64,000 bases of DNA from Pseudodesulfovibrio cashew (GTDB lineage: Bacteria; Desulfobacterota; Desulfovibrionia; Desulfovibrionales; Desulfovibrionaceae), in NCBI RefSeq assembly GCF_009762795.1, contig NZ_CP046400.1:1403501-1467500 (forward strand). Direction: 5' to 3'. Below the pieces are notes generated by a model. That model was not told the origin of the DNA and made no database searches. It saw only the letters and a list, made by a program, of their open reading frames with translations. The stretch's first letter is position 1. Each line of letters begins with the position of its first letter. A program made the position numbers and the translations under genes. This document shows, piece after piece, positions 1-64,000 of the stretch.

Positions 1-215
1 GCCAGGGTTTCGGCGGTCAGGTCCACGTCGGCGAGGATGGCGTTGGTGAAGATCTCGTCGAACAGCCAGCGCTCTTCCATGGAGCGCAGGCCGCTTTCGT
101 CGATGTGGAAGGTCAGGGAGGCGTCCACATAAACGTGCGGATGGGCGGAGACGGAAGGGGCAGCGGATAGGAGCGTCACCCAAAGCAGTAAGAGGGTCAG
201 GCAGCGGGCTGTCAT
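1..215 (-). CDS. DUF1007-family periplasmic protein, N-terminal fragment
   Basis: Only the first 71 codons are in the window; the gene runs off the left edge. The start is ATG at 215-213. A hydrophobic signal peptide ending in SVSA is followed at once by HPHVYVDASL and, further on, by ERWLFDEIFTNAIL. This HPH(V/I)xVD opening after the signal and the WxFDExF block are typical of DUF1007, secreted proteins often found beside metal (zinc, nickel or cobalt) ABC transporters. The true role is unknown, and the transporter neighbours would lie outside the window. It is divergent from the solute-binding-like gene at 331. Confidence 0.75.
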   Translation of the reverse strand, partial: MTARCLTLLLLWVTLLSAAPSVSAHPHVYVDASLTFHIDESGLRSMEERWLFDEIFTNAILADVDLTAETL

Positions 216-330
216 CCGGGGGATGTACGGCAGCGCAAGGGGGATGGCAAGGGATATTGGCGTGCGCTTGTCAACGGGCGAGATTGGGCCTAAAGTTAAA
301 TCTAATAGGAATTTTTCTTGGTTAGGTAAA

Positions 331-1053
331 ATGAGACGATACACCGCCATTCTCTGCCTGGCCTGGGTGTTGTTGCTTGCCGGGAGTCCGGCTGAAGCGC
401 AGAGCCTGCGCCTGGTGACCCTGTCACTGCCGCCGTTCGGCTTCCTCAAGGGGAATCGGATCGCGGGACTCGCGCACGAGTTGGGACAGGCCATCGCCGA
501 AGACGCGGGGTACGAGGTCGAGGAAACCCTGGTCAGTGTGACTCGGGGCATGCGCGAGGTTGAAACGGGTAGCTGTGACATGGTGCTCATGCTCCCCGGG
601 CCGGAAATCGAGCAGCATGCCAAAAACCTGGGCGACGTGATGGAAATGGAAGTGGTCATCCTCGGCCGGGCCGGAGTGCGGCTCGAATCCCTGCAGGATG
701 TTCGGGGCAAGCGTTTGGCCCAGGTGCGCGGGGCGCGCTATGACGAGCGGATCTCGCGGAAGAACGGCATGATCGTTTACGCGACGGAAAATTATGTCCA
801 GAGCCTCAAGCTGCTTGTGGCGCGCAGGGTGGATTTTGCGCTGGGGCCCAGGCTGGGCCTTATCGCCGCAGCCGAGCGGCTCGGCCTCCCCAGGCGGGCG
901 CTCGGGCGTCCCTTGCAACTCTCCGTACTGCGTGCGGCGTTGTTTGTCAGCGACAAGACCGGGCCGGAGATGCGTCGCCGTCTGGCCGAAGCCAGGCAAC
1001 GTCTGATGGATAGCGGGAGACTTTCGGAGATTGTACGGAATTATCGAAAATAA
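331..1053 (+). CDS. periplasmic solute-binding-like protein (SBP_bac_3 type)
   Basis: About 240 residues with an N-terminal signal peptide ending in AEA or AQS, followed by RLVTLSLPPFGFL and a two-lobe pattern with IAGLAHELGQAIAEDAG, as in the amino-acid-binding periplasmic fold (family 3). An in-frame opening upstream at 223 would bury the signal peptide, so ATG 331 is preferred although its Shine-Dalgarno is weak. No permease or ATPase gene is adjacent. In this group of bacteria such stand-alone proteins often act as sensory or accessory binders, so the ligand cannot be named. A PAS histidine kinase starts 91 bases downstream on the same strand and could receive a signal from it (inference). 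Confidence 0.75.
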   Translation: MRRYTAILCLAWVLLLAGSPAEAQSLRLVTLSLPPFGFLKGNRIAGLAHELGQAIAEDAGYEVEETLVSVTRGMREVETGSCDMVLMLPGPEIEQHAKNLGDVMEMEVVILGRAGVRLESLQDVRGKRLAQVRGARYDERISRKNGMIVYATENYVQSLKLLVARRVDFALGPRLGLIAAAERLGLPRRALGRPLQLSVLRAALFVSDKTGPEMRRRLAEARQRLMDSGRLSEIVRNYRK

Positions 1054-1144
1054 CGAGGGTGACACCGGCTTGGTGTTTGTGTAGAGATAGGCAGTAATGT
1101 TGTGAAATGCGCCAGTAGTTGACGGGAACCGTTTGGATCACTGA

Positions 1145-3076
1145 ATGCAGCCAGATAGCCAAAAATACAAGCGCCCTCTCTTTTCCAGCCGCTCCATCTC
1201 GCGGGATTTGACGTTCAGTCTGGTGGTCATCGTTCTGGTCGTGGCCACGGCTATGGGCGCGTACATCTACTGGCGCCAGACCGAGGAGATGTGGAAGACC
1301 GCCGAGGAAAAAGGCGAGGACACGATCACTTCGGTGGCGGAAATCCTGGCCGTACCCATCTGGAACCTCGATTACGACAACGCCCGCCTTATCGGATCCG
1401 TCTACACCCACGACGACATGGTCCAGGGCATCCGCATTTATGGCTCCCGCAATGAAGTGGTCTTTGCCCACGAAAAATTTTCCGGTACCCAGGCGGACTT
1501 CAGCAAGGTCCGCTCCATCGTCTTCGAAGGCCGTACCATCGGCCGTGCCGAAATAGACTTCACCCTGGCCAAGGACAAGAAGCGGCTCAACGAGCAGATG
1601 TTCGTCTCCTCGATGATCATCGTGGTCGCCATTTCCGTCATCCTCGCCATCACCGGCCTGTTGCTGCGCGTCTTCCTGAACAAGCCTCTGCACGTCCTCC
1701 AACAGGGGATTGCCAGGGTCGCCAAGGGCGATTTCTCCTATGAATTCGGCGAGGTCTATCACGCGGAGCTGCTGGAGATCGCCAAACGATTCAGGCGCAT
1801 GTCCGCCGAGATCGAGGCGCGCGAGAAAAAGCTCCAGACCATGAACAAGACGTTGCAGGAAGCCGAGGAGAAGTACCGGGGCATTTTCGAGAACGCCATC
1901 GAGGGCATCTTCCAGGCCACGCCTGACGGAGTCCTGCGCCGGGCGAACCCGGCCATGGCCCGCATCTTCGGCTACGACTCCCTGGACGAGTTCCTGGCCA
2001 GCGTCCGTTCCCTTGGCTCGCGGATCATGGTCAATCCTGATTCCATGCAGCACTTCTACGAGGAGGTGCGCGAGGAGGGCGAAGTCAAGCGGTTCGAGGC
2101 GGAGTACTACCGCCGCGACGGCAAGGCCATCTGGGGGTCGCTCAACGCACGCGCCATCTACAACGACGCCGGCGAACTGGTTTTCATCGAGGGCATCCTC
2201 GAGGACATCAGCGACAGGAAAAAGGCCGAACATGACCTGGCCGAACTCAACCGCCACCTGGAGCAGCTGGTCCGGGAGCGCACCGAGGACCTGGTCAACA
2301 AGGCCCGCGAGCTGGAGGACGCCAACCAGCGTCTGCGTGAACTCGACGAAATGAAATCCGCGTTCCTTTCTTCGGTCTCCCATGAACTGCGTACGCCGCT
2401 CACCTCCATTCTCGGTTTTTCCAAATTGCTGCACAGGGAATTCGGCAGGAACTTCCTGCCCCTGGCCGGTGACAACCAGAAGCTGCTGGGCAAGGGCCAG
2501 CGCATTCAGGAGAATCTCTCCATCATCAGTCATGAAGGAGAGCGCCTGACCCGCCTGATCAACGATGTCCTTGATCTGAACAAGATCGAATCCGGACGCA
2601 TGGGATGGCGCGACGAGCTGCTCGACATGGCCGACATCGTGGAGGTGGCGGTCCAGTCCGTGGCGGGCATGTTCGCGGAAAACTCGGATTTGCGCCTGAC
2701 TACGGAGGTCGAGCAGGGCCTGCCTTCCATTGTGGCCGATCCGGACCGTTTGCAGCAGGTGCTCATCAATCTGCTCAACAACGCGGTCAAGTTCACAACC
2801 ACGGGCACGGTCACCGTGCGTGCCTTCCCCCGCTTCGGCCAGGTGCGCGTGGAGGTGGAGGACACCGGGTTCGGCATTCATGCCGACGATCAGGCCCAGA
2901 TCTTCGAGAAGTTCCATCAGACCCGAAGCGACACCATGGAAGACAAGCCCAAGGGCACGGGCCTGGGGCTGACCATCTGCCGCGAGATCGTGGAGCACTA
3001 CGGCGGCCGAATTTGGGTCGAATCCGAACTGGGCAAGGGCTCCACCTTCATCTTCACCATTCCCACGTCCTCCTAG
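1145..3076 (+). CDS. membrane PAS sensor histidine kinase
   Basis: A 643-residue kinase. Transmembrane segments at about 24-43 and 153-178 bracket a roughly 110-residue extracytoplasmic sensor. A HAMP-like segment (about 180-232), one PAS domain (about 242-360) and a coiled coil (361-402) follow. The HisKA H-box is VSHELRTPLTSILGF with phospho-acceptor His413, and the HATPase has N-box INLLNNAVKF, G1 DTGFGI and G2 GTGLGL. All catalytic motifs are intact. There is no receiver domain and no response regulator gene beside it, so it is an orphan kinase whose partner lies elsewhere. It reads in the same direction as the binding-protein gene before it, and a common signalling role is possible but unproven. 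Confidence 0.92.
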   Translation: MQPDSQKYKRPLFSSRSISRDLTFSLVVIVLVVATAMGAYIYWRQTEEMWKTAEEKGEDTITSVAEILAVPIWNLDYDNARLIGSVYTHDDMVQGIRIYGSRNEVVFAHEKFSGTQADFSKVRSIVFEGRTIGRAEIDFTLAKDKKRLNEQMFVSSMIIVVAISVILAITGLLLRVFLNKPLHVLQQGIARVAKGDFSYEFGEVYHAELLEIAKRFRRMSAEIEAREKKLQTMNKTLQEAEEKYRGIFENAIEGIFQATPDGVLRRANPAMARIFGYDSLDEFLASVRSLGSRIMVNPDSMQHFYEEVREEGEVKRFEAEYYRRDGKAIWGSLNARAIYNDAGELVFIEGILEDISDRKKAEHDLAELNRHLEQLVRERTEDLVNKARELEDANQRLRELDEMKSAFLSSVSHELRTPLTSILGFSKLLHREFGRNFLPLAGDNQKLLGKGQRIQENLSIISHEGERLTRLINDVLDLNKIESGRMGWRDELLDMADIVEVAVQSVAGMFAENSDLRLTTEVEQGLPSIVADPDRLQQVLINLLNNAVKFTTTGTVTVRAFPRFGQVRVEVEDTGFGIHADDQAQIFEKFHQTRSDTMEDKPKGTGLGLTICREIVEHYGGRIWVESELGKGSTFIFTIPTSS

Positions 3077-3672
3077 AGGATCGTCGACTCCTGTCCCGCA
3101 ACTCCGCCCGGACGTGATTTGATCGGTTGCGTTGTCAGGGAAATGGCCCTCTACGAGGTCCTCACAGTGGTTTCTGGTCTTTTGCCTTTTTGCCACCCTA
3201 TACATATGAAAGGTCGGATTTACGGCGCAGCGATTCTTCCTAACGCGCTTTGGGCGGCCGTTTCTCTCAGGCCGAATCCTCTTCCGCAGACGTTCGCACC
3301 CCTTTTTAGTCCGACCTTGCTAACCCCTTGATCGCTCCTGCGGGGCGTATGTCTATCGTGGCTGATTTCTTGCCTGATTTGCATATGGACGAGTGCCTCT
3401 ATGGTGGCCAGGGCCAAAATTCAAGGTGCTTTCCTATGATTCATAATGGATAAAATGCAGTTTTTTTCTCCGAAAAAATAGGAAGGGAATTCAGCATAGT
3501 GGCATCCCATTATTCGGTTCAATTATTGTAAACTATAAAAATAAAACTTATAAAATCATTTAGTTATGCTGCTGACGCTTGGAGATTGTTACGAAAATGC
3601 AAAAAAGTTGACAAGGCTGGAAACCGCCATTACATGGGTCGCTACCAAAATGAAGCAGGAGAATAATTCTTA
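3077..3672. other. intergenic region with no supported gene
   Basis: About 600 bases separate the kinase from the 3D-domain gene. The first 350 bases have ordinary GC content and give only short unconvincing reading frames. From about 3430 to 3600 the DNA turns strongly AT-rich. Apart from the promoter at 3608-3636 and the ribosome-binding AGGAG just before 3673, I see no RNA gene or repeat. Confidence 0.5.
3608..3636 (+). promoter_or_regulatory. sigma-70-like promoter for the 3D-domain gene
   Basis: A perfect -35 TTGACA (3608-3613) is followed after 17 bases by TACATG (3631-3636), a weak -10. It lies at the end of an AT-rich tract and 36 bases before the start codon, with AGGAG in the expected place. 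The spacing is ideal, but the -10 matches at only three positions. Confidence 0.45.
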
Positions 3673-4167
3673 ATGCGAATATTGTTTGACTACACATTCA
3701 TGCCCATTGTCTGCGCCGTCCTGGTGCTCATGGCCGTGGTCGTGGTCGTGAAGCAGCAGGAGATCGACAGCCTTGAGCATAAGCTGGCGCTGGTCGAGCA
3801 GACCGCCGAGGCCCGCAAGCGCATGGTCGAGGAGGTCCGCCTGTTGCAGAAGGCCGTATCCGCGCCCCCGGTGCGCACCGTTACAGTCACGGCCTATAAT
3901 CCGGCCGTGGACCAGACCGATTCCGACCCGCTTATCGCCGCATCCATGCGCAAGGTCCGCCAGGGCACCATCGCCGTGTCCCGCGACCTCTTCGACCAGG
4001 GGTGGGTTTTCGGACGCAAGGTCCGCATCGAAGGCCTCGGCATTTTCGAGATCAACGACCTGATGAACAAGCGCTACACCCAGCGCATAGACATCTTCAT
4101 GTGGGACGAGGACCAGGCCCGCCAGTTCGGAAAGAAGAACATCAAGGCAGCCCTGCTCGAAATCTAG
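3673..4167 (+). CDS. membrane-anchored 3D-domain protein
   Basis: A 164-residue protein: one N-terminal transmembrane helix (about 8-27), a short coiled coil (28-62) and a C-terminal 3D domain. The 3D signature is visible as TVTAYNP near residue 71, GTIAVSRDLF near 98, then FEINDL and QRIDIF carrying Asp129 and Asp140. The 3D domain is a double-psi barrel shared with MltA and cell-wall-active enzymes, so a role at the peptidoglycan is likely. It is a single-gene unit with its own candidate promoter and a strong terminator. The substrate is unknown. Confidence 0.8.
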   Translation: MRILFDYTFMPIVCAVLVLMAVVVVVKQQEIDSLEHKLALVEQTAEARKRMVEEVRLLQKAVSAPPVRTVTVTAYNPAVDQTDSDPLIAASMRKVRQGTIAVSRDLFDQGWVFGRKVRIEGLGIFEINDLMNKRYTQRIDIFMWDEDQARQFGKKNIKAALLEI

Positions 4168-4191
4168 TTCCATCCATAGACAAATGAAAAA

Positions 4192-4220
4192 GGCGCGCTC
4201 CCCTGGAGCGCGCCTTTTTT
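4192..4220 (+). terminator. intrinsic terminator after the 3D-domain gene
   Basis: A perfect 10-bp GC stem (4192-4201 with 4205-4214), a three-base loop CCT and six T residues. It is preceded by an A tract at 4187-4191, so it may also serve the convergent nitroreductase gene. Confidence 0.9.
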
Positions 4221-4258
4221 CGTCTGGATAACGGTGGTGTCGTCTTGACTTACCAAGG

Positions 4259-5062
4259 CTAATCCAGCCAGCGGAGCGATATGTCCTTTCTCCGAGGGAT
4301 GCGCTGGTAGCGGAATTTCGGGTAGCCGAACATGAGGGCGGCGTGCACGGAGTGCCCCTCGGGCAGGTCGAGCTTGTCGCGCAGTGCCTGGCAGCCCTGG
4401 GCCGCCTCCATCAGGAAACCGGCCCAGCAGGCGCCGATGCCACGCGCGTGGGCGGCCAGCTCAAGGTATGCGGCGGCCAGAGAGCAGTCTTCGGCCGGGT
4501 GAAAGCTGAAGTCCGAGGCGTGGGCCAGGGCCACGTGCGGCGCGCCGTGCAGGATCTTGTCCACGCCCTTTTCCCAGTTCTTGATCAGGCCGGGGTAGAC
4601 GTTGTTGATGGCCATGAAGCGGACGGTGAGCCCGGCCAGCTCCCGGGTAACCTCCGGGTCGCGGGTCACGATCCAATCGGCGGGCTGCCCGTTCTTTGCG
4701 CTGGGCGCGTATCCGGCCACGGCCAGGATGTCGGCGATCACGTCCTCGGGGACGGTCTTGTCCTTGTAGGAGCGGATTGAGCGGCGGCTGCGCAGGAACT
4801 GGTCCGCTTCCTCCGGGGCGATCCGCATGTCCCGGCTGATTTTCCCGCACTGCTCGGGCGTGAGGCTGGCGGCTACCGGCATCTCCGGCAGCACAGCGGA
4901 GCCGGTGGGGCAGACAGCCACGCAGTGCCCGCAGGCGATGCACGTCTTCCTGGCGGCAGGGCGGAGCTTGGGGAAGCCCTCCTTGTCCTCCACGATCAAC
5001 TGATAGGGGCACTCCGACAGGCATGCTCCGCATCGCTTGCACATTTCTTTGTCCGCAAACAT
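4259..5062 (-). CDS. ferredoxin-nitroreductase fusion
   Basis: A flavin-dependent nitroreductase with an N-terminal 2x[4Fe-4S] ferredoxin domain. Two cluster motifs, CKRCGACLSECP and CIACGHCVAVCP, lie in the first 60 residues. The nitroreductase part opens with RRSIRSYKDK and carries APSAKNGQP, an FMN-binding pattern. Such fusions are common in anaerobes and presumably pass electrons from a low-potential donor to FMN; the physiological acceptor is unknown. The start is ATG 5062, preceded by GAGG five bases away and placing the ferredoxin at the N-terminus. An ATG at 5098 also has a good GAGG and would add 12 residues. Confidence 0.88.
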   Translation of the reverse strand: MFADKEMCKRCGACLSECPYQLIVEDKEGFPKLRPAARKTCIACGHCVAVCPTGSAVLPEMPVAASLTPEQCGKISRDMRIAPEEADQFLRSRRSIRSYKDKTVPEDVIADILAVAGYAPSAKNGQPADWIVTRDPEVTRELAGLTVRFMAINNVYPGLIKNWEKGVDKILHGAPHVALAHASDFSFHPAEDCSLAAAYLELAAHARGIGACWAGFLMEAAQGCQALRDKLDLPEGHSVHAALMFGYPKFRYQRIPRRKDISLRWLD

Positions 5063-5164
5063 TCTCGCCTCGCTAATTGGTCTTTGGCGGCGTCTCATTC
5101 GGCGCCTCGCCGGTCAGGGCTTGTATACGAATCCTTGGCCGGGGGAAAGTCCGCACTCCTGGCG

Positions 5165-6271
5165 CTACTTCATGATCACCAGCTTCTGGCCGGGCCTGAT
5201 CACGCTGTTGCGAACCAGGTTGTTCAGCTTGAGCAGTTTCCAGAGGGGCATGCCGTTCTTGTCCGCGATCAGGCTCAGGGAGTCGCCCTTGCGGACCGTG
5301 TAGGTCTTGCCCCGGTGTTTCTTCCGGTATTGGACGATGAGCGGCTGGTAGCGCTCGGCAAACCCCTTGGAGGCGCCTTCGGGCAGGAAAACGACGTTGT
5401 CTCCGGGCGGAATCACGTCGCTCAGGATCTGGGGATTGAGCTCCTTGACGGTCTTGTAGTAGGTCCCGGCGGCCTTGGCCACGATGAGCACAGGGGCGGC
5501 GTGGCCGTGCTTGAGCCGGACACGGTCGAACTTGCGCGGCCGGTAGTAGTCCTCTGGAATAAGTCGGAACCCGTAACGGGCCGGGTCGGAAAGGATGAGT
5601 TTGGCCGCCACGGCGCGGAGGATGTAGCGTTCGGTCTCCCTGGGCAGGTCGAGGTGGTAGTAATCCTTGACCTCCTGCTTACCCATTCTCTTTTCCAGTC
5701 CTTCCTCGCCCATGTTGTAGGCCGCGCAGGCCAGGGTCCAGGAGTTGAACCTTTCGTGCAGGATGCGGAAGTAGCGCACGGCCGCCGCGGTGGCGAGGTA
5801 GAAGTTGCGCCGTTCGTCAATGTACCTGCTCACGGTCAGGCCGTGATTGCGGGCCGTCGTCGGAATGAACTGCCAGATGCCGCGCGCCCCCCTGCGGGAA
5901 CCCGCCTCGGGTTTGAGGGCGGACTCGATGACCGCGATGTACTTGAGGTCGTCCGGCATGTCCGCGCTTGCGAGCATGGTCCGGATGTGGGGAAAGTAGC
6001 GGGCGGAGCGTTTGAGCCAGAGGATCACCTGGGCTCGGTCCCAGAGCATGATCAACAGCTCCTTTTCCAGCCCTTCGCGCACGCCGGGCAGATGCAGGGG
6101 CACGAATTCGCCGCAGAAGGTCAGCGGCCCTTTGACGCGGATGGCCGACTCCAGGGAGGGGAATTGCGAATCCTCCAGCGGCACGGCCGGGTCCTGGGCG
6201 CGGACGGCGGTGAAATGGACCAAAACCAGGAGACCCGCCAGGAGCGGGAGGATGAAGCGCCGGGTGCGCAC
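5165..6271 (-). CDS. MltD-like lytic transglycosylase with LysM
   Basis: 368 residues with a signal peptide (cleavage near VRA-QD), a family 1 SLT domain and one C-terminal LysM repeat. The catalytic glutamate is Glu116 in YIAVIESALKPEAGS, followed by GARGIWQFIPTTAR and AYNMGE, the hallmark SLT motifs. The LysM (about 323-367) has YTVRKGDSLSLIA and IRPGQKLVI and binds glycan. It cleaves peptidoglycan in the periplasm, producing anhydromuropeptides. MltD proteins often carry two or three LysM repeats, so one is on the short side. A separate PhoH-type gene lies 52 bases upstream on the same strand. Confidence 0.9.
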   Translation of the reverse strand: MRTRRFILPLLAGLLVLVHFTAVRAQDPAVPLEDSQFPSLESAIRVKGPLTFCGEFVPLHLPGVREGLEKELLIMLWDRAQVILWLKRSARYFPHIRTMLASADMPDDLKYIAVIESALKPEAGSRRGARGIWQFIPTTARNHGLTVSRYIDERRNFYLATAAAVRYFRILHERFNSWTLACAAYNMGEEGLEKRMGKQEVKDYYHLDLPRETERYILRAVAAKLILSDPARYGFRLIPEDYYRPRKFDRVRLKHGHAAPVLIVAKAAGTYYKTVKELNPQILSDVIPPGDNVVFLPEGASKGFAERYQPLIVQYRKKHRGKTYTVRKGDSLSLIADKNGMPLWKLLKLNNLVRNSVIRPGQKLVIMK

Positions 6272-6323
6272 TGGTGCGTTCCTCTTGTTCCCGCGCCGGA
6301 CCGTGCCCGGCGCGGGATGATGA

Positions 6324-7514
6324 TTACAGTTTCGACTTCAGGACGATGTCCGTGATCGGTCCCCGCGAGCGGTCGCCCTTGAGGACCATGTGTGCGTAGT
6401 TCTTGTAGCCCTTGAGCTTGCGCACAGTCCAGTTGAGCCCGTTGTTCGACTCGTTGAGATACGGGTTGTCCACCTGTCTGGTGTCACCCAGGCAGATGCA
6501 CTTGACCCCTTCACCCATGCGTGTGAGCAGGGCGCGTGTTTCGCCCCGGGACAGGTTCTGCATTTCATCGACGATGACCACGGCGTTCTCGATGTTCATA
6601 CCCCTGATGAAGGCCACGGGCTGGACCTCGAATTTCTTGGGGTTGAGCTTCAGGGACTCACTTTGCGGATCGGCCCAGATGCGGTTGCACGGGCGGATGT
6701 CGTGGAGCTTGATGAGCAGATCCTGGATATATTTGACGTAGGGCAGCATCTTCTCCTCGATGTCTCCGGGAAGATACCCCATCTTGGCCCCGATCTCCAC
6801 CACCGGTTTGACCAGGTAGATCTTTCGGTATGGATTGTCCTTGCGCTCCAGCATCAGGTAGAGGGCCGCGGCAAGGGAGAGAAAGGTTTTGCCGTAGCCG
6901 GCCTCGGACTGGATGGAGACAAGATCGACGCCTTCCTGGAGCATCAGCTCCAGGGCCAGGTTCTGATAGACGGAGCGTGGCTTCACTCCCCATATCTCAT
7001 GACTGTACGCGATGGGCTTGGGCCCTTCCGGGCCGTGGAAGACAGGCGTGCCCGCCTCCCACTTGAAACAGTTGTGGACCGGCTCCTCGTCGTCCTCCAC
7101 GAAGCCTGTGTAGCGTTGGGACTCGGAGCGGAAGGGGTCGGAGTCGCGGTACTCCTCGCTGGGAATGCCGTAGCATTTGGCCTTGATCTGAAGGATGCGG
7201 TCATTGGTGATCAGCGTGGCCTCTTCCGGGGCCATGTGAAGTATTTCCTTGAGGATGCGGTCGTCCATCACGTCGTCGGTGAGGGTGAGCGCGAAGTCCG
7301 GCGGAAAGATGTGGACCTGTTCGTCGTGGAGGATGGCGCGCACAGCCTGGGACACGATGTGCCCGATGCGCGGGTCTTTCTTGAGGCCGTCCAGCTCGGT
7401 CAGGACGGTGTAGGGTATGTATACCTGGTTTTCAACCCCGTTGCGCAGGGCCGTGATGCATTTCGGGTTTTCAATGAGGACGTTGGTGTCGAGGACAAAG
7501 TGCTTCTGGGCCAT
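6324..7514 (-). CDS. PIN-PhoH fusion ATPase (PhoH2/YlaK type)
   Basis: 396 residues. An N-terminal PIN ribonuclease domain (1-130) has FVLDTNVLI with Asp9, the acidic residue in ELDGLKK, and LITNDR. The C-terminal PhoH P-loop ATPase has Walker A SEAGYGKTF (about 203-211) and Walker B VVIVDEMQN (312-320), plus LGDTRQVD. Known relatives couple ATP-driven RNA unwinding to PIN cleavage. In mycobacteria PhoH2 is paired with a small antitoxin, but I see no such small gene upstream here: the next 300 bases are non-coding up to the PilZ gene. It is divergent from that gene. Confidence 0.9.
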   Translation of the reverse strand: MAQKHFVLDTNVLIENPKCITALRNGVENQVYIPYTVLTELDGLKKDPRIGHIVSQAVRAILHDEQVHIFPPDFALTLTDDVMDDRILKEILHMAPEEATLITNDRILQIKAKCYGIPSEEYRDSDPFRSESQRYTGFVEDDEEPVHNCFKWEAGTPVFHGPEGPKPIAYSHEIWGVKPRSVYQNLALELMLQEGVDLVSIQSEAGYGKTFLSLAAALYLMLERKDNPYRKIYLVKPVVEIGAKMGYLPGDIEEKMLPYVKYIQDLLIKLHDIRPCNRIWADPQSESLKLNPKKFEVQPVAFIRGMNIENAVVIVDEMQNLSRGETRALLTRMGEGVKCICLGDTRQVDNPYLNESNNGLNWTVRKLKGYKNYAHMVLKGDRSRGPITDIVLKSKL

Positions 7515-7822
7515 AATCCCCCGTCCGTTGGTTAGCGGTTGATTCCCTGTGCTTCTACGATGTTCCCGGCTCGTGGCCGGGAATCAGCGAATCAATTTCA
7601 TCGTCACCTCCAGCAGGATTTTCTGTCTTCATGGTCGAGAATGACCAGTTTTCGTGAAAATGTCTAGATGTAGCGTGCCCCAAAACCGGAAAGGGGTCAT
7701 GGCGGAAAAGTGACGATCCGGATACGCGGGCGGGAGGCCTGGCACGGGAGGAGCGGTGGGGAATTATAACATGGTTTACGGAGCCCTCCCTCCAGCTTAT
7801 GAAGCTGGTTGGGAGAAAAATT
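7515..7822. other. divergent intergenic region
   Basis: The region between phoH-like and PilZ genes. It holds a small hairpin (TTCCCGGC pairing with GCCGGGAA near 7562-7585) and the sigma-54-like site described separately. No convincing coding sequence was seen. Confidence 0.4.
7740..7755 (+). promoter_or_regulatory. candidate sigma-54 promoter for the PilZ gene
   Basis: TGGCACG (7740-7746), four bases, then GAGCG (7751-7755). The -24 half matches TGGCACG perfectly and the invariant GC of the -12 half is at the right distance, but the two T residues before it are absent. It would start transcription about 55 bases before the chosen ATG. Confidence 0.35.
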
Positions 7823-8485
7823 ATGCAGGCACAATTCGAGAGCACATCCGGCGGCGACGGCAAGACTGTTTTCGTACTGACAGACAATCCTTCCCTTTAC
7901 GGCGACACGTTGAGCCGGGGCGGTCACGATCCGGCCTTTGTCAACGACGTGGGAGCGCTGGTCTCCCAACTGGCTCAGGAGCGCGTGGCCGGAATGGTTC
8001 TGGAGATAGACAAGGTCATGAAGGGCAAACGGCGCGAGCGGGACAGGTTGTTCAATCTCGCTAGCCGGTTCCCGGTGCTCCGGACCCGCGCCAATGCCAG
8101 AAACGGGCATGTCACCTATCTCGATCCTCCGGCTGCCTTTTTCTGCAACCTCAAGGCCTCGCAGGGCAAGTGGGAACGCAGCCACGAGCGCCGCGAAGTG
8201 GAACTCGCCTGCCGTCTCTCTCGCGAGGAGGACCCGTCCATGGCCGTCCCCTGTCAGGGCACGATTTTCGACATTTCGCCAGGCGGGTGCCGCGTGTGCA
8301 CGGAGAAAGCCCTTGAAGGAGAGCCTTTTCTCCATATCTGCCTGACGGGCTTCGGCTGCCAACGCCCCATCTACTCCAGCGTGCGCTGGACAAGACCGTC
8401 CGAAGACGAAACGGGCAGGGTCTGCCTTGGCCTGCTGTTCATAGACCTCGAAGAACGCCAGATGGAGGCCCTCGCCGGGCTTTAG
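7823..8485 (+). CDS. PilZ-domain protein, probable c-di-GMP receptor
   Basis: 220 residues. The C-terminal half is a PilZ domain: RSHER (RxxxR) near residues 119-123 and DISPGG (D/N-x-S-x-x-G) near 150-155, the two motifs that bind cyclic-di-GMP, followed by a barrel ending in RVCLGLLFIDL. The N-terminal 100 residues match no family I recognise. ATG 7823 is chosen because GGGAGA sits six bases upstream; an in-frame ATG at 7799 has no ribosome site. Two GGDEF proteins lie within 7 kb, so a local c-di-GMP circuit is possible (inference). It may be sigma-54 dependent. Confidence 0.82.
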   Translation: MQAQFESTSGGDGKTVFVLTDNPSLYGDTLSRGGHDPAFVNDVGALVSQLAQERVAGMVLEIDKVMKGKRRERDRLFNLASRFPVLRTRANARNGHVTYLDPPAAFFCNLKASQGKWERSHERREVELACRLSREEDPSMAVPCQGTIFDISPGGCRVCTEKALEGEPFLHICLTGFGCQRPIYSSVRWTRPSEDETGRVCLGLLFIDLEERQMEALAGL

Positions 8486-8561
8486 ATGGTGCCGCAGCAG
8501 CGGCTCGGCCGCATAGCCTCGTCGTGGGGGGTGTCCCTACGGGGAGGTCGGTTCACTCTCC

Positions 8562-10214
8562 CTATCCCAATCTTTTCTCCAGCAATCCGGAAGTGTCCCG
8601 GACGGCCAGCGCCTTTTTAAACAGTCGGATCTGGCCCTGCTTATCTGCCAGTTGGCGGGCCAGAGTCAGCTCCTGAAGGCCCGAGTCCAGCCGAAAGGAC
8701 TTGAGGTTCGCCAGGCCGATCTCGAAGGCCAGCCGCCAGTCCTCCCGCTCGTGCAGGGTGAGGACCGAGAGAAAGCCCACCCGAGCCTGTTCCAGCCCCA
8801 TGACCGGAAGGAGTAGGGTGTTGAGCAACCGGAGCGTCTCAAGGTGCTCCGGCCTGTCGCGCAGAATCGTCATTAAACATTCCCCAGCCGTTGCCGGGAG
8901 ATGAATCGTTGAATCAAAGGCGAACCCTGCCCTGATCAGCAAGTCCCGCCGTGCCAGGTCTTTGGCCCAGAGGGTGAGGAGCCCGGCCGGATCGCTCGCT
9001 TGTTCGATGCGTCCTCCCGTGGCCCGGACATGACGGAGTCTGAAGGCCCTGGCCGCGTCGAAGCCGTCCAGGCGCAGGGCGGCCAGGGACCCCGCGAGGT
9101 TCACCTCAGGGTCGTCCGGAAAGAGATTTCCCGCGAGAATGGCGTGCACGTTGGCCTGCAGGGGCCGGGTCATGCCCGCCTTGGCCTGAACTCGGAGGAC
9201 AGCGGCAAGGACCTCACCGGTCTGTTCCAGTCCGGCCAGCCGGTCCAGGACGGTGGGTGCATCCAAGGGGAGGAGGTCCGCCTCCCACATGGCGGCGACC
9301 GTCAGGCCGGTCCAGGTTTCGGCTTCTCTGGCGGTAGCCCGCCGAGTCGCTGCATCCCCGGCGTATTCCAGCAGAGTGCGCACCCGGTGTTCGGGCAGGT
9401 GCTCGGCCTGGAGGCGTTCCCTGGCGGCGCGCCCCATGGCCTGAACGAGTCGCTCATTGCCCAGATAGCGGGCGAGCTTCTCGTCCAACTCCACCACGTG
9501 GGCGTAGGTGTCCATTTCGCGGCCCGGTTCGAACAGGGCCGCCTGTTCGTCTCCCAGATCCTGGCTCACTACCAGGCAGCCGCAGGAGGCCGCTTCGAAC
9601 AAACGAAAATTGATCTCGCCGAAGATGGACTCGTTGGGGATGATCCGGGAGTCGGCGTACAGGGCCATCATCTCGCCATAGGACAGGGAGTGCTCCAGGG
9701 CGAGGCGGAAGCCGCGTGTCTTTTCCTTGAGGAAATCCACCATCCACTGCCGCGCCGGGCGCTGGCCGGAAATGCGTCCCACAAAGGCCATGTCGTATCG
9801 CCGCTCGGCCATGGGGGTCCACTCCTCCACACGGTGATACCAGGGGAGCCAGCGCACATCCTCTGCACCCTGCGCGGAGAGTCGGGGCATCCACCCTCGC
9901 TGGGTGGAGCAGGTCAGATCAAAGAGTCGGGCGTACCGCGCCTGCCAGTGGGCGTTGAGGTGCGGGTCGACGGCCCAGAATATCGTGGGGCAGTCCACTC
10001 GGTCCAGGCCTGTGACCAGAGAGCGGTTTCCCAGGGTTTCGGTCTGCACCACCAGGTCCGGTTCGAACTTGTTTTCATCAAGGGCTTGCCCCAGGTCGAA
10101 AAAGGGAGAGTCGCCGGTGCGCAGCGGGAGCACCTTGCAGCCGAGGTCCCGGAAGGCGTTGATCAGCACTTGCTGCGGCGGGTCGATGAGGCAGGCGCGT
10201 TTTATGTCGGGCAT
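8562..10214 (-). CDS. CgeB-like glycosyltransferase
   Basis: 550 residues. The N-terminal half has VDCPTIFWAVDPHLN and a GT-B-like core; the donor-side region has MAFVGRISGQRPAR, PNESIFGEINFRLFEAASCG and AALFEPGREMDTY, the pattern of CgeB/DUF3880-type glycosyltransferases where E-A-x-x-C/G contacts the nucleotide sugar. The last 250 residues are helical and TPR-like without recognised motifs. It is cytoplasmic, with no signal. In Desulfovibrio-type genomes related proteins are often near flagellin or surface glycan genes; a FlgM-like gene is divergent from it here. Acceptor and sugar are unknown. Confidence 0.75.
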   Translation of the reverse strand: MPDIKRACLIDPPQQVLINAFRDLGCKVLPLRTGDSPFFDLGQALDENKFEPDLVVQTETLGNRSLVTGLDRVDCPTIFWAVDPHLNAHWQARYARLFDLTCSTQRGWMPRLSAQGAEDVRWLPWYHRVEEWTPMAERRYDMAFVGRISGQRPARQWMVDFLKEKTRGFRLALEHSLSYGEMMALYADSRIIPNESIFGEINFRLFEAASCGCLVVSQDLGDEQAALFEPGREMDTYAHVVELDEKLARYLGNERLVQAMGRAARERLQAEHLPEHRVRTLLEYAGDAATRRATAREAETWTGLTVAAMWEADLLPLDAPTVLDRLAGLEQTGEVLAAVLRVQAKAGMTRPLQANVHAILAGNLFPDDPEVNLAGSLAALRLDGFDAARAFRLRHVRATGGRIEQASDPAGLLTLWAKDLARRDLLIRAGFAFDSTIHLPATAGECLMTILRDRPEHLETLRLLNTLLLPVMGLEQARVGFLSVLTLHEREDWRLAFEIGLANLKSFRLDSGLQELTLARQLADKQGQIRLFKKALAVRDTSGLLEKRLG

Positions 10215-10405
10215 GTCGTTCCATACCCTTTTTTGCCCGCGCTTGTCATTGGCGTTGTCGCTTATATGGCAGCGTGTCAGTGGTTGCCCAACAGTTTCAG
10301 GGGGTTGGGCTTCTTGTTTCTGGCGTTTTATAATGGATTGATTTGTAAGGAGAAAAAGAAATAAGGGCTTTTTCTGGCACCAACCCTAAGCCAACGCGGG
10401 AGGGT
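10215..10405. other. upstream part of a divergent intergenic region
   Basis: About 190 bases between the glycosyltransferase start and the structured leader of the FlgM-like gene. It is moderately AT-rich around 10330-10370, where promoters in either direction could lie; none stands out. Confidence 0.35.
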
Positions 10406-10591
10406 GTCCGATAAGAGGTTCAACCTCGGACGGAAGACCTTGCAATGATCACCCGTCCGTAGACCATTCCGGGTTGCGGGAGAAATCGCTTGCGGGACGC
10501 AGGCCAAGGCTGCCGTAACGGGATGAGGGGAGACATAAGGGAAGGATTGGGAGATCCTTCCCCCTGGCTTCAATAACCCAGGGAGGGGTTA
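10406..10591 (+). promoter_or_regulatory. structured 5' leader with sequestered ribosome site
   Basis: Several exclusive pairings are visible. GTCCGA (10406-10411) can pair with TCGGAC (10426-10431), enclosing AGGTT-C-AACCT, while CGGACGG (10427-10433) can instead pair with CCGTCCG (10453-10459). Near the gene, GAAGGA (10541-10546) pairs with TCCTTC (10555-10560), or 10557-10567 pairs with 10578-10588 and hides GGGAGGGG, the ribosome site of the next gene. Competing stems of this kind suggest translational control. No known riboswitch class was matched. Confidence 0.4.
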
Positions 10592-10819
10592 ATGAAGGGT
10601 TATGACGAGCGCCGCGCTTTTGGTGCGGCCGATATAGAGACCGAACGCGTCCTGGACGAGTTCGACGCCACCGAGTCGGAGCGGAGTCGCCGGGAAGAGG
10701 CGGCCGAGCGCAGGCGCAAGATCGCCCGGCTCAAGCAGGAGGTGCGATCCGGGGAGTACAAGGCCGATGTCCACGACATCGCCCGGCTACTGACCTCGGC
10801 AATGGACCCGACCCTGTAG
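10592..10819 (+). CDS. FlgM-like anti-sigma-28 factor
   Basis: 75 residues, charged and mostly helical. The C-terminal half IARLKQEVRSGEYKADVHD followed by IARLL fits the FlgM core (LK-x2-I-x-x-G-x-Y-x-V-D-x2-x-I-A-x-x-L), the part that wraps sigma-28. It is short for a FlgM and its N-terminal half is unrelated in sequence, as is usual. No flagellar structural genes are present in the window, so this is either a detached flgM or a paralogue. The start has a strong GGGAGGGG five bases upstream that can be folded away. Function is assigned by motif only. Confidence 0.6.
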   Translation: MKGYDERRAFGAADIETERVLDEFDATESERSRREEAAERRRKIARLKQEVRSGEYKADVHDIARLLTSAMDPTL

Positions 10820-10823
10820 GCGG

Positions 10824-10890
10824 CACGGACACAACGGCGCGAGGCCGGACCGGAGAAATTCCGGTCCGGCCTCGCGCCGTTGTGTCCGTG
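10824..10890. repeat. perfect 30-bp inverted repeat between convergent genes
   Basis: Bases 10824-10853 are the exact reverse complement of 10861-10890, separated by the AT-rich loop AGAAATT. It sits between the FlgM-like gene (ends 10819) and the end of the GGDEF gene (10897), so it can act as a terminator for both, yet there is no T tract on either side. The length is well above that of ordinary terminators. Confidence 0.9.
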
Positions 10891-10896
10891 GAGGGG

Positions 10897-13800
10897 TCAG
10901 CCCATGACCACGCGGTTGCGGCCCGTCTGCTTGGCCTCGTACAGGGCCACATCGGCCCGCTTGAGCAACTCGCCGATGGAGTGGGTGTCCTGAACCAGCA
11001 CCGAAACGCCGATGGAGACGGTGATGCGCAGGGTGGTGGCGCCTGCGTTGATTTCGGTTCGTTCGATGGAGAGGCGGAGCCGTTCGGCTACGTCCAGGGC
11101 CGCGTCGGCATCGGTTTCCGGCAGCAGCACACCGAACTCTTCGCCGCCGAGCCTGCCGAGGATGTCGGCGTTGCGCAGGGCGATGATGGAAATTTCAGAG
11201 AGGGAACGGAGCACCAGGTCGCCTACGTCGTGGCCGTGTTCGTCGTTGACGTCCTTGAAGTGGTCGATGTCGAGCATGAACATGGCCAGAGGGCGTCCGT
11301 AGCGGGCCGAACGGGCGAACTCCCGTTCGCACAGCTCCATGAAGCGGCGGCGGTTGTAGAGGCCGGTCAGGCTGTCCGTTGTGGCCAGTTCCCGAAGCTT
11401 GGCCTCGGTGGCCTTGCGCTCCGTGATGTCGCGGATGGTTGCCACGGCATACCATTCCCCGGCCAATTGAAAACCGGCGATGGAACGTTCCACCTCGAAC
11501 CGGGTGCCATCCTTGTGCATGGCCACCATCTCCGTGACCGCACCGACCGCCGGACCAACGCCGTCCCTGGCGAACCGCTGCATGCCCTGTTCGATAGGCC
11601 CTCTGTCTTCCGGGGGCACCACCAGCGAGTGGACGTCCTGCCCCAGGGCTTCGTTCTCGGTGTAACCGAACAGGGTCTCGGCGGCTCCGTTCCAGAAGGA
11701 AACGAGCCCCTGGGCATTGATCATGACGATGGCGTCGTAGGCGGATTCCGCCAAGGCACGGAGCTTGCGCTCACTGGCCTTGATCGCGATCTCGGATGCC
11801 TTGCGTTCCGTGATATCCATGGCCGCGCCACGGTATCCCTGAAAGACCTGATCGCGGTCAAAATAGGGGCTGCCGCTGATCTCCAGCCAGACGACGCGAC
11901 CATCTCCTGCGCGGGAGCGGACCTCCACATTGGAAAAGGGTTCCATGCGTCCGTACACCCCGTTTCGCCAATGGATGAAGTCCTCCACTTCTTCTTCTGG
12001 GAGCAGGGCGGCCATGGATTTGCCGAGCATCGCCTCGGCCTGGTACCCCACAGCCTGGATGTCACTGGTGACGAACGTCAGGATGCCCTCGGCGTCGGTC
12101 TCCCAGATGATTTCGCCCACGGCTTCGCTGACGTCCCTAAAGCGCTGCTCCGACTCCATCAGGGCGGCCTCTGCCCGGCGCTGTTCTGTGATGTCGCGGA
12201 TGAAGATGGCCAGCTGGTCCACCACCCCGTCCGGGGCCTTGACCGGATAAATGTTGACGAGCATCCACCTGTCCCCGAGCTTTTCCTCGAAGGTGTAAGG
12301 CTCTCCGGTTTCCCGGATCTGCTTGATCATCTCGCGGCTCTGTTCCGCCATGGTCGGCGAGATGAGTTCCAGGGCGTCCTGTCCGAGGAGTTCGTCCACG
12401 CTGCCGCCCAGCCGCTCGGCCCCCACCTTGTTGATGGCCCTGATGCTGCCGCTCAGCTCGATGAGCATGGCGCTTTCGGTGGGCGCATTGATCAGCGCCC
12501 GGCTGGTCTCCTCGCTTCGCCTCAGTTCCAGTTCCCGCTTTCTGCGCCGGGAGATGTCGCGCATGAAGCCCACCGCGTACCAATCGCCCTTGAACTTGAA
12601 GGAGGAGGCGGCCAGCTCCATGGGGATGCTTCTGCCGTCCTTGTGCAGAACGGTGACTTCCACGACCTTGTTCAGGATATCCCCTCTGCCGGTGGCCATG
12701 AAGCCGCGCATGCCGGATTCGGCACTTACCCGGTATTCCGGGGGAGTGAGCAGGTCGTGAAGCTTGTTGCCCATGGCTTCGCTCCGGGCGTAGCCGAGGA
12801 GACGTTCGGCGGCGGGATTCCAGTGGACGATGGCGCCCCGGCTGTCGACCATGGCGATGGCGTCCTGGGAGCTCTGGCTGATGGCCATGGTCCGTTCCTC
12901 GTTCTCGCGCAGACGGCTCATGACCTCTGCCCGGTGGGTCCGGTTGTCGGCAACCTGCCAGCATCCCATGCCGAGCAGGCCGAAGAGGAGGCAGCCCAGG
13001 GTGATGTACATGGCAGACCAGGTGATGCTGAGCTGTTCCGCCGGGACCCAGGTGAGAATTTTCCATCCCTTGAGATGAGGGCCTGCAGGCGCGGTGCTTT
13101 CCTGCAGGAGTTCTCCCGGCGAGACCTTGATGGTGTCGAAGGTGAACAATCCTTGCGGCGTGGCGAACTGGGCTTTGTGGTTTGTGGAGATGATGCTCCA
13201 CGCTTCGGGAAAGCGCAGGGGCATGGATGCCTTGCCTCTATCCTTGATGAGGTGGGTCCACTCCTCTTCCTCGGACGGACCTAGCATCCAGTTTCCTTCG
13301 CCGTTGCAGAAGAGGACCATGCCCTCGCCCGTTCCCGCGCGCAGTCGAATGTCGTTGAGCAGCATGCGGCCCTCGAAGTTGATCACCACGGCTCCGAGTC
13401 TGCTGCCTGCGTCGTCGAAAACCGGGCACCCTATCCTCAGGGTGGGCCGGTACGGTTTTTCCAGCTTGCCGTGCTCAACGTTCAGGTCGAACCGGGAGAT
13501 GTAGACCTCGTTCTTTCCGGCGGTCATGGTCTGCTGGAAATAGTAGCGTTCTTTCTTGTCCTGGAGCATCCCTCTGGGCGTGACGATGAGTCCTGCGTAG
13601 CTGCGGTCCACGCGGACAAGCTCCATGCCGGAAGCGTCCAGATATCGGATGCTGAAATAGAAATCCCTGCTGCGTCCGAAATCGACGAAGAAGTCCTCAA
13701 GGTCCCGCAGGACCGCCTGGTGGGCGTGGACCAGGTAGCGGGAGGTCAGGCGGGCCAGAAACCGGGCGTCCGAGGCGTGAGACAGCAGGTCTCGGGAGAT

Positions 13801-13953
13801 GGTCCTCGAGATCATGTCCACCTCTGCCTGCTGCCGTTCGGCCAGCAGATCGAAATGGGCCTGATTGCGGGAATGGAGAAACCATGCCCCCAGGAGGAGC
13901 AGGGCGACGGCCAATACGCCGAAAAGTTTTATGAATTCCTTGAAGGTCGCCAT
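10897..13953 (-). CDS. sensor diguanylate cyclase with four PAS domains
   Basis: 1018 residues. Membrane helix at 7-27, a large extracytoplasmic Cache-like sensor (about 30-315), a second helix (about 318-338), four PAS domains in series (about 355-850), each closing with a D-I-[ST]-x-R/E-x-K/R linker, and a C-terminal GGDEF domain. The catalytic signature is GGEEF and an inhibitory I-site RNAD stands five residues before it, so the enzyme should make cyclic-di-GMP from two GTP and be feedback inhibited. There is no EAL domain. A second GGDEF gene lies just upstream on the same strand. Confidence 0.93.
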   Translation of the reverse strand: MATFKEFIKLFGVLAVALLLLGAWFLHSRNQAHFDLLAERQQAEVDMISRTISRDLLSHASDARFLARLTSRYLVHAHQAVLRDLEDFFVDFGRSRDFYFSIRYLDASGMELVRVDRSYAGLIVTPRGMLQDKKERYYFQQTMTAGKNEVYISRFDLNVEHGKLEKPYRPTLRIGCPVFDDAGSRLGAVVINFEGRMLLNDIRLRAGTGEGMVLFCNGEGNWMLGPSEEEEWTHLIKDRGKASMPLRFPEAWSIISTNHKAQFATPQGLFTFDTIKVSPGELLQESTAPAGPHLKGWKILTWVPAEQLSITWSAMYITLGCLLFGLLGMGCWQVADNRTHRAEVMSRLRENEERTMAISQSSQDAIAMVDSRGAIVHWNPAAERLLGYARSEAMGNKLHDLLTPPEYRVSAESGMRGFMATGRGDILNKVVEVTVLHKDGRSIPMELAASSFKFKGDWYAVGFMRDISRRRKRELELRRSEETSRALINAPTESAMLIELSGSIRAINKVGAERLGGSVDELLGQDALELISPTMAEQSREMIKQIRETGEPYTFEEKLGDRWMLVNIYPVKAPDGVVDQLAIFIRDITEQRRAEAALMESEQRFRDVSEAVGEIIWETDAEGILTFVTSDIQAVGYQAEAMLGKSMAALLPEEEVEDFIHWRNGVYGRMEPFSNVEVRSRAGDGRVVWLEISGSPYFDRDQVFQGYRGAAMDITERKASEIAIKASERKLRALAESAYDAIVMINAQGLVSFWNGAAETLFGYTENEALGQDVHSLVVPPEDRGPIEQGMQRFARDGVGPAVGAVTEMVAMHKDGTRFEVERSIAGFQLAGEWYAVATIRDITERKATEAKLRELATTDSLTGLYNRRRFMELCEREFARSARYGRPLAMFMLDIDHFKDVNDEHGHDVGDLVLRSLSEISIIALRNADILGRLGGEEFGVLLPETDADAALDVAERLRLSIERTEINAGATTLRITVSIGVSVLVQDTHSIGELLKRADVALYEAKQTGRNRVVMG

Positions 13954-14060
13954 GTAATACCGGACCGCCGGTTATGAACGCACTGTTCTGGTTCTGGAAT
14001 TCGATAATACACAAAAACCAAGGCGCGAAAACCCCTTATCTGCGGTTAAGGAATGTTTTT

Positions 14061-14828
14061 TCAATCCCGGGCCACCACCACGCAGTTCCGGCCCTGGTGC
14101 TTGGCCCTGGTCAGGGCGGACTGCATCCGATGCAGGAAGGTCTCCATGTTGTCATCCTCCCGCCCCTGGACCACGCCCATGGAGAGACTCATGCGGATTT
14201 TGCCGCCGAACAGTTTGTGCCCCACCATCTGTCGGAGTTTTTCCGCGATGATGGCCGCCTTGTCGACGTCGGCGTGTGGCGCCAGGATGATGAATTTGCC
14301 CCCTCGCCAGCGGAATACGTAGTCGGTGTTGCGGAGCTTTGTTGAGACGAATCGGGCCATGTTGGCGAGCAGTTTGTCACCCGTGGCATAGCCGTGCTCT
14401 TCGTTGAGCGCCTTGAAGTTGTCCACATCGAACATGATCCCCGAGACGGGGTTGGCGTAGCGGCGCACGTTCTCCAGTTCCCGTTTGATCACGGATTCGA
14501 ACTTGTAGCGATTGTAGACCTTGGTCAGGCCGTCCAGAAAGGAAACCTGGTCGAGCTCCTGCTGCAGGGTCTCGACGGTGCGGCGCTCCTGACCGAGACG
14601 GGAGATGAGGCGGGAGAAGACGAGCACGGCCTGGGCGGCGAGCACCAGGAAGCCAGCCATCATGATCAGGTAGACCAACTTCATGACCGTGGCCGGGTCT
14701 TCCGGCGGGGTGACCACGAGGGTGTATATGACACCGAAATCCGCCAGCAGGATTCCGCCCAGGGCCACTGCGCTCAGGGCGTAGAAAATCGAGTACCGTT
14801 TCTTCATCTTGTTGCCGGATGTTTCCAT
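14061..14828 (-). CDS. membrane GGDEF protein with degenerate active site
   Basis: 255 residues: two transmembrane helices (about 12-38 and 51-74), a coiled coil and one GGDEF domain. The fold markers are normal (FLDGLTKVYNRYKFE; FDVDNFKALNEEHG; a closing SMGVV), but the signature reads R175-G-G-K-F179 where GGDEF is expected, preceded by FRW. The catalytic acidic residue is replaced and no I-site is clear, so cyclase activity is doubtful; it may bind GTP or c-di-GMP, or act as a scaffold. ATG 14828 has GGGGGA eight bases upstream. It follows the small exported protein gene by 32 bases, likely as one operon. Confidence 0.85.
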   Translation of the reverse strand: METSGNKMKKRYSIFYALSAVALGGILLADFGVIYTLVVTPPEDPATVMKLVYLIMMAGFLVLAAQAVLVFSRLISRLGQERRTVETLQQELDQVSFLDGLTKVYNRYKFESVIKRELENVRRYANPVSGIMFDVDNFKALNEEHGYATGDKLLANMARFVSTKLRNTDYVFRWRGGKFIILAPHADVDKAAIIAEKLRQMVGHKLFGGKIRMSLSMGVVQGREDDNMETFLHRMQSALTRAKHQGRNCVVVARD

Positions 14829-14860
14829 CTCCGCATCCCCCGCAGGGCCTCCGCCCGAAA

Positions 14861-15316
14861 TTATTCGATGCTGCCTTCGTAGGTGTAATAGAGCCCGCCG
14901 GAACCAGCGTCGTCGTCATAGTCGATTTCGATGGAGAACTCGGGCCACATCCAGCCGTAGCGGCTGCCCACGGTGCGTCCCGGGCCGTACATGGAGAGCA
15001 GCCGCTCCTTTATCAGGAAGTGATTGGCCCGCCCGGAGAAAGCCACGCCCACGCGGTAGAGCCTGTCCTTGCGGAAATAGTATGCCACGGACTGGATGGC
15101 CGCGTCACCGAAGGAAAGCGACTCTCCGTGGCGAAAATACGTGTTCTTGAATCCCGACTTTTTCACGGGCAGAAGTTCCGGAACGTCTTCCAGCGCGGTG
15201 CCCCAGGCAAGTCCGCGGAAAGAGGTGGGGGCCTTGCCCATGGCGTAGTCGCCGGCCACGGCGGTTCCGGCGACAAGAACGCCGAGGAGTGCCAATAGCA
15301 TGATATGTTTCGTCAT
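14861..15316 (-). CDS. small exported protein of unknown function
   Basis: 151 residues with a clear signal peptide (cleavage near VAG-DY). The mature part is rich in aromatic residues, with FRGLAWGTALEDVPELLPV, a motif seen in many short secreted delta-proteobacterial hypotheticals, and an acidic end (IEIDYDDDAGSGG). No known domain. It has a good ribosome site (AGAAGGA) and a candidate promoter at 15371-15398, and is probably co-transcribed with the degenerate GGDEF gene, to which it might supply a periplasmic input (inference). Confidence 0.7.
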   Translation of the reverse strand: MTKHIMLLALLGVLVAGTAVAGDYAMGKAPTSFRGLAWGTALEDVPELLPVKKSGFKNTYFRHGESLSFGDAAIQSVAYYFRKDRLYRVGVAFSGRANHFLIKERLLSMYGPGRTVGSRYGWMWPEFSIEIDYDDDAGSGGLYYTYEGSIE

Positions 15317-15370
15317 CGGTCCTTCTCTTCTGCTGGGGGGTGGCGGCCCGGTCTGCTCCAGACCTAGCGT

Positions 15371-15398
15371 ATTGTACGGAGTTGTCCTGTAAAATCAA
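15371..15398 (-). promoter_or_regulatory. sigma-70-like promoter for the exported protein and GGDEF operon
   Basis: Read on the minus strand: TTGATT (15398-15393), 16 bases, TACAAT (15376-15371). The -10 matches at five of six positions and the -35 at four. It lies about 55 bases before the start at 15316. Confidence 0.5.
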
Positions 15399-15464
15399 GG
15401 GCAGAGAGGTTGATTCCTCCGAATGGATTGTCAGCGACCATAAGCGTGTGCTACATCCGGACCC

Positions 15465-15902
15465 ATGAAGAAACACATTATTGCAACCGTCGTCCTGGTC
15501 TGTGCGCTCGCCGCCGGGCTTCTGCTGGCGGGCTGTCCCTCCGAGCCGTCCCCCGAGGCCCGCGAGAAACGGCTGGCGGCCATGGAGGCCGAACTGGCCG
15601 CCCTCAAGGACGAGGCCAAGGCGCGCGACGTGGAAATCAAGAAGGAATTGGGCCTGTTGCGGGAGAACCTGGATTCCATCCGGGATATCCTGTCCGTGGA
15701 GCAACAGCGGTCGGAACTCATGGACCAGAATCGGACCATGGGGCAGTCCCTGGACGAACTCAACGACAAGGCCAAGACCCTTGCCCGGGAGAGCATGGAT
15801 CGGCTCATGGAATTGACCAAGGAGCTCCTGGACAAGCTGGAAAAGAAAATGGACGAACAAACCACGAAACCCGCTCCCGCGCCCGAGGGCCGGGAGATAT
15901 GA
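15465..15902 (+). CDS. coiled-coil lipoprotein
   Basis: 145 residues with a lipoprotein signal and lipobox LLAGC. The mature protein is almost entirely a charged coiled coil (about 30-130), then a short Pro-rich tail. Coiled-coil lipoproteins of this size resemble Lpp- or YbgF-like envelope spacers, but no specific family is recognised. Its stop codon overlaps an upstream ATG of the following lipoprotein gene, so the pair is one operon. The ribosome site is weak. Confidence 0.7.
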   Translation: MKKHIIATVVLVCALAAGLLLAGCPSEPSPEAREKRLAAMEAELAALKDEAKARDVEIKKELGLLRENLDSIRDILSVEQQRSELMDQNRTMGQSLDELNDKAKTLARESMDRLMELTKELLDKLEKKMDEQTTKPAPAPEGREI

Positions 15903-15913
15903 CCGGAGTCCCA

Positions 15914-16468
15914 ATGCGCATTCGATATCTCCTCCCCGTTGCCCTCGTTCTCCTGGCCCTGGCATTCAGCGGTTGCCTGCGGGAAAACGCCATCAAGTTG
16001 AACTATGCCCTTGGGCCGACGCTCACCCCGTGCTCCGGCGAGGTCGTGATCTTCAAGTTTGCAGACAAGCGCAAGATGTCCCGCCTTGGCTCCGACAGCG
16101 ACGGCACGCCCATCACCGCGCTTTCCGATGTGGCCGACTGGGTGGGCTGGGCTCTCTTCGACGAGCTCCGGGCTGCCGGTTGCGAAGTCAAATACCGCAC
16201 CTCCACCGTGACGCCGGGTGAAACCCCGCTGGTCACCGGCGAGGTGCTCGAAGCCACCCTCAACCAGACCGGCACCACCACCTATGCCGGAAAGGTCGTG
16301 GTCCGGGTTACCGTGACCAAGCCGGGCCAGCCCGCGCACACCGAGAAATTCACCAGCGAGGTGGAAGACGTGGCCGTGCCGGGCTACGGCACCCCGTCCG
16401 ACATTATGGCCGAAGTCCTGCGCGGGCTCATGGCCGAGGCTGTTCCGACCATCTGCGCGAACCTGTAG
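15914..16468 (+). CDS. YajG-like lipoprotein
   Basis: 184 residues, lipoprotein signal ending in AFSGC. The mature part has a beta-rich pattern with VVIFKFADKRKMSRLGSDSD and, later, LFDELRAAGCEVKY, which resembles the YajG group of outer-membrane-type lipoproteins; the resemblance is by pattern only. ATG 15914 has GGAG five bases upstream. A second in-frame ATG at 15899 overlaps the previous stop codon but has poor spacing. A strong terminator follows. Confidence 0.65.
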   Translation: MRIRYLLPVALVLLALAFSGCLRENAIKLNYALGPTLTPCSGEVVIFKFADKRKMSRLGSDSDGTPITALSDVADWVGWALFDELRAAGCEVKYRTSTVTPGETPLVTGEVLEATLNQTGTTTYAGKVVVRVTVTKPGQPAHTEKFTSEVEDVAVPGYGTPSDIMAEVLRGLMAEAVPTICANL

Positions 16469-16489
16469 CGCCTTCGGAAACGAGAAAAA

Positions 16490-16523
16490 GGGCACGGTCA
16501 TTTCGACCGTGCCCTTTTTTTTT
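16490..16523 (+). terminator. bidirectional intrinsic terminator
   Basis: Perfect 10-bp stem (16490-16499 with 16505-16514), five-base loop ATTTC and nine T residues. A tract of A residues on the left arm also serves htpG, which converges on it. Confidence 0.92.
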
Positions 16524-16555
16524 CGGGATGTGAGCCCTGTTTGCCGGGCCTTGAT

Positions 16556-18445
16556 CTAGTTCGTTTTTTCCACGTACCAGCCGCTGGACTTGGTCAGCAG
16601 GTCCTGGACTCGGCCCACCAGGGCGTGGGGGTCGGTCAGGTAGCCTTCGAGCAGCAGGGCGGATTCGAAGAGCTGGTTGGCGGCCTGATCGATGAACGGG
16701 TCGTTCTCGTCGCGCTCGAAGATGGTGAGCATGTTGCGCACCAGGATGTGGTCCGGGTTGACCTCCAGCACCTTCTTAGGGATGGAGGTGTCCTTGCTGA
16801 CCACGCGCATGATCTTGTCCATGGAGCTGGTCACGTTGCCGTCCGGGTTGGCCAGGCAGACAGGGGAGTCGGACAGCCGCCTGGAGGCCTTCACCTCGGT
16901 GACGGCTTCGCCCAGGACATCCTTGATGCGCGCCATCATCCGGTCCAGGGAGGACTGCTGCTCTTCGGTGAGCGCCTCGGCTTCCTCCTTCTTCTCCAGG
17001 TCCTCGAACTTGTCGAGCTTGGCCATGTCAGCGTGCTCGGCGCTGGTCAGGGTGTAGCCTTCGTAGTCGCGCAGGGCGTCCATGACGAACTCGTCGATGG
17101 GCTCGTAGAGGTAGAGGACCTCCACGCCCTTCCTGCGGAAGACCTCCAGGTACGGGGACAGGCCCAGGGCCTCGCGGCTCGGGCCGAAGGCGTAGTAGAT
17201 TTCCTTCTGCTCATCCTTGGCCCGGGAGATGTAGTCGTCGAAAGAGGCCAGCCCCTTGGAGTCCTCGCTCGCCGAGGAGTTGAAGCGGACCAGCTTGGCG
17301 AATTTGTCCTTGTTCAGGAAGTCCATGTAGCCGGCCTTGAACAGGGTGCCGTGGGCCTGCCAGAATTCGGCGTAGCGGTCGGCATTGTCCTTGGCCATCT
17401 TTTCCAGGTTGCCCAGCACCTGCTTGACCAGGGTGGAGCTGATCTTGCGCATGAGCATGTTGTCCTGGAGCGTCTCGCGGGAGATGTTCAGGGGGAGGTC
17501 CTCGGTGTCCACCACGCCCTTGACGAAGCCGAGGTACTCGGGGAGCAGGTCCTTGTTCTGCTTCTCGATCAGCACCCGGCGGACGTAGAGGTCCAGGCCG
17601 CGCTGCTCGCGGGCCATGCCGAACGGGTCGTCCCCGGACTTGGGGATGAACATCAGGGCGTTGAACTGGACGGGGGCGTCCACGGACGTGTGCAGGGTGT
17701 CGAAGGGGTCCTCGGAGTCGTAGGTGAGGAATTTATAGAACTCGGCGTACTGCTTGTCCTTGATCTGGAACTTGGGCTCGCGCCAGAGGGCGGTCACCGT
17801 GTTGACCCGCTCGTCGGCCACGTAAATGGGGAAGTTGATGAAGTTGGAGTGCTTGTTGACGATGTTCTTGAGCGCGGCCTCGTTGGCGAAGCGGGAGACC
17901 ATGTCCTCCTTCAGCTTGACCTCGATGCGGGTGCCGCGCGGCAGGTCCTCGTCCAGCTCCTGGAGCTTGTAGTCGGTCCTGCCGTCCGAGGTCCAGATGA
18001 TGGCCTGGGCGTCCGGCTCGATGGAGCGGGTCGTCACAGTGACCTCGTCGGCGACCATGTAGACGGAATAGAAGCCCACGCCGAAGCGGCCGATGAGCGC
18101 GTCTAGAGACTCCTTGCCTTCCTGGGCCATGCGGGTCAGTTCGGCGGTGCCGGAGTGGGCGATGGTGCCGATGTTGCGCATCAGCTCGTCGCGGGTCATT
18201 CCCACGCCGGTGTCCGTGACCGTGACCGTGCCCGCGTCCTTGTCCGCTGTGATGCGGATTTCCGGAGCGACATCGTTCTCGCTGCCCTCGCTGGTGGCCT
18301 TGAAGCGGACCTTTTCCAGTGCGTCGGATGCGTTGGAGATGAGTTCCCGCAGGAAGATTTCCTTGTTGGTGTACAGGGAATGAACCAGGATATCGAGCAG
18401 TTGGCTGACTTCAGCCTTGAATTTGTGTGTCGTCTTGCGACCCAT
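16556..18445 (-). CDS. htpG: Hsp90-family chaperone HtpG
   Basis: 629 residues, the usual HtpG length. The N-terminal GHKL ATPase has LFLRELISNASDA-type sequence (here IFLRELISNASDALEKV), DTGVGMTRDEL and GRFGVGFYSVYM. The middle domain has GVVDTEDLPLNISRE and the C-terminus carries the dimerisation region. It is an ATP-driven cytosolic chaperone homodimer. ATG 18445 is preceded by a perfect AGGAGG; an in-frame ATG at 18499 lacks one. No CIRCE element or obvious heat-shock promoter was seen in the 235 bases upstream. Confidence 0.97.
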   Translation of the reverse strand: MGRKTTHKFKAEVSQLLDILVHSLYTNKEIFLRELISNASDALEKVRFKATSEGSENDVAPEIRITADKDAGTVTVTDTGVGMTRDELMRNIGTIAHSGTAELTRMAQEGKESLDALIGRFGVGFYSVYMVADEVTVTTRSIEPDAQAIIWTSDGRTDYKLQELDEDLPRGTRIEVKLKEDMVSRFANEAALKNIVNKHSNFINFPIYVADERVNTVTALWREPKFQIKDKQYAEFYKFLTYDSEDPFDTLHTSVDAPVQFNALMFIPKSGDDPFGMAREQRGLDLYVRRVLIEKQNKDLLPEYLGFVKGVVDTEDLPLNISRETLQDNMLMRKISSTLVKQVLGNLEKMAKDNADRYAEFWQAHGTLFKAGYMDFLNKDKFAKLVRFNSSASEDSKGLASFDDYISRAKDEQKEIYYAFGPSREALGLSPYLEVFRRKGVEVLYLYEPIDEFVMDALRDYEGYTLTSAEHADMAKLDKFEDLEKKEEAEALTEEQQSSLDRMMARIKDVLGEAVTEVKASRRLSDSPVCLANPDGNVTSSMDKIMRVVSKDTSIPKKVLEVNPDHILVRNMLTIFERDENDPFIDQAANQLFESALLLEGYLTDPHALVGRVQDLLTKSSGWYVEKTN

Positions 18446-18680
18446 TGCGAAACCTCCTGATAGTGAGCGTACGGAATGCCCGCCGTCCGGCCCCTGCATA
18501 CAGGCCGAGCGGCGGGTCTTCCAATGGCGTATAGAGAGTGTAAGGGAAATTTTTCCCCCGTCAGCGCGGGGCGTTCCCGTAGCGGTTCGGAAGGTCTTGC
18601 CACCGACCGGGCGGGAGCCGCATCAGGCGGCGGCGCCTCCGGGAGCGGATGCGGCGAAGCCATTCCAACCAGCCGGGAAT

Positions 18681-19316
18681 TTAAGTAGTCACGGCTTTGA
18701 TCTTGTCAAGGAGGTACTTTTCCATTTCGCGGTGGTCCTTTCTGAGGCGGATCATTTCCGCCTCCATGATACGGAGTTTCTCCTTGAGCACCGCATTTTC
18801 GCTTTTCAGGGCCTCGGTCTCCTCCACGGTCGTCGTGATGCGCAGGGCGGCCTGCTCCAGACCCTCCCTGATGTCACCCACTTCCGGCCCGCCGGACGCC
18901 TCTGCGGCAAGGACCGAGCGGATGCCTTCACCCACCGATTTGGCGATCTCCAGCCCGATGGCCGCCGCCATTTTCATGGCCGGTTCCATGCCGCCGTTGC
19001 GAGGTAGGGTCGCCACGTCGCCCTCCCGGGGAACGGCGTCCGCCTGGAGCGGAAATTCCTGGGCCAGCCGGTCCATAACGTCGCGCGCCGTGTGGCCTTC
19101 CTTGAGCAGACGGGAAATGGCCGCGAAGACCTCGACTGCCTCGGGACGGAACCGCTTCTGCCGCCCCCTGCCCACGGACGGCAGGTGCTGAGCGAATCGG
19201 TTTTTCCAGTAATGGACCGTGGACTCCGGCAGATCCAGCTCACGGGCTATCTCGGCCACGGAAAGCACTTTTTTGCCTGTCATTGCTGTCAAGCCCCCCA
19301 TTAGTGCAGTTGTCAT
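18681..19316 (-). CDS. MerR-type transcriptional regulator
   Basis: About 211 residues. An N-terminal MerR winged helix is visible as KKVLSVAEIARELDLPESTV followed by HYWKNRF and RFRPEAVEVF, then a linker with a conserved-looking EGHTARDVMDRL and a C-terminal coiled coil (about 160-205) for dimerisation. No metal-binding cysteines are present, so it is not a classical metal sensor. The start is uncertain: ATG 19316 has AAGG very close to it, an in-frame TTG exists at 19346, and ATG 19283 has GGGGGG ten bases away. A dyad just upstream (19345-19360) could be its own operator. Confidence 0.75.
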   Translation of the reverse strand: MTTALMGGLTAMTGKKVLSVAEIARELDLPESTVHYWKNRFAQHLPSVGRGRQKRFRPEAVEVFAAISRLLKEGHTARDVMDRLAQEFPLQADAVPREGDVATLPRNGGMEPAMKMAAAIGLEIAKSVGEGIRSVLAAEASGGPEVGDIREGLEQAALRITTTVEETEALKSENAVLKEKLRIMEAEMIRLRKDHREMEKYLLDKIKAVTT

Positions 19317-19344
19317 ACCTTGTTGTTCTTTGTCGTAGTACTCC

Positions 19345-19360
19345 AATATGACAATATTGA
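19345..19360. promoter_or_regulatory. AT-rich dyad upstream of the MerR-type gene
   Basis: CAATAT-GACA-ATATTG, a perfect 6-bp inverted repeat with a four-base spacer. It overlaps a minus-strand TTGTCA-N17-TACTAC promoter-like pair, the arrangement expected for a MerR-family operator in an autoregulated gene. Confidence 0.35.
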
Positions 19361-19389
19361 CAAGCTAATTCACAATATATCTTAGTCGG

Positions 19390-19527
19390 TTATCGTTGTT
19401 GTGAACATTCTTCACGAAGGAGAGCGTAATTCTTAACTTTTTCTAGACTTTTTACAGAGAACACTGCGTCCGGAGCCCTATCCGGTGTCATTTGCTCATC
19501 AAGTTTATCTATTTGTTCAATTGACAT
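19390..19527 (-). CDS. possible 45-residue small protein
   Basis: An ATG at 19527 opens 45 codons: MSIEQIDKLDEQMTPDRAP, then DAVFSVKSLEKVKNYALLR and a short tail. The composition is protein-like (balanced, amphipathic) rather than the Arg/Pro-rich look of shadow frames, and its codons are AT-richer than the neighbours. There is no ribosome site before the ATG. It lies between the MerR-type and MauE-like genes. It could be real, a remnant, or chance. Confidence 0.3.
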   Translation of the reverse strand: MSIEQIDKLDEQMTPDRAPDAVFSVKSLEKVKNYALLREECSQQR

Positions 19528-19586
19528 AAAACATAATATACAAAAACCGTCTGTCCCGGCTATCGTCCCCGGACGGTTGGAGGAGT

Positions 19587-20069
19587 ATGCTGAAAATTCT
19601 TGATTCCAAATTGGTGTATCGCGCCATCGGGTTGATCGTGGGAGGCGTTTTCGTCTTCGCGGGCATCTCCAAGGCGGGACATCCCGACGCACTGGCGGCG
19701 ACCATCGACGGCTACGGCCTGGTCTCCTGGGGCATGGCCACGGTCATTGCCCGCGTGCTGCCTGTGGTCGAGATCGTGTCCGGCCTTGCGTTGATGTTCG
19801 ACCTGAGGGGCGGTTTGGGGACGATTGTTGCACAGTTGTTGGGGTTCATCGGCGTGCTCGCCTATGGAATCCACCTGGGACTGGACGTGGATTGCGGGTG
19901 CTTCGGACCCGGCGACCCCGCCGCGGCGGAGTCGCATGACCTGATGCCCACCCTGATCCGGGACGTTGGCCTGCTTGCGGCATGCCTGTTCCTGTACTGG
20001 CAACGGTATGCGGCCGGCTTTGCGGCCCGTGTGCCCAATCTCTCGAACCTCTTCAGAAGAACGGAGTGA
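19587..20069 (+). CDS. MauE/DoxX-like membrane protein
   Basis: 160 residues with four transmembrane helices. The loop VDCGCFGPGDP, with a C-x-C pair, and the opening YRAIGLIVGGVFVFAGISK are typical of the MauE branch of the DoxX family, which is linked to periplasmic disulfide or redox chemistry in other bacteria. The gene for a rhodanese lipoprotein follows after five bases, so the two are translationally linked and may handle sulfane sulfur or thiols at the membrane (inference). Confidence 0.8.
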   Translation: MLKILDSKLVYRAIGLIVGGVFVFAGISKAGHPDALAATIDGYGLVSWGMATVIARVLPVVEIVSGLALMFDLRGGLGTIVAQLLGFIGVLAYGIHLGLDVDCGCFGPGDPAAAESHDLMPTLIRDVGLLAACLFLYWQRYAAGFAARVPNLSNLFRRTE

Positions 20070-20074
20070 TCACC

Positions 20075-20590
20075 ATGAAAAAAGTCTGTCTGGCCCTGCT
20101 CGCCTGCGCCGTCCTGCTCGCCGGTTGCCTCGGCGGCGAGGACAAGTTCGTCCGCGAAGTGACCAAGGAAAGCGAAGCCGTCAAGCTGCACGGCGAAACC
20201 GTCCGGGGTGGCTACGATCTCATTACCGTGGCTCAGCTCAAGGATCTCCAGGACAAGAAAACCGACATGGTCATCGTCGATACCATGCCCCTGGAAGCCA
20301 GCTACGAAAAGGCCCACGTGCCCGGCGCGGTCCAGTTCCTCTTCCCCATCCCGGACATGAACGCCTGGGACACCAACGAGACCGCAGGAAAGACCCAGGA
20401 GGACTACGTCAAGCTCCTCGGTCCGGACAAGAACAAGCTCATTGTGGTCTATTGCGGTTTCGTCAAGTGCACCCGCTCCCACAACGGCGCGGTCTGGGCG
20501 AAGAAGCTCGGGTACACCAACGTCAAGCGGCTGCCCGGCGGCATCTTTGCCTGGAAGGGCGCGGGGTATACCGTGGAGACCGGCAGCTAG
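20075..20590 (+). CDS. rhodanese-domain lipoprotein
   Basis: 171 residues, lipobox LLAGC with Cys18. A single rhodanese domain follows: MVIVDTMPLEASYEKAHVPG and the active-site loop YCGFVKCTRS with Cys127, ending LPGGIFAWKGAGY. It is expected to carry persulfide sulfur on Cys127 while anchored in the envelope; the second loop cysteine, Cys132, is unusual. ATG 20075 has GGAG upstream. It forms an operon with the MauE-like gene and ends at a terminator. Confidence 0.88.
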   Translation: MKKVCLALLACAVLLAGCLGGEDKFVREVTKESEAVKLHGETVRGGYDLITVAQLKDLQDKKTDMVIVDTMPLEASYEKAHVPGAVQFLFPIPDMNAWDTNETAGKTQEDYVKLLGPDKNKLIVVYCGFVKCTRSHNGAVWAKKLGYTNVKRLPGGIFAWKGAGYTVETGS

Positions 20591-20612
20591 ACCGGATTTG
20601 ATTGCAAAAGCA

Positions 20613-20645
20613 GGCCGGATGCCCACGCGGGCGTCCGGCCTTTTT
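20613..20645 (+). terminator. intrinsic terminator after the rhodanese gene
   Basis: A 12-bp stem (20613-20624 with 20629-20640, one T-G pair), loop ACGC and five T residues. Confidence 0.88.
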
Positions 20646-20698
20646 CATGCCCAATCGCCTTGTCTCCGGGCGAGGTCCGTGTCATTACCAGATTCGAT

Positions 20699-21853
20699 AT
20701 GCAGCAGCCGACCCTTGCCCAGATATTCATTCATTTTCTCCGCCTTGGCATGACCGCCTTCGGCGGCCCGGCCATGGTGCCGTATATCAGGGCGCTTGCG
20801 GTGGACAGGAAACAATGGCTGGGTGAGGAGTCCTTCCGCCTCGGCATGGCCGTGACCCAGGTCATCCCCGGCGCCACCGCCATGCAGATGGCCGCCTATG
20901 TGGGCCTGCGCAGCCGGGGCGGCCCGGGCGCGCTGGCCGCCTACGCCGGGTTCGGGCTTCCGGCCTTCCTGCTCATGCTCGTGCTGACCATGCTCTATGT
21001 CTCCACCCGGGACGTGCCCCTGCTGGTGGCCGCCTTTGGCGGACTGCAGCTGGTGGTCGTGGCCCTGGTGCTGCACGCGGCGGTCAACTTTTCTCGGCGG
21101 TATCTCGGCTCCCTGGGCGCCCGTCTGCTGGCCTGTGTGGCCGGAGCCTGGTTCGGGCTGAAGGGCAACCCCATCCTCGCCCTGGTGGTGGTCTGTGCCC
21201 TCTCCCTGTTTCTGCTTCGGAAGGAGGGCGGCAACGCCTTTGCCGGTGAAGGAGGAAGACAACCCGGCAGGCCGCTTTTCGCCGCCCTGGTAATTGCCTT
21301 GGCCTTTGCCGTCTTTCTGGTGCTCCTCGCCCTGGTGATGCCGGAAATGGCCACCCTGGGCCTGGTCATGGCCAAGATCGACTGCTTCGCCTTCGGCGGC
21401 GGTTACGTATCCCTGCCCATCATGCTTCATGAGGTCGTGGAGGCTCGTAACTGGGTGACTCCCGCCCAGTTCATGGACGGGCTGGCTCTGGGGCAGGTCA
21501 CACCCGGCCCCATCGTCATGACCGGGGCCTTTGTGGGCTACCTGCTTACCGGATTGGCCGGGGCCGTGGTGGCCACGATCTCAGTGTTCACCCCCTCCCT
21601 CATCTTCGTCTGTGCGGTGACGCCCTTTGCGGACAAGCTGGCCGCTTCGCCGCTGGCTCGCCGTGCCTTCCGGGGCAGCCTGATCACCCTGGTGGGTCTC
21701 ATGGCCGCCGTGGCCGTCCGGTTCGGGCTGGATACGTCGTGGGGCGTACCTGAAGTCCTGCTCGCCCTGGGAGCATTCACGGCTCTGCGCCTGGGCACCG
21801 ACATCCTCTGGGTGGTTCTCGGCGGTTTCCTGGCCGGTGCCATCCTGCTCTAG
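20699..21853 (+). CDS. chrA: chromate transporter family protein
   Basis: 384 residues, about ten transmembrane helices in two repeated CHR halves. The first half has FGGPAMVPYIR and QVIPGATAMQMAAY; the second has FGGGYVSLPIM and LGQVTPGPIVMTGAFVGY, the paired signatures of ChrA. Characterised ChrA proteins export chromate; in sulfate reducers the substrate could be another oxyanion. ATG 20699 is chosen as the first ATG; an in-frame TTG at 20660 would extend it into the terminator region. No chrB-like regulator is adjacent. Confidence 0.88.
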   Translation: MQQPTLAQIFIHFLRLGMTAFGGPAMVPYIRALAVDRKQWLGEESFRLGMAVTQVIPGATAMQMAAYVGLRSRGGPGALAAYAGFGLPAFLLMLVLTMLYVSTRDVPLLVAAFGGLQLVVVALVLHAAVNFSRRYLGSLGARLLACVAGAWFGLKGNPILALVVVCALSLFLLRKEGGNAFAGEGGRQPGRPLFAALVIALAFAVFLVLLALVMPEMATLGLVMAKIDCFAFGGGYVSLPIMLHEVVEARNWVTPAQFMDGLALGQVTPGPIVMTGAFVGYLLTGLAGAVVATISVFTPSLIFVCAVTPFADKLAASPLARRAFRGSLITLVGLMAAVAVRFGLDTSWGVPEVLLALGAFTALRLGTDILWVVLGGFLAGAILL

Positions 21854-22084
21854 CGTCGAGCCCGTCACCACCACGTCTTTCAGTTCCTCGATTCCATTGA
21901 CGGAAGTAGGATCACGCGGACCATTCTTGCGTTCGCGTGCGCAATTTCCCTTCCCGTTCCTTGCGTCTACGACACGGGTTTCCCAAAAAAAAGCAGCAAT
22001 TCCGGTCAACCTCCCTGCGGCACGCGCGTTGCTAAAGACAGGATATCGAATACGAGGCCGTATCCGGCCACAAGGAGGACCACC

Positions 22085-22528
22085 ATGAAGCGCATTATTC
22101 CATTGATATTGATCCTGTCCCTGCTGGGCGCCTGCCAGACCACCCGTCCCCAGCAGACCGCCGCTCTCGGCACCCTGGCCGGTGCCACGCTGGGCGCGTT
22201 GACCTTCAAGAACAAGATTTCCGGCGCGGCCATCGGCGCGGGCGCGGGCATGCTCGTCGGCTACATCGTTGGTAATGAGATGGACCGCTACGACCAGGCC
22301 CATCTCTCGGACACGTTGGAAAGGACTCCTTCGGGACAGGCGTCCACCTGGACCAACCCGGACACGTATGCCCAGTATGAGGCCATTCCCGAGCCGCCCC
22401 GCCAGTACAACGACGGTCGGGTGGAGCGCGACGTGACCCTGCGCGCTCGCATGCCCAACGGCGAGATGGAGACTGTCTATGCCAAGGCCTACCGGCAGCC
22501 GGATGGCACCTGGCAGTTGGTGCAGTAG
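22085..22528 (+). CDS. glycine-zipper outer-membrane lipoprotein
   Basis: 147 residues, lipobox LLGAC. A glycine-zipper segment (GTLAGATLGALTF then GAAIGAGAGMLVGYIVG) as in the 17-kDa surface antigen/SlyB group is followed by a C-terminal beta-rich part with RVERDVTLRARMPNG and YRQPDGTWQL, the usual end of this family. It has a strong GGAGG ribosome site. These proteins sit in the outer membrane and affect envelope stability. It stands alone, between chrA and a terminator. Confidence 0.85.
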   Translation: MKRIIPLILILSLLGACQTTRPQQTAALGTLAGATLGALTFKNKISGAAIGAGAGMLVGYIVGNEMDRYDQAHLSDTLERTPSGQASTWTNPDTYAQYEAIPEPPRQYNDGRVERDVTLRARMPNGEMETVYAKAYRQPDGTWQLVQ

Positions 22529-22570
22529 TTGTTTTTGGGGGCTCGCCCTGCTTGAATGAACTTTATTGAA

Positions 22571-22612
22571 GAGCTGCCCCCACTTTCTCGGGAAGTGGGG
22601 GCAGCTCTTTTT
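22571..22612 (+). terminator. intrinsic terminator after the glycine-zipper gene
   Basis: Perfect 15-bp stem (22571-22585 with 22593-22607), seven-base loop and five T residues. Confidence 0.92.
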
Positions 22613-22644
22613 CTGTTGAAGTGTTCTGTTTCTCTTCCTTCGGG

Positions 22645-23304
22645 AATCGCGCTTGCAGCGCGGGAGAGTCGGTGTTGGAGCGTGCCGCTCCTCCACCTTC
22701 AGGCTTCGCTTTGCGAAGCGAGAGCCGGGTTTGGGAACTGCGCTCCCAAAAGCCCTCCATGCCCTCCCGGCGGGGTCCATTTCTTTTGCTGCGCCAAAAG
22801 AAATAGACGAAAGAAAAGGCGCTTGGAGGGGTATCCTCGCCCCGGTGCTCGCTGGCGAGAATCTCATCCAACCCGGTCGGCTCCGGACTTCGTTGAGTGG
22901 AACGTTCTGCCAGTCTTATTATTCGGAGTCCGTCCGACTCCGTGCGTATCGCGGCCAAAGAGCCGCCCACCGGGTTGGTGAGCTTCTATGCCCGTGAGCA
23001 AGGGGCTGACTGCGGACCTTTGAAGGGAAAGGCGAAGAGCCGAATTGATCTTTCTTATTCATTACGGAGTGCTAGCTTGATTTATCGGCAAGGGAGATTG
23101 CCGTCCACGGCAAGTTGCCAATCACCCCGCAATGACCGGTAATCGAGCTCGGGGCATAGAGCCGCTTGGCACGGCTGTAGTGCCGCCTGAAGCGCGACTG
23201 CACGGCAGGCTTTCGCTTTTCGGGCAACGGAAGCCGTGTTAGCGGCTCTTAGATCACAAGATCACGCTGCAGCACAATAAAGCGCGTCTTTTGCTTACTT
23301 TTGG
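22645..23304 (+). repeat. long structured intergenic repeat, copy A
   Basis: About 660 bases, non-coding, present again inverted at 27553-28232. A central stretch of about 105 bases (22745-22850) is identical in both. It is a chain of hairpins, among them ATTTCTTTTG-CTGCGC-CAAAAGAAAT and a nested structure at 23158-23249. At three hairpin positions the two copies differ in sequence but keep pairing: for example TTGGGA/TCCCAA here against TTGGGGG/CCCCCAA in copy B. Reading frames in it are Arg/Pro/Ser-rich and not gene-like. Confidence 0.85.
23158..23249 (+). other. nested stem-loop at the 3' part of repeat copy A
   Basis: Outer stem AGAGCCGCT (23158-23166) with AGCGGCTCT (23241-23249); next GCACGGCT with AGCCGTGT; inner GCCTGAAGCG with CGCTTTTCGGGC; apical hairpin CTGC-ACG-GCAG. 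Copy B has the same architecture with pair-preserving changes (G-T to A-T, T-G to C-G). Whether it acts as RNA or DNA is unknown. Confidence 0.6.
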
Positions 23305-23581
23305 ACGCGCCAGCCCAGCGGTAGCCGTTGGCGAGTCTTCAAGCCTTACGGATAGCGACAGCAGAACAAAGTCAGTCGCCCCGAAAGGGGCGAAATCCTT
23401 TCCCCATCAATCGCCGCCGACAGGCGGCTTCCTTTTCTCTTCTCTAAATCGCAGCATCGCATGCCGCCTCACCCCGGCGGAGAGCCTGGTTGGGGGCTAC
23501 TCGACGTATCCGCCGAATAAATCGGGCATTTCCCATCCGAAGGGCGTTTTTTATTCTTTGTTTGTCTGGATTATAAAATAA
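23305..23581. other. intergenic DNA before lrp
   Basis: About 280 bases with small hairpins (CGCCCC-GAAA-GGGGCG near 23377 and CGCC-GACA-GGCGG near 23412) that recall REP-type units, then AT-rich DNA toward the lrp promoter. No gene seen. Confidence 0.45.
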
Positions 23582-23609
23582 TTGACATAAAATTTATCTT
23601 TTTGATAAA
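23582..23609 (+). promoter_or_regulatory. sigma-70-like promoter for lrp
   Basis: Perfect TTGACA (23582-23587), 16 bases, GATAAA (23604-23609), set in AT-rich DNA 48 bases before the ATG. Confidence 0.5.
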
Positions 23610-23656
23610 CAGGGTCAGCCTAGTTTTCAAAAAGAAAAAATTCGGTGGAGAAAGCC

Positions 23657-24139
23657 ATGAAAACCGAACTTGATCAAAACGACCGCAAGCTGGTGGCTGC
23701 ACTGACCCGGGACGGGCAGATGTCCCCCGGCAAGGTGGCGGACGAGATCGGGGTCACCGCGCCCACGGTCCGTTCCCGCATGAAGAATCTCATGAAGGCC
23801 GGCGTGCTCAAAATTGCCGGGCTGGTCAACCCGGTGGAGGCCAAGGGGCTGACGGTAGCCCTGGTCGGCATCTCCCTCCACAGCCATGAGCAGCTCGGTG
23901 AAAAGCTGGATCAGATCGGCTCACTGCCCCGCGTCAACTGGTGCGCGGTGGTCACGGGCCGCTACGATATCATTGTCGAGATCGTCTGCTCGGACGAGAT
24001 CGGCGACCTCTACGACTTTCTGGACAAGGATCTGTCCCAGGTGGGCGGGATCAACTCCAGCGAATCCTTTGTGGTCATGAAGTCCCGGCGCAAGTGGCTC
24101 TGTCTGCCCGACGCCGTGCTCGACGAATTCAACTCGTAA
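23657..24139 (+). CDS. Lrp/AsnC-family regulator
   Basis: 160 residues. N-terminal winged helix ([19 protein letters not shown], then [19 protein letters not shown]) and a C-terminal RAM/AsnC ligand-binding domain with [16 protein letters not shown] 23657 has GGAG seven bases upstream; a GTG at 23645 is also in frame. It lies 34 bases before the alanine dehydrogenase gene in the same direction, so it very likely senses alanine or another amino acid and controls ald, as Lrp-type AldR regulators do elsewhere (inference). Confidence 0.9.
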
Positions 24140-24173
24140 CCGCTTTGCAGGCATTTCATCAAGGAGAGACAGG

Positions 24174-25280
24174 ATGATTATCGGTATTCCCAAAGAGATC
24201 AAGACGCTTGAGAATCGGGTCGCCATGACCCCCGGTGCCGTGGAATCCCTGGTGCGCCAAGGCAACGAGGTGCTGGTCGAGGCCGGTGCCGGCGTGGGCA
24301 GCGGCCTCACCGACGAGGAGTACGTCGCCGCCGGGGCCAAGATGGTCTCCCCAGCCGATGCCTGGGGCGCGGAAATGGTCATCAAGGTCAAGGAACCGCT
24401 GGAGTCCGAGTACAAGTACCTGCGCAGCGACCTGCTTCTTTTCACCTACCTCCACCTGGCCGCCGCCGAGTCCCTGACCAACGCCCTGCTCGAAGCGGGC
24501 ACCACGTCCGTTGCCTACGAGACCGTGGAGTCCGCCGACGGCACCTTGCCCCTGCTCACCCCCATGTCCGAAGTGGCCGGTCGCATGGCCACTCAGGTGG
24601 GTGCGCACTGCCTGGAAAAGACGCAGGGCGGCCAGGGCATCCTGCTCGGCGGCGTTCCCGGTGTGTACCCAGCTGAAGTGCTCGTCCTCGGCGGCGGCGT
24701 GGTCGGCACCAACGCCGCCCGCATCGCCATGGGCATGGGCGCGCGCGTGACCATCCTCGATCTCTCCCACGCCCGGCTCCAGTACCTGGATGACGTCTTC
24801 CAGGGCCGCATCACCACCATGATGTCCACCGAGCCCAACATCCGCGACATGGTCCAGAAGGCCGACCTGGTCATTGGCGGCGTCCTGCTGCACGGTGCCA
24901 AGGCCCCCAAGCTCATCACCCGCGACATGCTGCCGCTGATGAAGGAAGGCTCGGTCATCGTCGACGTGGCAGTGGACCAGGGCGGCTGCGTCGAGACCAC
25001 CAAGGCCACCACCCACGACAACCCGACCTACGTGGTTGACGGCGTGGTCCACTACGGCGTTGCCAACATGCCCGGCGCGGTGCCCCGCACCTCCACCTTC
25101 GCCCTGGTCAACCAGACCGCTCCCTACGCCCTGCGGCTGGCCGCCAAGGGCATTGACGCCCTCAAGGACGACCCGGGGCTGGCTCTCGGACTGAACACGT
25201 ACAAGGGCAAGCTGACCTGTCCCGCCGTCGGCGAGGCTTTCTGCATCGGCTCTGTCACCCCGGGCGACGTACTTTCGTAA
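24174..25280 (+). CDS. ald: alanine dehydrogenase
   Basis: 368 residues, the standard length. It begins [20 protein letters not shown] and has [10 protein letters not shown] with the substrate Lys, TYLHLAAAE with the catalytic His, and the NAD-binding [20 protein letters not shown]. It catalyses reversible NAD-dependent deamination of L-alanine to pyruvate and ammonia. Ribosome site AAGGAG. Co-oriented with the lrp-type gene and closed by a terminator. Confidence 0.96.
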
Positions 25281-25302
25281 CCCCGTCCCTCTCACCTTGC
25301 AC

Positions 25303-25344
25303 GAAGGCCCTCCGACAACCGCCGGGGGGCCTTCTGCTTTTTGT
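25303..25344 (+). terminator. intrinsic terminator after ald
   Basis: GAAGGCCC (25303-25310) pairs with GGGCCTTC (25327-25334), extended inward by weaker pairs, followed by a broken T tract at 25338-25342. Confidence 0.7.
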
Positions 25345-25444
25345 GTCGTTAACCACACAGCCCGCCGCGCTTTTCCCGCATCGCCGAGTTGAACAAAGGC
25401 CCGGGGGCTGCTACATCCGTTAAAACCGCAACCCGGAGCCGCCC

Positions 25445-26548
25445 ATGCTCACTTCCGACAAGCCGTACACCCTGGACCGCGTCGTCCGCCTGGTCCTCTC
25501 CGCAGCCGCCATCGTGCTCGCCGTTTGGCTCCTGGGCTATCTGTCCAGCGCCCTGGTGCCCTTTGTGGCGGCCTTGCTCCTGGCCTACCTGCTCGATCCG
25601 GTCACCAGCTTCATCGAGAGGGTGGTCGGCAATCGGGGCGTAGCCGTTTTTCTCTCTGTGGCGGGGCTTCTCGCCTTGATCGTCATCCTGTTCCTCACGG
25701 TAGTACCCATGATGGCCGACGAGTTCGCCCACATGGGCCGGGTGATCAAGGACTTGGCCACGGATCAGGGGCTGGCCCAGCGGGTACGCGGCTACCTGCC
25801 GCCCGATCTCTGGAACTGGGTGCGGGACTTCGTGCGCAGCCAGGACATCCAGTCCCTGTTTACCTCGGACGGGGCCATGAAAGTGGTGCAGTCCCTGTTC
25901 GACAAGGCCATGCCCGGCATCCGGGGCCTGCTCCAGGGCACAGCCAACGCCCTGGCCGGCGTGCTTGGTCTGGCCGTGATCCTGCTCTATCTGGTCTTCA
26001 TGCTGGCTGATTTCGGGCGTATCCGGTCCAACTGGCAGAACTGGCTGCCCAAGGAGTACCGCCAGACCGTGGTGGAGTTCGCCGCCGAGTTCGAGGAGAC
26101 CATGAGCCGCTATTTTCGGGGTCAGGTGATCATCGCCCTGCTGGTGGGCGTACTGCTCTCCATCGGCTTTCTGATCATCGGCCTGCCCCTGGCCCTGGTC
26201 TTGGGCATGCTCACGGGCATCCTGAACATCGCCCCTTATCTCGGCACGCTGGGCGTGATCATCGCCATGCCCCTGGCCGCCCTCAGCTCCCTGGAGGCGG
26301 GGCAGACCCCGTGGGTCGGCATGGGCCTCGCCCTGCTGGTCTTCGCCGTGGTCCAGGCAATTCAGGAGGTCGTGCTTATCCCGCGCATCCAGGGCAAGTC
26401 CATGGGCCTTTCTCCCTGGCTCATCCTCCTGGCACTGTCCGTCTGGGGCAAGCTGCTCGGCTTCCTCGGCCTGCTCATCGCTCTGCCCATGACCTGCCTC
26501 TGCCTTTCCTATTACAGGCGGCTGCTCGCCCGACGCGAAGCGGAGTAG
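25445..26548 (+). CDS. AI-2E family transporter (PerM-like)
   Basis: 367 residues, about eight transmembrane helices. Family features include FVAALLLAYLLDPVTSFIE near the N-terminus, RGQVIIALLVGVLLSIGF and GILNIAPYLGTLGVII in the middle, and VLIPRIQGKSMGLSPWLILL near the end. Members are called AI-2 exporters or Na+/H+ antiporters in single cases, so the substrate is open. It stands alone, 165 bases after ald. Confidence 0.9.
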   Translation: MLTSDKPYTLDRVVRLVLSAAAIVLAVWLLGYLSSALVPFVAALLLAYLLDPVTSFIERVVGNRGVAVFLSVAGLLALIVILFLTVVPMMADEFAHMGRVIKDLATDQGLAQRVRGYLPPDLWNWVRDFVRSQDIQSLFTSDGAMKVVQSLFDKAMPGIRGLLQGTANALAGVLGLAVILLYLVFMLADFGRIRSNWQNWLPKEYRQTVVEFAAEFEETMSRYFRGQVIIALLVGVLLSIGFLIIGLPLALVLGMLTGILNIAPYLGTLGVIIAMPLAALSSLEAGQTPWVGMGLALLVFAVVQAIQEVVLIPRIQGKSMGLSPWLILLALSVWGKLLGFLGLLIALPMTCLCLSYYRRLLARREAE

Positions 26549-26562
26549 GGTGGGGATACGGA

Positions 26563-26650
26563 TGCCGCCTGCGGCGGCGATTGACGGGTGATTTCGCCTC
26601 CGGCGGCTTAAGGCCGAGGGCCTTAAGAATCCCCTGTCGCCTTCGGCGGG
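26563..26650. repeat. cluster of short REP-like hairpins
   Basis: Three GC palindromes in 90 bases, one being the perfect stem CTTAAGGCC (26607-26615) with GGCCTTAAG (26619-26627) around a three-base loop, flanked by CGCC-TCCGG-CGG and CGCC-TTC-GGCGG units. It lies between two convergent genes. No T tract follows, so it is not a standard terminator. Confidence 0.55.
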
Positions 26651-26749
26651 TTAGTGGCTGGTACGTGGCAATTCCCTACGCACCACAAGACGTGGCGCGA
26701 GTAGAGTTCCCAAATCTCGCCGCTCTATGCGGTTTCCTTTTTGATTGAG

Positions 26750-27373
26750 CTACGCCCGGCGCAGTGCCGCCGTGAGCAGCCCGGCCCCGATGAGGGCGGT
26801 GCCGCCTGCGCGGTTGACGAGCTTCATGGTTCGCGGGTTGGCCACGGCGGTGCGTGCCCTGGCGGCGAGCAGGGCGTAGAGCACGGCGTTGATCACGGCC
26901 AGAGTCACGAAGGTGATACCCATGATCAGCAGTTGGGGCGTGAGCGGCGCGCCATGGTTGAGGAATTGCGGCAGGAACGCGCAGAAGAAGGCGATGGATT
27001 TGGGGTTGGTGGCGGTCACGGCAAAGGCGCGGAACACATGGGTCCGGCTGGACTCCGGCTGCATGCGGGCCATGGCCTCGTCCAGCTCCGGCTTGGCGCG
27101 CCAGGTTTTGACGCCGAGATAGATGAGGTAGGCCGCGCCGATCCATTTGAGGACCGTGAACAGCGCGGCCGAGGTGGCGAGCAATGCGCCGAGACCGGCC
27201 AGAGAGGCGGTCATGGCGGTCAGGTCGCCGAGGCCGACTCCCAGAGCCAGGGGCAGGGCCGCCTTCTTTCCCTGAGTCAGGGAGCAGGAAACCACCAGCA
27301 TGATGGTCGGGCCGGGGATGATCAGCACCACAATGGTGGCGGCCAGAAAGGCAAGGTAGGTTTCGGGCGACAC
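26750..27373 (-). CDS. LysE/RhtB-family amino acid exporter
   Basis: 207 residues with six transmembrane helices. The opening TYLAFLAATIVVLIIPGPT followed by QGKKAALPLALGVGLGD and VTATNPKSIAFF is typical of the family. It exports amino acids such as homoserine, threonine or leucine. The start is GTG 27373, with GAGG six bases upstream, giving the normal family length; an upstream in-frame ATG at 27436 adds a poorly conserved Pro-rich stretch. Confidence 0.87.
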   Translation of the reverse strand: MSPETYLAFLAATIVVLIIPGPTIMLVVSCSLTQGKKAALPLALGVGLGDLTAMTASLAGLGALLATSAALFTVLKWIGAAYLIYLGVKTWRAKPELDEAMARMQPESSRTHVFRAFAVTATNPKSIAFFCAFLPQFLNHGAPLTPQLLIMGITFVTLAVINAVLYALLAARARTAVANPRTMKLVNRAGGTALIGAGLLTAALRRA

Positions 27374-27541
27374 GGCAGCCTCACAGGGTTGGGGGGTGGA
27401 TGGTTCAGAAGGTAGCCTTCCGGCGGGTAAAGTCAAGTGGGTGAGGGTATAGTCTCCGTTGAGGGAGAAAAGAAGAAGCGATAGGGAAGCCGCCTTTTAG
27501 GCGGCGATGATTGCTTTGAGGATTTCGTCCCTCCGGGCCGA

Positions 27542-27575
27542 CTTCCTTTTTGGCTGAGCCGCTCCAAAAAGGAAG
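27542..27575. repeat. 12-bp perfect hairpin at the end of repeat copy B
   Basis: CTTCCTTTTTGG (27542-27553) and CCAAAAAGGAAG (27564-27575) around a ten-base loop. Copy A keeps only one arm of it, so the element boundary differs between copies. Confidence 0.75.
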
Positions 27576-28232
27576 CAAAAAGATCGGCTTTTTTTGTGCT
27601 GCAGCGCGATCTCGGACCTAAGAGCCGCTAACACGGCTCCACTGCCCGAAAAGCGAAAGCCTGCGGGCAGGCGCGCTTCGGGCTATGCTTCACCGTGTAA
27701 AAGCGGCTCTAAGCCTCGAGCTCGATGGCCGGTTGCTGCCGGGGAGATTGGAAATTTGCCGAAGGTGGCGATGGTCCTCTACCCGGCAAGTCGAGGTGTC
27801 ACCTCTGTACGATTCAAAAAAAAACAATCCGGCTCATTGAATATCTCTTCAGAGGTCCGCAGTCAGCCCCTTGCTCACGGGCCTAGAAGCTCACCAATCC
27901 GTTCGGCGGCTCTTGTCCCGGAACCCGCACGGAGTCGGACGGCCTACGAATGATAAGGCTGGCAGAGCGTTCCACTCCACGTAGTCTGGAGCCGACCGGG
28001 TTGGATGAGATTCTCGCCCGAGAGCACCGGGGCGAGGATACCCCTCCAAGCGCCTTTTCTTTCGTCTATTTCTTTTGGCGCAGCAAAAGAAATGGACCCC
28101 GCCGGGAGGGCATGGAGGGCTTTTGGGGGCGCAGCCCCCAAACCCGGCTCTCCGCGCGCTGCAAGCGCGATTCCCGGAGGGGGAGGAGCGGAACGCTCCA
28201 ACACCGGCTCTCCTCGTGCTGTAAGCGCGAAC
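27553..28232 (-). repeat. long structured intergenic repeat, copy B (inverted)
   Basis: The inverted partner of the element at 22645-23304. The two copies face each other with their nested stem-loop ends inward and enclose lrp, ald, the AI-2E permease and lysE. Conserved blocks include the hairpin of TTTCTTTTG/CAAAAGAAA and the tract reading GAGCAAGGGGCTGACTGCGG on the minus strand. A middle stretch (about 27720-27860) differs completely between copies. Confidence 0.85.
27621..27710 (-). other. nested stem-loop of repeat copy B
   Basis: Outer stem AGAGCCGCT/AGCGGCTCT (27702-27710 with 27621-27629), then ACACGG/CCGTGT, then GCCCGAAGCG with CGCTTTTCGGGC and an apical GCCTG-CCCG-CAGGC. Each stem is kept relative to copy A although several bases differ. 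Confidence 0.6.
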
Positions 28233-28296
28233 CTGGAAGCAAGGGGCCGCAGGCCCCAACGCTGACTCTCCCGGTCGCGCCGCAGGCGTGAGCGTT

Positions 28297-28779
28297 CTAC
28301 GCCCCTTCGTCGACGAGCAGGCCAGGGCCGCTGGCAGCGCCACGGGCGAGATCATCAACGCGCTCGTTGAACATATGCCCGGAGTGCCCCTTGACCCAGT
28401 TGAACTTGACGTCGTGCTTCTCGATGAGCGGCACAAGGCGGCGCCAAAGGTCCTGGTTCTTGACCGGCTTCTTGGCGGCGGTTTTCCAGCCGTTCTTGAG
28501 CCAGTTTTTGAGCCAGTTCTGGGTGATGGCCTGCTGTACGTACTTGGAGTCGGTCCAGAGCTGTGCGCTGCAAGGGCGGGTCAGGGTTTCCAGGGCGGTG
28601 ATGACGGCCAGCAATTCCATGCGGTTGTTGGTGGTCCGCTTATAGCCTTGGGAGAGTTCCTTGTAGTTTTCCGCGTCGCGGCCTTTGTATTCGCCGTAGA
28701 CGAGCACCGCGCCGTATCCGCCGGGGCCGGGATTGCCCAGGCAGGAGCCGTCGGTGTAGATGGTGACGTTATTGCTCAC
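28297..28779 (-). CDS. rnhA: ribonuclease HI
   Basis: 160 residues. The four catalytic acids are visible: Asp in [16 protein letters not shown], Glu in NNRMELLAV, Asp in LWTDSKYV and Asp in NERVDDLAR, with KGHSGH before the last. It degrades the RNA strand of RNA-DNA hybrids. The start is GTG 28779, overlapping the end of the upstream TPM-like gene by 11 bases, so the two are translationally coupled. It is the last gene of the leftward operon. Confidence 0.96.
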
Positions 28780-29287
28780 TGGGAGAGGTTCCTTCCTGAA
28801 GTTGGGTCAGCCGGTCGAAGATGGCCAGGAGCACTACCTGGATCTCCTGCGGCCAGTCATTGTACTTGAAAGAGGGCAGAAAATGCTCGGTCGCGAGCGA
28901 GTCGATGAATTCCTGGCCCAGGGCCTGGCGCATCATGGCCGGGAAGCGGATCTGGACTTCGTTGATGGCCGGGGCCAGCCCGATATACATGGTCTTGGCG
29001 TCGAGGTCCGGGACCACGAAGTCTCCGCCGTAGATTTGGATGCGGCAGTCCAGACCGAATTCGTTTTTGAGCGTTTTGGTGAAGGAGAGAATGAATTTCT
29101 TCTGCTCCTTGTCCAGGGTCTTGGTCTCGTCGTAGATGGAAGCCTTCTGGTTGAGCATCTCCACCACGCGTTCGTTGTTTTTTGAGAAGGCCCAGATGAC
29201 AGCGGCGAAGACGAGAATGAGCGCCAGGGAACGGATGAGCTTTTCCCTGGGCGTTGCGCCGTGGACTCTGGGGATGGTGATTCGCAT
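28769..29287 (-). CDS. membrane-anchored TPM-like protein
   Basis: 172 residues: a transmembrane helix at about 19-35 and an extracytoplasmic domain with [20 protein letters not shown] and [20 protein letters not shown], which resembles TPM-domain (YgcG/Psb32-like) proteins, with the later helix [16 protein letters not shown]. The match is by pattern, so the family name is tentative. It precedes rnhA with an 11-base overlap and follows the MacB-type permease gene by 94 bases. Confidence 0.6.
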
Positions 29288-29381
29288 GGGCTCTTCCTAG
29301 CGTGCCGGGAGATTTACCGCAAGCCCGGCAGCGAAACCGGGAGGAAGAAAGGGGTGCAGGCGGGTGCGGGAAAAGTGGTGG

Positions 29382-30611
29382 CTATCCTTCGCCTTTGAGC
29401 GCCTGTATGGGGTCGAGGTTCGCGGCCTGCCGGGCAGGGCTGAGGCCGAAGATCAGTCCTACGGCCTGGGAACCGGCCAGGGCCATCAGGAAGGCCTTCC
29501 AGGAGAACTGGATGGTCAGAATGTCCAGCCGCGACAGGAACTGCCCCAGGCCGAGGCCCAGGAACAGGCCGAGCACGCCGCCGAGCAGGGTCAGGGCGCA
29601 CGCCTCCACCAGAAATTGGAGCAGGATTGCCGAATTCCTCGCTCCCATGGCCTTTTTCAGGCCGATCTCTTCGGCCCGGTCGCTGACCGAGATGGAGAAG
29701 AGATTGGCCAGCACGAAGCCGCCCACCAGCATGGCGATGGTGGCGGTCACGCCCAGGAAGATGGTCAGTCCGCCCTTGAACATGGCCAGAAATTTGAGCA
29801 CCTCGTCCGCTGTCAGAATGGTGAAGTCGTCGTCATCGGTGGGGCCGAGGTGATGCTGGTGCCGGAGCAGCGAGCGCAGGTTGGCCACATGGGCGTCCAT
29901 GTAGTCCGGCTCCAGGAATTTGACCCTCAGCGCCCGGAAATATTTGCGGTTCAGGTTGTAGCGCTGCATGAGCGTGGACAGGGGGATGATAATGCGATTG
30001 TCCACCTCGCCACGGCCTCCTGAGAACCCTCGGTAAGCGAGCTTACCCACTACTTGGTATGGCGTCTTGCGGATGTATATGATCTGGCCAACGGGTGACT
30101 TGTCACCGAATATTTCCCTGGCTGGCGCGTCTCCCATGATAGCTACCTTGGCTCCCCGCGCCTCATCCTCAAGAGTTATGTCCCTGCCCTCCGTAAGGGG
30201 CCAGTTCCACGCTTTGGCGTAGTCGTGAGTAGCCCCGACTATGTAGACGTCCCGACGGCTGCGATGACCGAGCCATACCATTTCACCGCCTTTTGCCCTC
30301 ATAGGGAGGACCTGGTATGCGCCGGGCAGCGAGTTCTCGACTCGGGCCGCGTCCTCCTTGCTCAGGGTCAGCACACGCATGCCCACGGCCCGCTTCATGA
30401 TGTTGCCGCCGAAGACCAGCGCCGCGTCCGGCCCGAACATGTCCACGATCTCCATGGCCTTGCGGTTGGCCCCGTCTACGGCGGTGACGATCAGTGTCAG
30501 GCTGGCGATGCCGAAGGCCACGCCGAGAATCACGAACGCCGAGCGGAGCTTGAAGGCCAGGACAGCCCCCAGCCCCATGCTGGTGATGCGCGTGAACAGG
30601 CGTGGTGTCAT
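29382..30611 (-). CDS. MacB/FtsX-type ABC permease
   Basis: 409 residues with an N-terminal helix (about 20-45), a periplasmic MacB domain (about 50-275) and three C-terminal helices. The FtsX part has VLANLFSISVSDRAEEIGLK followed by KAMGARNSAILLQFL, and ends LSPARQAANLDPIQALKGE, hallmark sequences. With the ATPase and adaptor genes upstream it forms a MacAB-type exporter for a peptide, lipid or drug. The substrate is unknown. Confidence 0.92.
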   Translation of the reverse strand: MTPRLFTRITSMGLGAVLAFKLRSAFVILGVAFGIASLTLIVTAVDGANRKAMEIVDMFGPDAALVFGGNIMKRAVGMRVLTLSKEDAARVENSLPGAYQVLPMRAKGGEMVWLGHRSRRDVYIVGATHDYAKAWNWPLTEGRDITLEDEARGAKVAIMGDAPAREIFGDKSPVGQIIYIRKTPYQVVGKLAYRGFSGGRGEVDNRIIIPLSTLMQRYNLNRKYFRALRVKFLEPDYMDAHVANLRSLLRHQHHLGPTDDDDFTILTADEVLKFLAMFKGGLTIFLGVTATIAMLVGGFVLANLFSISVSDRAEEIGLKKAMGARNSAILLQFLVEACALTLLGGVLGLFLGLGLGQFLSRLDILTIQFSWKAFLMALAGSQAVGLIFGLSPARQAANLDPIQALKGEG

Positions 30612-30719
30612 TCGTGTTGCTCCCGCCCCTGCTTTCTTCCGAATTGTATGTGAAGCGGGGCGTTTGGTCGTTTCGCGGCTGGGTGGGCCGCCGGGCCTTA
30701 TTGTTTTCCGTGCTGGTGC

Positions 30720-31436
30720 CTACCGTATGTCCTCAACAATCCTGCCGTCGTGGAGCTTGATGATCCGGCCCGCTTCCCGGCCCACGTCCGCGTCGTGGGT
30801 AACCAGGACGATGGTGGTTCCCGCCTCGTGCACCCGGTGGAAGAGCTTGATGATCTCCGCCGAGGTGGTGGAGTCGAGCTGTCCCGTGGGTTCGTCTGCC
30901 AGGACGATGTCCGGCTCGTTGAGCATAGCGCGGGCCATGGCCACCCGCTGCTGTTGTCCGCCCGACAGCCGGGAGGGCCGGAAATGCATGCGGTCCGCCA
31001 GCCCCACCTGTTCCAGCAGGGATTCGGCGCGGGCCTGCAGCTCGACGCGCGGCTTGCCGGAATAGAGGCCGGGCAGGATGACGTTCTCCAGGGCCGTGGC
31101 GTAGGGGATCAGGTAGAAGGACTGGAACACGAAACCCAGGGCCTGGTTGCGCAGGTCGGACTGGTGGTCGTCGTCTAGCCCGGCGGTGTCGTGCCCGAGC
31201 AGGGCGTAGGAGCCCGAGGTGGGCCTGTCGAGCAGGCCGATGATGTGCAGCAGGGTTGATTTTCCCGAGCCCGAGGTGCCCTGGAGGGCCACGAAGTCGT
31301 TGTGGGCGATATCAAGGGTGATGCCCTTGAGCACGGTGATGCCCTGCGCCTCGCCGCCGTCCTTGCCGCTATCCCCCTGTTCATCGAACCGGGCGAAGGT
31401 CTTGGTGATGTCCGTGAGAGAGATGACCGCGGACAT
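30720..31436 (-). CDS. MacB-type ABC ATPase
   Basis: 238 residues. Walker A GTSGSGKST, Q-loop FVFQSFYLIPY, signature RLSGGQQQRVAMARA, Walker B IVLADEPTGQLD and H-loop VTHDADV are all intact. An inserted charged stretch (about 17-32, EQGDSGKDGGEAQG) after the first strand is longer than usual. It drives the permease encoded downstream and starts one base after the adaptor gene ends. Confidence 0.95.
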   Translation of the reverse strand: MSAVISLTDITKTFARFDEQGDSGKDGGEAQGITVLKGITLDIAHNDFVALQGTSGSGKSTLLHIIGLLDRPTSGSYALLGHDTAGLDDDHQSDLRNQALGFVFQSFYLIPYATALENVILPGLYSGKPRVELQARAESLLEQVGLADRMHFRPSRLSGGQQQRVAMARAMLNEPDIVLADEPTGQLDSTTSAEIIKLFHRVHEAGTTIVLVTHDADVGREAGRIIKLHDGRIVEDIR

Positions 31437-31437
31437 G

Positions 31438-32526
31438 CTATTTATCCTTCTTTTTCACTTTCCCGCCGGGAAGGACGAGCTGGGTCGCGACCGTATCGCC
31501 CTCTTTCAGTCCGGAGAGTATCTCGCTGCGGTCCAGCCCGGTCAGGCCGAGGTCCGGCTTGACTTCGCGGGGCTCCTTCTCAGGGTCGTCCACCACGAAG
31601 ATCACCTGCCGGTCCTTGACCCACTTGAGGGCCTTGTTGGGCACGGCGAGCACATCCTTTCTGGTCTCCACGATGATCTTGCACTGGGTGGTCATTTCCG
31701 GGCGCAGGTACTCGGCCTGGTCCGTGGTCACCCGGACCAGGGCGCGGTAGTAGACGATGTTGTCGCGGATCTCCGGCTCGGGATAGATACGCGCCACGGT
31801 GCCCTTGAAGACCCGGTCGCGGTAGGCGTCCACGGTGTAGCGTACGGGCAGGCCCACGCTGACGCGGCCCACGTCGGTCTCGTCGATGTAAATCCACATC
31901 TCCAGCCGGGCCGGATCGAGCACGGTGATCAGGTTGGACACGGACAGGCCCGAGACGATGGTCTCGCCTTCCTGTGCGGCCACCTGGGATACCACGCCGT
32001 CAATGGGCGAGTAGATTTTCGTGTAGGAGAGCTGGACCTCCAGGGTCCTGAGCTTGGCTCTTGATGAGGCCACGGCATAACGGGCCATCTCGGTGTCCTG
32101 GTAGGCCTGGTCGAGGGAATCCTGGGCCTCGAGCTTCTTCTGGACCAGGGTGCGCTTCCTGGGCAGGCTTTTCTCCATGTAGGTCAGCTTGGCTTCCTCC
32201 AGGCGGAGGTTGGCCCTGGCTTCGGCGATGCGGGCGCGCAGCTCGCGCGAGTCGATCTCGGCGATGAGGTCGCCCTTCCTTACCGCGTCCCCGACCTTGA
32301 CCGGCACGGAGTCGAGCACGCCCGTGGCCCGCGCCCCGATCTTGACCTGGGCGCCCACCTGGGCCTTGACGATGCCGGTGGCCTCCAGAATCCTGGACAC
32401 ATCGGCGCGCTTGATGGTCGCCGTCTTCAGCACCTTGATTTTCGTGGCGGTCGTACCTCCGGCGAAGTACCAGACTCCGCCGCCGGTCACGAGCAGGGCT
32501 ATGAATATGAAAAGCAGTTTTTTCAT
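31438..32526 (-). CDS. MacA-type periplasmic adaptor (membrane fusion protein)
   Basis: 362 residues with an N-terminal anchor helix (about 4-22), a biotinyl-lipoyl-like hairpin (GVLDSVPVKVGDAVRKGDL and YSPIDGVVSQVAAQEGETI), a long alpha hairpin between them (about 95-165) and a beta-barrel domain. It links the inner-membrane ABC exporter to an outer-membrane channel; no TolC-like gene is in the window. The gene order adaptor-ATPase-permease is the usual one. Its start overlaps the stop of the YkgJ-like gene. Confidence 0.92.
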   Translation of the reverse strand: MKKLLFIFIALLVTGGGVWYFAGGTTATKIKVLKTATIKRADVSRILEATGIVKAQVGAQVKIGARATGVLDSVPVKVGDAVRKGDLIAEIDSRELRARIAEARANLRLEEAKLTYMEKSLPRKRTLVQKKLEAQDSLDQAYQDTEMARYAVASSRAKLRTLEVQLSYTKIYSPIDGVVSQVAAQEGETIVSGLSVSNLITVLDPARLEMWIYIDETDVGRVSVGLPVRYTVDAYRDRVFKGTVARIYPEPEIRDNIVYYRALVRVTTDQAEYLRPEMTTQCKIIVETRKDVLAVPNKALKWVKDRQVIFVVDDPEKEPREVKPDLGLTGLDRSEILSGLKEGDTVATQLVLPGGKVKKKDK

Positions 32527-33017
32527 TATGTTGTCCGCTTGTCAGCCTGTTGCAGGTCTCTTTCCCGTTCCTGGTCAAGCACATCGGAAAAGCGTGGCGC
32601 GCGGATCTGTTTCCGTCGCAACAAGACGTCCCTGAAGGTTACGCTCTTGAAGCGGAAGCCGCACTCCGCGCCGATCCAGCCGCCTTGGTAATATAGCGAT
32701 TTGGACGGATAATTTCTACATAAAGGGAGTCGCTCTCCGTAGGATGTGCAGAGATTGTCCTCGCCTTGCATGGCACAATCGAATACCAGCCGTCCACGGT
32801 GGTCTTTGCCCGTGATGCGGAACCGGGTGTGCGCCGGTTCCCGTTCGCACAGTTTGTCGAACTGCCGCTTGCGCTTGAGCCATCCCCTGTCCTTGAGCAG
32901 GATGCCGTGGCAGCAATTGCCGCACAGGCGGCATTGTCCCACGATCTCCACCTCCCGCCTCAAGACGAGGGTGCGGAAGCGGCGAAACAGCCCCCGGAAC
33001 AGGTTGAGCGTGCGCAA
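32526..33017 (-). CDS. YkgJ-family cysteine cluster protein
   Basis: 163 residues. CRLCGNCCHG, then VFDCAMQGEDNLCTSYGERL and LCRNYP, the cysteine pattern of the YkgJ (zinc or iron chelating) family. Function in these proteins is not settled. It starts four bases after the phosphomannomutase gene and overlaps the adaptor gene, so it is an internal operon member. Confidence 0.85.
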   Translation of the reverse strand: MRTLNLFRGLFRRFRTLVLRREVEIVGQCRLCGNCCHGILLKDRGWLKRKRQFDKLCEREPAHTRFRITGKDHRGRLVFDCAMQGEDNLCTSYGERLPLCRNYPSKSLYYQGGWIGAECGFRFKSVTFRDVLLRRKQIRAPRFSDVLDQERERDLQQADKRTT

Positions 33018-33020
33018 GCG

Positions 33021-34388
33021 CTACCCTCCGAGTTCCTCGATCCAGGCGCGGACCGGGGTTTCCATGATCTCCCGGATTTCGGCCAGTCGGGCCTCGGATT
33101 CGGCCTCGAAGCGGAGCACCAGCGCGCCCTGGGTGTTGGAGGCGCGGACCAGGCCCCAGCCGTCGCCGAACTCCACCCGCGCGCCGTCCATGTCGATGAC
33201 CTCGAAGCGCTCCTTGAAATAGGCCTGGGCACGGGCCACCACCTCGAACTTGATGGCCTCGGGGCAGTCCATGCGGATCTCCGGCGTGTTGTACGTGGTC
33301 GGCCAGTCCTCCAGGTAGCGGGAGAGCGGCTTGTGATTCTTGCTCAGGATTTCCGCGAGCTTGAGCGCGCCGTAAGTGGCGTCGTCGAACCCGTGGTAGC
33401 CGTGGAAGAAGAACATGTGCCCGGACATCTCGCCGCCGATGGCCGCGCCGGTCTCGATCATCCGGCCCTTGACGATGGAGTGGCCGGTTATGCACATCTC
33501 GGCCTTGCCGCCGTGGTCCTCCACGTCCTTGAACAGCAGGTGGGAGCACTTGACGTCCGCCACCACGCCCACGCCGGGAAATCCCTTGAGCAGATCGCGG
33601 GCATAGATGGCCAGGAGCTGGTCGCCGAACATGAGCCGTCCGGTCTCGTCCACTGCCCCGATGCGGTCGCCGTCGCCGTCCAGGCCCACGCCCGCGTCCG
33701 CGCCGACCTCGACCACTTTGGCCTTGAGGTCTTCCACATACGCCTCCACCACCGGGTCGGGGTGGTGGTTGGGAAAGGTGCCGTCCGGCTCGCAGTAGAG
33801 GCGGACCACCTCGGCCCCGGCGGCCTCAAGGATATCGGCGGTCAGGTCGCCCGCCGCGCCGTTGCCCCCGTCCACTACGATCTTGACCGGCCGGGCCAGG
33901 GTGCAGCGGGAGAGCAGGTCCTCCTTGTAGGAGGGGATGATGTCGTGCCGGGAGACGAGCCCCGCGCCGGAAGGGTATTCGCCCTTGCGCATGATCTTGT
34001 AGATGGCCCGGACCTCGTCCCCGAAGATGGTGGACTTGCCGCCCCAGACCTTGAACCCGTTGTATTCGCTCGGGTTGTGCGAGGCGGTGATCATCACCCC
34101 GGCCTCGAACCCGAGGTGCTTGGCCGCGAAATAGAAGACCGGCGAGGAGACCTGGTCCAGGCAGACCACGTCCAGCCCGGTGGCGGACAGCCCCTCGGCC
34201 ATGGCCCGCTGATACTCGGGCGACGAGGCCCGGCAGTCATGCCCGAGCAGGGCGCGGGTCCACCCCTTGCCCAGAAAATAGGTTCCGCAGGCGCGGGCGA
34301 GCTCCCGCACCCACTCGGCGTCGAAGTCCTCGTCCACAATGCCTCGGATGTCATAGGCGCGGAAAATCCGCTGATTGATCGGTTTCAT
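33021..34388 (-). CDS. phosphomannomutase/phosphoglucomutase
   Basis: 455 residues. The alpha-D-phosphohexomutase signature is complete: AYDIRGIVDED at the start, catalytic Ser in TASHNPSEYNG, metal-binding GLDGDGDRIGA, sugar-binding GGEMSGHMFF and a C-terminal phosphate-binding region. It interconverts mannose or glucose 6- and 1-phosphates for nucleotide sugar supply. ATG 34388 is chosen since the MKPINQRIFRAYD opening matches the family; an ATG at 34418 adds ten residues. It is the first gene of the leftward operon and borders the toxin-like island. Confidence 0.93.
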   Translation of the reverse strand: MKPINQRIFRAYDIRGIVDEDFDAEWVRELARACGTYFLGKGWTRALLGHDCRASSPEYQRAMAEGLSATGLDVVCLDQVSSPVFYFAAKHLGFEAGVMITASHNPSEYNGFKVWGGKSTIFGDEVRAIYKIMRKGEYPSGAGLVSRHDIIPSYKEDLLSRCTLARPVKIVVDGGNGAAGDLTADILEAAGAEVVRLYCEPDGTFPNHHPDPVVEAYVEDLKAKVVEVGADAGVGLDGDGDRIGAVDETGRLMFGDQLLAIYARDLLKGFPGVGVVADVKCSHLLFKDVEDHGGKAEMCITGHSIVKGRMIETGAAIGGEMSGHMFFFHGYHGFDDATYGALKLAEILSKNHKPLSRYLEDWPTTYNTPEIRMDCPEAIKFEVVARAQAYFKERFEVIDMDGARVEFGDGWGLVRASNTQGALVLRFEAESEARLAEIREIMETPVRAWIEELGG

Positions 34389-34436
34389 GCCCCGAGTGTG
34401 CCCTGCTCCGGCGGACAATTCAAGAAATCTGATGCG

Positions 34437-34589
34437 TCAGGCCTTTCCTTTCTTGCCCCGTCCATTGGACTTAACCATCCCTCCGAGCGCGCCGCTTGCC
34501 GCTGCGTTTTTCGCATCGCGGGCGTCCTGATCGCGCTCCAGCCTAGCCAGGTCGCGTCTATCCCGTTTTGATCTCGCTCCCTTGTCCAT
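34437..34589 (-). pseudogene. orphan toxin-linker module 1 without a tip
   Basis: A 50-codon frame. From codon 12 it reads RDLARLERDQDARDAKNAAA and then SGALGGMVKSNGRGKKGKA, almost the same as residues 212-250 of the modular protein at 36966-38024 (RDLARLEREQ, SGALGGMVQSKGQGKKGKA). It stops right there, where the parent protein continues into its variable tip. The first 11 codons are different. There is no ribosome site. It looks like the remnant of a displaced C-terminal cassette whose tip was deleted next to the phosphomannomutase gene. Confidence 0.7.
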
Positions 34590-34749
34590 TTGACGGGATA
34601 TGGATATAGTTAAATAAATATGAGGAAGCGTTATGTCGTTGCTGTATGAATATGGAAAAATCAAGCTGCCCCGAGGCAGTGGATTGGTCTATCCCGTAAA
34701 GAAATCCGAGGTGGACCATGCCTTGGAAATGGCTAATGTCTCTGAATTG
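34439..34749. repeat. tandem unit 1: linker remnant, promoter region, immunity 5' end
   Basis: About 310 bases highly similar to 35163-35473. The unit joins a minus-strand linker remnant to a plus-strand gene start through TTGACGGGATATGGATATAG, a shared AT-rich promoter-like sequence. The duplication explains the first two immunity-like genes. Confidence 0.8.
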
Positions 34750-35070
34750 GATACATTTTACTTTTCTCCTCGATGCCGGAGTGCCGATCTGGTCGTTCTT
34801 GACGTAGTGTTGATGGGAGAGTCTCAACAGGGATATTGGAAAAAACAACGGCCGGGTATAACTGTTTGTGCAGTTCCATCAGATCAATCGGGAAAAATTA
34901 GAGAGTTGCTGATGCAGGGCAATTACCTGTTGCGGTTGGCGAAGTGGGTTAAGGGTCTTGAGAGTGCTCCCAATGTCATCAGGGATGTCAATCGGGCGCG
35001 GCTTGTCTGTTTTGGGGCGGGTGAGCTTTTTGTAAAAGATGAAAATGGAAGAAGGGTAGCATTGCCATAG
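34633..35070 (+). CDS. candidate immunity protein, paralogue 1
   Basis: 145 residues, soluble, no signal. It opens MSLLYEYGKIKLPRGSG, then YPVKKSEVDHALEMANVSEL, shares VCAVP, a LL-x4-LRLA-x-WVKGLE block and NVIRDV with the second copy, and ends FVKDENGRRVALP. No known family is recognised. The first 39 residues and the last 13 are identical to paralogue 2 while the middle (about 40-115) differs, a mosaic that would suit specificity differences between immunity proteins. ATG 34633 has GAGGA seven bases upstream. It converges on the broken toxin module at 35077. Confidence 0.7.
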   Translation: MSLLYEYGKIKLPRGSGLVYPVKKSEVDHALEMANVSELDTFYFSPRCRSADLVVLDVVLMGESQQGYWKKQRPGITVCAVPSDQSGKIRELLMQGNYLLRLAKWVKGLESAPNVIRDVNRARLVCFGAGELFVKDENGRRVALP

Positions 35071-35089
35071 GCGACGCTACCCTTTTTTT
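35054..35089 (+). terminator. terminator overlapping the end of paralogue 1
   Basis: GGGTAGC (35054-35060) pairs with GCTACCC (35076-35082), then seven T residues. The stop codon lies in the loop. Confidence 0.8.
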
Positions 35090-35313
35090 GTTTCTTTCTT
35101 TAACTGCGTTGGCTGGTTCCCGTAAGTCTCTTTTAATTCTTTGATAATGGGGTCTTCCAAAACGCGCTTCCCTTTACCGTATTGCCCCTTGGACTGGACC
35201 ATTCCCCCGAGCGCGCCGCTTGCCGCTGCGCTTTTCGCATCGCGGGCGTCCTGTTCGCGCTCCAGCCTTGCCTAGTCGCGTCTATCCTATTTTGATCTCG
35301 CACCCTTGTCCTT
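35077..35313 (-). pseudogene. orphan toxin-linker module 2 with short tip, broken
   Basis: On the minus strand this repeats the linker of the intact modular protein (ARLEREQDARDAKSAAASGA, then LGGMVQSKGQ) and continues into a different tip, RVLEDPIIKELKETYGNQ and a short lysine-rich end that runs into the terminator of paralogue 1. Two in-frame TAG codons interrupt the linker and the ATG seen in module 1 is AAG here. The tip is unlike that of the intact gene, as expected for a displaced toxin cassette. It ends seven bases from the stop of paralogue 1. Confidence 0.7.
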
Positions 35314-35473
35314 TTGACGGGATATGGATATAGTTAAACAAATATAGGGGGGCGTTGTGTCGTTGCTGTATGAATATGGGAAAATCAAGCTGCCCCGAGG
35401 CAGTGGATTGGTCTATCCCGTAAAGAAATCCGAGGTGGACCATGCCTTGGAAATGGCTAATGTCTCTGAGTTG
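35163..35473. repeat. tandem unit 2: linker remnant, promoter region, immunity 5' end
   Basis: The second copy of the unit at 34439-34749, with point changes that break the linker frame and change the following gene start from ATG to GTG. Confidence 0.8.
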
Positions 35474-35794
35474 AAAGAGTTCTACTTTTCGGATGGTTAC
35501 CGGGATAGAGATCTTGTCGTGTTCAGGGCAATGCTGATGGGGGAGTCTCAAAAGGGATATTGGGCGAAACAAAGTCCCCTTTTTTGCGTGTATGCTGTCC
35601 CGGTTGCTCAGGCAGAAGAGATCAGGGTTTTGCTCAGAGAAGGCAATTATCTGTTGCGTTTGGCTGAGTGGGTTAAAGGCCTTGAGGATGCTCCCAATGT
35701 CATCCGGGATGTAGATCGGGTGCGATTTGTCTGTTACGGGTCGGGTGAGCTTTTTGTAAAAGATGAAAATGGAAGAAGGGTAGCATTGCCATAG
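35357..35794 (+). CDS. candidate immunity protein, paralogue 2
   Basis: 145 residues, starting at GTG 35357 where paralogue 1 has ATG; GGGGGG stands six bases upstream. Ends are identical to paralogue 1, but the middle differs: LKEFYFSDGYRDRDLVVFRA here against LDTFYFSPRCRSADLVVLDV there. Both keep LMGESQ-x-GYW. The C-terminal WVKGLEDAPNVIRDVDRVRF block is shared. Function unknown; an immunity role is inferred from its place beside toxin modules. Confidence 0.7.
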   Translation: MSLLYEYGKIKLPRGSGLVYPVKKSEVDHALEMANVSELKEFYFSDGYRDRDLVVFRAMLMGESQKGYWAKQSPLFCVYAVPVAQAEEIRVLLREGNYLLRLAEWVKGLEDAPNVIRDVDRVRFVCYGSGELFVKDENGRRVALP

Positions 35795-35813
35795 ACGATG
35801 CTACCCTTTTTTT
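35778..35813 (+). terminator. terminator overlapping the end of paralogue 2
   Basis: GGGTAGCAT (35778-35786) pairs with ATGCTACCC (35798-35806), then seven T residues. It is a relative of the terminator at 35054 with two extra base pairs. Confidence 0.85.
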
Positions 35814-35892
35814 GTTTATTTGCTTAACTCGTCGGAGCCCACTCCATTCTTCAATCTTCAACATTTCACTTTGTTCCGTGCCCCGGACATCC

Positions 35893-35921
35893 TTGATTGT
35901 CGGATTGGAATAACGTATAGT
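35893..35921 (+). promoter_or_regulatory. sigma-70-like promoter for paralogue 3
   Basis: TTGATT (35893-35898), 17 bases, TATAGT (35916-35921). The -10 matches five of six. The predicted start of transcription falls about 18 bases before GTG 35946, which supports that start over an upstream ATG at 35820. Confidence 0.6.
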
Positions 35922-35945
35922 TTCGTCTATAAAACAGGAGGGGGC

Positions 35946-36359
35946 GTGGTTGAATACGAATTCGGCGGAAGAAGCAAGATAATAAAGGGGTATTCCTACC
36001 CCATCAAGCGCGGGGACCTGGATCAGGCGTTGGATGAGGCTGGAGTGACGGATATCCAGAGAGTGGCTTTCTTTTGTCTTCCTAAAAAAGGCGGCGGACG
36101 GCTTGTTCTCTTGGGCTATTTTTTCGGTGAAGCCCGGCTTGACGGCCTCGTTACGCAAGAGTCTCCAGATATCACAGTGTGTTGTGTGCCAACCCAATAT
36201 GTGTCTGAAATCAAGAGCCTGCTTGAGAAGCATACTGTGTTGAACCGTTTGGACCAGTGGGTAAAACAAATTGAATTGGCTGAGAATGTGTACCGCGATC
36301 AACGTCATGGTTTTCATGTGTGTTATGAGGATGAAGCACTTGTGGTAGAAGTCGAGTAG
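35946..36359 (+). CDS. candidate immunity protein, paralogue 3
   Basis: 137 residues from GTG 35946, with AGGAGG directly upstream. It begins VVEYEFGGRSKIIKGYSYPI (first V read as Met), the counterpart of YEYG...YPVK in paralogues 1 and 2, and has DLDQALDEAGV, GYFFGEARLDG, VCCVPTQYVSEIKSLLEKH, LNRLDQWVKQIELAENVYRD. It is clearly related but diverged. A frame continuing upstream to 35820 has no family resemblance and crosses the promoter, so it was dropped. Confidence 0.7.
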   Translation: MVEYEFGGRSKIIKGYSYPIKRGDLDQALDEAGVTDIQRVAFFCLPKKGGGRLVLLGYFFGEARLDGLVTQESPDITVCCVPTQYVSEIKSLLEKHTVLNRLDQWVKQIELAENVYRDQRHGFHVCYEDEALVVEVE

Positions 36360-36507
36360 TTTTTAGGGAGATGTCGGCATGCTCTTAAGGTGGATAGGGG
36401 AAAGTTGTCCCCTAGACTGCCTCAGGCGAGGCTCATGATCGTTCTGATAGGTCTTTTAGCAGACATAAGACAAGGAATATGAAATTTAGGATATATTGGT
36501 GCGTGCT
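36360..36507. other. spacer between paralogues 3 and 4
   Basis: About 150 bases. It holds a hairpin TAGGGGA-AAGTTG-... TCCCCTA (36395-36414) without a T tract, and a promoter-like TTAGCA-N16-TATGAA pair near 36460-36485 for the next gene. Confidence 0.35.
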
Positions 36508-36939
36508 ATGTCTGTAAAGTATGAATACGGGGGGAGGGATAAAGCTGTTAAGGGGTTTACATACCCAATCAAAAGGGCGGAGTTGGATCATGCTTTGTTG
36601 CAGGTGGGCGTTGTGGAGCTTGGTGTCGTCAGTTTTGTTTGTTGCCCGGTTGCAGAAAAATCTTACTCCGTGATCAACGGCTATTTTAGCGGGGATGCAC
36701 GCAACCCGGGCAAGCTTGAGAGGGCATTGCCAACTGTATGGTTTGATGCCGTGAAATCCAGTGATTGCCCGAAGATAAAAGAACTCCTTCGAAGGCAGAA
36801 TGTGTTGAACCGATTTGCCAATTGGTTGAAAAAAATAGAATCTGGCGAGAATGTTCTTAGAGGACAGTTTCACAACTTCAGTGCTGTTTTTGAAAACGAC
36901 GAATTGGTTATTGAGATAGTGTCAGGATATAAAAGATGA
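36508..36939 (+). CDS. candidate immunity protein, paralogue 4 (beside the intact toxin)
   Basis: 143 residues: MSVKYEYGGRDKAVKGFTYP, then IKRAELDHALLQVGVVEL, GYFSGDARNPG, IKELLRRQNVLNRFANWLKK and IESGENVLR. It is closest to paralogue 3. It ends 26 bases from the stop of the intact modular protein, tail to tail, so it is the best candidate for that toxin's cognate immunity protein. ATG 36508 is chosen by alignment with the paralogues; GTG 36499 has a better placed AGGA and would add three residues. Confidence 0.7.
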   Translation: MSVKYEYGGRDKAVKGFTYPIKRAELDHALLQVGVVELGVVSFVCCPVAEKSYSVINGYFSGDARNPGKLERALPTVWFDAVKSSDCPKIKELLRRQNVLNRFANWLKKIESGENVLRGQFHNFSAVFENDELVIEIVSGYKR

Positions 36940-36965
36940 GGAGCGAGAATCCGCCCCCCATTGCA

Positions 36966-38024
36966 TTATGTGTTGTCGGGGCTCCATTTGCTACCGATTG
37001 GTACCTTGGAAAGTTCTTCAACAATATCTTTGTTAAAGATAGTCAGTGGTGGTCCCATTCTAACCTTCCCGTCGGTAAGAATCTTTATCAGTCCGGCCCA
37101 TTGGTCTGCTCTGTTTTTTAGCCTCGTTTTCTCTTTCCCTTTCAACGTCTTGCTTTCTTTTCGTAGGTTGTCGACCTTTTTCATATACCGTCGTTTAACG
37201 ATATTCTTTTGCCTGTCGTTTCTGGCGTTATTGTATTCTTCAATGAAATCATCAATCATCGGATCATTCCCACTGGCCTTTCCTTTCTTGCCCTGCCCCT
37301 TGGACTGGACCATCCCTCCGAGCGCGCCGCTTGCCGCTGCGTTTTTCGCATCGCGGGCGTCCTGTTCGCGCTCCAGCCTGGCCAGGTCGCGGGCGTGTTC
37401 CTCAGCCGAGATCGTCCGCTTTTCCCGGTCGGCCAGGTCCCTGGCGTCTTGGGCAACGTTCCGTTGCGGCGTCTGCGCCTGTGCGGGGGCTTTTTCCGGG
37501 TTCGTGGGTGCGGGCTGCTCCTCCCGGCCTTCGAGCGCCTTGCTGCCCAGGCCGAGCAGGGTGCGCAGGGGAGGCGCGGGAGCGGCGGGGCCGTCCGCCT
37601 TGCCCTGAGTCGAGGGCGGGGCAGGCTTTCCCGGCGCGGCGGTTTCGGGTTGGTCGGGCGTGCCCTCCTTGCTTTTTTCTTGGTTCCCGCCTGACTGACC
37701 GCCTGCGGGTGCGGCAAAGGGCACGCCGGTCTTCTGGTCGGCCAGGTCGTCCCGGGAACCGAGGGTGTGGTTCCAGGAGAACCCGGCCCCTTCGTCGGCG
37801 GGTTTCCAGTCGGCGGGCTTGTTCACCTGCCACCAGGAAAAGGTGCGGTGGTCCTCGTTTTTCTTGCGGCGCAGATTGCCGTCCTTGCGCACGGGTTCGA
37901 ACACGCCGTCCGCGTATTTGATCCAGCTACGCCGGGTGGTGTTCGAGGCCGGATCGTAGCTGAACACCCCGTTGGTGTCGCCGGGGCCGAACGCCTCGTT
38001 TGGGTTGTCGAAGAATCCTTTCAT
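36966..38024 (-). CDS. modular toxin-like protein with swappable C-terminal tip
   Basis: 352 residues, no signal peptide. Residues 1-98 form a Trp- and Asn-rich N-terminal domain (MKGFFDNPNEAFGPGDTNGV, HRTFSWWQVNKPADW, GFSWNHTLGS) that I do not recognise. Residues 99-185 are a Pro/Ala/Gln-rich disordered linker, 190-250 a charged helix plus Gly/Lys-rich joint that is repeated in the two orphan modules, and 251-352 a unique basic helical tip ending KVPIGSKWSPDNT. A constant front, a repeated joint and a unique tip beside small paralogous proteins is the pattern of polymorphic toxins. Ribosome site AAGGAG. No secretion genes (T6SS, Rhs, CdiB) are nearby. Confidence 0.65.
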   Translation of the reverse strand: MKGFFDNPNEAFGPGDTNGVFSYDPASNTTRRSWIKYADGVFEPVRKDGNLRRKKNEDHRTFSWWQVNKPADWKPADEGAGFSWNHTLGSRDDLADQKTGVPFAAPAGGQSGGNQEKSKEGTPDQPETAAPGKPAPPSTQGKADGPAAPAPPLRTLLGLGSKALEGREEQPAPTNPEKAPAQAQTPQRNVAQDARDLADREKRTISAEEHARDLARLEREQDARDAKNAAASGALGGMVQSKGQGKKGKASGNDPMIDDFIEEYNNARNDRQKNIVKRRYMKKVDNLRKESKTLKGKEKTRLKNRADQWAGLIKILTDGKVRMGPPLTIFNKDIVEELSKVPIGSKWSPDNT

Positions 38025-38294
38025 GTTGTTTCTCCTTGATGAGTTTGTGATTGGTTGGGATTCCGGCGAAGCATACCCCCGGTTTTCGGGCCGGGATGAA
38101 ATCGGGCGTCAGCGGGCGAAAAAAGGATGAAAACGGGCGAAATAGGGTGTTGACACGATTTTGAGAAGGCTCGCCGCTCATGCCGCGCCTGGATTTTTGC
38201 GGCGCGTGGAATGGTGTGCTGCGGCGTGTTCGACTCCCCGGGAGGGGAAATGGGGAAAATCATGCGGGAATAGCCGGGTAAATGCCGACTTTCC
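38025..38294. other. divergent region between the toxin-like gene and hflK
   Basis: About 270 bases. No gene is supported. The left half contains the toxin-like gene's leader, and the right half carries the hflK promoter candidate. Confidence 0.4.
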
Positions 38295-38323
38295 TTGACC
38301 TGACTCGGCAGAGAGCCTATTTC
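38295..38323 (+). promoter_or_regulatory. sigma-70-like promoter for hflKC
   Basis: TTGACC (38295-38300), 17 bases, TATTTC (38318-38323). The predicted transcript would begin at about 38330, only a few bases before ATG 38333, which has no ribosome site. A leaderless mRNA is possible. Confidence 0.4.
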
Positions 38324-38332
38324 AGAAACATT

Positions 38333-39412
38333 ATGAATTGGGATTGGGAAAAATTACAAAAGCAGCAACAGGGGCGTCCCGGCGGCAAGCCGCCGAGCTT
38401 TGACGATTTCCAGGATCAACTGGAGAAATTCAAGCAGTTCAAACTACCGGGCTGGAAGCTGATCCTGCCGGTCTTGATCCTGCTCTGGGCCGCTTCCGGT
38501 TTCTACATCGTCGAGCCCGACGAAGTGGGCGTGGTCCAGCAGTTCGGCGAGTTCAACCGGATCACCACGGCCGGACCCAACTACCACATCCCCTACCCGG
38601 TGGAGTCGGTCCTGACCCCCAAGGTCACGCAGATCCGGCGCATCGAGTTCGGGTTCCGGTCTTCGGGCCGGGCGCGGGTGCAGAATTTCCAGCAGGGCGT
38701 GAGCCGCGAGGTGCCGGAAGAGGCGCTCATGCTCACCGGTGACGAGAACATCGTCTCCGTGCAGTTCATCGTCCAGTACATGATCAAGGACGCCAAGGAC
38801 TACCTGTTCAACGTCTATGACCCGTCCGGGACCATCGTCCACGCGGGCGAGGCGGCCATGCGCGAGGTCATCGGCAACGGCAAGATCGACGACGCCCTGA
38901 CCACCGGCAAGCAGGAGATTCAGGTCCAGACCCGCGATCTGATGCAGAAGATCCTCGATTCCTATCAGACCGGCATCAGCATCGTTGCCGTGCAGATGCA
39001 GAACGTGCATCCGCCGGAACAGGTGGTGGACGCGTTCAAGGACGTGGCCAGCGCCCGCGAGGACAAGAGCCGGTTCATCAACGAGGCCGAGGCCTACCAG
39101 CGCGACATCCTGCCCAAGGCCCGAGGCGAAGCGTCCCGGGTCATCAACGGAGCCCAGGCCTACAAGGAGGCCAAGGTGCGTAAGGCCGAAGGTGACGCGT
39201 CCCACTTCCTGGCCGTGCTCAAGGAGTACGAGAAGGCCAAGGACATCACCCGCGAGCGTCTCTACCTGGAGGCCATGGAGGGAATCCTTCAGAACCCCGA
39301 GGTCGAGAAGCTGATCATGTCGGACAACGCCCTGAAGCAGTCCGTCCCCTACCTGCCGCTGGGTCAGTTGCCCAGAAGCGGCGCAACCGCAACGCCCAAG
39401 GCGACCAAGTAG
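38333..39412 (+). CDS. hflK: FtsH modulator HflK
   Basis: 359 residues. A Gln/Gly/Pro-rich N-terminal tail, one transmembrane helix (about 40-58, LILPVLILLWAASGFYI) and a periplasmic SPFH/band-7 domain with VEPDEVGVVQQFGEFNRIT and RIEFGFRS, then a coiled coil with ARGEASRVINGAQAYKEAKV. With HflC it forms a large membrane complex that restrains FtsH protease. ATG 38333 fits the family N-terminus; an ATG at 38282 lacks similarity. Confidence 0.95.
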   Translation: MNWDWEKLQKQQQGRPGGKPPSFDDFQDQLEKFKQFKLPGWKLILPVLILLWAASGFYIVEPDEVGVVQQFGEFNRITTAGPNYHIPYPVESVLTPKVTQIRRIEFGFRSSGRARVQNFQQGVSREVPEEALMLTGDENIVSVQFIVQYMIKDAKDYLFNVYDPSGTIVHAGEAAMREVIGNGKIDDALTTGKQEIQVQTRDLMQKILDSYQTGISIVAVQMQNVHPPEQVVDAFKDVASAREDKSRFINEAEAYQRDILPKARGEASRVINGAQAYKEAKVRKAEGDASHFLAVLKEYEKAKDITRERLYLEAMEGILQNPEVEKLIMSDNALKQSVPYLPLGQLPRSGATATPKATK

Positions 39413-39424
39413 AGGGAGGCCGAC

Positions 39425-40276
39425 ATGAAGAAATCAACCGTTACGCTCATCGTCCTGGTCATCCTCGGGACCATCGTCCTGACCCAGTCCGCCTTCACCG
39501 TGGACCAGACCGAAAAAGCCATCGTCATACAGCTCGGCCGTCCCGTCGGCGAGAGGGCTCTCGGCCCCGGCCTGCACTTCAAGCTGCCCCTGGTCCAGAA
39601 CGTCGTCTATTTCGACGCCCGCATCCTGGACTTCGACGCCAAGCCCGAGGAGATCACCACCACGGACAAGAAGTACATGAACGTGGACTCCTACTCCAAG
39701 TGGCGCATCGTGGACCCGCTGACCTTCTACACCAAGGTGCGGACCATCCAGGGCGCCCAGGCGCGGCTGGACGATATCGTCCGCTCGCAGCTGCGCGTGG
39801 CCCTTGGCCGCTACACCCTGATCGAGGTCGTCTCCCACAAGCGCCAGGAGATCATGGACGCGGTCAGCTCGCGCTCCCGGGAACTGCTCGAGCCCTACGG
39901 CATCGAGGTGATCGACGTGCGCATCAAGCGCACCGACCTGCCCGCCGAGAACGCCCGGGCCATTTTCGGCAGAATGAAGGCCGAGCGTGAGCGCCAGGCC
40001 AAGCAGTACCGCTCGGAAGGGCGCGAGGCCTCGGCCAAGATCATCGCCACTGCCGACAAGGAGCGGGCCATCATCCTGGCGGACGCGGCCAAGCAGGCCG
40101 AGATCATCCGAGGCGAGGGTGATGCCCAGGCTACCAAGGTTTACGCCGACGCCCTCGGTCGTTCTCCGGAGTTTTATGCTTTCACTCGAAGCCTGGAAGC
40201 GTACCGCAAGGGCTTCGGCAAGAACGCGCGCTTCATTTTGACTCCGAAATCCCCGTTTTTGAAATACATGCAATAA
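39425..40276 (+). CDS. hflC: FtsH modulator HflC
   Basis: 283 residues: N-terminal anchor helix, SPFH domain (AFTVDQTEKAIVIQLGRPVG, GPGLHFKLPLVQNVVYFDAR) and a coiled-coil end with YRSEGREASAKIIATADKER, DAQATKVYADALGRSPEFYAF. Partner of HflK, 12 bases downstream of it with AGGGAGG as ribosome site. Lengths and gene order are standard. Confidence 0.96.
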   Translation: MKKSTVTLIVLVILGTIVLTQSAFTVDQTEKAIVIQLGRPVGERALGPGLHFKLPLVQNVVYFDARILDFDAKPEEITTTDKKYMNVDSYSKWRIVDPLTFYTKVRTIQGAQARLDDIVRSQLRVALGRYTLIEVVSHKRQEIMDAVSSRSRELLEPYGIEVIDVRIKRTDLPAENARAIFGRMKAERERQAKQYRSEGREASAKIIATADKERAIILADAAKQAEIIRGEGDAQATKVYADALGRSPEFYAFTRSLEAYRKGFGKNARFILTPKSPFLKYMQ

Positions 40277-40299
40277 GCTCGACATTCGTGCGATAGACA

Positions 40300-40329
40300 G
40301 GGGCGTGGTTCGGAACCACGCCCCTTTTT
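40300..40329 (+). terminator. intrinsic terminator after hflC
   Basis: Perfect 11-bp stem (40300-40310 with 40314-40324), loop CGG, five T residues. Confidence 0.92.
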
Positions 40330-40480
40330 CTTCGTGACAAAAATGGACTTTGAAGGTAGGAAAATGCACAACGGGTATGGGATTTTTTCCCAGAGAATCC
40401 GGGAAAATTTCCTGGACTAAAATAATTCACCAATATATAAGAAGTTTTTTTGTAGCGGCGGTATTTATTCACTAATACTA

Positions 40481-40508
40481 TTGACTATTTCATAGCTTCT
40501 TGCATACT
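40481..40508 (+). promoter_or_regulatory. sigma-70-like promoter for the S24-like repressor
   Basis: TTGACT (40481-40486), 16 bases, CATACT (40503-40508), in AT-rich DNA 32 bases before the start codon. Confidence 0.4.
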
Positions 40509-40540
40509 TGCCGAATCCATCATTATGAAGGGGGAAGAAA

Positions 40541-41263
40541 ATGCCGAAAAAGAAAAGACAATGTGACGAGGCGCAGCTAAAGTGGTTTGAAGAGGCCCTT
40601 GAGCGAATCAAGAAGGCCACCGGCGCCCGCACGCAGGTCCAGCTTGCCGAAGTTCTGGATGTGCGCCAGTCGTCAATCTCAGACGCCAAGCGCCGCTGTT
40701 CCATTCCTGCCGAGTGGCTGCTCAAACTCTATCGCAGCCACGGACTGGACCCGGACTGGCTTTCCGAGGGCCTGGAGCCGGTCTACATCAACGAGTCCAA
40801 GGGAAAGATCCCTGCGGACACCCTGCTCAAGGAGACTCCCGCCCCGTACGGCCGCATGAACTCCCGTGGCCGGGTAGTGCCCGTGTCTACCATGGCCGGC
40901 GCCAACAAGGGCGGAGCCACCTGGGAGCCGCATCCCGTGGAGGAGCTCTCGGTTCCCGAGTCCTTCTGCCGCCCCAAGCTGCAGGTGATCAAGGTCGACT
41001 CTTCCGCCATGGAGCCGATCATCGGTCGTGGCGCGTTCGTCGGAATTGATCTCGACCAGAAGAGTCACCCGGACGGAGACCTGTGCGCCGTGCACTTCCC
41101 GCACCAGGGGCTGACCATCCGCAGGGTCTACATGCAGGGCGACACCTATCTCCTGAAGGCGGAAAACGAAAAGTACTCCGACCTCACCATCCCTGCAGCG
41201 GAAATGGATGAACGCACCGTGGGTCGCGTCATCTGGGTTCTGCAAAACCTCTCACTCATGTAA
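40541..41263 (+). CDS. CI-like repressor with S24 peptidase-like domain
   Basis: 240 residues. N-terminal helix-turn-helix of the CI-repressor type (TQVQLAEVLDVRQSSISDAK followed by RRCSIPAEWLLKL) and a C-terminal LexA/S24 fold with VIKVDSSAMEPIIGRGAFVG. The catalytic serine region reads DSSAMEP instead of the usual DSMxP, and the position of the catalytic lysine reads ITIRRV-like (LTIRRVY), so Lys appears replaced by Arg. Self-cleavage is therefore doubtful. No other phage genes are nearby; it may be a host regulator. Ribosome site GGGGGAAG. Confidence 0.85.
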   Translation: MPKKKRQCDEAQLKWFEEALERIKKATGARTQVQLAEVLDVRQSSISDAKRRCSIPAEWLLKLYRSHGLDPDWLSEGLEPVYINESKGKIPADTLLKETPAPYGRMNSRGRVVPVSTMAGANKGGATWEPHPVEELSVPESFCRPKLQVIKVDSSAMEPIIGRGAFVGIDLDQKSHPDGDLCAVHFPHQGLTIRRVYMQGDTYLLKAENEKYSDLTIPAAEMDERTVGRVIWVLQNLSLM

Positions 41264-41280
41264 TACCCGCATACGATGGT

Positions 41281-41325
41281 CAGCCGACCGGGCAGCATAT
41301 GCCCGGTCGGCTGGCCTTTTTTTTT
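41281..41325 (+). terminator. intrinsic terminator after the repressor gene
   Basis: A 14-bp stem (41281-41294 with 41300-41313), then GCC and nine T residues. Confidence 0.92.
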
Positions 41326-41406
41326 GCACATCGTAGCGAGTGCGAGAAGGCTCTGCCGGGCATCCTCCCCCTTGACGCGGCGGTTCGCCGGTCCTACTTA
41401 AAGGGG

Positions 41407-42291
41407 ATGAGCACCCATACCGAAACTCCCAAGACGACAAAGGTCTCGCCCATGACGGCCCCGGCCATTCAGGCGCGCAAGAACGGCGAGAAAATATGCT
41501 GCATGACGGCCTATGACTACTCGTCCGGCGTCATCGCCGACAGTGCGGGCATGGATCTCGTCCTGGTGGGCGACTCCCTGGCCATGGTCGTGCTCGGCTA
41601 TGAGGACTCCCTGTCCGTTACCATGGATGAGATGATCCACCACGTCCGTGCCACCCGCCGGGGAGTCAAGAACGCCCTCCTGGTGGCGGACATGCCGTTC
41701 ATGTCCTTCCGCACGGTGGAAACGGCCCTGGAGAACGCGGGACGTTTCATTCAGGAAGGAGGGGCCAGGGCGGTCAAGCTGGAAGGCGGCGTGCCGGTGG
41801 TGCCACAGATTCAGGCTCTCACGGACGCGGGCATTCCGGTCATGGCTCATATCGGCCTGACCCCGCAGCATGTGGCCAAGTTCGGCGGGTTCAAGGCTCA
41901 GGGCAAGAGCGTTGAGGCGGCCAAGGCGCTCATCGAGGACGCCCAGGCAGTGGAGGCGGCAGGCGCCTTCTGCGTGGTGGTCGAGGCCGTTCCCGTGGAG
42001 GTGGCCCAGTTGATCACCGATGCGGTGGATATACCGACCATCGGCATCGGCGCGGGCAACGTCACCGACGGTCAGGTTCTGGTCTATCACGACGTGCTCG
42101 GCCTCTTCGACCGGTTCACGCCCAAGTTCGTCCGCAAGTACGCCCAGCAGGGCAAGGAAGCCATCGAGGTTTTCGGCCAGTACATCAACGACGTAAGGCT
42201 GGGGCGTTTTCCGGGTGACAAGAACACCTTCTACCTTTCCGACGACGTTGCCGCCCAGGTGCGCAAGATCAAGGTCAAGAAGAAGAAATAG
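41407..42291 (+). CDS. panB: ketopantoate hydroxymethyltransferase
   Basis: 294 residues. The PanB pattern is complete: MTAYDYSSGVIADSAGMD with VLVGDSLAMVVLGYEDSLSV, MPFMSFRTVETALENA, VKLEGG, AHIGLTPQHVAKFGGFKAQG and IPTIGIGAGNVTDGQVLV. It makes ketopantoate from alpha-ketoisovalerate and methylene-tetrahydrofolate in pantothenate synthesis. The start is uncertain: ATG 41407 has AAGGGG too close, while ATG 41452 has AAAGG eight bases upstream and would shorten it by 15 residues. Confidence 0.95.
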   Translation: MSTHTETPKTTKVSPMTAPAIQARKNGEKICCMTAYDYSSGVIADSAGMDLVLVGDSLAMVVLGYEDSLSVTMDEMIHHVRATRRGVKNALLVADMPFMSFRTVETALENAGRFIQEGGARAVKLEGGVPVVPQIQALTDAGIPVMAHIGLTPQHVAKFGGFKAQGKSVEAAKALIEDAQAVEAAGAFCVVVEAVPVEVAQLITDAVDIPTIGIGAGNVTDGQVLVYHDVLGLFDRFTPKFVRKYAQQGKEAIEVFGQYINDVRLGRFPGDKNTFYLSDDVAAQVRKIKVKKKK

Positions 42292-43260
42292 ATGACGCTC
42301 GATCTCTCCTGGCCGGTCCTGTGGAATGGCCTTTTCTGGCCCCTGATCCGGCTGACCTTCTTCATCAGCGTCGGCGTGTTCGTGGGCATCCTCATCGAGT
42401 CTCTGAACTGGACCCGGTATGCTGCCAGGCTGGCCGCGCCCCTGGCCCGTCGCGCCCGGCTCAAGGATATCTCAGCCGCCTCCTTCTCCATGGCTTTCTT
42501 TTCCGGGATCACGGCCAACAACATGCTGGCCGAAGCGCGCGAGAGGGGGGAGCTCACCGAGCGTGAGCTGATCCTCTCCAACCTGTTCAACTCGCTGCCC
42601 ACCTACTTCCTGCACCTGCCCACGGTCTTTTTCATCGCGGCTCCCTTTATCGGAGCGGCTGCCGGCGTCTACGTGTCCCTGACCGCCTGCGCCGCCGTGC
42701 TGCGAACCCTCGCCATCACGCTGTCCGGTCGCTTCCTGCTCCCTCCCCTGGAGGAAGGATGCCTGCCGTGTCGGCTGGATGAAATGGAGGAAAAGCGAGA
42801 CAGGTCCTCGGCGCTGCAGAAGACCTGGAAGCGTTTCATGAAGCGGCTGCCGAAGATCATCACCATCACCGCGCCCATCTATGTCCTGTTCTTTTTCCTG
42901 CGGCAGCTGGGCCTGTTTTCCTGGCTGCAGGGGCTCATGGCCGGTCAGGTGGGCGTCTTTTCCTTCCTGCCGCCCGAGGCCCTGGGCATCGTCGGGTTCC
43001 ACATGGCCGCCGAGTTCACCGCTGGGCTCGCCGCAGCCGGCGCGCTCATCACCGATTCCCAGTTGACCTCCCCGCAGGTGGTGCTGGCTCTGCTGCTTGG
43101 CAACGTGCTCTCTACGCCCATGCGCGCCTTCCGTCATCAGTTCCCGTACTACGCAGGCATCTTCAAGCCGCGCATGGCGCTGAAGCTCATCGTTCACAAC
43201 CAACTGCTGCGGATCGTCTCCATCGTCGTGGTGGGCGTGGCCTACGCCATGTTCATCTGA
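42292..43260 (+). CDS. Gate-domain (nucleoside recognition) membrane protein
   Basis: 322 residues with about eight transmembrane helices. SGITANNMLAEARERGEL and FNSLPTYFLHLPTVFFIAAP resemble the nucleoside recognition/Gate family (SpmA-, YjiH-like transporters). A cytosolic loop has LEEGCLPCRLDEMEEKRD with a Cys pair. The ATG follows the panB stop codon directly, so the two are coupled; a role in moving a pantothenate-related metabolite is possible but only an inference from position. Confidence 0.75.
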   Translation: MTLDLSWPVLWNGLFWPLIRLTFFISVGVFVGILIESLNWTRYAARLAAPLARRARLKDISAASFSMAFFSGITANNMLAEARERGELTERELILSNLFNSLPTYFLHLPTVFFIAAPFIGAAAGVYVSLTACAAVLRTLAITLSGRFLLPPLEEGCLPCRLDEMEEKRDRSSALQKTWKRFMKRLPKIITITAPIYVLFFFLRQLGLFSWLQGLMAGQVGVFSFLPPEALGIVGFHMAAEFTAGLAAAGALITDSQLTSPQVVLALLLGNVLSTPMRAFRHQFPYYAGIFKPRMALKLIVHNQLLRIVSIVVVGVAYAMFI

Positions 43261-43313
43261 TCAGGGTGAGGGAAAGTTCCGAGCTGCGGTCAGTGACGGC
43301 CGAGGCCGATGGA

Positions 43314-44657
43314 TCAGAGCATCCGGGCTACGTCCCAGGGCGACTCTTCCAGTCTCCAGATTACACGGATGGTGGTGCCGCGTCCGGGCCGGGCGTCAAT
43401 CTTGAGCAGGCCGCCGGATAATTCGGCCCGCTCCTTCATGCTCGTCAGCCCGAGGCCCAGCCGGGTGTCGGGATAGCGCAGTGTCTTTTTCGGGTCGAAC
43501 CCCACGCCGTTATCCTCAATCTCCAGAACCAGACTCCCGCAGCGATGGTCCAGTCCCACCGTCACCGTGTCCCCTCCACTGTGTCTGCCCGCGTTGTACA
43601 GGGCTTCCTGGGCCAGCCGGAAGATCGGGGTTCGGAGCTGCTCCGGGATCAACTCCTCATTGATGCGGATCTGCCGCCGCACTTCCATCGTGGAGTAGAT
43701 GTTGGAGAAATCGTCAAGAAAACCATTGAGCGCGTTGGTGACGCCGAAGTCCCTCAGGGTGGGCGGAAACAGGGCGGTCTGCATGCGGCGGATAGTGTCG
43801 ATGACTTCCCTGGAGAGGTTGGAGGCGCTCCGCAGGGAGTTCTTGGCGGACTCCTGCGCGTCCTCCAGGAGGAAGAGCGCGTTTTCGATACCGATCTTGA
43901 TGGCCAGGATGGACTGTCCCACTTCGTCGTGGATTTCTCCGGCCACCCTTCTTCGCTCCTCTTCCTGTGAACGGAATAGCTGGGAGGAGAGGTGCTTGAG
44001 GCGCTGGCGGTTTTCTTCGAGATTGCGGTAGAAGAGCGTGGCCGAGAGGGCGTCGGCAATGCGCCCGGTGATGTCCTGATACATCCGCTTTTCCTCCACG
44101 GTCCAGGTCCGTTCGCCGGAGCAGTGGTGAAGGCCCATGAGCCAGGGGCTTCCCAGCTTGGGGTGCAGGGCGATGAGCAGTGCGGCTTTGGCTTCGACCT
44201 CCGCTGCCTCCCGGGGAACCTCCTTGACGCTGTTCTCCTTTCCCAGAGGAAGCGGCTCAGGAGTTTTCAAGGCGAGCCGGAAGTTTTCCGCCAGATCCTC
44301 GGTTTGGGGCAGGGCCTCTTCCGGGCCGAAATTTATGGGATAGGCCGGGTCAACGGAGCGGTACGGCACATGCCAGGAATCGGCGTCAGGATCGCATGGA
44401 TGGAGCAGCCAGGCCTGGTCGCAGCCGAAGATGTCCCGGATCACTTCCATCAGGCCGTTCATCATCCGGTCCATGTCCGTGTTCTCGCGGATGGCCTTGT
44501 CGATGAGGGCCGTGCTTTCGAGATACCGGAGCTGCCGCCTGACTTCGGGGGCCTCTCCGCAGGGCCCCAGCCGTTCCCTCAGCCTGAGGTTCTCCAGCCT
44601 CTGCAGGCGGAGTTCGTAGAGCAGTTCGCTCTTGCTCAGGGAGTTGTCCTTGTCCAT
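43314..44657 (-). CDS. GAF-domain histidine kinase of the HisKA_3 class
   Basis: 447 residues, no membrane helices. An N-terminal coiled coil (about 5-45), a GAF-like sensor (about 50-210, FGCDQAWLLHPCDPDADSWH) and a NarL/DesK-type kinase core: EEERRRVAGEIHDEVGQSIL with phospho-acceptor His243, then RLAQEALYNAGRHSGG, IEDNGVGFDP and LGLTSMKERAEL. It should phosphorylate a LuxR-type response regulator, but none is adjacent. A palindrome lies just before the start. Confidence 0.92.
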   Translation of the reverse strand: MDKDNSLSKSELLYELRLQRLENLRLRERLGPCGEAPEVRRQLRYLESTALIDKAIRENTDMDRMMNGLMEVIRDIFGCDQAWLLHPCDPDADSWHVPYRSVDPAYPINFGPEEALPQTEDLAENFRLALKTPEPLPLGKENSVKEVPREAAEVEAKAALLIALHPKLGSPWLMGLHHCSGERTWTVEEKRMYQDITGRIADALSATLFYRNLEENRQRLKHLSSQLFRSQEEERRRVAGEIHDEVGQSILAIKIGIENALFLLEDAQESAKNSLRSASNLSREVIDTIRRMQTALFPPTLRDFGVTNALNGFLDDFSNIYSTMEVRRQIRINEELIPEQLRTPIFRLAQEALYNAGRHSGGDTVTVGLDHRCGSLVLEIEDNGVGFDPKKTLRYPDTRLGLGLTSMKERAELSGGLLKIDARPGRGTTIRVIWRLEESPWDVARML

Positions 44658-44668
44658 GTTTCAATACT

Positions 44669-44680
44669 CTGTGATCACAG
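44669..44680. promoter_or_regulatory. perfect 12-bp palindrome before the kinase gene
   Basis: CTGTGATCACAG, 12 bases upstream of the kinase start. It contains TGTGA and TCACA half sites without the six-base spacer of a CRP site. It may be an operator or chance. Confidence 0.3.
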
Positions 44681-44766
44681 GCTGTTGGAGGTCTGGCCAC
44701 TGTAGGCCCCTCCACGGTATGGCAGGCGGTCGGTCCGCGCAAGACCGTTAGAATCGTTCTTGGTGT

Positions 44767-45999
44767 CTACTCCTCGAAGGCCAGGCGGCGGATGATCACG
44801 TTGGAGACGAGCATGCCGTTTTTGGTCAGGCGCAGGAACCCGTGGCTGATGCGGACAAGATTTTCCCGGTGCAGGGCCGTGATCAGCCGCTCCCGCCGTT
44901 TGACCAGGTCGAAACCGGCCCGCTTCCGAAACTCCTTCAGGTCCAGCCCCTTGGATGTACGCAGGGAGAGCATGACCATCTCCTTGAGCCGGTCCTCGTC
45001 GGTCAGGGTTTCGTACTCCGCTCCAACCAGGCCGCCGCGTACGTAGGCGTCGTACTCGTCCATGTAGAGCGGGTTGCTGAAGCGGCGTCTGCCGATGGTG
45101 GACACGGCGGACGGCCCCAGGCCCAGATAGTCCGAGCCGTCCCAGTAGCCCGAGTTGTGCCGGGAGATAAAGCCCATGCGCGCGAAATTGGAGACCTCGT
45201 AGTGCATGTAGCCCATGGATTCCAGGTACTCCGCGCCGTAGATGAACATGCGTCCCTGCTCCCGTTCCGGAGGAAGCGGGAAGTCGCCGCCCTCGGAGCA
45301 CATCTTGTGCATGACGGTGTCTTCTTCAAGGGTCAGGTTGTAGGCGGAGATGTGCTCGGGCCGCATGTTGGTCACGGCGGTGAGCTGGTCGATCCAGCCC
45401 TTGAGGCGTTGTCCCGGCAGTCCCCAGATGAGATCCACCCCGATGTTGCCGAACCCGGCCTGGCGGGCGGCCTCGAAAGAGGCCAGGGTCATGGCCGCCG
45501 AGTGCGGGCGGCCCATCAGGTGCAGGTCCGCGTCGCTCAGGCTCTGCATGCCCAGAGAAAGGCGGTTGAAGCCCATGGAGAGCAGGGCGCGGAAGTAGCT
45601 GACGTCCTGGGCCGAGTCCGGGTTGGCCTCCAGGGTGTTCTCCATGCCCGGCCCCAGGGTGAAGTGCTTGTCCAGCGCCTTCATGATCATGTCCATCTGC
45701 TGGAGCGGAATCAGGCTGGGCGTGCCGCCGCCGAAATAGATGGTCCGGAGCTTCGGCCTGTTCAGCCGCTTGCCCCACAGCTCGATCTCCTGGAGCAGCA
45801 GCTTGTGGTACCAGGTGAAGGTGACCTGGTTGAAGGACTGGGAGTGGAAGGTGCAGTAGTGGCAGCGGGAGCGGCAGAACGGTACGTGGATGTAAAGCAG
45901 CAAATCCTTGCTGCCGTCGCCGGCCGGTTTCTCGGCTTTGGCGGTCCCGGTGGGGAAAGCGGGCCTGACCGGTACGTCTTCGCCGTATATTCTGCCCAT
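44767..45999 (-). CDS. hemW: HemW-like radical SAM protein
   Basis: 410 residues. Radical SAM motif PFCRSRCHYCTF (C-x3-C-x2-C), preceded by LLLYIHV, then YFGGGTPSL, LEANPDS, GFNRLSLGMQS and ISAYNLTLEEDT, the HemW pattern, with a C-terminal HemN-type domain. HemW is now seen as a haem chaperone rather than a coproporphyrinogen oxidase. ATG 45999 is chosen since an open frame upstream to 46212 belongs to the antisense of the neighbour. It is the third gene of the queH operon. Confidence 0.92.
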   Translation of the reverse strand: MGRIYGEDVPVRPAFPTGTAKAEKPAGDGSKDLLLYIHVPFCRSRCHYCTFHSQSFNQVTFTWYHKLLLQEIELWGKRLNRPKLRTIYFGGGTPSLIPLQQMDMIMKALDKHFTLGPGMENTLEANPDSAQDVSYFRALLSMGFNRLSLGMQSLSDADLHLMGRPHSAAMTLASFEAARQAGFGNIGVDLIWGLPGQRLKGWIDQLTAVTNMRPEHISAYNLTLEEDTVMHKMCSEGGDFPLPPEREQGRMFIYGAEYLESMGYMHYEVSNFARMGFISRHNSGYWDGSDYLGLGPSAVSTIGRRRFSNPLYMDEYDAYVRGGLVGAEYETLTDEDRLKEMVMLSLRTSKGLDLKEFRKRAGFDLVKRRERLITALHRENLVRISHGFLRLTKNGMLVSNVIIRRLAFEE

Positions 46000-46001
46000 G
46001 C

Positions 46002-46367
46002 TCAGTCCCTGATGTGCCGTTCTCGGTGCAGAAGCAGCGCGCCCCAGGTCAGGTAGATCCCCGCCACGGTCTTGAGCAGCATGACCGCGTAGGACACGTC
46101 CGCTCCCTGCTTCAGGCCGCTGAAGGCGTCGTAAAGAAAGCCGGACCCGGTGACGATGAGCAGCAGCACGGTGCACCAGATGGCGAGCAACTGCCGCTTG
46201 TGGGCGAACCATGCCACCAGCGGGAAGGCGATCACGGAGAGAACGGAAAGGAGCGTCTTCTCCGAGGACGCGCCGAAGTCCGTGGCCAGGGTATTGGCGA
46301 TGCCCGTGACCACGAAGGCCAGAAGCACGGTGTCACGTTTGAGGAGAATGTCGGGGAAATGCGTCAT
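46002..46367 (-). CDS. four-helix membrane protein of unknown function
   Basis: 121 residues, four predicted transmembrane helices (for example VLLAFVVTGIANTLA, LLSVLSVIAFPLVAWFA, AIWCTVLLLIVTGSGFL and LLKTVAGIYLTWGALLL). No family recognised. Its ATG overlaps the queH stop (ATGA) and its stop lies two bases before hemW, so it is tightly fixed between them. Confidence 0.75.
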   Translation of the reverse strand: MTHFPDILLKRDTVLLAFVVTGIANTLATDFGASSEKTLLSVLSVIAFPLVAWFAHKRQLLAIWCTVLLLIVTGSGFLYDAFSGLKQGADVSYAVMLLKTVAGIYLTWGALLLHRERHIRD

Positions 46368-46912
46368 GAGCGGCGGAGCTCCCGTTGGTGCCGTTCGTTT
46401 TCGCTGTACAGACAGCCGCAGTATTGCTGGCGGTAGATCCCCCATTCCTTGGAGGTTTCGATGCCCTCGCTCCAGCCTTCGCGGAAGTCGTGGTACAGGA
46501 ACCGGGTTTTGGAGGTGGCCAGGTCCCGGCCCAGGGCCGCGATGTCATCGTGCTTCTGGTGCTTGGAGTAGAGCAGGGTGGAGGTGAAGAAATCGAAGTT
46601 GCCGCGCCGCGCTATCTGGGCCGTGCGCTCCAGCCGTCCTGCGTAGCAGTGGAAACAGCGGTTGTTCTCCCGGTGGGCAACGGCGCGGAACCACTCCTGC
46701 GGCCTGTATTCGTCGTCCTTGACGATGACGTTGATGCCGAACCGTTCAGCTACCTGCAAACAGCCGTCCCGCCGCTTCACGTATTCCGTGAGCGGGTGGA
46801 TGTTCGGGTTGTAAAACAGCCCGGTAACGTCGTGCCCCTGGTCCTGCAGTGTCTGCAGCGTGGTGATGGAACAGGGGCCGCAACAGATGTGCAGCAGCAG
46901 TCGTGTACTCAT
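46364..46912 (-). CDS. queH: epoxyqueuosine reductase QueH
   Basis: 182 residues. LLLHICCGPCSITTL at the N-terminus, FYNPNIHPLTEYVKRRD, RCFHCYAGRLERTA and a closing YRQQYCGCLYS form the QueH (DUF208) pattern, where paired cysteines hold an iron-sulfur cluster and a metal. It performs the last step of queuosine synthesis in tRNA and replaces QueG in many anaerobes. First gene of a leftward three-gene operon. Confidence 0.93.
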   Translation of the reverse strand: MSTRLLLHICCGPCSITTLQTLQDQGHDVTGLFYNPNIHPLTEYVKRRDGCLQVAERFGINVIVKDDEYRPQEWFRAVAHRENNRCFHCYAGRLERTAQIARRGNFDFFTSTLLYSKHQKHDDIAALGRDLATSKTRFLYHDFREGWSEGIETSKEWGIYRQQYCGCLYSENERHQRELRRS

Positions 46913-46978
46913 GGGATCTCCTCCCGGCAGATCCGGGAGAGGACAGTGTGATCGCCCCGGGCGGGTTTGTAAAGTATA

Positions 46979-47023
46979 ACCGCCCGCCGCCTCCCTCCCG
47001 TGCGACAGGGAAGCGGCGGGCGT
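46979..47023 (-). terminator. hairpin after the DUF1641 gene
   Basis: An imperfect 14-bp GC stem (CCCGCCGCCTCCCT with AGGGAAGCGGCGGG). The minus-strand flank GGTTATACTTT is only weakly T-rich, so termination efficiency is uncertain. Confidence 0.5.
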
Positions 47024-47036
47024 GGACGGGGAACGA

Positions 47037-47681
47037 TCAGGCGGGGGCCATGGCCTTGGTCAGCTGCATGAGCACGCCAAGGCCCTTGCGCACCTCTTCG
47101 TCGCCCATGGCGCGGAACAGGTCCATGGCGCCCACGGCCTCGGCCCGGGAGAGGTCCACCCTGCCGGGCAGGGAGGCCATGTGCTCCACGAAGCCTGCGG
47201 CTTCGGGCGAGCCGAGCTTGCGCAGCACGCCGGTCAGCTTGACGAGCGTGGCGCAGATTTCCTCGATCTCTTCGGGCGAGTAAGTCTCAGCCAGTTTCTC
47301 CAGAGTGGCGAGGCCGGTGCGGAGCAGGGCGAACACGCCCTTTTGCTCCAGCTCGTCGAGACGGTTGATGTAGTGCGGCACCGTGATCTTCATCAGCGGC
47401 TCGGCGGTCTGCACGAAGTCGATGAGATTCTTCATCTGGTTGAGGGCGAAGTCGATATTGCGGATGTTGCGCAGCATGTCCTTGCCCAGCCGGGTAAGGT
47501 CCGAGAGCTGGAAGTCGGAGTCGATTTCGGCCAGCTCCACAATGACGTGCCGGACAAGTTCGTTGACGCGCGGCGCCAGCTCCTCCTTGAACTCGCTCAT
47601 GGTGCGGGCGGACTCCGCCAGCGGGGTCATGAGCGCCTCTAGTCGGTCGAGCCGTTCGAGAATTTCGTCTTCCCGCTTCAT
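47037..47681 (-). CDS. DUF1641 protein
   Basis: 214 residues, helical, with an N-terminal coiled coil (ILERLDRLEALMTPLAES), NIRNIDFALNQMKNLIDF and a C-terminal LGVLMQLTKAMAP. DUF1641 proteins are typically encoded beside sulfide:quinone oxidoreductase-like flavoproteins and thought to be their partners; here the SQR gene ends two bases upstream. It lacks signal and membrane segments. Confidence 0.85.
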   Translation of the reverse strand: MKREDEILERLDRLEALMTPLAESARTMSEFKEELAPRVNELVRHVIVELAEIDSDFQLSDLTRLGKDMLRNIRNIDFALNQMKNLIDFVQTAEPLMKITVPHYINRLDELEQKGVFALLRTGLATLEKLAETYSPEEIEEICATLVKLTGVLRKLGSPEAAGFVEHMASLPGRVDLSRAEAVGAMDLFRAMGDEEVRKGLGVLMQLTKAMAPA

Positions 47682-47683
47682 GG

Positions 47684-48928
<1,245 letters not shown>

Positions 48929-49222
48929 GTCGTACCCCTCGGTTCAGGTGGACCCGCGCCGCATCCCGCCGGACGTTCCGGCAATGCCCAGCGGCGGAAG
49001 GTGAAGATGGGGAACCAGAATAGCATGGAGTGGAACGGAGACGCATTATTTTCTGCGTATTTTGCGGCAGGTTCCGAATCCGCCCGAAAAAGCGGACTAA
49101 TTTGGTCTGAAATGGCAGAGGGGAGGCGTTGCGGATCGGGCGTGCAGGGCGTGGAAGCGGAACGGAGCGGAAAAATCACTTTTTTTTTCTTTTCCCGAAC
49201 GCATGGGATTACTGACGGTTTT
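48929..49222. other. divergent intergenic region between sqr and fdhE
   Basis: About 460 bases in total separate the two starts. The left part has sqr leader sequence and ordinary GC. From 49190 it becomes AT-rich and holds the fdhE promoter candidate and a small inverted repeat TGCCA-GTTCTT-TGGCA at 49314-49329. No gene is seen. Confidence 0.45.
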
Positions 49223-49251
49223 TTGACGGATTATGCCTGTTCGGGCACAAT
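49223..49251 (+). promoter_or_regulatory. sigma-70-like promoter for fdhE
   Basis: TTGACG (49223-49228), 17 bases, CACAAT (49246-49251). The leader would be about 130 bases long and contains the TGCCA/TGGCA inverted repeat. Confidence 0.4.
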
Positions 49252-49389
49252 TTTGGATATTTAATAATAATAAAAACAGCATATTGAGAGTATCAGTGTC
49301 AAACCTTGAGTAGGTGCCAGTTCTTTGGCAAGATCAATGAGCGCCCCATACGGTTTTTTCACACCGGATAATACACAAGGGGAAAAAAC

Positions 49390-50277
49390 ATGACATTCGA
49401 CCTGGAACGGGCTTCGCGCCATTTGGAGACCAAACTCTCCCAGCTTCGAAAGAAATCCTACATTTCAGAAGAGCTGATCGACCTGTTGGATGAGGTTGCG
49501 CATAGGCAACTGGAGGCGCGGGTGGAAGCGGACGTGGTCCTGCCGCCGGACAATGCCATGACGCCGCCTGAGGCTGTCCTCCAGGGTGTGTCCCTTGTGG
49601 CGCGGGAGGAGTTTCCGTACGACGCGGCCCAGGCCGGAGCGCTCCTGCATACGTTTATCGGCGTGCTCCGCAGGCGGGGCGGGCCCTTGGGGCTGGCCGC
49701 AGCCTCGGTGGAGCAGGCCCTCGATTCCGGGGCGTTGACGCCTGCGATCCTGTTCCGCAAGTTCCTGGACGACGATTCCGCCTTTTTCGGCTCCTGGGCC
49801 GAGCGCATGCCCGATGCGCCCAAGACTGCGTCCTTCCTCGCCTTTGCGTCGCTCAGCCCCTCCTTTGAGGCCGCCGCTGACATGCTGGCCGGGAAACTGC
49901 CCGAGATGAAGGTCCCGGCAGTGGGCACCTGCCCGGTCTGCGGGGCCCTGCCGCTCATCTCCTCCCTCAAGGAAAAGGAAGGAGTCCGTCACGCCACTTG
50001 TTCCTTCTGTCGCCACGAGTACCGGATCAAGCGGATTGCCTGCCCGGTCTGCGGTGAGGAGGACCAGAAGAAGCTGACCTTCTTCACTGTGGACGAGGAG
50101 CCCGGCTTCCGGGTGGACGTCTGCGAATCCTGCAAGACCTACATCAAGACCATCGATTTTCGCGAGTTGGACCGCATCGCCGTGCCCGTGCTCGACGACC
50201 TCGACTCCCTGGCCCTGGATTACGTGGCCGCAGGCCAGGGGTACCGGCGGGCAACGGTTTCCGCGTGGGGATTTTAA
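49390..50277 (+). CDS. fdhE: formate dehydrogenase accessory protein FdhE
   Basis: 295 residues. The helical N-terminal half is followed by a rubredoxin-like C-terminal half with four CxxC motifs: GTCPVCGALPLIS, ATCSFCRHEY, IACPVCGEEDQKK and DVCESCKTYIKTID. FdhE is a metal-binding maturation factor for formate dehydrogenases and is often found with fdhD, as here. No formate dehydrogenase structural gene lies in the window. It heads a rightward series with a transposase-like gene. Confidence 0.93.
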   Translation: MTFDLERASRHLETKLSQLRKKSYISEELIDLLDEVAHRQLEARVEADVVLPPDNAMTPPEAVLQGVSLVAREEFPYDAAQAGALLHTFIGVLRRRGGPLGLAAASVEQALDSGALTPAILFRKFLDDDSAFFGSWAERMPDAPKTASFLAFASLSPSFEAAADMLAGKLPEMKVPAVGTCPVCGALPLISSLKEKEGVRHATCSFCRHEYRIKRIACPVCGEEDQKKLTFFTVDEEPGFRVDVCESCKTYIKTIDFRELDRIAVPVLDDLDSLALDYVAAGQGYRRATVSAWGF

Positions 50278-50291
50278 CCGGGAGGGCTTGA

Positions 50292-51236
50292 ATGTCCACC
50301 ACCCAGATGCCCATGAACGTACACGCCATCCCTTCATCGCTCTGCGTCCCGGACACGCCGGACGGGTTCGCCTCGCTCCTTGGGGATGACGACAAGGCGC
50401 GCGACTATCTGCTCTCGCTGGCCTGGCCCACGGGAGACACGTTCTGTCCGCGCTGCGGACACCGCAAGGTCTATACCCTGTCGGGCGAGCGGCTGCGCTG
50501 CGCCAGCTGCAAGTACACGTTCCAGCCCTTTTCCGGGCGCTGGATCAACAACGGCGCTCTCTCGCCCTCGGAGTGGCTGAGGCTGGTCTCGCTTTTTGTG
50601 GATGAGTGCTCGGTACACCGGATGAAGGAGCAGCTCTCCCTGTCCTACAATACGGTATACAAGGCCCTCACCGCCATCCGGTTCGCCATCCTTGCACACG
50701 CCATCGACGCCCGCGCGCTCATCTCGCCGGCCACGGGCCTCGATTCTTATCTCAAGGGAAACCGGCTCACCGGCGGGCCGCGCGAGATGCGTATGGACAC
50801 CATCCCCGTCTACGGCATCCTGCGCAGGGACGACCTCGTCTTCATCGACCTCGTGCCGGGGTTTCACGCGGAGACGCTCTTTCACTTCCACATGAACTTC
50901 CACCTCAAGCTCATCCGCACCGGCAATCTGGTATACACGGATCGCTACAAGGAATACGACGCGCTGCTCTTCTGCGGCAACGACTCGCTGCCCTACGAGA
51001 TCATCCGGCGCTACGACGAGCCCCCGCACATCGACGCGGTGAGCGACGATTTCTGGGAGTACGCCCAGCAGCGCATCAAACGCTTCCGGGGCATCTCCTG
51101 CCAGCGTTTTCCGCTGTATCTCAAGGAATTGGAGTTCCGGTTCAACAACCGGGACAAGTCCATCGCCGAGATCATCGCCGCCTATCTCTGCGCCCTGGTT
51201 CCCGACCTGGACGAACCGACCGGTGTGGGGCGTTGA
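50292..51236 (+). CDS. degenerate IS1595-like transposase, possibly domesticated
   Basis: 314 residues. N-terminal zinc ribbon (FCPRCGHRKVY, RCASCKYTFQP) and the IS1595-type core: WLRLVSLFVDECSVHRMKEQ, PVYGILRRDDLVFIDLVPG, VYTDRYKEYDAL, RFRGISCQRFPLYLKELEFR, FNNRDKS. Of the DDE triad, Asp in GLDSYLKG (Asp151, but the next Glu is Ser) and Asp217 remain; the third acid, expected in H-x-N-x-x-E, reads HIDAVSDDFW. No terminal inverted repeats were seen. It follows fdhE by 15 bases with its own GGGAGGG, inside a maturation gene cluster. Confidence 0.75.
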   Translation: MSTTQMPMNVHAIPSSLCVPDTPDGFASLLGDDDKARDYLLSLAWPTGDTFCPRCGHRKVYTLSGERLRCASCKYTFQPFSGRWINNGALSPSEWLRLVSLFVDECSVHRMKEQLSLSYNTVYKALTAIRFAILAHAIDARALISPATGLDSYLKGNRLTGGPREMRMDTIPVYGILRRDDLVFIDLVPGFHAETLFHFHMNFHLKLIRTGNLVYTDRYKEYDALLFCGNDSLPYEIIRRYDEPPHIDAVSDDFWEYAQQRIKRFRGISCQRFPLYLKELEFRFNNRDKSIAEIIAAYLCALVPDLDEPTGVGR

Positions 51237-51279
51237 GCCGGGCGCGCTGCGCGCCGCTTCGATCCCTTCGAGGGCCTGA

Positions 51280-51816
51280 CTAGTTCCTGCCCCACATGCC
51301 GTTCTGGACCCAGCCCAGGTGCTGCCGGGCGATGAAGGCCGCCACCTGCTTGGCCTCGTCCAGGCCGAAGGTGGGTTGTTTGGTGTCCACGGCAACGTCG
51401 GAGACCATGGCGATCAGCTTTCTGTCGACCTCGTTGCCGCTTTCGCAGAGGGGGCGGTCGTGGGCGTCGGAGCGGTGGATCTCGATCTTGGGAAAGTCCG
51501 AGCGGAAATACCCCTCGGCGATGACGAGCTGGCGGTCGGCGAAAAATTCTTCGAGGAGTTCTTCGAGGGTGAGTTCGCGCTGAACCGTTTTGATCACGGC
51601 CACACGCTCCGGGGAGGAAACGCAGACCGTTTCCGATCCGGCCTTGCGGTGCCGCCACGAGTCCTTGCCCTCCGTGTCCATCTCGAAGGAGTGGGCGTCG
51701 TGCTTGATGGTCCCCACGGAGATGCCGAGGGCTTTGAGCTCGGGGAGGAGCTTTTCGATGAAGGTGGTCTTTCCGGACTGTTTTTTGCCGACGATGCAAA
51801 TGAGGGGTGCTGCCAT
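51280..51816 (-). CDS. mobB: molybdopterin-guanine dinucleotide synthesis protein MobB
   Basis: 178 residues. Walker A GKKQSGKTTFIEKLLPELK (P-loop), GTIKHDAHSFEMDTEGKDSW, RHRKAGSETV and VIAEGYFRSDFPKIEIHR, the MobB pattern. It binds GTP and assists attachment of GMP to molybdopterin. It is encoded opposite to its neighbours and lies between the transposase-like gene and fdhD. The C-terminal tail of about 40 residues is longer than in the shortest MobB proteins. Confidence 0.92.
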   Translation of the reverse strand: MAAPLICIVGKKQSGKTTFIEKLLPELKALGISVGTIKHDAHSFEMDTEGKDSWRHRKAGSETVCVSSPERVAVIKTVQRELTLEELLEEFFADRQLVIAEGYFRSDFPKIEIHRSDAHDRPLCESGNEVDRKLIAMVSDVAVDTKQPTFGLDEAKQVAAFIARQHLGWVQNGMWGRN

Positions 51817-51945
51817 GGATGAACCTCGTCAGTGTGAAAGCTGGAGTAAAAGGGCGAACGTTGCGCCGCCGTGCCGAGTGTCAGTATAGGATAGGAACGG
51901 GAAAAACGCCATGGCCGGGGGGAAGGATTCGGCCGGGAGGATGTC

Positions 51946-52725
51946 ATGGAATCCTATGATTACGTGGTACAGGAGTACCGGGGCGGTTTCGTCCGCACTG
52001 ATATCAAGTCCATTCGCGAGGTGCCGCTGACCATCATGCTCAACGGGCGTGAGGTGGTGACCCTGCTCTGCACCGCCAAGTATCCGGAGTACCTCGCCGT
52101 GGGCTTCTTGAAATCGGACGCCTTCGTGACCGCGCCGGATCAGATCACGGACCTGACCATTCGTGATGAAGGCGATCGCCTGGTGGCCGAGGTGGAGACC
52201 TGCCACGACCCGTGGAAGGATCGGGTCATGGAGCGTTCCATCACCTCGGGCTGCGGCAAGGGCACCAACTTCGGGCGCAACGTGGCCACCGTATCCAAGC
52301 GGCGGCTGGGCGGCGACATCCGGGTCACGCCGGAACAGATTCTCAGCCTGGTCCGGGAGCTGCACTCCCGCTCCGAGCTCTATTGCTCCACTCGGGGCTG
52401 TCACAATTCCTCCCTGTGCACGCCCGAGGAGATGCTTCTGTTCCGGGAGGACATCGGGCGGCACAACGCCATAGACATGATCTGCGGCCAATGCTTTCTG
52501 GACGACGTGTCCGTGGAGGACAAGATGATCGTGTCCACGGGCCGCGTGGCCTCGGAGATCCTGCTCAAGGTGGTGCGCATCGGTGTGCCCATCCTGGTCT
52601 CCACGGCCGTGGCCACCAGCTTCTCCGTGGAGCTGGCCCGCAAGACCGGCATTACCCTGGTCGGCAACGTCAAGGAGGACAGCTTCTGGGTCTATAATGA
52701 CAAGGGGAGGATCATCGGTTTCTAG
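51946..52725 (+). CDS. fdhD: formate dehydrogenase sulfurtransferase FdhD, atypical active site
   Basis: 259 residues. Conserved FdhD blocks include EVPLTIMLNGREVVTLLCTA, FREDIGRHNAIDMICGQ, STGRVASEILLKVVRIGVPI and VSTAVATSFSVELARKTGIT. FdhD carries sulfur from IscS to the molybdenum cofactor through a CxxC loop. Here the loop reads SGCGKG, so Cys103 is present but the second Cys is Gly106. Other cysteines occur at YCSTRGCHNSSLC, a region that is TGGxHxA in the E. coli protein. The enzyme may work with a single Cys or use these others. Confidence 0.92.
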   Translation: MESYDYVVQEYRGGFVRTDIKSIREVPLTIMLNGREVVTLLCTAKYPEYLAVGFLKSDAFVTAPDQITDLTIRDEGDRLVAEVETCHDPWKDRVMERSITSGCGKGTNFGRNVATVSKRRLGGDIRVTPEQILSLVRELHSRSELYCSTRGCHNSSLCTPEEMLLFREDIGRHNAIDMICGQCFLDDVSVEDKMIVSTGRVASEILLKVVRIGVPILVSTAVATSFSVELARKTGITLVGNVKEDSFWVYNDKGRIIGF

Positions 52726-52789
52726 ACGACGATCCCGTGCGGAACCGTCTCGGCAAACTTATCGGTAGCACTTTTTTCAAAGAAGATTT

Positions 52790-54028
52790 ATGGATGGGGT
52801 CATGAGTGACAGCACCGTTTCCCGCAGCCGAGCCCTCCGACGTCTTTCAAAGTACGCCCGGCCGCTGGAAGCGGTGTCTGTTTTTCCAGGGGATGCCGTG
52901 GGCCTCGCGGCCTCTCACAACGTGACCGCTCATTCCGACGTGCCGGAGCAGGCCTGCTCGGTTCGCGACGGTTATGCTCTGCATACGGCGGATATCGAAA
53001 AGAGCGGTCCCATGCACCCGGTGCGCCTGGCCGTGACCCAGACCGTGCGCGCCGAATCCCTCAGCCCGGCCGAGGTCCTGCCCGGCACGGCCGCCCGCGT
53101 CCTTACCGGCGGCCTGGTGCCGCCCGGCGCAGATTGCGTTCTGGCCGAAGAGGACGTGGAAGAGATTACGGACGGGGAGGGCACCGCCATCCTTGTCCGC
53201 ACACCGGTCCGTCCCGGCTGGTTCGTGCGCCCGGCGGGCGGCGAGATAGCCCGGGAGTCCGTCATTCTTCGCGCGGGCAACGTGGTCACCCCCCAGGCCG
53301 CGGCAGTGATGCTGCGCACCCGCGTTCCCTCCCTGCACGTACGTCCCCGCCCCAGGGCGCTCTCCCTGGCCCTTGGCAGCGAACTCTACGACCCTACCGA
53401 CCCCACCGCCACAGGCCGGGTTCCGGCAGACAACCTCCTGCTCACACGCTCCCTCCTGGAACAGGCCGGGGCCGTGGTCACGGGCACGGGTATCGTCCCG
53501 GACGAGGAGGAGCGTCTGGTCGAGGCCCTGTCCTCCGCCGATCTGCCGGACATGGTCCTCACCACCGGCGGCACCGGACGGAGCGAGCGGGACCTTGCCC
53601 GGTCCTGCGCCCGCAAGGCCGGGTTCGAGACGATTTTCGACCGGTTGGATATCCGGCCGGGGAGGCACATGTTCGTCGCCCGCCGCGACCGGACCCTGCT
53701 CTTTTGCCTGCCCGGTCCGCCGCCCGCGGTCTTTGCCTGCTTCCATGTGGCGGTCCTGCCCGCCGTCCGCATGCTGCGGGGGCTCGGCGAGCTTCCGCCT
53801 GTCATGGCGAGGCTGGATCAGGGCCTTTCGGCCCGACCCGGCGGCGAGTGGGTCTTTCCTTGCGCCCTGGAACGCCGGGGCGCGGCGCTGGCCGGGACGC
53901 CGCTGACGGGCAAGGAACATCCCCCCATGCTGGCTTTGGGCCGAGCCCGCGCCGTGGCCGTGCTCAAGGGCGGGGACTCCATCCTGCCCGGCGGTGATGT
54001 GGAAATTCTGACCACCCTTTTCGAGTAG
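52790..54028 (+). CDS. moeA: molybdopterin molybdenumtransferase MoeA
   Basis: 412 residues. SVRDGYALH (DGYA), ARVLTGGLVPPGADCVLAEE, LALGSELYDP, VLTTGGTGRSERDLA and FCLPGPPPAVFACF mark MoeA, which inserts molybdate (or tungstate) into adenylylated molybdopterin. Motifs are looser than in E. coli (TGGTGRSERD for TGGVSVGExD). ATG 52790 has AGAAG upstream; an ATG at 52802 is also in frame. It follows fdhD by 64 bases, fitting the formate dehydrogenase maturation cluster. Confidence 0.92.
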   Translation: MDGVMSDSTVSRSRALRRLSKYARPLEAVSVFPGDAVGLAASHNVTAHSDVPEQACSVRDGYALHTADIEKSGPMHPVRLAVTQTVRAESLSPAEVLPGTAARVLTGGLVPPGADCVLAEEDVEEITDGEGTAILVRTPVRPGWFVRPAGGEIARESVILRAGNVVTPQAAAVMLRTRVPSLHVRPRPRALSLALGSELYDPTDPTATGRVPADNLLLTRSLLEQAGAVVTGTGIVPDEEERLVEALSSADLPDMVLTTGGTGRSERDLARSCARKAGFETIFDRLDIRPGRHMFVARRDRTLLFCLPGPPPAVFACFHVAVLPAVRMLRGLGELPPVMARLDQGLSARPGGEWVFPCALERRGAALAGTPLTGKEHPPMLALGRARAVAVLKGGDSILPGGDVEILTTLFE

Positions 54029-54066
54029 CCGCACGTTCCGTGCGGACGACCTTCTCCCGTATTTCG

Positions 54067-54909
54067 TTATCGGCGTAGTCCCGCCAGGGCCGCATCCAGG
54101 GCGTCCAGAGCGCTGGCCTTGCCCGAAGGAAGCCTGACCTTGAGGGGCAGGTGGTTGGAGGCATGGTTGGCGAGGAACAGGCCCCGCTTCAGCTCTATGC
54201 CTTCGAGCATCTCGCGGATTTCGGTCAGCAGGCCCGAGACCGTAAGGGGGACGAACTCGCCGCGTTCGGCCCTGGCGTACAGTTCCGTGCCCGGCACGAG
54301 CATGAGGGAGAGGGCGCCGATCTGATCGGGCTGCATCCGGGTGAGGGCTTGGGCCGTGGCCCCGGCGTGGCGTGAGGAGCGCTCCGCACCGCCCAGGCCG
54401 TTGATGACCGTGACGTTCAGCTTGAACCCGGCCTCGCGGGCGCGGCGTCCCTGTTCGATGATGGCGGCGGCGGTGCCGTGCTTGCGCATCTCGGCGAGGA
54501 TGGCGTCGTCGCCCGACTCAAGGCCCATGTAGACGATGCCGATGCCCGCTTCCTTCAGTTCGCGCAGTTCCGCGTCGCTCTTCATGGCCAGGGACTTGGC
54601 GCTGGCATAAGTGCCGATGCGGGTCAGCCACGGCAGCCCTTCGCGTACCTCGGCCAGGATGGAGAGCAGCTTGCGCTGGGGGATGATCAGCGCGTCCCCA
54701 TCGCAGAGAAAGAGGTGGCGCTGCCTGCGGCAGTAGGTCGCGGCGAACTCGATGTCGCGCCGGATGGTGGCCTCGTCCTTGATGGCGAAGCGCTTGCCCT
54801 GGTACGCGCCGCAAAAGGCGCACTTGCCGTGAGAGCAGCCCAGCGTGACCTGGAGGAGGATGGAGTCCGCCTCGCTGGGCGGCCTGATGATCATGCCCTG
54901 GTGGTCCAT
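54067..54909 (-). CDS. radical SAM protein
   Basis: 280 residues. C-x3-C-x2-C motif in VTLGCSHGKCAFCGAYQG, then LFLCDGDALIIPQRKLLSIL, YASAKSLAMKSDAELRELKE, GIVYMGLESGDDAIL and LNVTVINGLGG, a HemN/Elp3-like TIM barrel core without an added domain. The substrate is unknown. It converges on moeA and is divergent from the next kinase gene. Confidence 0.85.
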   Translation of the reverse strand: MDHQGMIIRPPSEADSILLQVTLGCSHGKCAFCGAYQGKRFAIKDEATIRRDIEFAATYCRRQRHLFLCDGDALIIPQRKLLSILAEVREGLPWLTRIGTYASAKSLAMKSDAELRELKEAGIGIVYMGLESGDDAILAEMRKHGTAAAIIEQGRRAREAGFKLNVTVINGLGGAERSSRHAGATAQALTRMQPDQIGALSLMLVPGTELYARAERGEFVPLTVSGLLTEIREMLEGIELKRGLFLANHASNHLPLKVRLPSGKASALDALDAALAGLRR

Positions 54910-55067
54910 GGCCGCAGGATAGCATCGGGTTCGCCGGTTGAAAACCTCGGAGAGAAGGAAGAATCATTGACCAATTCATGATGATCTTTTAATGTTTTTA
55001 CGGTGTGAAATGCCTTACGCCCCAGGACGGGCTCATGGCCGAAAGCCTGTAAAAATTGGACTGCTCC

Positions 55068-57482
55068 ATGCCTCTGAAGAAGAACCCCGCCAAACCCACC
55101 TCCTACGTCTCCCTGGACGAAACCTCGCGCGCTCTGCTCGATTCGTCTGTGGAGTCGGCCTACGTCATGGACGTAAGCGGCTATGTCCTGGCGGCCAACG
55201 ACGCGGCGGCCCGGATGTTCGACCTGGAGAAGGGCTCGGCCCTTGAGCAGAACAATGTGTACGACCTCCTGCCGGAGGGGGCCGCCGAAGTGCGCAGGGC
55301 CAAGGTCGGGGAGGCCGTGGCCTCCACCAAACAGGTCCGTTTCGAGGAAGAGGTCGCGGGCAGGGTGCTGGTGCACTCCATCGTGCCCGTCCCGAACCCC
55401 TGGGGAGAGGTGGGCAGGCTCGCGGTGTCCACTCTGGACCTGACCGAGTTGCGCCGCACCGACGAGGACCTGCGCCGCGAGCAACAACGCCAGATTTTCT
55501 TCATGGAGTCCCTGCCGGGCATCGTCTACCATCTCTACCCGGACAAGAGCATTCGCTACGCCAACCGCTACTTCCGCAAGTATTTCGGCAGCCCCAGGGG
55601 CAAGGATTGCGAAGCGGCCCTGAACTGTTCTGCGGACTCCTGCCTGGGATGTCCGCCCATGGAGGCCATGGAAACGGACCGGGCCGTGGAATGGGACTGG
55701 ACGGACAACAAGGGCCGGACCTTTCATCTCCAGTGCAGCCCCATGACCGACTCGTCGGGTGAGCGCATGATCATGGTCCTCGGTATCGACATCACCGCGA
55801 GAAAGAGGGCCGAGGACGCCCTTAAGCTGGCTCACGACAAGTTGGAGGACCGGGTCCGCCAGCGCACCAGGGACCTGGAGAAGGCCAACACCCAGCTGGT
55901 CAACAAATCCCAGCGGCTGGTCACGGCCATGAAGAAGGCGGACGCCGCCACCCGGGCCAAGTCCGCCTTCCTGGCCAACATGAGCCACGAGATCCGCACT
56001 CCGCTCAACGCGGTGCTGGGCATGGCCGAGCTGGCCCTGCACACGGGCGACGACGGGAAGAAGGACACCTATCTCAAGCAGGTCATGGAAGCTGGCAACT
56101 CCCTGCTTTCCGTCATCAACGACATCCTTGATTTCTCCAAGATCGAGGCCCGCAAGATGACCTTGGAGAAACTGGACTTCGACCTGAAGGCCACCCTGGA
56201 CGCGGCCCTGGACATCCACCGCCTCCAGGCGGCGGAAAAGGGGCTCAACCTGAGCTTTTCCGTTGCCGACGACGTGCCCCGAACCCTCTGCGGGGACCCG
56301 GCCCGGCTCAAGCAGATTCTCATCAACCTGATATCCAACGCCATCAAGTTCACCGAGCAGGGCGGGGTGGACGTGGGGGTTTCCCTGGTCTTCGCGCCGG
56401 TCGAACTGAAAACCGGCGAGGCCGTGGTGCTGGAGTTCGCGGTGTCCGACACGGGCATCGGCATTCCGAAGGACAAGCAGGAGGATGTGTTCAAGTCCTT
56501 TCTCCAGGCCGACGACTCCATCACCCGCAAGCACGGCGGAACCGGATTGGGCCTGGCCATCTGCACCCTGTTGGTGGAACTCATGGAGGGTGAGCTGAGT
56601 CTGGTCAGCGAGGTGGGCGAGGGGTCCACGTTTTCCTTTACCGCCGGGTTCACCCTGGGCGACCCCGAAGGGATCGTTCGCGAGGGTGGGGAGGCGGCCC
56701 AGGACGCCGTCAACATCCCCAAGCTCAAGGTGCTGCTCGCCGACGATAACGCCCTCAACCGCGAGCTGGCCTCCACTCTGCTGGAGGAGCAGGGGCACGA
56801 GTGCGTCCGGGTGGAAAACGGAGCGCAGGCCCTGGAGGCGGTCAAGGAGGAGCATTTCGACGTCATTCTCATGGACGTGCAGATGCCGGTCATGGACGGC
56901 ATATCGGCGACGCGAGCCATTCGCGATCCCAACTCCGGCGCGCTCAACCCGGCCATTCCGATCATCGCCATCACCGCGCACGCACTGGTCGGCGATAGGG
57001 AGCGGTTCATCGCCGCGGGCATGAACGATTACATTTCCAAGCCGATCAAGATGGCCAGCTTCTACCATGTCCTGGCCCGGACCGTGGGCCAGGTGCCACC
57101 GTCCGGCATACCCCATCCTGAAGAAAGCGGCGCAGAGCCCGAATCGGCCAAGTTCGAGCGGGAAAAGGCGCTGGAGATGCTCGGAGGGCGTGAGGACCTG
57201 CTCGGCCGCATGGACGCTATCTTCCTGCGCGACGTGCCCGGCGAGTTCGAGGAGTTGTGCTCCTTTTGGGAAAATCGGGATTGGGACAACGCCAAGCGCA
57301 TGGCACATTCCATCAAGGGCTCCGCCCGCACCGTGGGAGCCCAACGCGCAGGCGCCGTGGCCGAGCAGATGGAGTTCTTCTGCAAGCACAAGGATGCGGC
57401 CTCGGCCGGGAAGGAACTGAAAACTCTTGAGTCGGAAGTAAAAAACGCGTTAGAATTCATACAGAACGCAACGAACTCTTGA
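55068..57482 (+). CDS. hybrid histidine kinase (PAS-PAS-HK-REC-HPt)
   Basis: 804 residues, no membrane helices. Two PAS domains (about 20-125 and 140-245), a coiled coil, HisKA with His307 (MSHEIRTPLNAVLGMAEL), HATPase (INLISNAIKF, DTGIGIPKDKQ, GTGLGLAIC), receiver with Asp603 (ILMDVQMPVMDG) and a C-terminal HPt with His747 (MAHSIKGSAR). The second PAS holds four cysteines (181, 187, 192, 195; CEAALNCSADSCLGCP), possibly a redox or metal site. A CheY-like gene starts 34 bases downstream and is a natural phosphate acceptor from the HPt. Confidence 0.93.
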   Translation: MPLKKNPAKPTSYVSLDETSRALLDSSVESAYVMDVSGYVLAANDAAARMFDLEKGSALEQNNVYDLLPEGAAEVRRAKVGEAVASTKQVRFEEEVAGRVLVHSIVPVPNPWGEVGRLAVSTLDLTELRRTDEDLRREQQRQIFFMESLPGIVYHLYPDKSIRYANRYFRKYFGSPRGKDCEAALNCSADSCLGCPPMEAMETDRAVEWDWTDNKGRTFHLQCSPMTDSSGERMIMVLGIDITARKRAEDALKLAHDKLEDRVRQRTRDLEKANTQLVNKSQRLVTAMKKADAATRAKSAFLANMSHEIRTPLNAVLGMAELALHTGDDGKKDTYLKQVMEAGNSLLSVINDILDFSKIEARKMTLEKLDFDLKATLDAALDIHRLQAAEKGLNLSFSVADDVPRTLCGDPARLKQILINLISNAIKFTEQGGVDVGVSLVFAPVELKTGEAVVLEFAVSDTGIGIPKDKQEDVFKSFLQADDSITRKHGGTGLGLAICTLLVELMEGELSLVSEVGEGSTFSFTAGFTLGDPEGIVREGGEAAQDAVNIPKLKVLLADDNALNRELASTLLEEQGHECVRVENGAQALEAVKEEHFDVILMDVQMPVMDGISATRAIRDPNSGALNPAIPIIAITAHALVGDRERFIAAGMNDYISKPIKMASFYHVLARTVGQVPPSGIPHPEESGAEPESAKFEREKALEMLGGREDLLGRMDAIFLRDVPGEFEELCSFWENRDWDNAKRMAHSIKGSARTVGAQRAGAVAEQMEFFCKHKDAASAGKELKTLESEVKNALEFIQNATNS

Positions 57483-57516
57483 CCGGCGAATCCGCCATTA
57501 GCGAAGGAGCGGAAGG

Positions 57517-57885
57517 ATGAAAACCATTCTTGTTGTAGATGATGCCCCGATGATCCGGGAGCTGCTCAAATCGGTACTGGAAGCCGAAGGCTTCGCCGTG
57601 ATTGAAGCCGCCGACGGGGAAGAGGCCATCAGGCTGTGCCGGGACAAGGACGTCGACCTGTCCATCATCGACATTTTCCTGCCCAAGAAGGGCGGCCTCC
57701 AGGTCATGGGGGAACTGATCAAGTCGGACAAGCAGCACAAGTTCATCGCCATCTCGGGCGGCGAGGCCTTCAATCCCGAGGCCATCGTGGAGCTGGCCAA
57801 GGTCTTCGACGTGGTCGAGACCTTCACCAAGCCCATCGACACGCGCAAGCTGGTCGAGACGGTCAAGGCCGCACTGGAAGACTAA
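57517..57885 (+). CDS. single-domain response regulator (CheY-like)
   Basis: 122 residues. ILVVDDAPMIRELLKSVLEA with the acidic pair, phospho-acceptor Asp in LSIIDIFLPKKGG, and TFTKPID with the conserved Lys. No output domain. It likely takes phosphate from the HPt of the hybrid kinase encoded just upstream and passes a signal by protein contact. Ribosome site GGAAGG. Confidence 0.93.
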   Translation: MKTILVVDDAPMIRELLKSVLEAEGFAVIEAADGEEAIRLCRDKDVDLSIIDIFLPKKGGLQVMGELIKSDKQHKFIAISGGEAFNPEAIVELAKVFDVVETFTKPIDTRKLVETVKAALED

Positions 57886-57917
57886 TCCAGGCGGACTGCG
57901 GTTGCCTCGCCATGAAG

Positions 57918-57950
57918 AAAGCCCCGGACCGTTATAGTCCGGGGCTTTTC
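57918..57950 (+). terminator. bidirectional intrinsic terminator
   Basis: Stem AAAGCCCCGGAC (57918-57929) with GTCCGGGGCTTT (57937-57948), seven-base loop and a short T tract. The response regulator and the CBS gene converge on it. Confidence 0.85.
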
Positions 57951-58003
57951 TCCGATTTTTCTTCGGGAAAAACATTCTGTGACGGTCAGGCCGCCCTGCA
58001 CAG

Positions 58004-58672
58004 TCAGCTCACGTCCACGGTGATGCCTTCGTTGACGTAGAAAAGCACCTTGAACCTGCGTTGCAGCTTGACGACCACTTCCTCCACGGAGCTCTCGCCA
58101 ATGCCCTCCACCCGGATATAGGTGATTCGGGTGCCGCCGTCGCTGGCGGTGAAAACGTTGGAGCAGGTCAGCCCCATGTCGTGAATCTCGCTCAGGAGTT
58201 CGAACAGGGGCGCGGTCTGGGGATCGATCCGGAAGGCGAGCCGTGTGCCGGAGTTGGTGGACCCGGACACCGAGCAGAGAAAGCGGAGAATGTCGATCTG
58301 GGTGATGATGCCGGTCAGTATGCGTCCTTCCAGCACGGGCAGTCCGCCGATCTTGTGTTTGACAAGAATTTCCGCAGCCTCGTCGAGGGAGGTGTGCGGT
58401 GAGACGGTGATGGGATCAGTGGTCATGATATCCCCGGCGGTCAGCGTGTAGAGGCCGCCGCTCCTGCCCGAGGTCACGTCGCCGGGAATGAACTTTGAAG
58501 GCATGGCGTCGCGGATGTCGCGGTCGGAGACAATGCCCACCAGCTTGTCGCGGCTGTCCAGAACGGGGAACTGGCGGATGTTCTTTTCGCGCAGGATCTC
58601 CGCCGCATCCATGACCGAGGAATTCACCCCGAGCGTTATGACGTTTCTCGTCATCCAGTCTCTGACAAGCAT
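58004..58672 (-). CDS. CBS-pair protein with C-terminal ACT-like domain (AcuB-like)
   Basis: 222 residues. Two CBS motifs: VRDWMTRNVITLGVNSSVMD through KLVGIVSDRDIRDA, and GDIMTTDPITVSPHTSLDEA through TGIITQIDILRFL, then an ACT-like part (ESSVEEVVVKLQRRFKVLFY). It probably senses adenine nucleotides; the target is unknown. ATG 58672 begins at the CBS domain; an open frame further upstream reads into the leader and was not used. Confidence 0.9.
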   Translation of the reverse strand: MLVRDWMTRNVITLGVNSSVMDAAEILREKNIRQFPVLDSRDKLVGIVSDRDIRDAMPSKFIPGDVTSGRSGGLYTLTAGDIMTTDPITVSPHTSLDEAAEILVKHKIGGLPVLEGRILTGIITQIDILRFLCSVSGSTNSGTRLAFRIDPQTAPLFELLSEIHDMGLTCSNVFTASDGGTRITYIRVEGIGESSVEEVVVKLQRRFKVLFYVNEGITVDVS

Positions 58673-58766
58673 TCTTTCCCGCCTTTGTTGTCCCTCGCGA
58701 CTTCTGCATGAAGCCGAATTGATTTCTTGTAAGCGGTCGGGAAACAAAATGCAACGTGTCGGCACG

Positions 58767-61673
58767 TCACAAGGTTTTTGATTTTTCCCTGACTTCCCTG
58801 ACCAGGGCCAGGAATTGCGGCCTGAGCGCTTCTACTTCCGGCCTGATTTCTTCCAGGGGCTCGCTGTAGCACTGCTTCTCCAGCGCCCTGGCCCGATGCA
58901 CTATTTCCATGGCAAGCACGTGGCTGGCTATGTTGGTGATGGAGTGGACGGCTTCGCCCAGTTCGGTCATGTCCTCCGTCCGCAACGCGTTGTCGAGCTT
59001 GTCCAGCTTGGCATCCGCTTCTTCCAGGAAGAGTTCGAGGATTTCCTTGAGTAGCTCCGTGTTGCCCTCGAAGCGGCTGATCAGGCTGTCCATGTCCAGG
59101 CTCACGGTTTCCTTGCGGGCCGCCGGGCGCGAGGGCATGGCCGGCTTGGAGCGTGGCTCGTTGGGGGTGTGCGCCGCCACTGTGCGGGCAATGGCGGCCG
59201 AAAGCTCCTTCATCTCAACAGGCTTGCTCACGTAGTCGTCCATACCCGCCTCGAACATGCGCTCCTTGTCACCTTTCATGGCATAGGCGGTCAGGGCGAT
59301 GATCGGGATGGAGGGGTCGACTCCTTTGGCCCTGCCTTCTCGGATGCACCGGGTGGCGTCGATGCCGCCCATTTCCGGCATCTGGATGTCCATGAGTACG
59401 AGGTCTGTTTTTCTCCCGGTTTCCTCCAGGAGCCGAATGGCCTCCAGTCCGTTGCCTGCGACCGTGACCCGGTGGCCGAACATGGTCAGGAAATGGGTCA
59501 GGAATTTCTGGTTCAGGGGGTTGTCCTCGGCCAGCAGGATGTCGAGGTGCAGCCCCGCGGGCAGCACGGCCCGTGCGGGCTCGCACCTGGGTGCCGTGGT
59601 TGCGGGGACGTCCATCCAGGCGGTGAAGGAGAAGACGGAGCCGAAGCCGTCAGCGCTCTTGACGCTGATGTCCCCTCCCATCATCCGAACGAATTCCCTG
59701 GAGATGGTCAGGCCGAGGCCGGTGCCCTGGTGTGTTTTCGCGGAGGAACTGTCCACCTGCGTGAAGCTGTCGAACACGGTGGCCAGCTTGTTCTCGGGGA
59801 TTCCTATGCCCGAGTCCTGCACGGTGAAGAGGAGACAGACCCGCTCTTCCTGTCTTTCCGAAATCTCCACCGAGACGTCCACATGGCCGCGTTCGGTGAA
59901 CTTGACGGCGTTGCCGATCAGGTTGCGGAGAATCTGCCCCAGCCGGTCCTTGTCGCCGCGAAGGGTTTCGGGGACGTCTCCGGCTACCGCCTGATTGAGG
60001 GCGATGGGCTTCTTCTCCACTGCCGGTGCAAAGTGGCGGGTGGTGGTTTCCAGCAATTGCCGGATATCGAAATCCTCGGGCTTCAGCTCCATCTTGTGGG
60101 CCTCGACCTTGGAGAGGTCGAGGATGTCGTTGACGATGGAGAGCAGGGACCGGGCAGCCTCGCGGATCATGTCCATGTGCTCCCGCTGCTCCTTTGTCAG
60201 GCCCGTGGTGATGGTCATCTCGGCCATGCCCAGGATACCGCTGATCGGCGTACGGATCTCATGGCTCATGTTGGCCAGGAAGCGGCTCTTGGTCCGGTTG
60301 GCCTCCTGCGCTGCGATGCGGGCCTCTTCCGCCGAGCGGTTGGCCTCTTTCAATTCGTCCTCCATGCGGTCGCGCAGGATGGCGGCCCCGAGTATGTCGG
60401 CCAGCATGGTCATGGACTCGATTTCCACGGGCATCCACTCCCGCTCCTCCCGGCTGTTCGTCAGGCCGAAGAAACCCCACCAGGTATTGCCCACGAAGAC
60501 AGGGACGAGGATGACCGACTGGGTTTGCAGCCGTTCGAAGAATATCCGCTCGCCGGTTTGGAAGTCCCGGACGTTTCCCGCCACGATCTTCCGCTCGCCC
60601 AGGATGGTCTTCCAGCGGTCGAAGGTTGGGGAAAAGGGCTGGTCCTGGAACTCAGGGGATTCGAGGAGGGGCGTGACCTGTCCGTCGGTCCACTCATGGA
60701 TCATGGAAAAGACGGTATTGTGCGAGGCGGGGCTCTCCTTCCGCCGGAACAGAAAGCTGCGGGAGACCTCCGAGACCTTCCCCAGGTTGGCCATGGCCTC
60801 CCCCAGGCCGGACCGCCAGTCCGGATCCCGCAGCACTTTGGAGGCGAAAGATGCGACGATCTGGAGAATTGCGTCCCTGCGAAAAAGGAAGTTCTCGAAC
60901 TCCCGCTCGGGCGTGACGTCGCGGATCATGCCGAGGACCCTGTTTTCGCCGCTTTCGCTGTCGAACTCCACCTGGCGGTGCAGACTCAGGTAGCGGATTT
61001 CGCCGTTGTCCAGCACCACGCGGTATTCGAAATCCAGCGACCAGCCCTGCTGGAACGTGGCCTTGTTGGCCTGCTCGAAGATTTCGAGGTCCTCCGGATG
61101 AACCAGCGTGCGCATGCTTTCGAAACTGTCGGTCAGCCGCTCGTCGTCGCCCAGGATGCGCCGGAGCCCTTCGGACCAGCGGGTTGTGCCATCCTTTTCG
61201 ATTTCCCAACTGCCCAGCCTGCCGCTCTTCTCCTGCCAGCGGAACAGCCGTCTGTCGTCTTCGAGCTGTCGCTGCAGTTCCCGTTGCCGGGCGAGGTGTC
61301 GAAGGCAGCAGGCCATGCCTTCCGGAGAAGCGCTGAAAGGGTCGAAATAGGCGAAAGCTCCGGCTTCCAGCGCCACCTTGTGCATGCCGCCCGGATCCGG
61401 TGCCAACAGCAGGGTTTCACGCTCGTATTCCTCCCTGATGCGGCGGATGGCGCGTCGCCAGGAATCGTCGTCCGGGCCCGGCACGAGAATGACCAGGTCT
61501 GTTTTGCGGCCTTCCAGTTCCCGGACCCCTTTGGACACCGTGTCGTAGGACAACGGCTTCGTGTAGCGTTCGGCCAGCAGTCTACGCAACAACCCTCGGT
61601 CGGCTTCCTTGTGGGCGAGGATGAGTATGCCCTTTTCATTATTCACTTTTTTGGCCTCCGGCGTGAGCTGCAT
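58767..61673 (-). CDS. hybrid histidine kinase (REC-like-PAS-GAF-HK-REC-HPt)
   Basis: 968 residues. A receiver-like N-terminal segment (about 14-125, LVILVPGPDDDS in place of a phospho-Asp motif), PAS (about 145-260), GAF (about 265-435), coiled coil, HisKA with His471 (MSHEIRTPISGILGMAEM), HATPase (ILRNLIGNAVKF, DSGIGIPENK, GTGLGLTIS), receiver with Asp762 (LVLMDIQMPEMGG) and HPt with His910. The HPt motif reads HSITNIASH where HxLKGS is usual, so the Lys and Gly are lost. No membrane helices. It shares its domain plan with the kinase at 55068. Confidence 0.92.
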   Translation of the reverse strand: MQLTPEAKKVNNEKGILILAHKEADRGLLRRLLAERYTKPLSYDTVSKGVRELEGRKTDLVILVPGPDDDSWRRAIRRIREEYERETLLLAPDPGGMHKVALEAGAFAYFDPFSASPEGMACCLRHLARQRELQRQLEDDRRLFRWQEKSGRLGSWEIEKDGTTRWSEGLRRILGDDERLTDSFESMRTLVHPEDLEIFEQANKATFQQGWSLDFEYRVVLDNGEIRYLSLHRQVEFDSESGENRVLGMIRDVTPEREFENFLFRRDAILQIVASFASKVLRDPDWRSGLGEAMANLGKVSEVSRSFLFRRKESPASHNTVFSMIHEWTDGQVTPLLESPEFQDQPFSPTFDRWKTILGERKIVAGNVRDFQTGERIFFERLQTQSVILVPVFVGNTWWGFFGLTNSREEREWMPVEIESMTMLADILGAAILRDRMEDELKEANRSAEEARIAAQEANRTKSRFLANMSHEIRTPISGILGMAEMTITTGLTKEQREHMDMIREAARSLLSIVNDILDLSKVEAHKMELKPEDFDIRQLLETTTRHFAPAVEKKPIALNQAVAGDVPETLRGDKDRLGQILRNLIGNAVKFTERGHVDVSVEISERQEERVCLLFTVQDSGIGIPENKLATVFDSFTQVDSSSAKTHQGTGLGLTISREFVRMMGGDISVKSADGFGSVFSFTAWMDVPATTAPRCEPARAVLPAGLHLDILLAEDNPLNQKFLTHFLTMFGHRVTVAGNGLEAIRLLEETGRKTDLVLMDIQMPEMGGIDATRCIREGRAKGVDPSIPIIALTAYAMKGDKERMFEAGMDDYVSKPVEMKELSAAIARTVAAHTPNEPRSKPAMPSRPAARKETVSLDMDSLISRFEGNTELLKEILELFLEEADAKLDKLDNALRTEDMTELGEAVHSITNIASHVLAMEIVHRARALEKQCYSEPLEEIRPEVEALRPQFLALVREVREKSKTL

Positions 61674-61999
61674 GGTGGAGCTTCATCACTCCCTACCATC
61701 TTTACTATCCGCACTTTCCCGTGAGTACAACCGCTTTGCCCCTTTTCCGTGTTTTCCATGTCGTCTCGGAAAACCCAACCGTGATCGTCTGAAATGACAA
61801 CGTGTTATCCTGTCAGCTCCCTTGCTTTCTCCTGGTGGCCGGTTTACCTTTGGGGCAGGCTCGGTTTTTTCCGCGCCGGACGGGGCCTGAGAGCCGGACG
61901 GAGGCCTCTCCATTGGGGAACCGGCGCTTCGGGTGCGGTCGGGCCGTCCTGTCTTCGCGTCGGCGGGGTACGGGCGAGACGCAAACACGGCGGGGACTC
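61674..61999. other. divergent intergenic region
   Basis: About 325 bases between the hybrid kinase and the TonB-like gene. A frame open across it from 61802 is Arg/Pro-rich and was rejected. No clear promoter, RNA or repeat is seen. Confidence 0.4.
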
Positions 62000-63475
62000 A
62001 TGCGTTTTTTCAGTTGGTTTCTCTCCATTCTCCTGCACGTCGTGGCGGCGGTGCTCCTGATCCAGGCCGTCCGTCTGGCCCCGCCGGAAGCGCCGGAATG
62101 CATGGAGCTGGACCTGACCAGGCTGGAGCGGCCGGAGGAAGCACCTCTTCCTGTGCCCGCCCCGCTTCCCGCCCCTGCGCCCGCGCCGCTCCCTGCGCCA
62201 GCCGAGCAGGCTCGGCCCGAGCCCGCTCCTCTGCCCATGGACAAGACCGTGGTGCTGGACGACGCACCACCACCTCCTCCCGCCGAGGCCCCGGCTGCCG
62301 TTCCGCAATCATGGCCCGAGCCCGGCGTGGCGGAGATCAGCCCGGTCAAGGTGCCCCGGACCGAGCCTCTGTCCAAGCCCGTTCCTCCGCCTGCTTCAGG
62401 CCCTGATCCCGATGCGGGCAAGATCATCGTGCGCAAGGACGACACTATCGTGCACCGGGGACACGAGGCGCGTTTCGGCCGCTCCATGATGGCGGACTAC
62501 TATTCATACTCTTCCTCGGAGTTTTCCGGCCAGTTCCGCACCAGGGATGACCGGACCATCTCCATCATCGACGCACGAAACACCCAGTACGGGCGGTTCC
62601 TCCTCTACGACTCCAAGCACAAGACACTGCGGCGGCTCAAGGAATTCGGCAAGTACGTGTACACCATCGGCCCGTCGGCCTGGGAGGACGAGCCCGTGGT
62701 GGGCACCATCACCTTCCTGGCCAAGAACGACCGCATCGAGCGATTCATACTGACCACGGACGATGACCGCCTGGCACACTTCCCGGTCAAGGTCCATGTC
62801 CGTGAGGAGGAGGTCCGCTTTCCCACCAACGCGGGGATCAGGAGCGGCTATGTTTCCCTTCCGCCCGAGGGCGAGAAGGGGCGGGGCGTGGTCGCCGTCC
62901 ATGGCAATAGGTGCGTGGAGCAGGGGCTCCTGCTGGGCTTCACCCGGACCCTGTCCGCGAGGGGGCTCGCCTCCCTCTCCTTCGAGCCCCGGGGGTGCGA
63001 GGACGGGAGCGGAACGCCCGAGTCCGTCGAGACGCTGGTCTCCGACACCCGGGCGGCGTTGAGTCATTTCGGCGAACTTGCTCCGGTGGATTTCCGCAAG
63101 GTCGGGCTGTGGGGATACGGGCCGGGCGTGCCGGTTGCCGTGGAGGCGGCGCACGGCGGAGCTCTCTCTCCGGCATTCCTGATCTGCGTCCTTGACGACG
63201 CGCTGCAGGTGGAGGCCTTCCCTGGAAAGGAGATCCTGTCGCGGCTGGATATGCCGGTTTTCTGGCTGATCACCGGGAGAGACGTATCCCGTTGGCAGGG
63301 CGCAGTGGCCACGCTGGAGTCCCTGCGAGACGGCGGTAAGCGGTTCACGGTGGTGATTTCCCCGGTTCGGGAAAATTTCGGGACCGACGGCTCGGCCCAG
63401 GCAGCCTGGGTGGAGCGGGTCACGGAGAACCATGTCCGCCTTGCCGTGTCCTGGCTGGAAAATCTGGGGCTTTGA
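62000..63475 (+). CDS. TonB-like N-terminus fused to a hydrolase-like domain without nucleophile
   Basis: 491 residues. A single N-terminal membrane helix (about 5-25, FLSILLHVVAAVLLIQAV), MELDLTRLE and a long Pro/Ala/Glu-rich stretch (about 45-135), as in TonB and similar periplasm-spanning proteins. The C-terminal half is an alpha/beta-hydrolase fold (GVVAVHGNRCVEQGLLLGFT, SFEPRGCEDGSGTPE), but the nucleophile elbow reads G372-Y-G-P-G376, with Gly for Ser. ATG 62000 has GGGGA upstream. No ExbB/ExbD genes are nearby. Role unknown. Confidence 0.75.
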   Translation: MRFFSWFLSILLHVVAAVLLIQAVRLAPPEAPECMELDLTRLERPEEAPLPVPAPLPAPAPAPLPAPAEQARPEPAPLPMDKTVVLDDAPPPPPAEAPAAVPQSWPEPGVAEISPVKVPRTEPLSKPVPPPASGPDPDAGKIIVRKDDTIVHRGHEARFGRSMMADYYSYSSSEFSGQFRTRDDRTISIIDARNTQYGRFLLYDSKHKTLRRLKEFGKYVYTIGPSAWEDEPVVGTITFLAKNDRIERFILTTDDDRLAHFPVKVHVREEEVRFPTNAGIRSGYVSLPPEGEKGRGVVAVHGNRCVEQGLLLGFTRTLSARGLASLSFEPRGCEDGSGTPESVETLVSDTRAALSHFGELAPVDFRKVGLWGYGPGVPVAVEAAHGGALSPAFLICVLDDALQVEAFPGKEILSRLDMPVFWLITGRDVSRWQGAVATLESLRDGGKRFTVVISPVRENFGTDGSAQAAWVERVTENHVRLAVSWLENLGL

Positions 63476-63602
63476 CGGGAACGGACTCGAATTACGCCCC
63501 GTTATTTGAAAAATGAGAACCTCCCCTTTTCATTACAGAACATTCGCGTTATATTTAATGTACCTATGCGAAATTTGAAACCGGAAGCCCGGATGCGATA
63601 CC

Positions 63603-64000
63603 GTGAAGCACACCGATGAAGCCCCCATTGATGCCGGCCCGACGGCAATGGATTTGACCCCGGACCTGTTCCGGAAGGTCATGGAGGTCTCGGGAGTGGC
63701 CATGGCCATTCGCGGGCCGGACCTCAAGCCCATCTACGCCAACAACGCCTTTCTTTCCCATTACGGGTACACCCGGCTGGAAGTCGACACGCTCTCGGCG
63801 GAGAAGGTCCTTCCCGATGAGACTATTGCCCTGTACGCCGAGGAAGTCCTTCCGGCCATTCGGGCCGGGGAGAGTTGGGAGGGCGAACACGCCATACGGA
63901 CCAAGAGCGGCCGCCAGTGCGTGGTCTGGAGTCGGTTCGATCCGGTTCTGGATTCCCAGGGCAGGGTCACTCACGTCATTTCGGTCATGCGGGAGGCCTC
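63603..64000 (+). CDS. PAS-domain signalling protein, N-terminal fragment
   Basis: The gene runs off the right edge. From GTG 63603 it reads MKHTDEAPIDAGPTAMD, then VMEVSGVAMAIRGPDLKPIY followed by ANNAFLSHYGYTRLEVDTL and, further on, EHAIRTKSGRQCVVWSRFDP and ISVMRE, a full PAS domain. A kinase or GGDEF output would be expected beyond the edge. The start is uncertain; ATG 63648 is also possible. Confidence 0.7.
   Translation, partial: MKHTDEAPIDAGPTAMDLTPDLFRKVMEVSGVAMAIRGPDLKPIYANNAFLSHYGYTRLEVDTLSAEKVLPDETIALYAEEVLPAIRAGESWEGEHAIRTKSGRQCVVWSRFDPVLDSQGRVTHVISVMREA

Follow-up and report, generated by a model that had tools for sequence, protein, structure and literature searches.

Among the closest described systems are the REP, BIME and REPIN repeats associated with RAYT (TnpA-REP) transposases, which are built from palindromic units of 20–40 bp (PMC2817692, PMC3116915, PMC3733652, PMC8266576) and bear a GTAG or CGTC tag next to the palindrome. 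In this study, we analysed a repeat of Pseudodesulfovibrio cashew, an element of ~800 nt found in a 64,000-nt stretch of the chromosome (hereafter the window). Like those repeats, it is a high-copy, extragenic, folded repeat with inverted pairing of units and mosaic composition; yet it is assembled from modules of ~48 and ~92 nt rather than a 20–40 bp palindrome, it ends in pseudoknots, and a Y1 transposase is absent from P. cashew and several element-rich relatives. MRSC-65-2, one of the "mobile/repeat sequence candidates", is described as one long stem carrying UYCCGG repeats; many copies per genome, inconsistent orientation, a co-varying stem and an undecided RNA or DNA form are common to both (PMC11109978), but our element has multiple helices with two inverted pseudoknots and does not consist of a single long stem. 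BRE, a beta-proteobacterial repeat of ~90 bp (63.7–78.9% G+C in Bordetella), is likewise described as dispersed, tandem, variable in copy number, usually intergenic and present in Comamonadaceae (PMC3110155), and a Variovorax record matches a head-bearing locus in our own survey; unlike BRE, the head module has 44% G+C and the element is far longer, a separation drawn from the published description. With MITEs and the ERIC and RU types, the element shares short non-coding sequence, inverted ends and intergenic location (PMC2229807, PMC2759123), and inverted terminal structures of the MITE kind are present, both a head and an inverted tail being detected at 14 of the 23 P. cashew loci. In contrast to MITEs, the ends co-vary as pseudoknots rather than being fixed inverted repeats. 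No target-site duplication or parent element was found, the empty sites being too diverged for a duplication to be read, and none of the 23 copies has an internal gene. The ornate RNAs GOLLD, ROOL and OLE, finally, are comparable as large multi-domain non-coding structures (PMC12286853), whereas our element has no Rfam 15 match, many copies per genome and an inconsistent orientation.

A preliminary description of the window had singled out a 92-nt nested stem-loop, and its coordinates proved exact: AGAGCCGCT at 23158–23166 pairs with AGCGGCTCT at 23241–23249. This stem-loop is not free-standing; it is a module of the 3' domain of the gene-free repeat, and supplies the 3' repeat unit with its structural core. 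The alignment gives the order of parts as 5' hairpin modules, conserved head, middle part, variable stretch, stem-loop, tail and terminator-like hairpin. For the window copy that holds it (copy B) and a second one (copy A), the features are:

22640..23445 (approximate limits), plus strand: whole element, copy B, ~806 nt, 58% G+C; limits from the 23 P. cashew copies and the element-free junction in five relatives
22640..22760, plus strand: 5' series of short hairpin modules, their number varying per copy; copies differ in letters and still pair
22775..22822, plus strand: head module, an H-type pseudoknot whose stem 2 co-varies across heads
22775–22788/22795–22808, plus strand: head stem 1
22791–22795/22818–22822, plus strand: head stem 2
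22809–22817, plus strand: A-rich linker of the head
23147..23262 (approximate span), plus strand: outer helix P0 around the stem-loop
23158..23249, plus strand: nested stem-loop, helices P1–P4, from folding energy and cross-species covariation
23282..23375, minus strand: tail module, inverted pseudoknot design
23282–23287/23305–23310, minus strand: tail stem 2'
23294–23304, with decayed partner 23367–23375, minus strand: tail stem
23316..23366, plus strand: optional internal module of ~51 nt, in 3 of 23 P. cashew copies (L001, L004, L023)
23413..23437, plus strand: terminator-like hairpin, followed by a T-rich stretch, at the element's 3' end
23459..23498, plus strand: apparent remnant that looks, by eye, like a second unit's beginning when set against unit starts in L004 and L017
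27486..28289 (approximate limits), minus strand: copy A, with head 28050–28097, stem-loop 27621–27710 and tail ~27541–27590

Helix P0 is mostly broken in copy B and better preserved in other copies and species; the copy B tail is split by the ~51-nt insertion, and our tail-detecting script missed it. The whole element (816 nt) folds with a z of −8.0, a value equalled by 0 of 20 shuffles. No gene was found inside any of the 23 copies with a codon model trained on 83,492 P. cashew codons, and a coding function was rejected for want of any coding signal.

Within P. cashew, the comparison of the two window copies reads as the preliminary description had it: the outer stem is identical in copies A and B (the copy A stem-loop being minus-strand 27621–27710), the inner stems differ by G-T/A-T and T-G/C-G replacements that keep pairing, and two 5' hairpins differ in letters and still pair (GCTTCGC/GCGAAGC and TTTGGGA/TCCCAAA in copy B; CGCGCT/AGCGCG and TTTGGGGGC/GCCCCCAAA in copy A). 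The inner-stem differences are all one-sided: within the 92-nt hairpin they yield consistent pairs and do not amount to double compensation. Moreover, the stem-loop is nearly invariant in this genome, with a mean column identity of 93% in the alignment of 21 copies (A2; L016 and L023 were excluded from A1 and A2 as incomplete), so that the two window copies say little about selection on the fold. The window copy of the stem-loop (148 nt) reaches −65.8 kcal/mol, whereas shuffled versions give −52.6 ± 3.5, with 0/200 as low (z −3.75). Across the P. cashew copies of the 3' domain, the covariation term is only −0.25, and 6 of 71 predicted pairs are changed on both sides in some copy.

The idea of a selected fold, originally drawn from copies A and B, is partly supported: maintenance of the fold has its support from other species, and the A/B pair alone does not prove compensation. 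The cross-species sample comprised 135 matches, 109 after removal of antisense or overlapping ones and 91 unique, from which L081 was then dropped (L005 and L081 were omitted from the anchored analysis of P0/P1). Relative to the window-copy structure, 539 of 802 changed cells still pair, versus a mean of 27% and a maximum of 45% in 300 tree-based nulls. Helix by helix, changed cells remain paired in 134/138 cases for P1, 135/140 for P4 and 148/240 for P3, each above every null; P2, at 112/268, is not above the null (32/300 as high), a shortfall we attribute to misalignment, and P3b, counted within the 539/802, gives 10/16 with 26/300 nulls as high. Anchoring on the conserved TAGAGCC/GGCTCT reveals the extra outer helix P0, and one P1 position displays all four Watson-Crick pairs (GC 17, TA 27, CG 13, AT 2; 60 distinct combinations). 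In a sequence-only alignment of 24 hairpins, hand-chosen from 16 genomes out of the 91 (A5), 90.7% of 744 cells pair (0/500 shuffles), compared with 28–47% for slid partners, and both-side changes occur in 19 of 31 pairs; of five measures, four were reached by 0/500 shuffles and one by 1/500. Covariation thus has statistical support in bulk across species, but not from the strict per-pair tree-based test, in which no pair attained E<0.05 and the best, in P1, had E=0.17, a result we ascribe to the small number of independent lineages. With the per-pair test null and P2 not above its null, maintenance of the stem-loop fold across species is nonetheless supported.

The two ends of the element have a design of their own. 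Head stem 1 is a pyrimidine/purine stem, TTTCTTTTG/CAAAAGAAA, with co-varying extensions, and its loop pairs downstream to form stem 2. For stem 2, 35 of 45 distinct loop/downstream combinations, partly non-independent as several differ only beside the stem, form at least five Watson-Crick pairs (GCGCC/GGCGC, GGCCC/GGGCC, GGGGC/GCCCC, AAAGCAG/CTGCTTT and TCGCC/GGCGA are examples), versus 16% of swapped combinations and with 0/2000 permutations matching. On the opposite strand the tail repeats the head design with its own co-varying second stem, in combinations that include GCGCGT/ACGCGC, AAGGCGT/ACGCCTT, CAGAGCG/CGCTCTG and AAAGCGCT/AGCGCTTT; where the script detected both a plus-strand head and an inverted tail, the modules are 546–600 bp apart, start to start. 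By eye, UUUUCUUU on the complement strand of the head module runs alongside AAAAGAAA with parallel polarity and in Hoogsteen register; where heads are swapped (L180 minus, L188 plus), a C/G position shifts in all three strands. The head linker could form an in-register triple helix, which is only a suggestion since independent swaps are few. Head and tail could also be symmetric regulatory structures, not transposon ends. A reading that dispenses with selection on the fold, in which compensation is mimicked because gene conversion, together with quasi-palindrome correction by template switching within inverted repeats, rewrites the two arms jointly, would accommodate the nearly perfect Watson-Crick arms, the homogeneity within the genome, a G-T count that does not exceed A-C within P. 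cashew and the long near-perfect inverted pairs seen in Pseudomonadota. It explains poorly, however, the co-variation of pseudoknot stem 2 or of the tail, as well as a conserved architecture with interior loops, and we give it little credence.

If a plus-strand RNA were the selected form, G-T should outnumber A-C among imperfect pairs. Between species the counts are 35 v 14 cells and 30 v 12 genome-by-pair combinations, or 21 v 12 with one frequent T-G pair removed. Among the 23 P. cashew copies there is no G-T excess over the 16 kept helices (55 v 95 cells; 25 v 30 derived types), and the whole plus-strand fold gives G-T 263 v A-C 253 cells. Inspection by eye of oriented heads gave A-C in about six lineages and G-T in none for stem 1, and about five G-T v two A-C for stem 2. 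Sense and antisense strands fold equally well, the sense fold being the lower one in 10 of 23 copies. The picture is mixed: the between-species counts lean moderately to plus-strand RNA, whereas the P. cashew copies show no such lean; these dispersed copies, lacking a G-T excess, may simply be decaying. Given the mixed counts, one strand as the sole structured strand was rejected. A known RNA family was also discarded, as the window has no match above the gathering score in Rfam 15, and lenient scans of the element and 15 Pseudomonadota loci returned only sub-threshold matches to other families.

These observations bear on whether the repeat is a multi-copy, large structured non-coding RNA of the ornate type, to which HEARO belongs alongside GOLLD, ROOL and OLE, its fold selected because the RNA works and its copies spread by duplication. 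Such an RNA would agree with the strong fold (z −8), the stem-loop covariation, the terminator-like 3' hairpin and the between-species G-T excess (30 v 12). It would also agree with the behaviour of head stem 2, where 5 of the 10 combinations below five Watson-Crick pairs reach five when G-T is allowed (one of the five being a re-parse of a head otherwise at four). Yet the region has 1 promoter-like site versus 0.4 ± 0.7 in shuffles, orientation to neighbours is inconsistent, antisense folds equally well, the G-U preference is absent within the P. cashew genome and Rfam offers no match; overall, we regard a working RNA of this kind as unlikely.

In the P. cashew genome (G000), a DNA search recovered 43 matching pieces at 23 principal places, the other 22 principal copies being 72–87% identical to the window copy. 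DNA matches were found in 28 of 35 same-genus genomes and in 1 of 24 genomes of other genera, a sharp drop outside the genus; under stricter filters, the stem-loop covariance model detected 18 of the 35 same-genus genomes besides P. cashew and none of the 24. Copy numbers across the genus range from no match to dozens, and relatives carry the 3' domain as tandem repeats of about 314–414 bp (G032, for example, at 385 bp and G002 at 379 bp). In the draft genome G022, hairpin matches occur within ~300 bases of the start on contigs C1, C12, C15, C16, C20, C26, C29 and C31; the repeat may thus interrupt assemblies, and copy counts from drafts may be underestimates. No element match was found among phages or plasmids, and carriage by either was rejected on that basis; the P. 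cashew-type head pattern occurs on 0 viral contigs and the Pseudomonadota-type pattern on 2. The open-licence literature searched yielded no description of the element, an absence that is no proof of novelty.

The 23 P. cashew copies lie between convergent genes in 11 cases, genes of the same direction in 9 and divergent genes in 3 (own gene caller; L015 possibly misread), with no consistent orientation relative to the neighbours, on which ground a 3'-UTR element of one strand was rejected. An existing terminator can precede a copy, as at 22568–22613 and in further cases by eye. Upstream of lrp, no element was detectable in 20 of 20 relatives examined (of 22 same-genus genomes with the gene). 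In five of them (L203, L204, L206, L209, L211) a glycine-zipper gene ends 182–361 bp before lrp, a spacing too short to hold the element. The window copy was accordingly gained in the P. cashew lineage or lost elsewhere; if gained, it landed just behind the terminator of the glycine-zipper gene, upstream of lrp. No target-site duplication is readable at the window junction, the nearest empty sites being too diverged. The excess of convergent over divergent sites (11 v 3 of 23), the symmetric inverted modules and the terminator-like hairpin would be expected of a bidirectional device at gene tails, whose inverted pseudoknots halt read-through or shield the 3' ends of converging transcripts. We consider such a role improbable, however, as copies can come after an existing terminator, relatives do not conserve the window copy between the orthologous genes and the clustering around the origin is left unexplained.

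This clustering was assessed relative to dnaA-like genes. At least two DnaA-family matches occur in each of 10 genomes, the lower-scoring one falling below the family's curated cut-off; those of P. cashew lie at G000:C1:1138183-1139451 and 2660063-2661391. In G000, G032 and G034, GC skew switches at the second, lower-scoring dnaA-like gene (coarse sampling, every 200–400 kb). Among the places listed, which are not complete counts, 84 of 90 in eight genomes fall on the half of the chromosome closest to the origin-linked dnaA-like gene, and in a ninth genome, G004, only 3 of 7. A service as origin-domain sites, in nucleoid organisation or segregation, would account for the 84 of 90, but G004 departs from it, copy number varies from none to dozens within one genus and the window copy has no fixed position, and this role appears highly improbable. 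Separately, at ~2010 kb of the P. cashew chromosome (L166) a 20-kb sample has 47.8% G+C, versus 56–64% in the other 19 samples, and is possibly foreign DNA.

Comparisons of related genomes place several elements at or near rearranged DNA. Of five elements in G007 set against six stretches of G010, L267 keeps both flanks at L268, with one versus three head units; the flanks of L263 and L264 sit at two different G010 elements; L266 matches on one side only, and L265 was not placed. Elements at L263, L264 and L266 versus L269–L272 coincide with rearrangement breakpoints between the two genomes; G010 is a single contig but G007 comprises ~20, so misassembly at repeats is possible. A ~5-kb inversion separates G034 from G024 and G035, and only one of its two ends bears an element. 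G024 and G035 are ~98% identical; in the three 20-kb stretches compared, neither lacks a copy, though in two of these stretches the genomes differ at or next to elements. Near an element, G034 has 334 bp (L257:10507-10840), not element sequence, that both G024 and G035 lack.

A scan of genome contigs with the head pattern matched Pseudodesulfovibrio sp. OB3 and, unexpectedly, Vogesella oryzae (4 matches). The pattern occurs in 8 of 398 sampled Pseudomonadota genomes including Vogesella, that is, 7 of 397 others, one of which (G186) is without a matching stem 2; among 297 sampled genomes of the P. cashew phylum it was found only in P. cashew itself, and a control pattern gave 0 among the matches listed. 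Convergent inverted head pairs, 465–612 bp apart, are present in 4 of 17 scanned Pseudomonadota loci (L180, L181, L187, L188), and divergent pairs in 2 of the 17. Head-type repeats occur at L152:2275-2440 (Vogesella oryzae) and in L176–L192, some inverted pairs being nearly perfect. The bodies of these loci differ from the P. cashew element, and we therefore make no claim of shared descent for the whole element. One head-bearing Pseudomonadota locus matched no phage record, and its single plasmid match is one record of Variovorax, a genus of the family Comamonadaceae.

Overall, we suggest that the element is probably a non-coding, non-autonomous, dispersed mobile-like repeat with a selected, folded single-stranded form. 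This is the most economical account, REPIN-like in behaviour, without RAYT and with far larger, pseudoknot-bounded units, and it is favoured by gene-free units, lineage-specific presence in synteny, the tandem 3' domain, few sites between divergent genes and the origin-half bias. Several results count against it. No transposase could be linked to the element: PF01797 (Y1_Tnp) has 0 matches at E<=0.001 in G000, G002, G006, G024, G027, G032 and G034, and is present in other same-genus genomes. Nor did the stretches compared between the near-identical G024 and G035 show an insertion polymorphism, no target-site duplication was readable, and DNA matches drop sharply outside the genus. Mobilisation of the RAYT/IS200 kind was rejected, Y1_Tnp being absent from G000. 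For such a mobile-like repeat, it is plausible to hypothesize that the inverted pseudoknot ends would be recognised as folded single strands, in the form of ssDNA at replication forks or of a transcript, that an enzyme supplied by the host would copy the unit into the space behind genes and terminators, and that the dispersed copies might then recombine, giving rise to changes in unit number and to inversions.

More speculatively, and on balance doubtfully, the repeat may represent a new class of mobile element defined by shape: bounded by two inverted, triple-helix-capable pseudoknot ends, common to Desulfobacterota and Pseudomonadota, moving in folded, single-stranded form, establishing itself in the origin half and reshaping the chromosome through inversion between copies. 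What started as a hunch on two copies is now a testable family. If the proposal is true, the folded end holds its form as its letters diverge and turns up again, inverted, at the opposite end, as well as in a second phylum; mobilisation would then depend on a factor able to recognise three-dimensional structure, and such repeats would be tied to chromosome architecture by the breakpoints and the origin-half bias.
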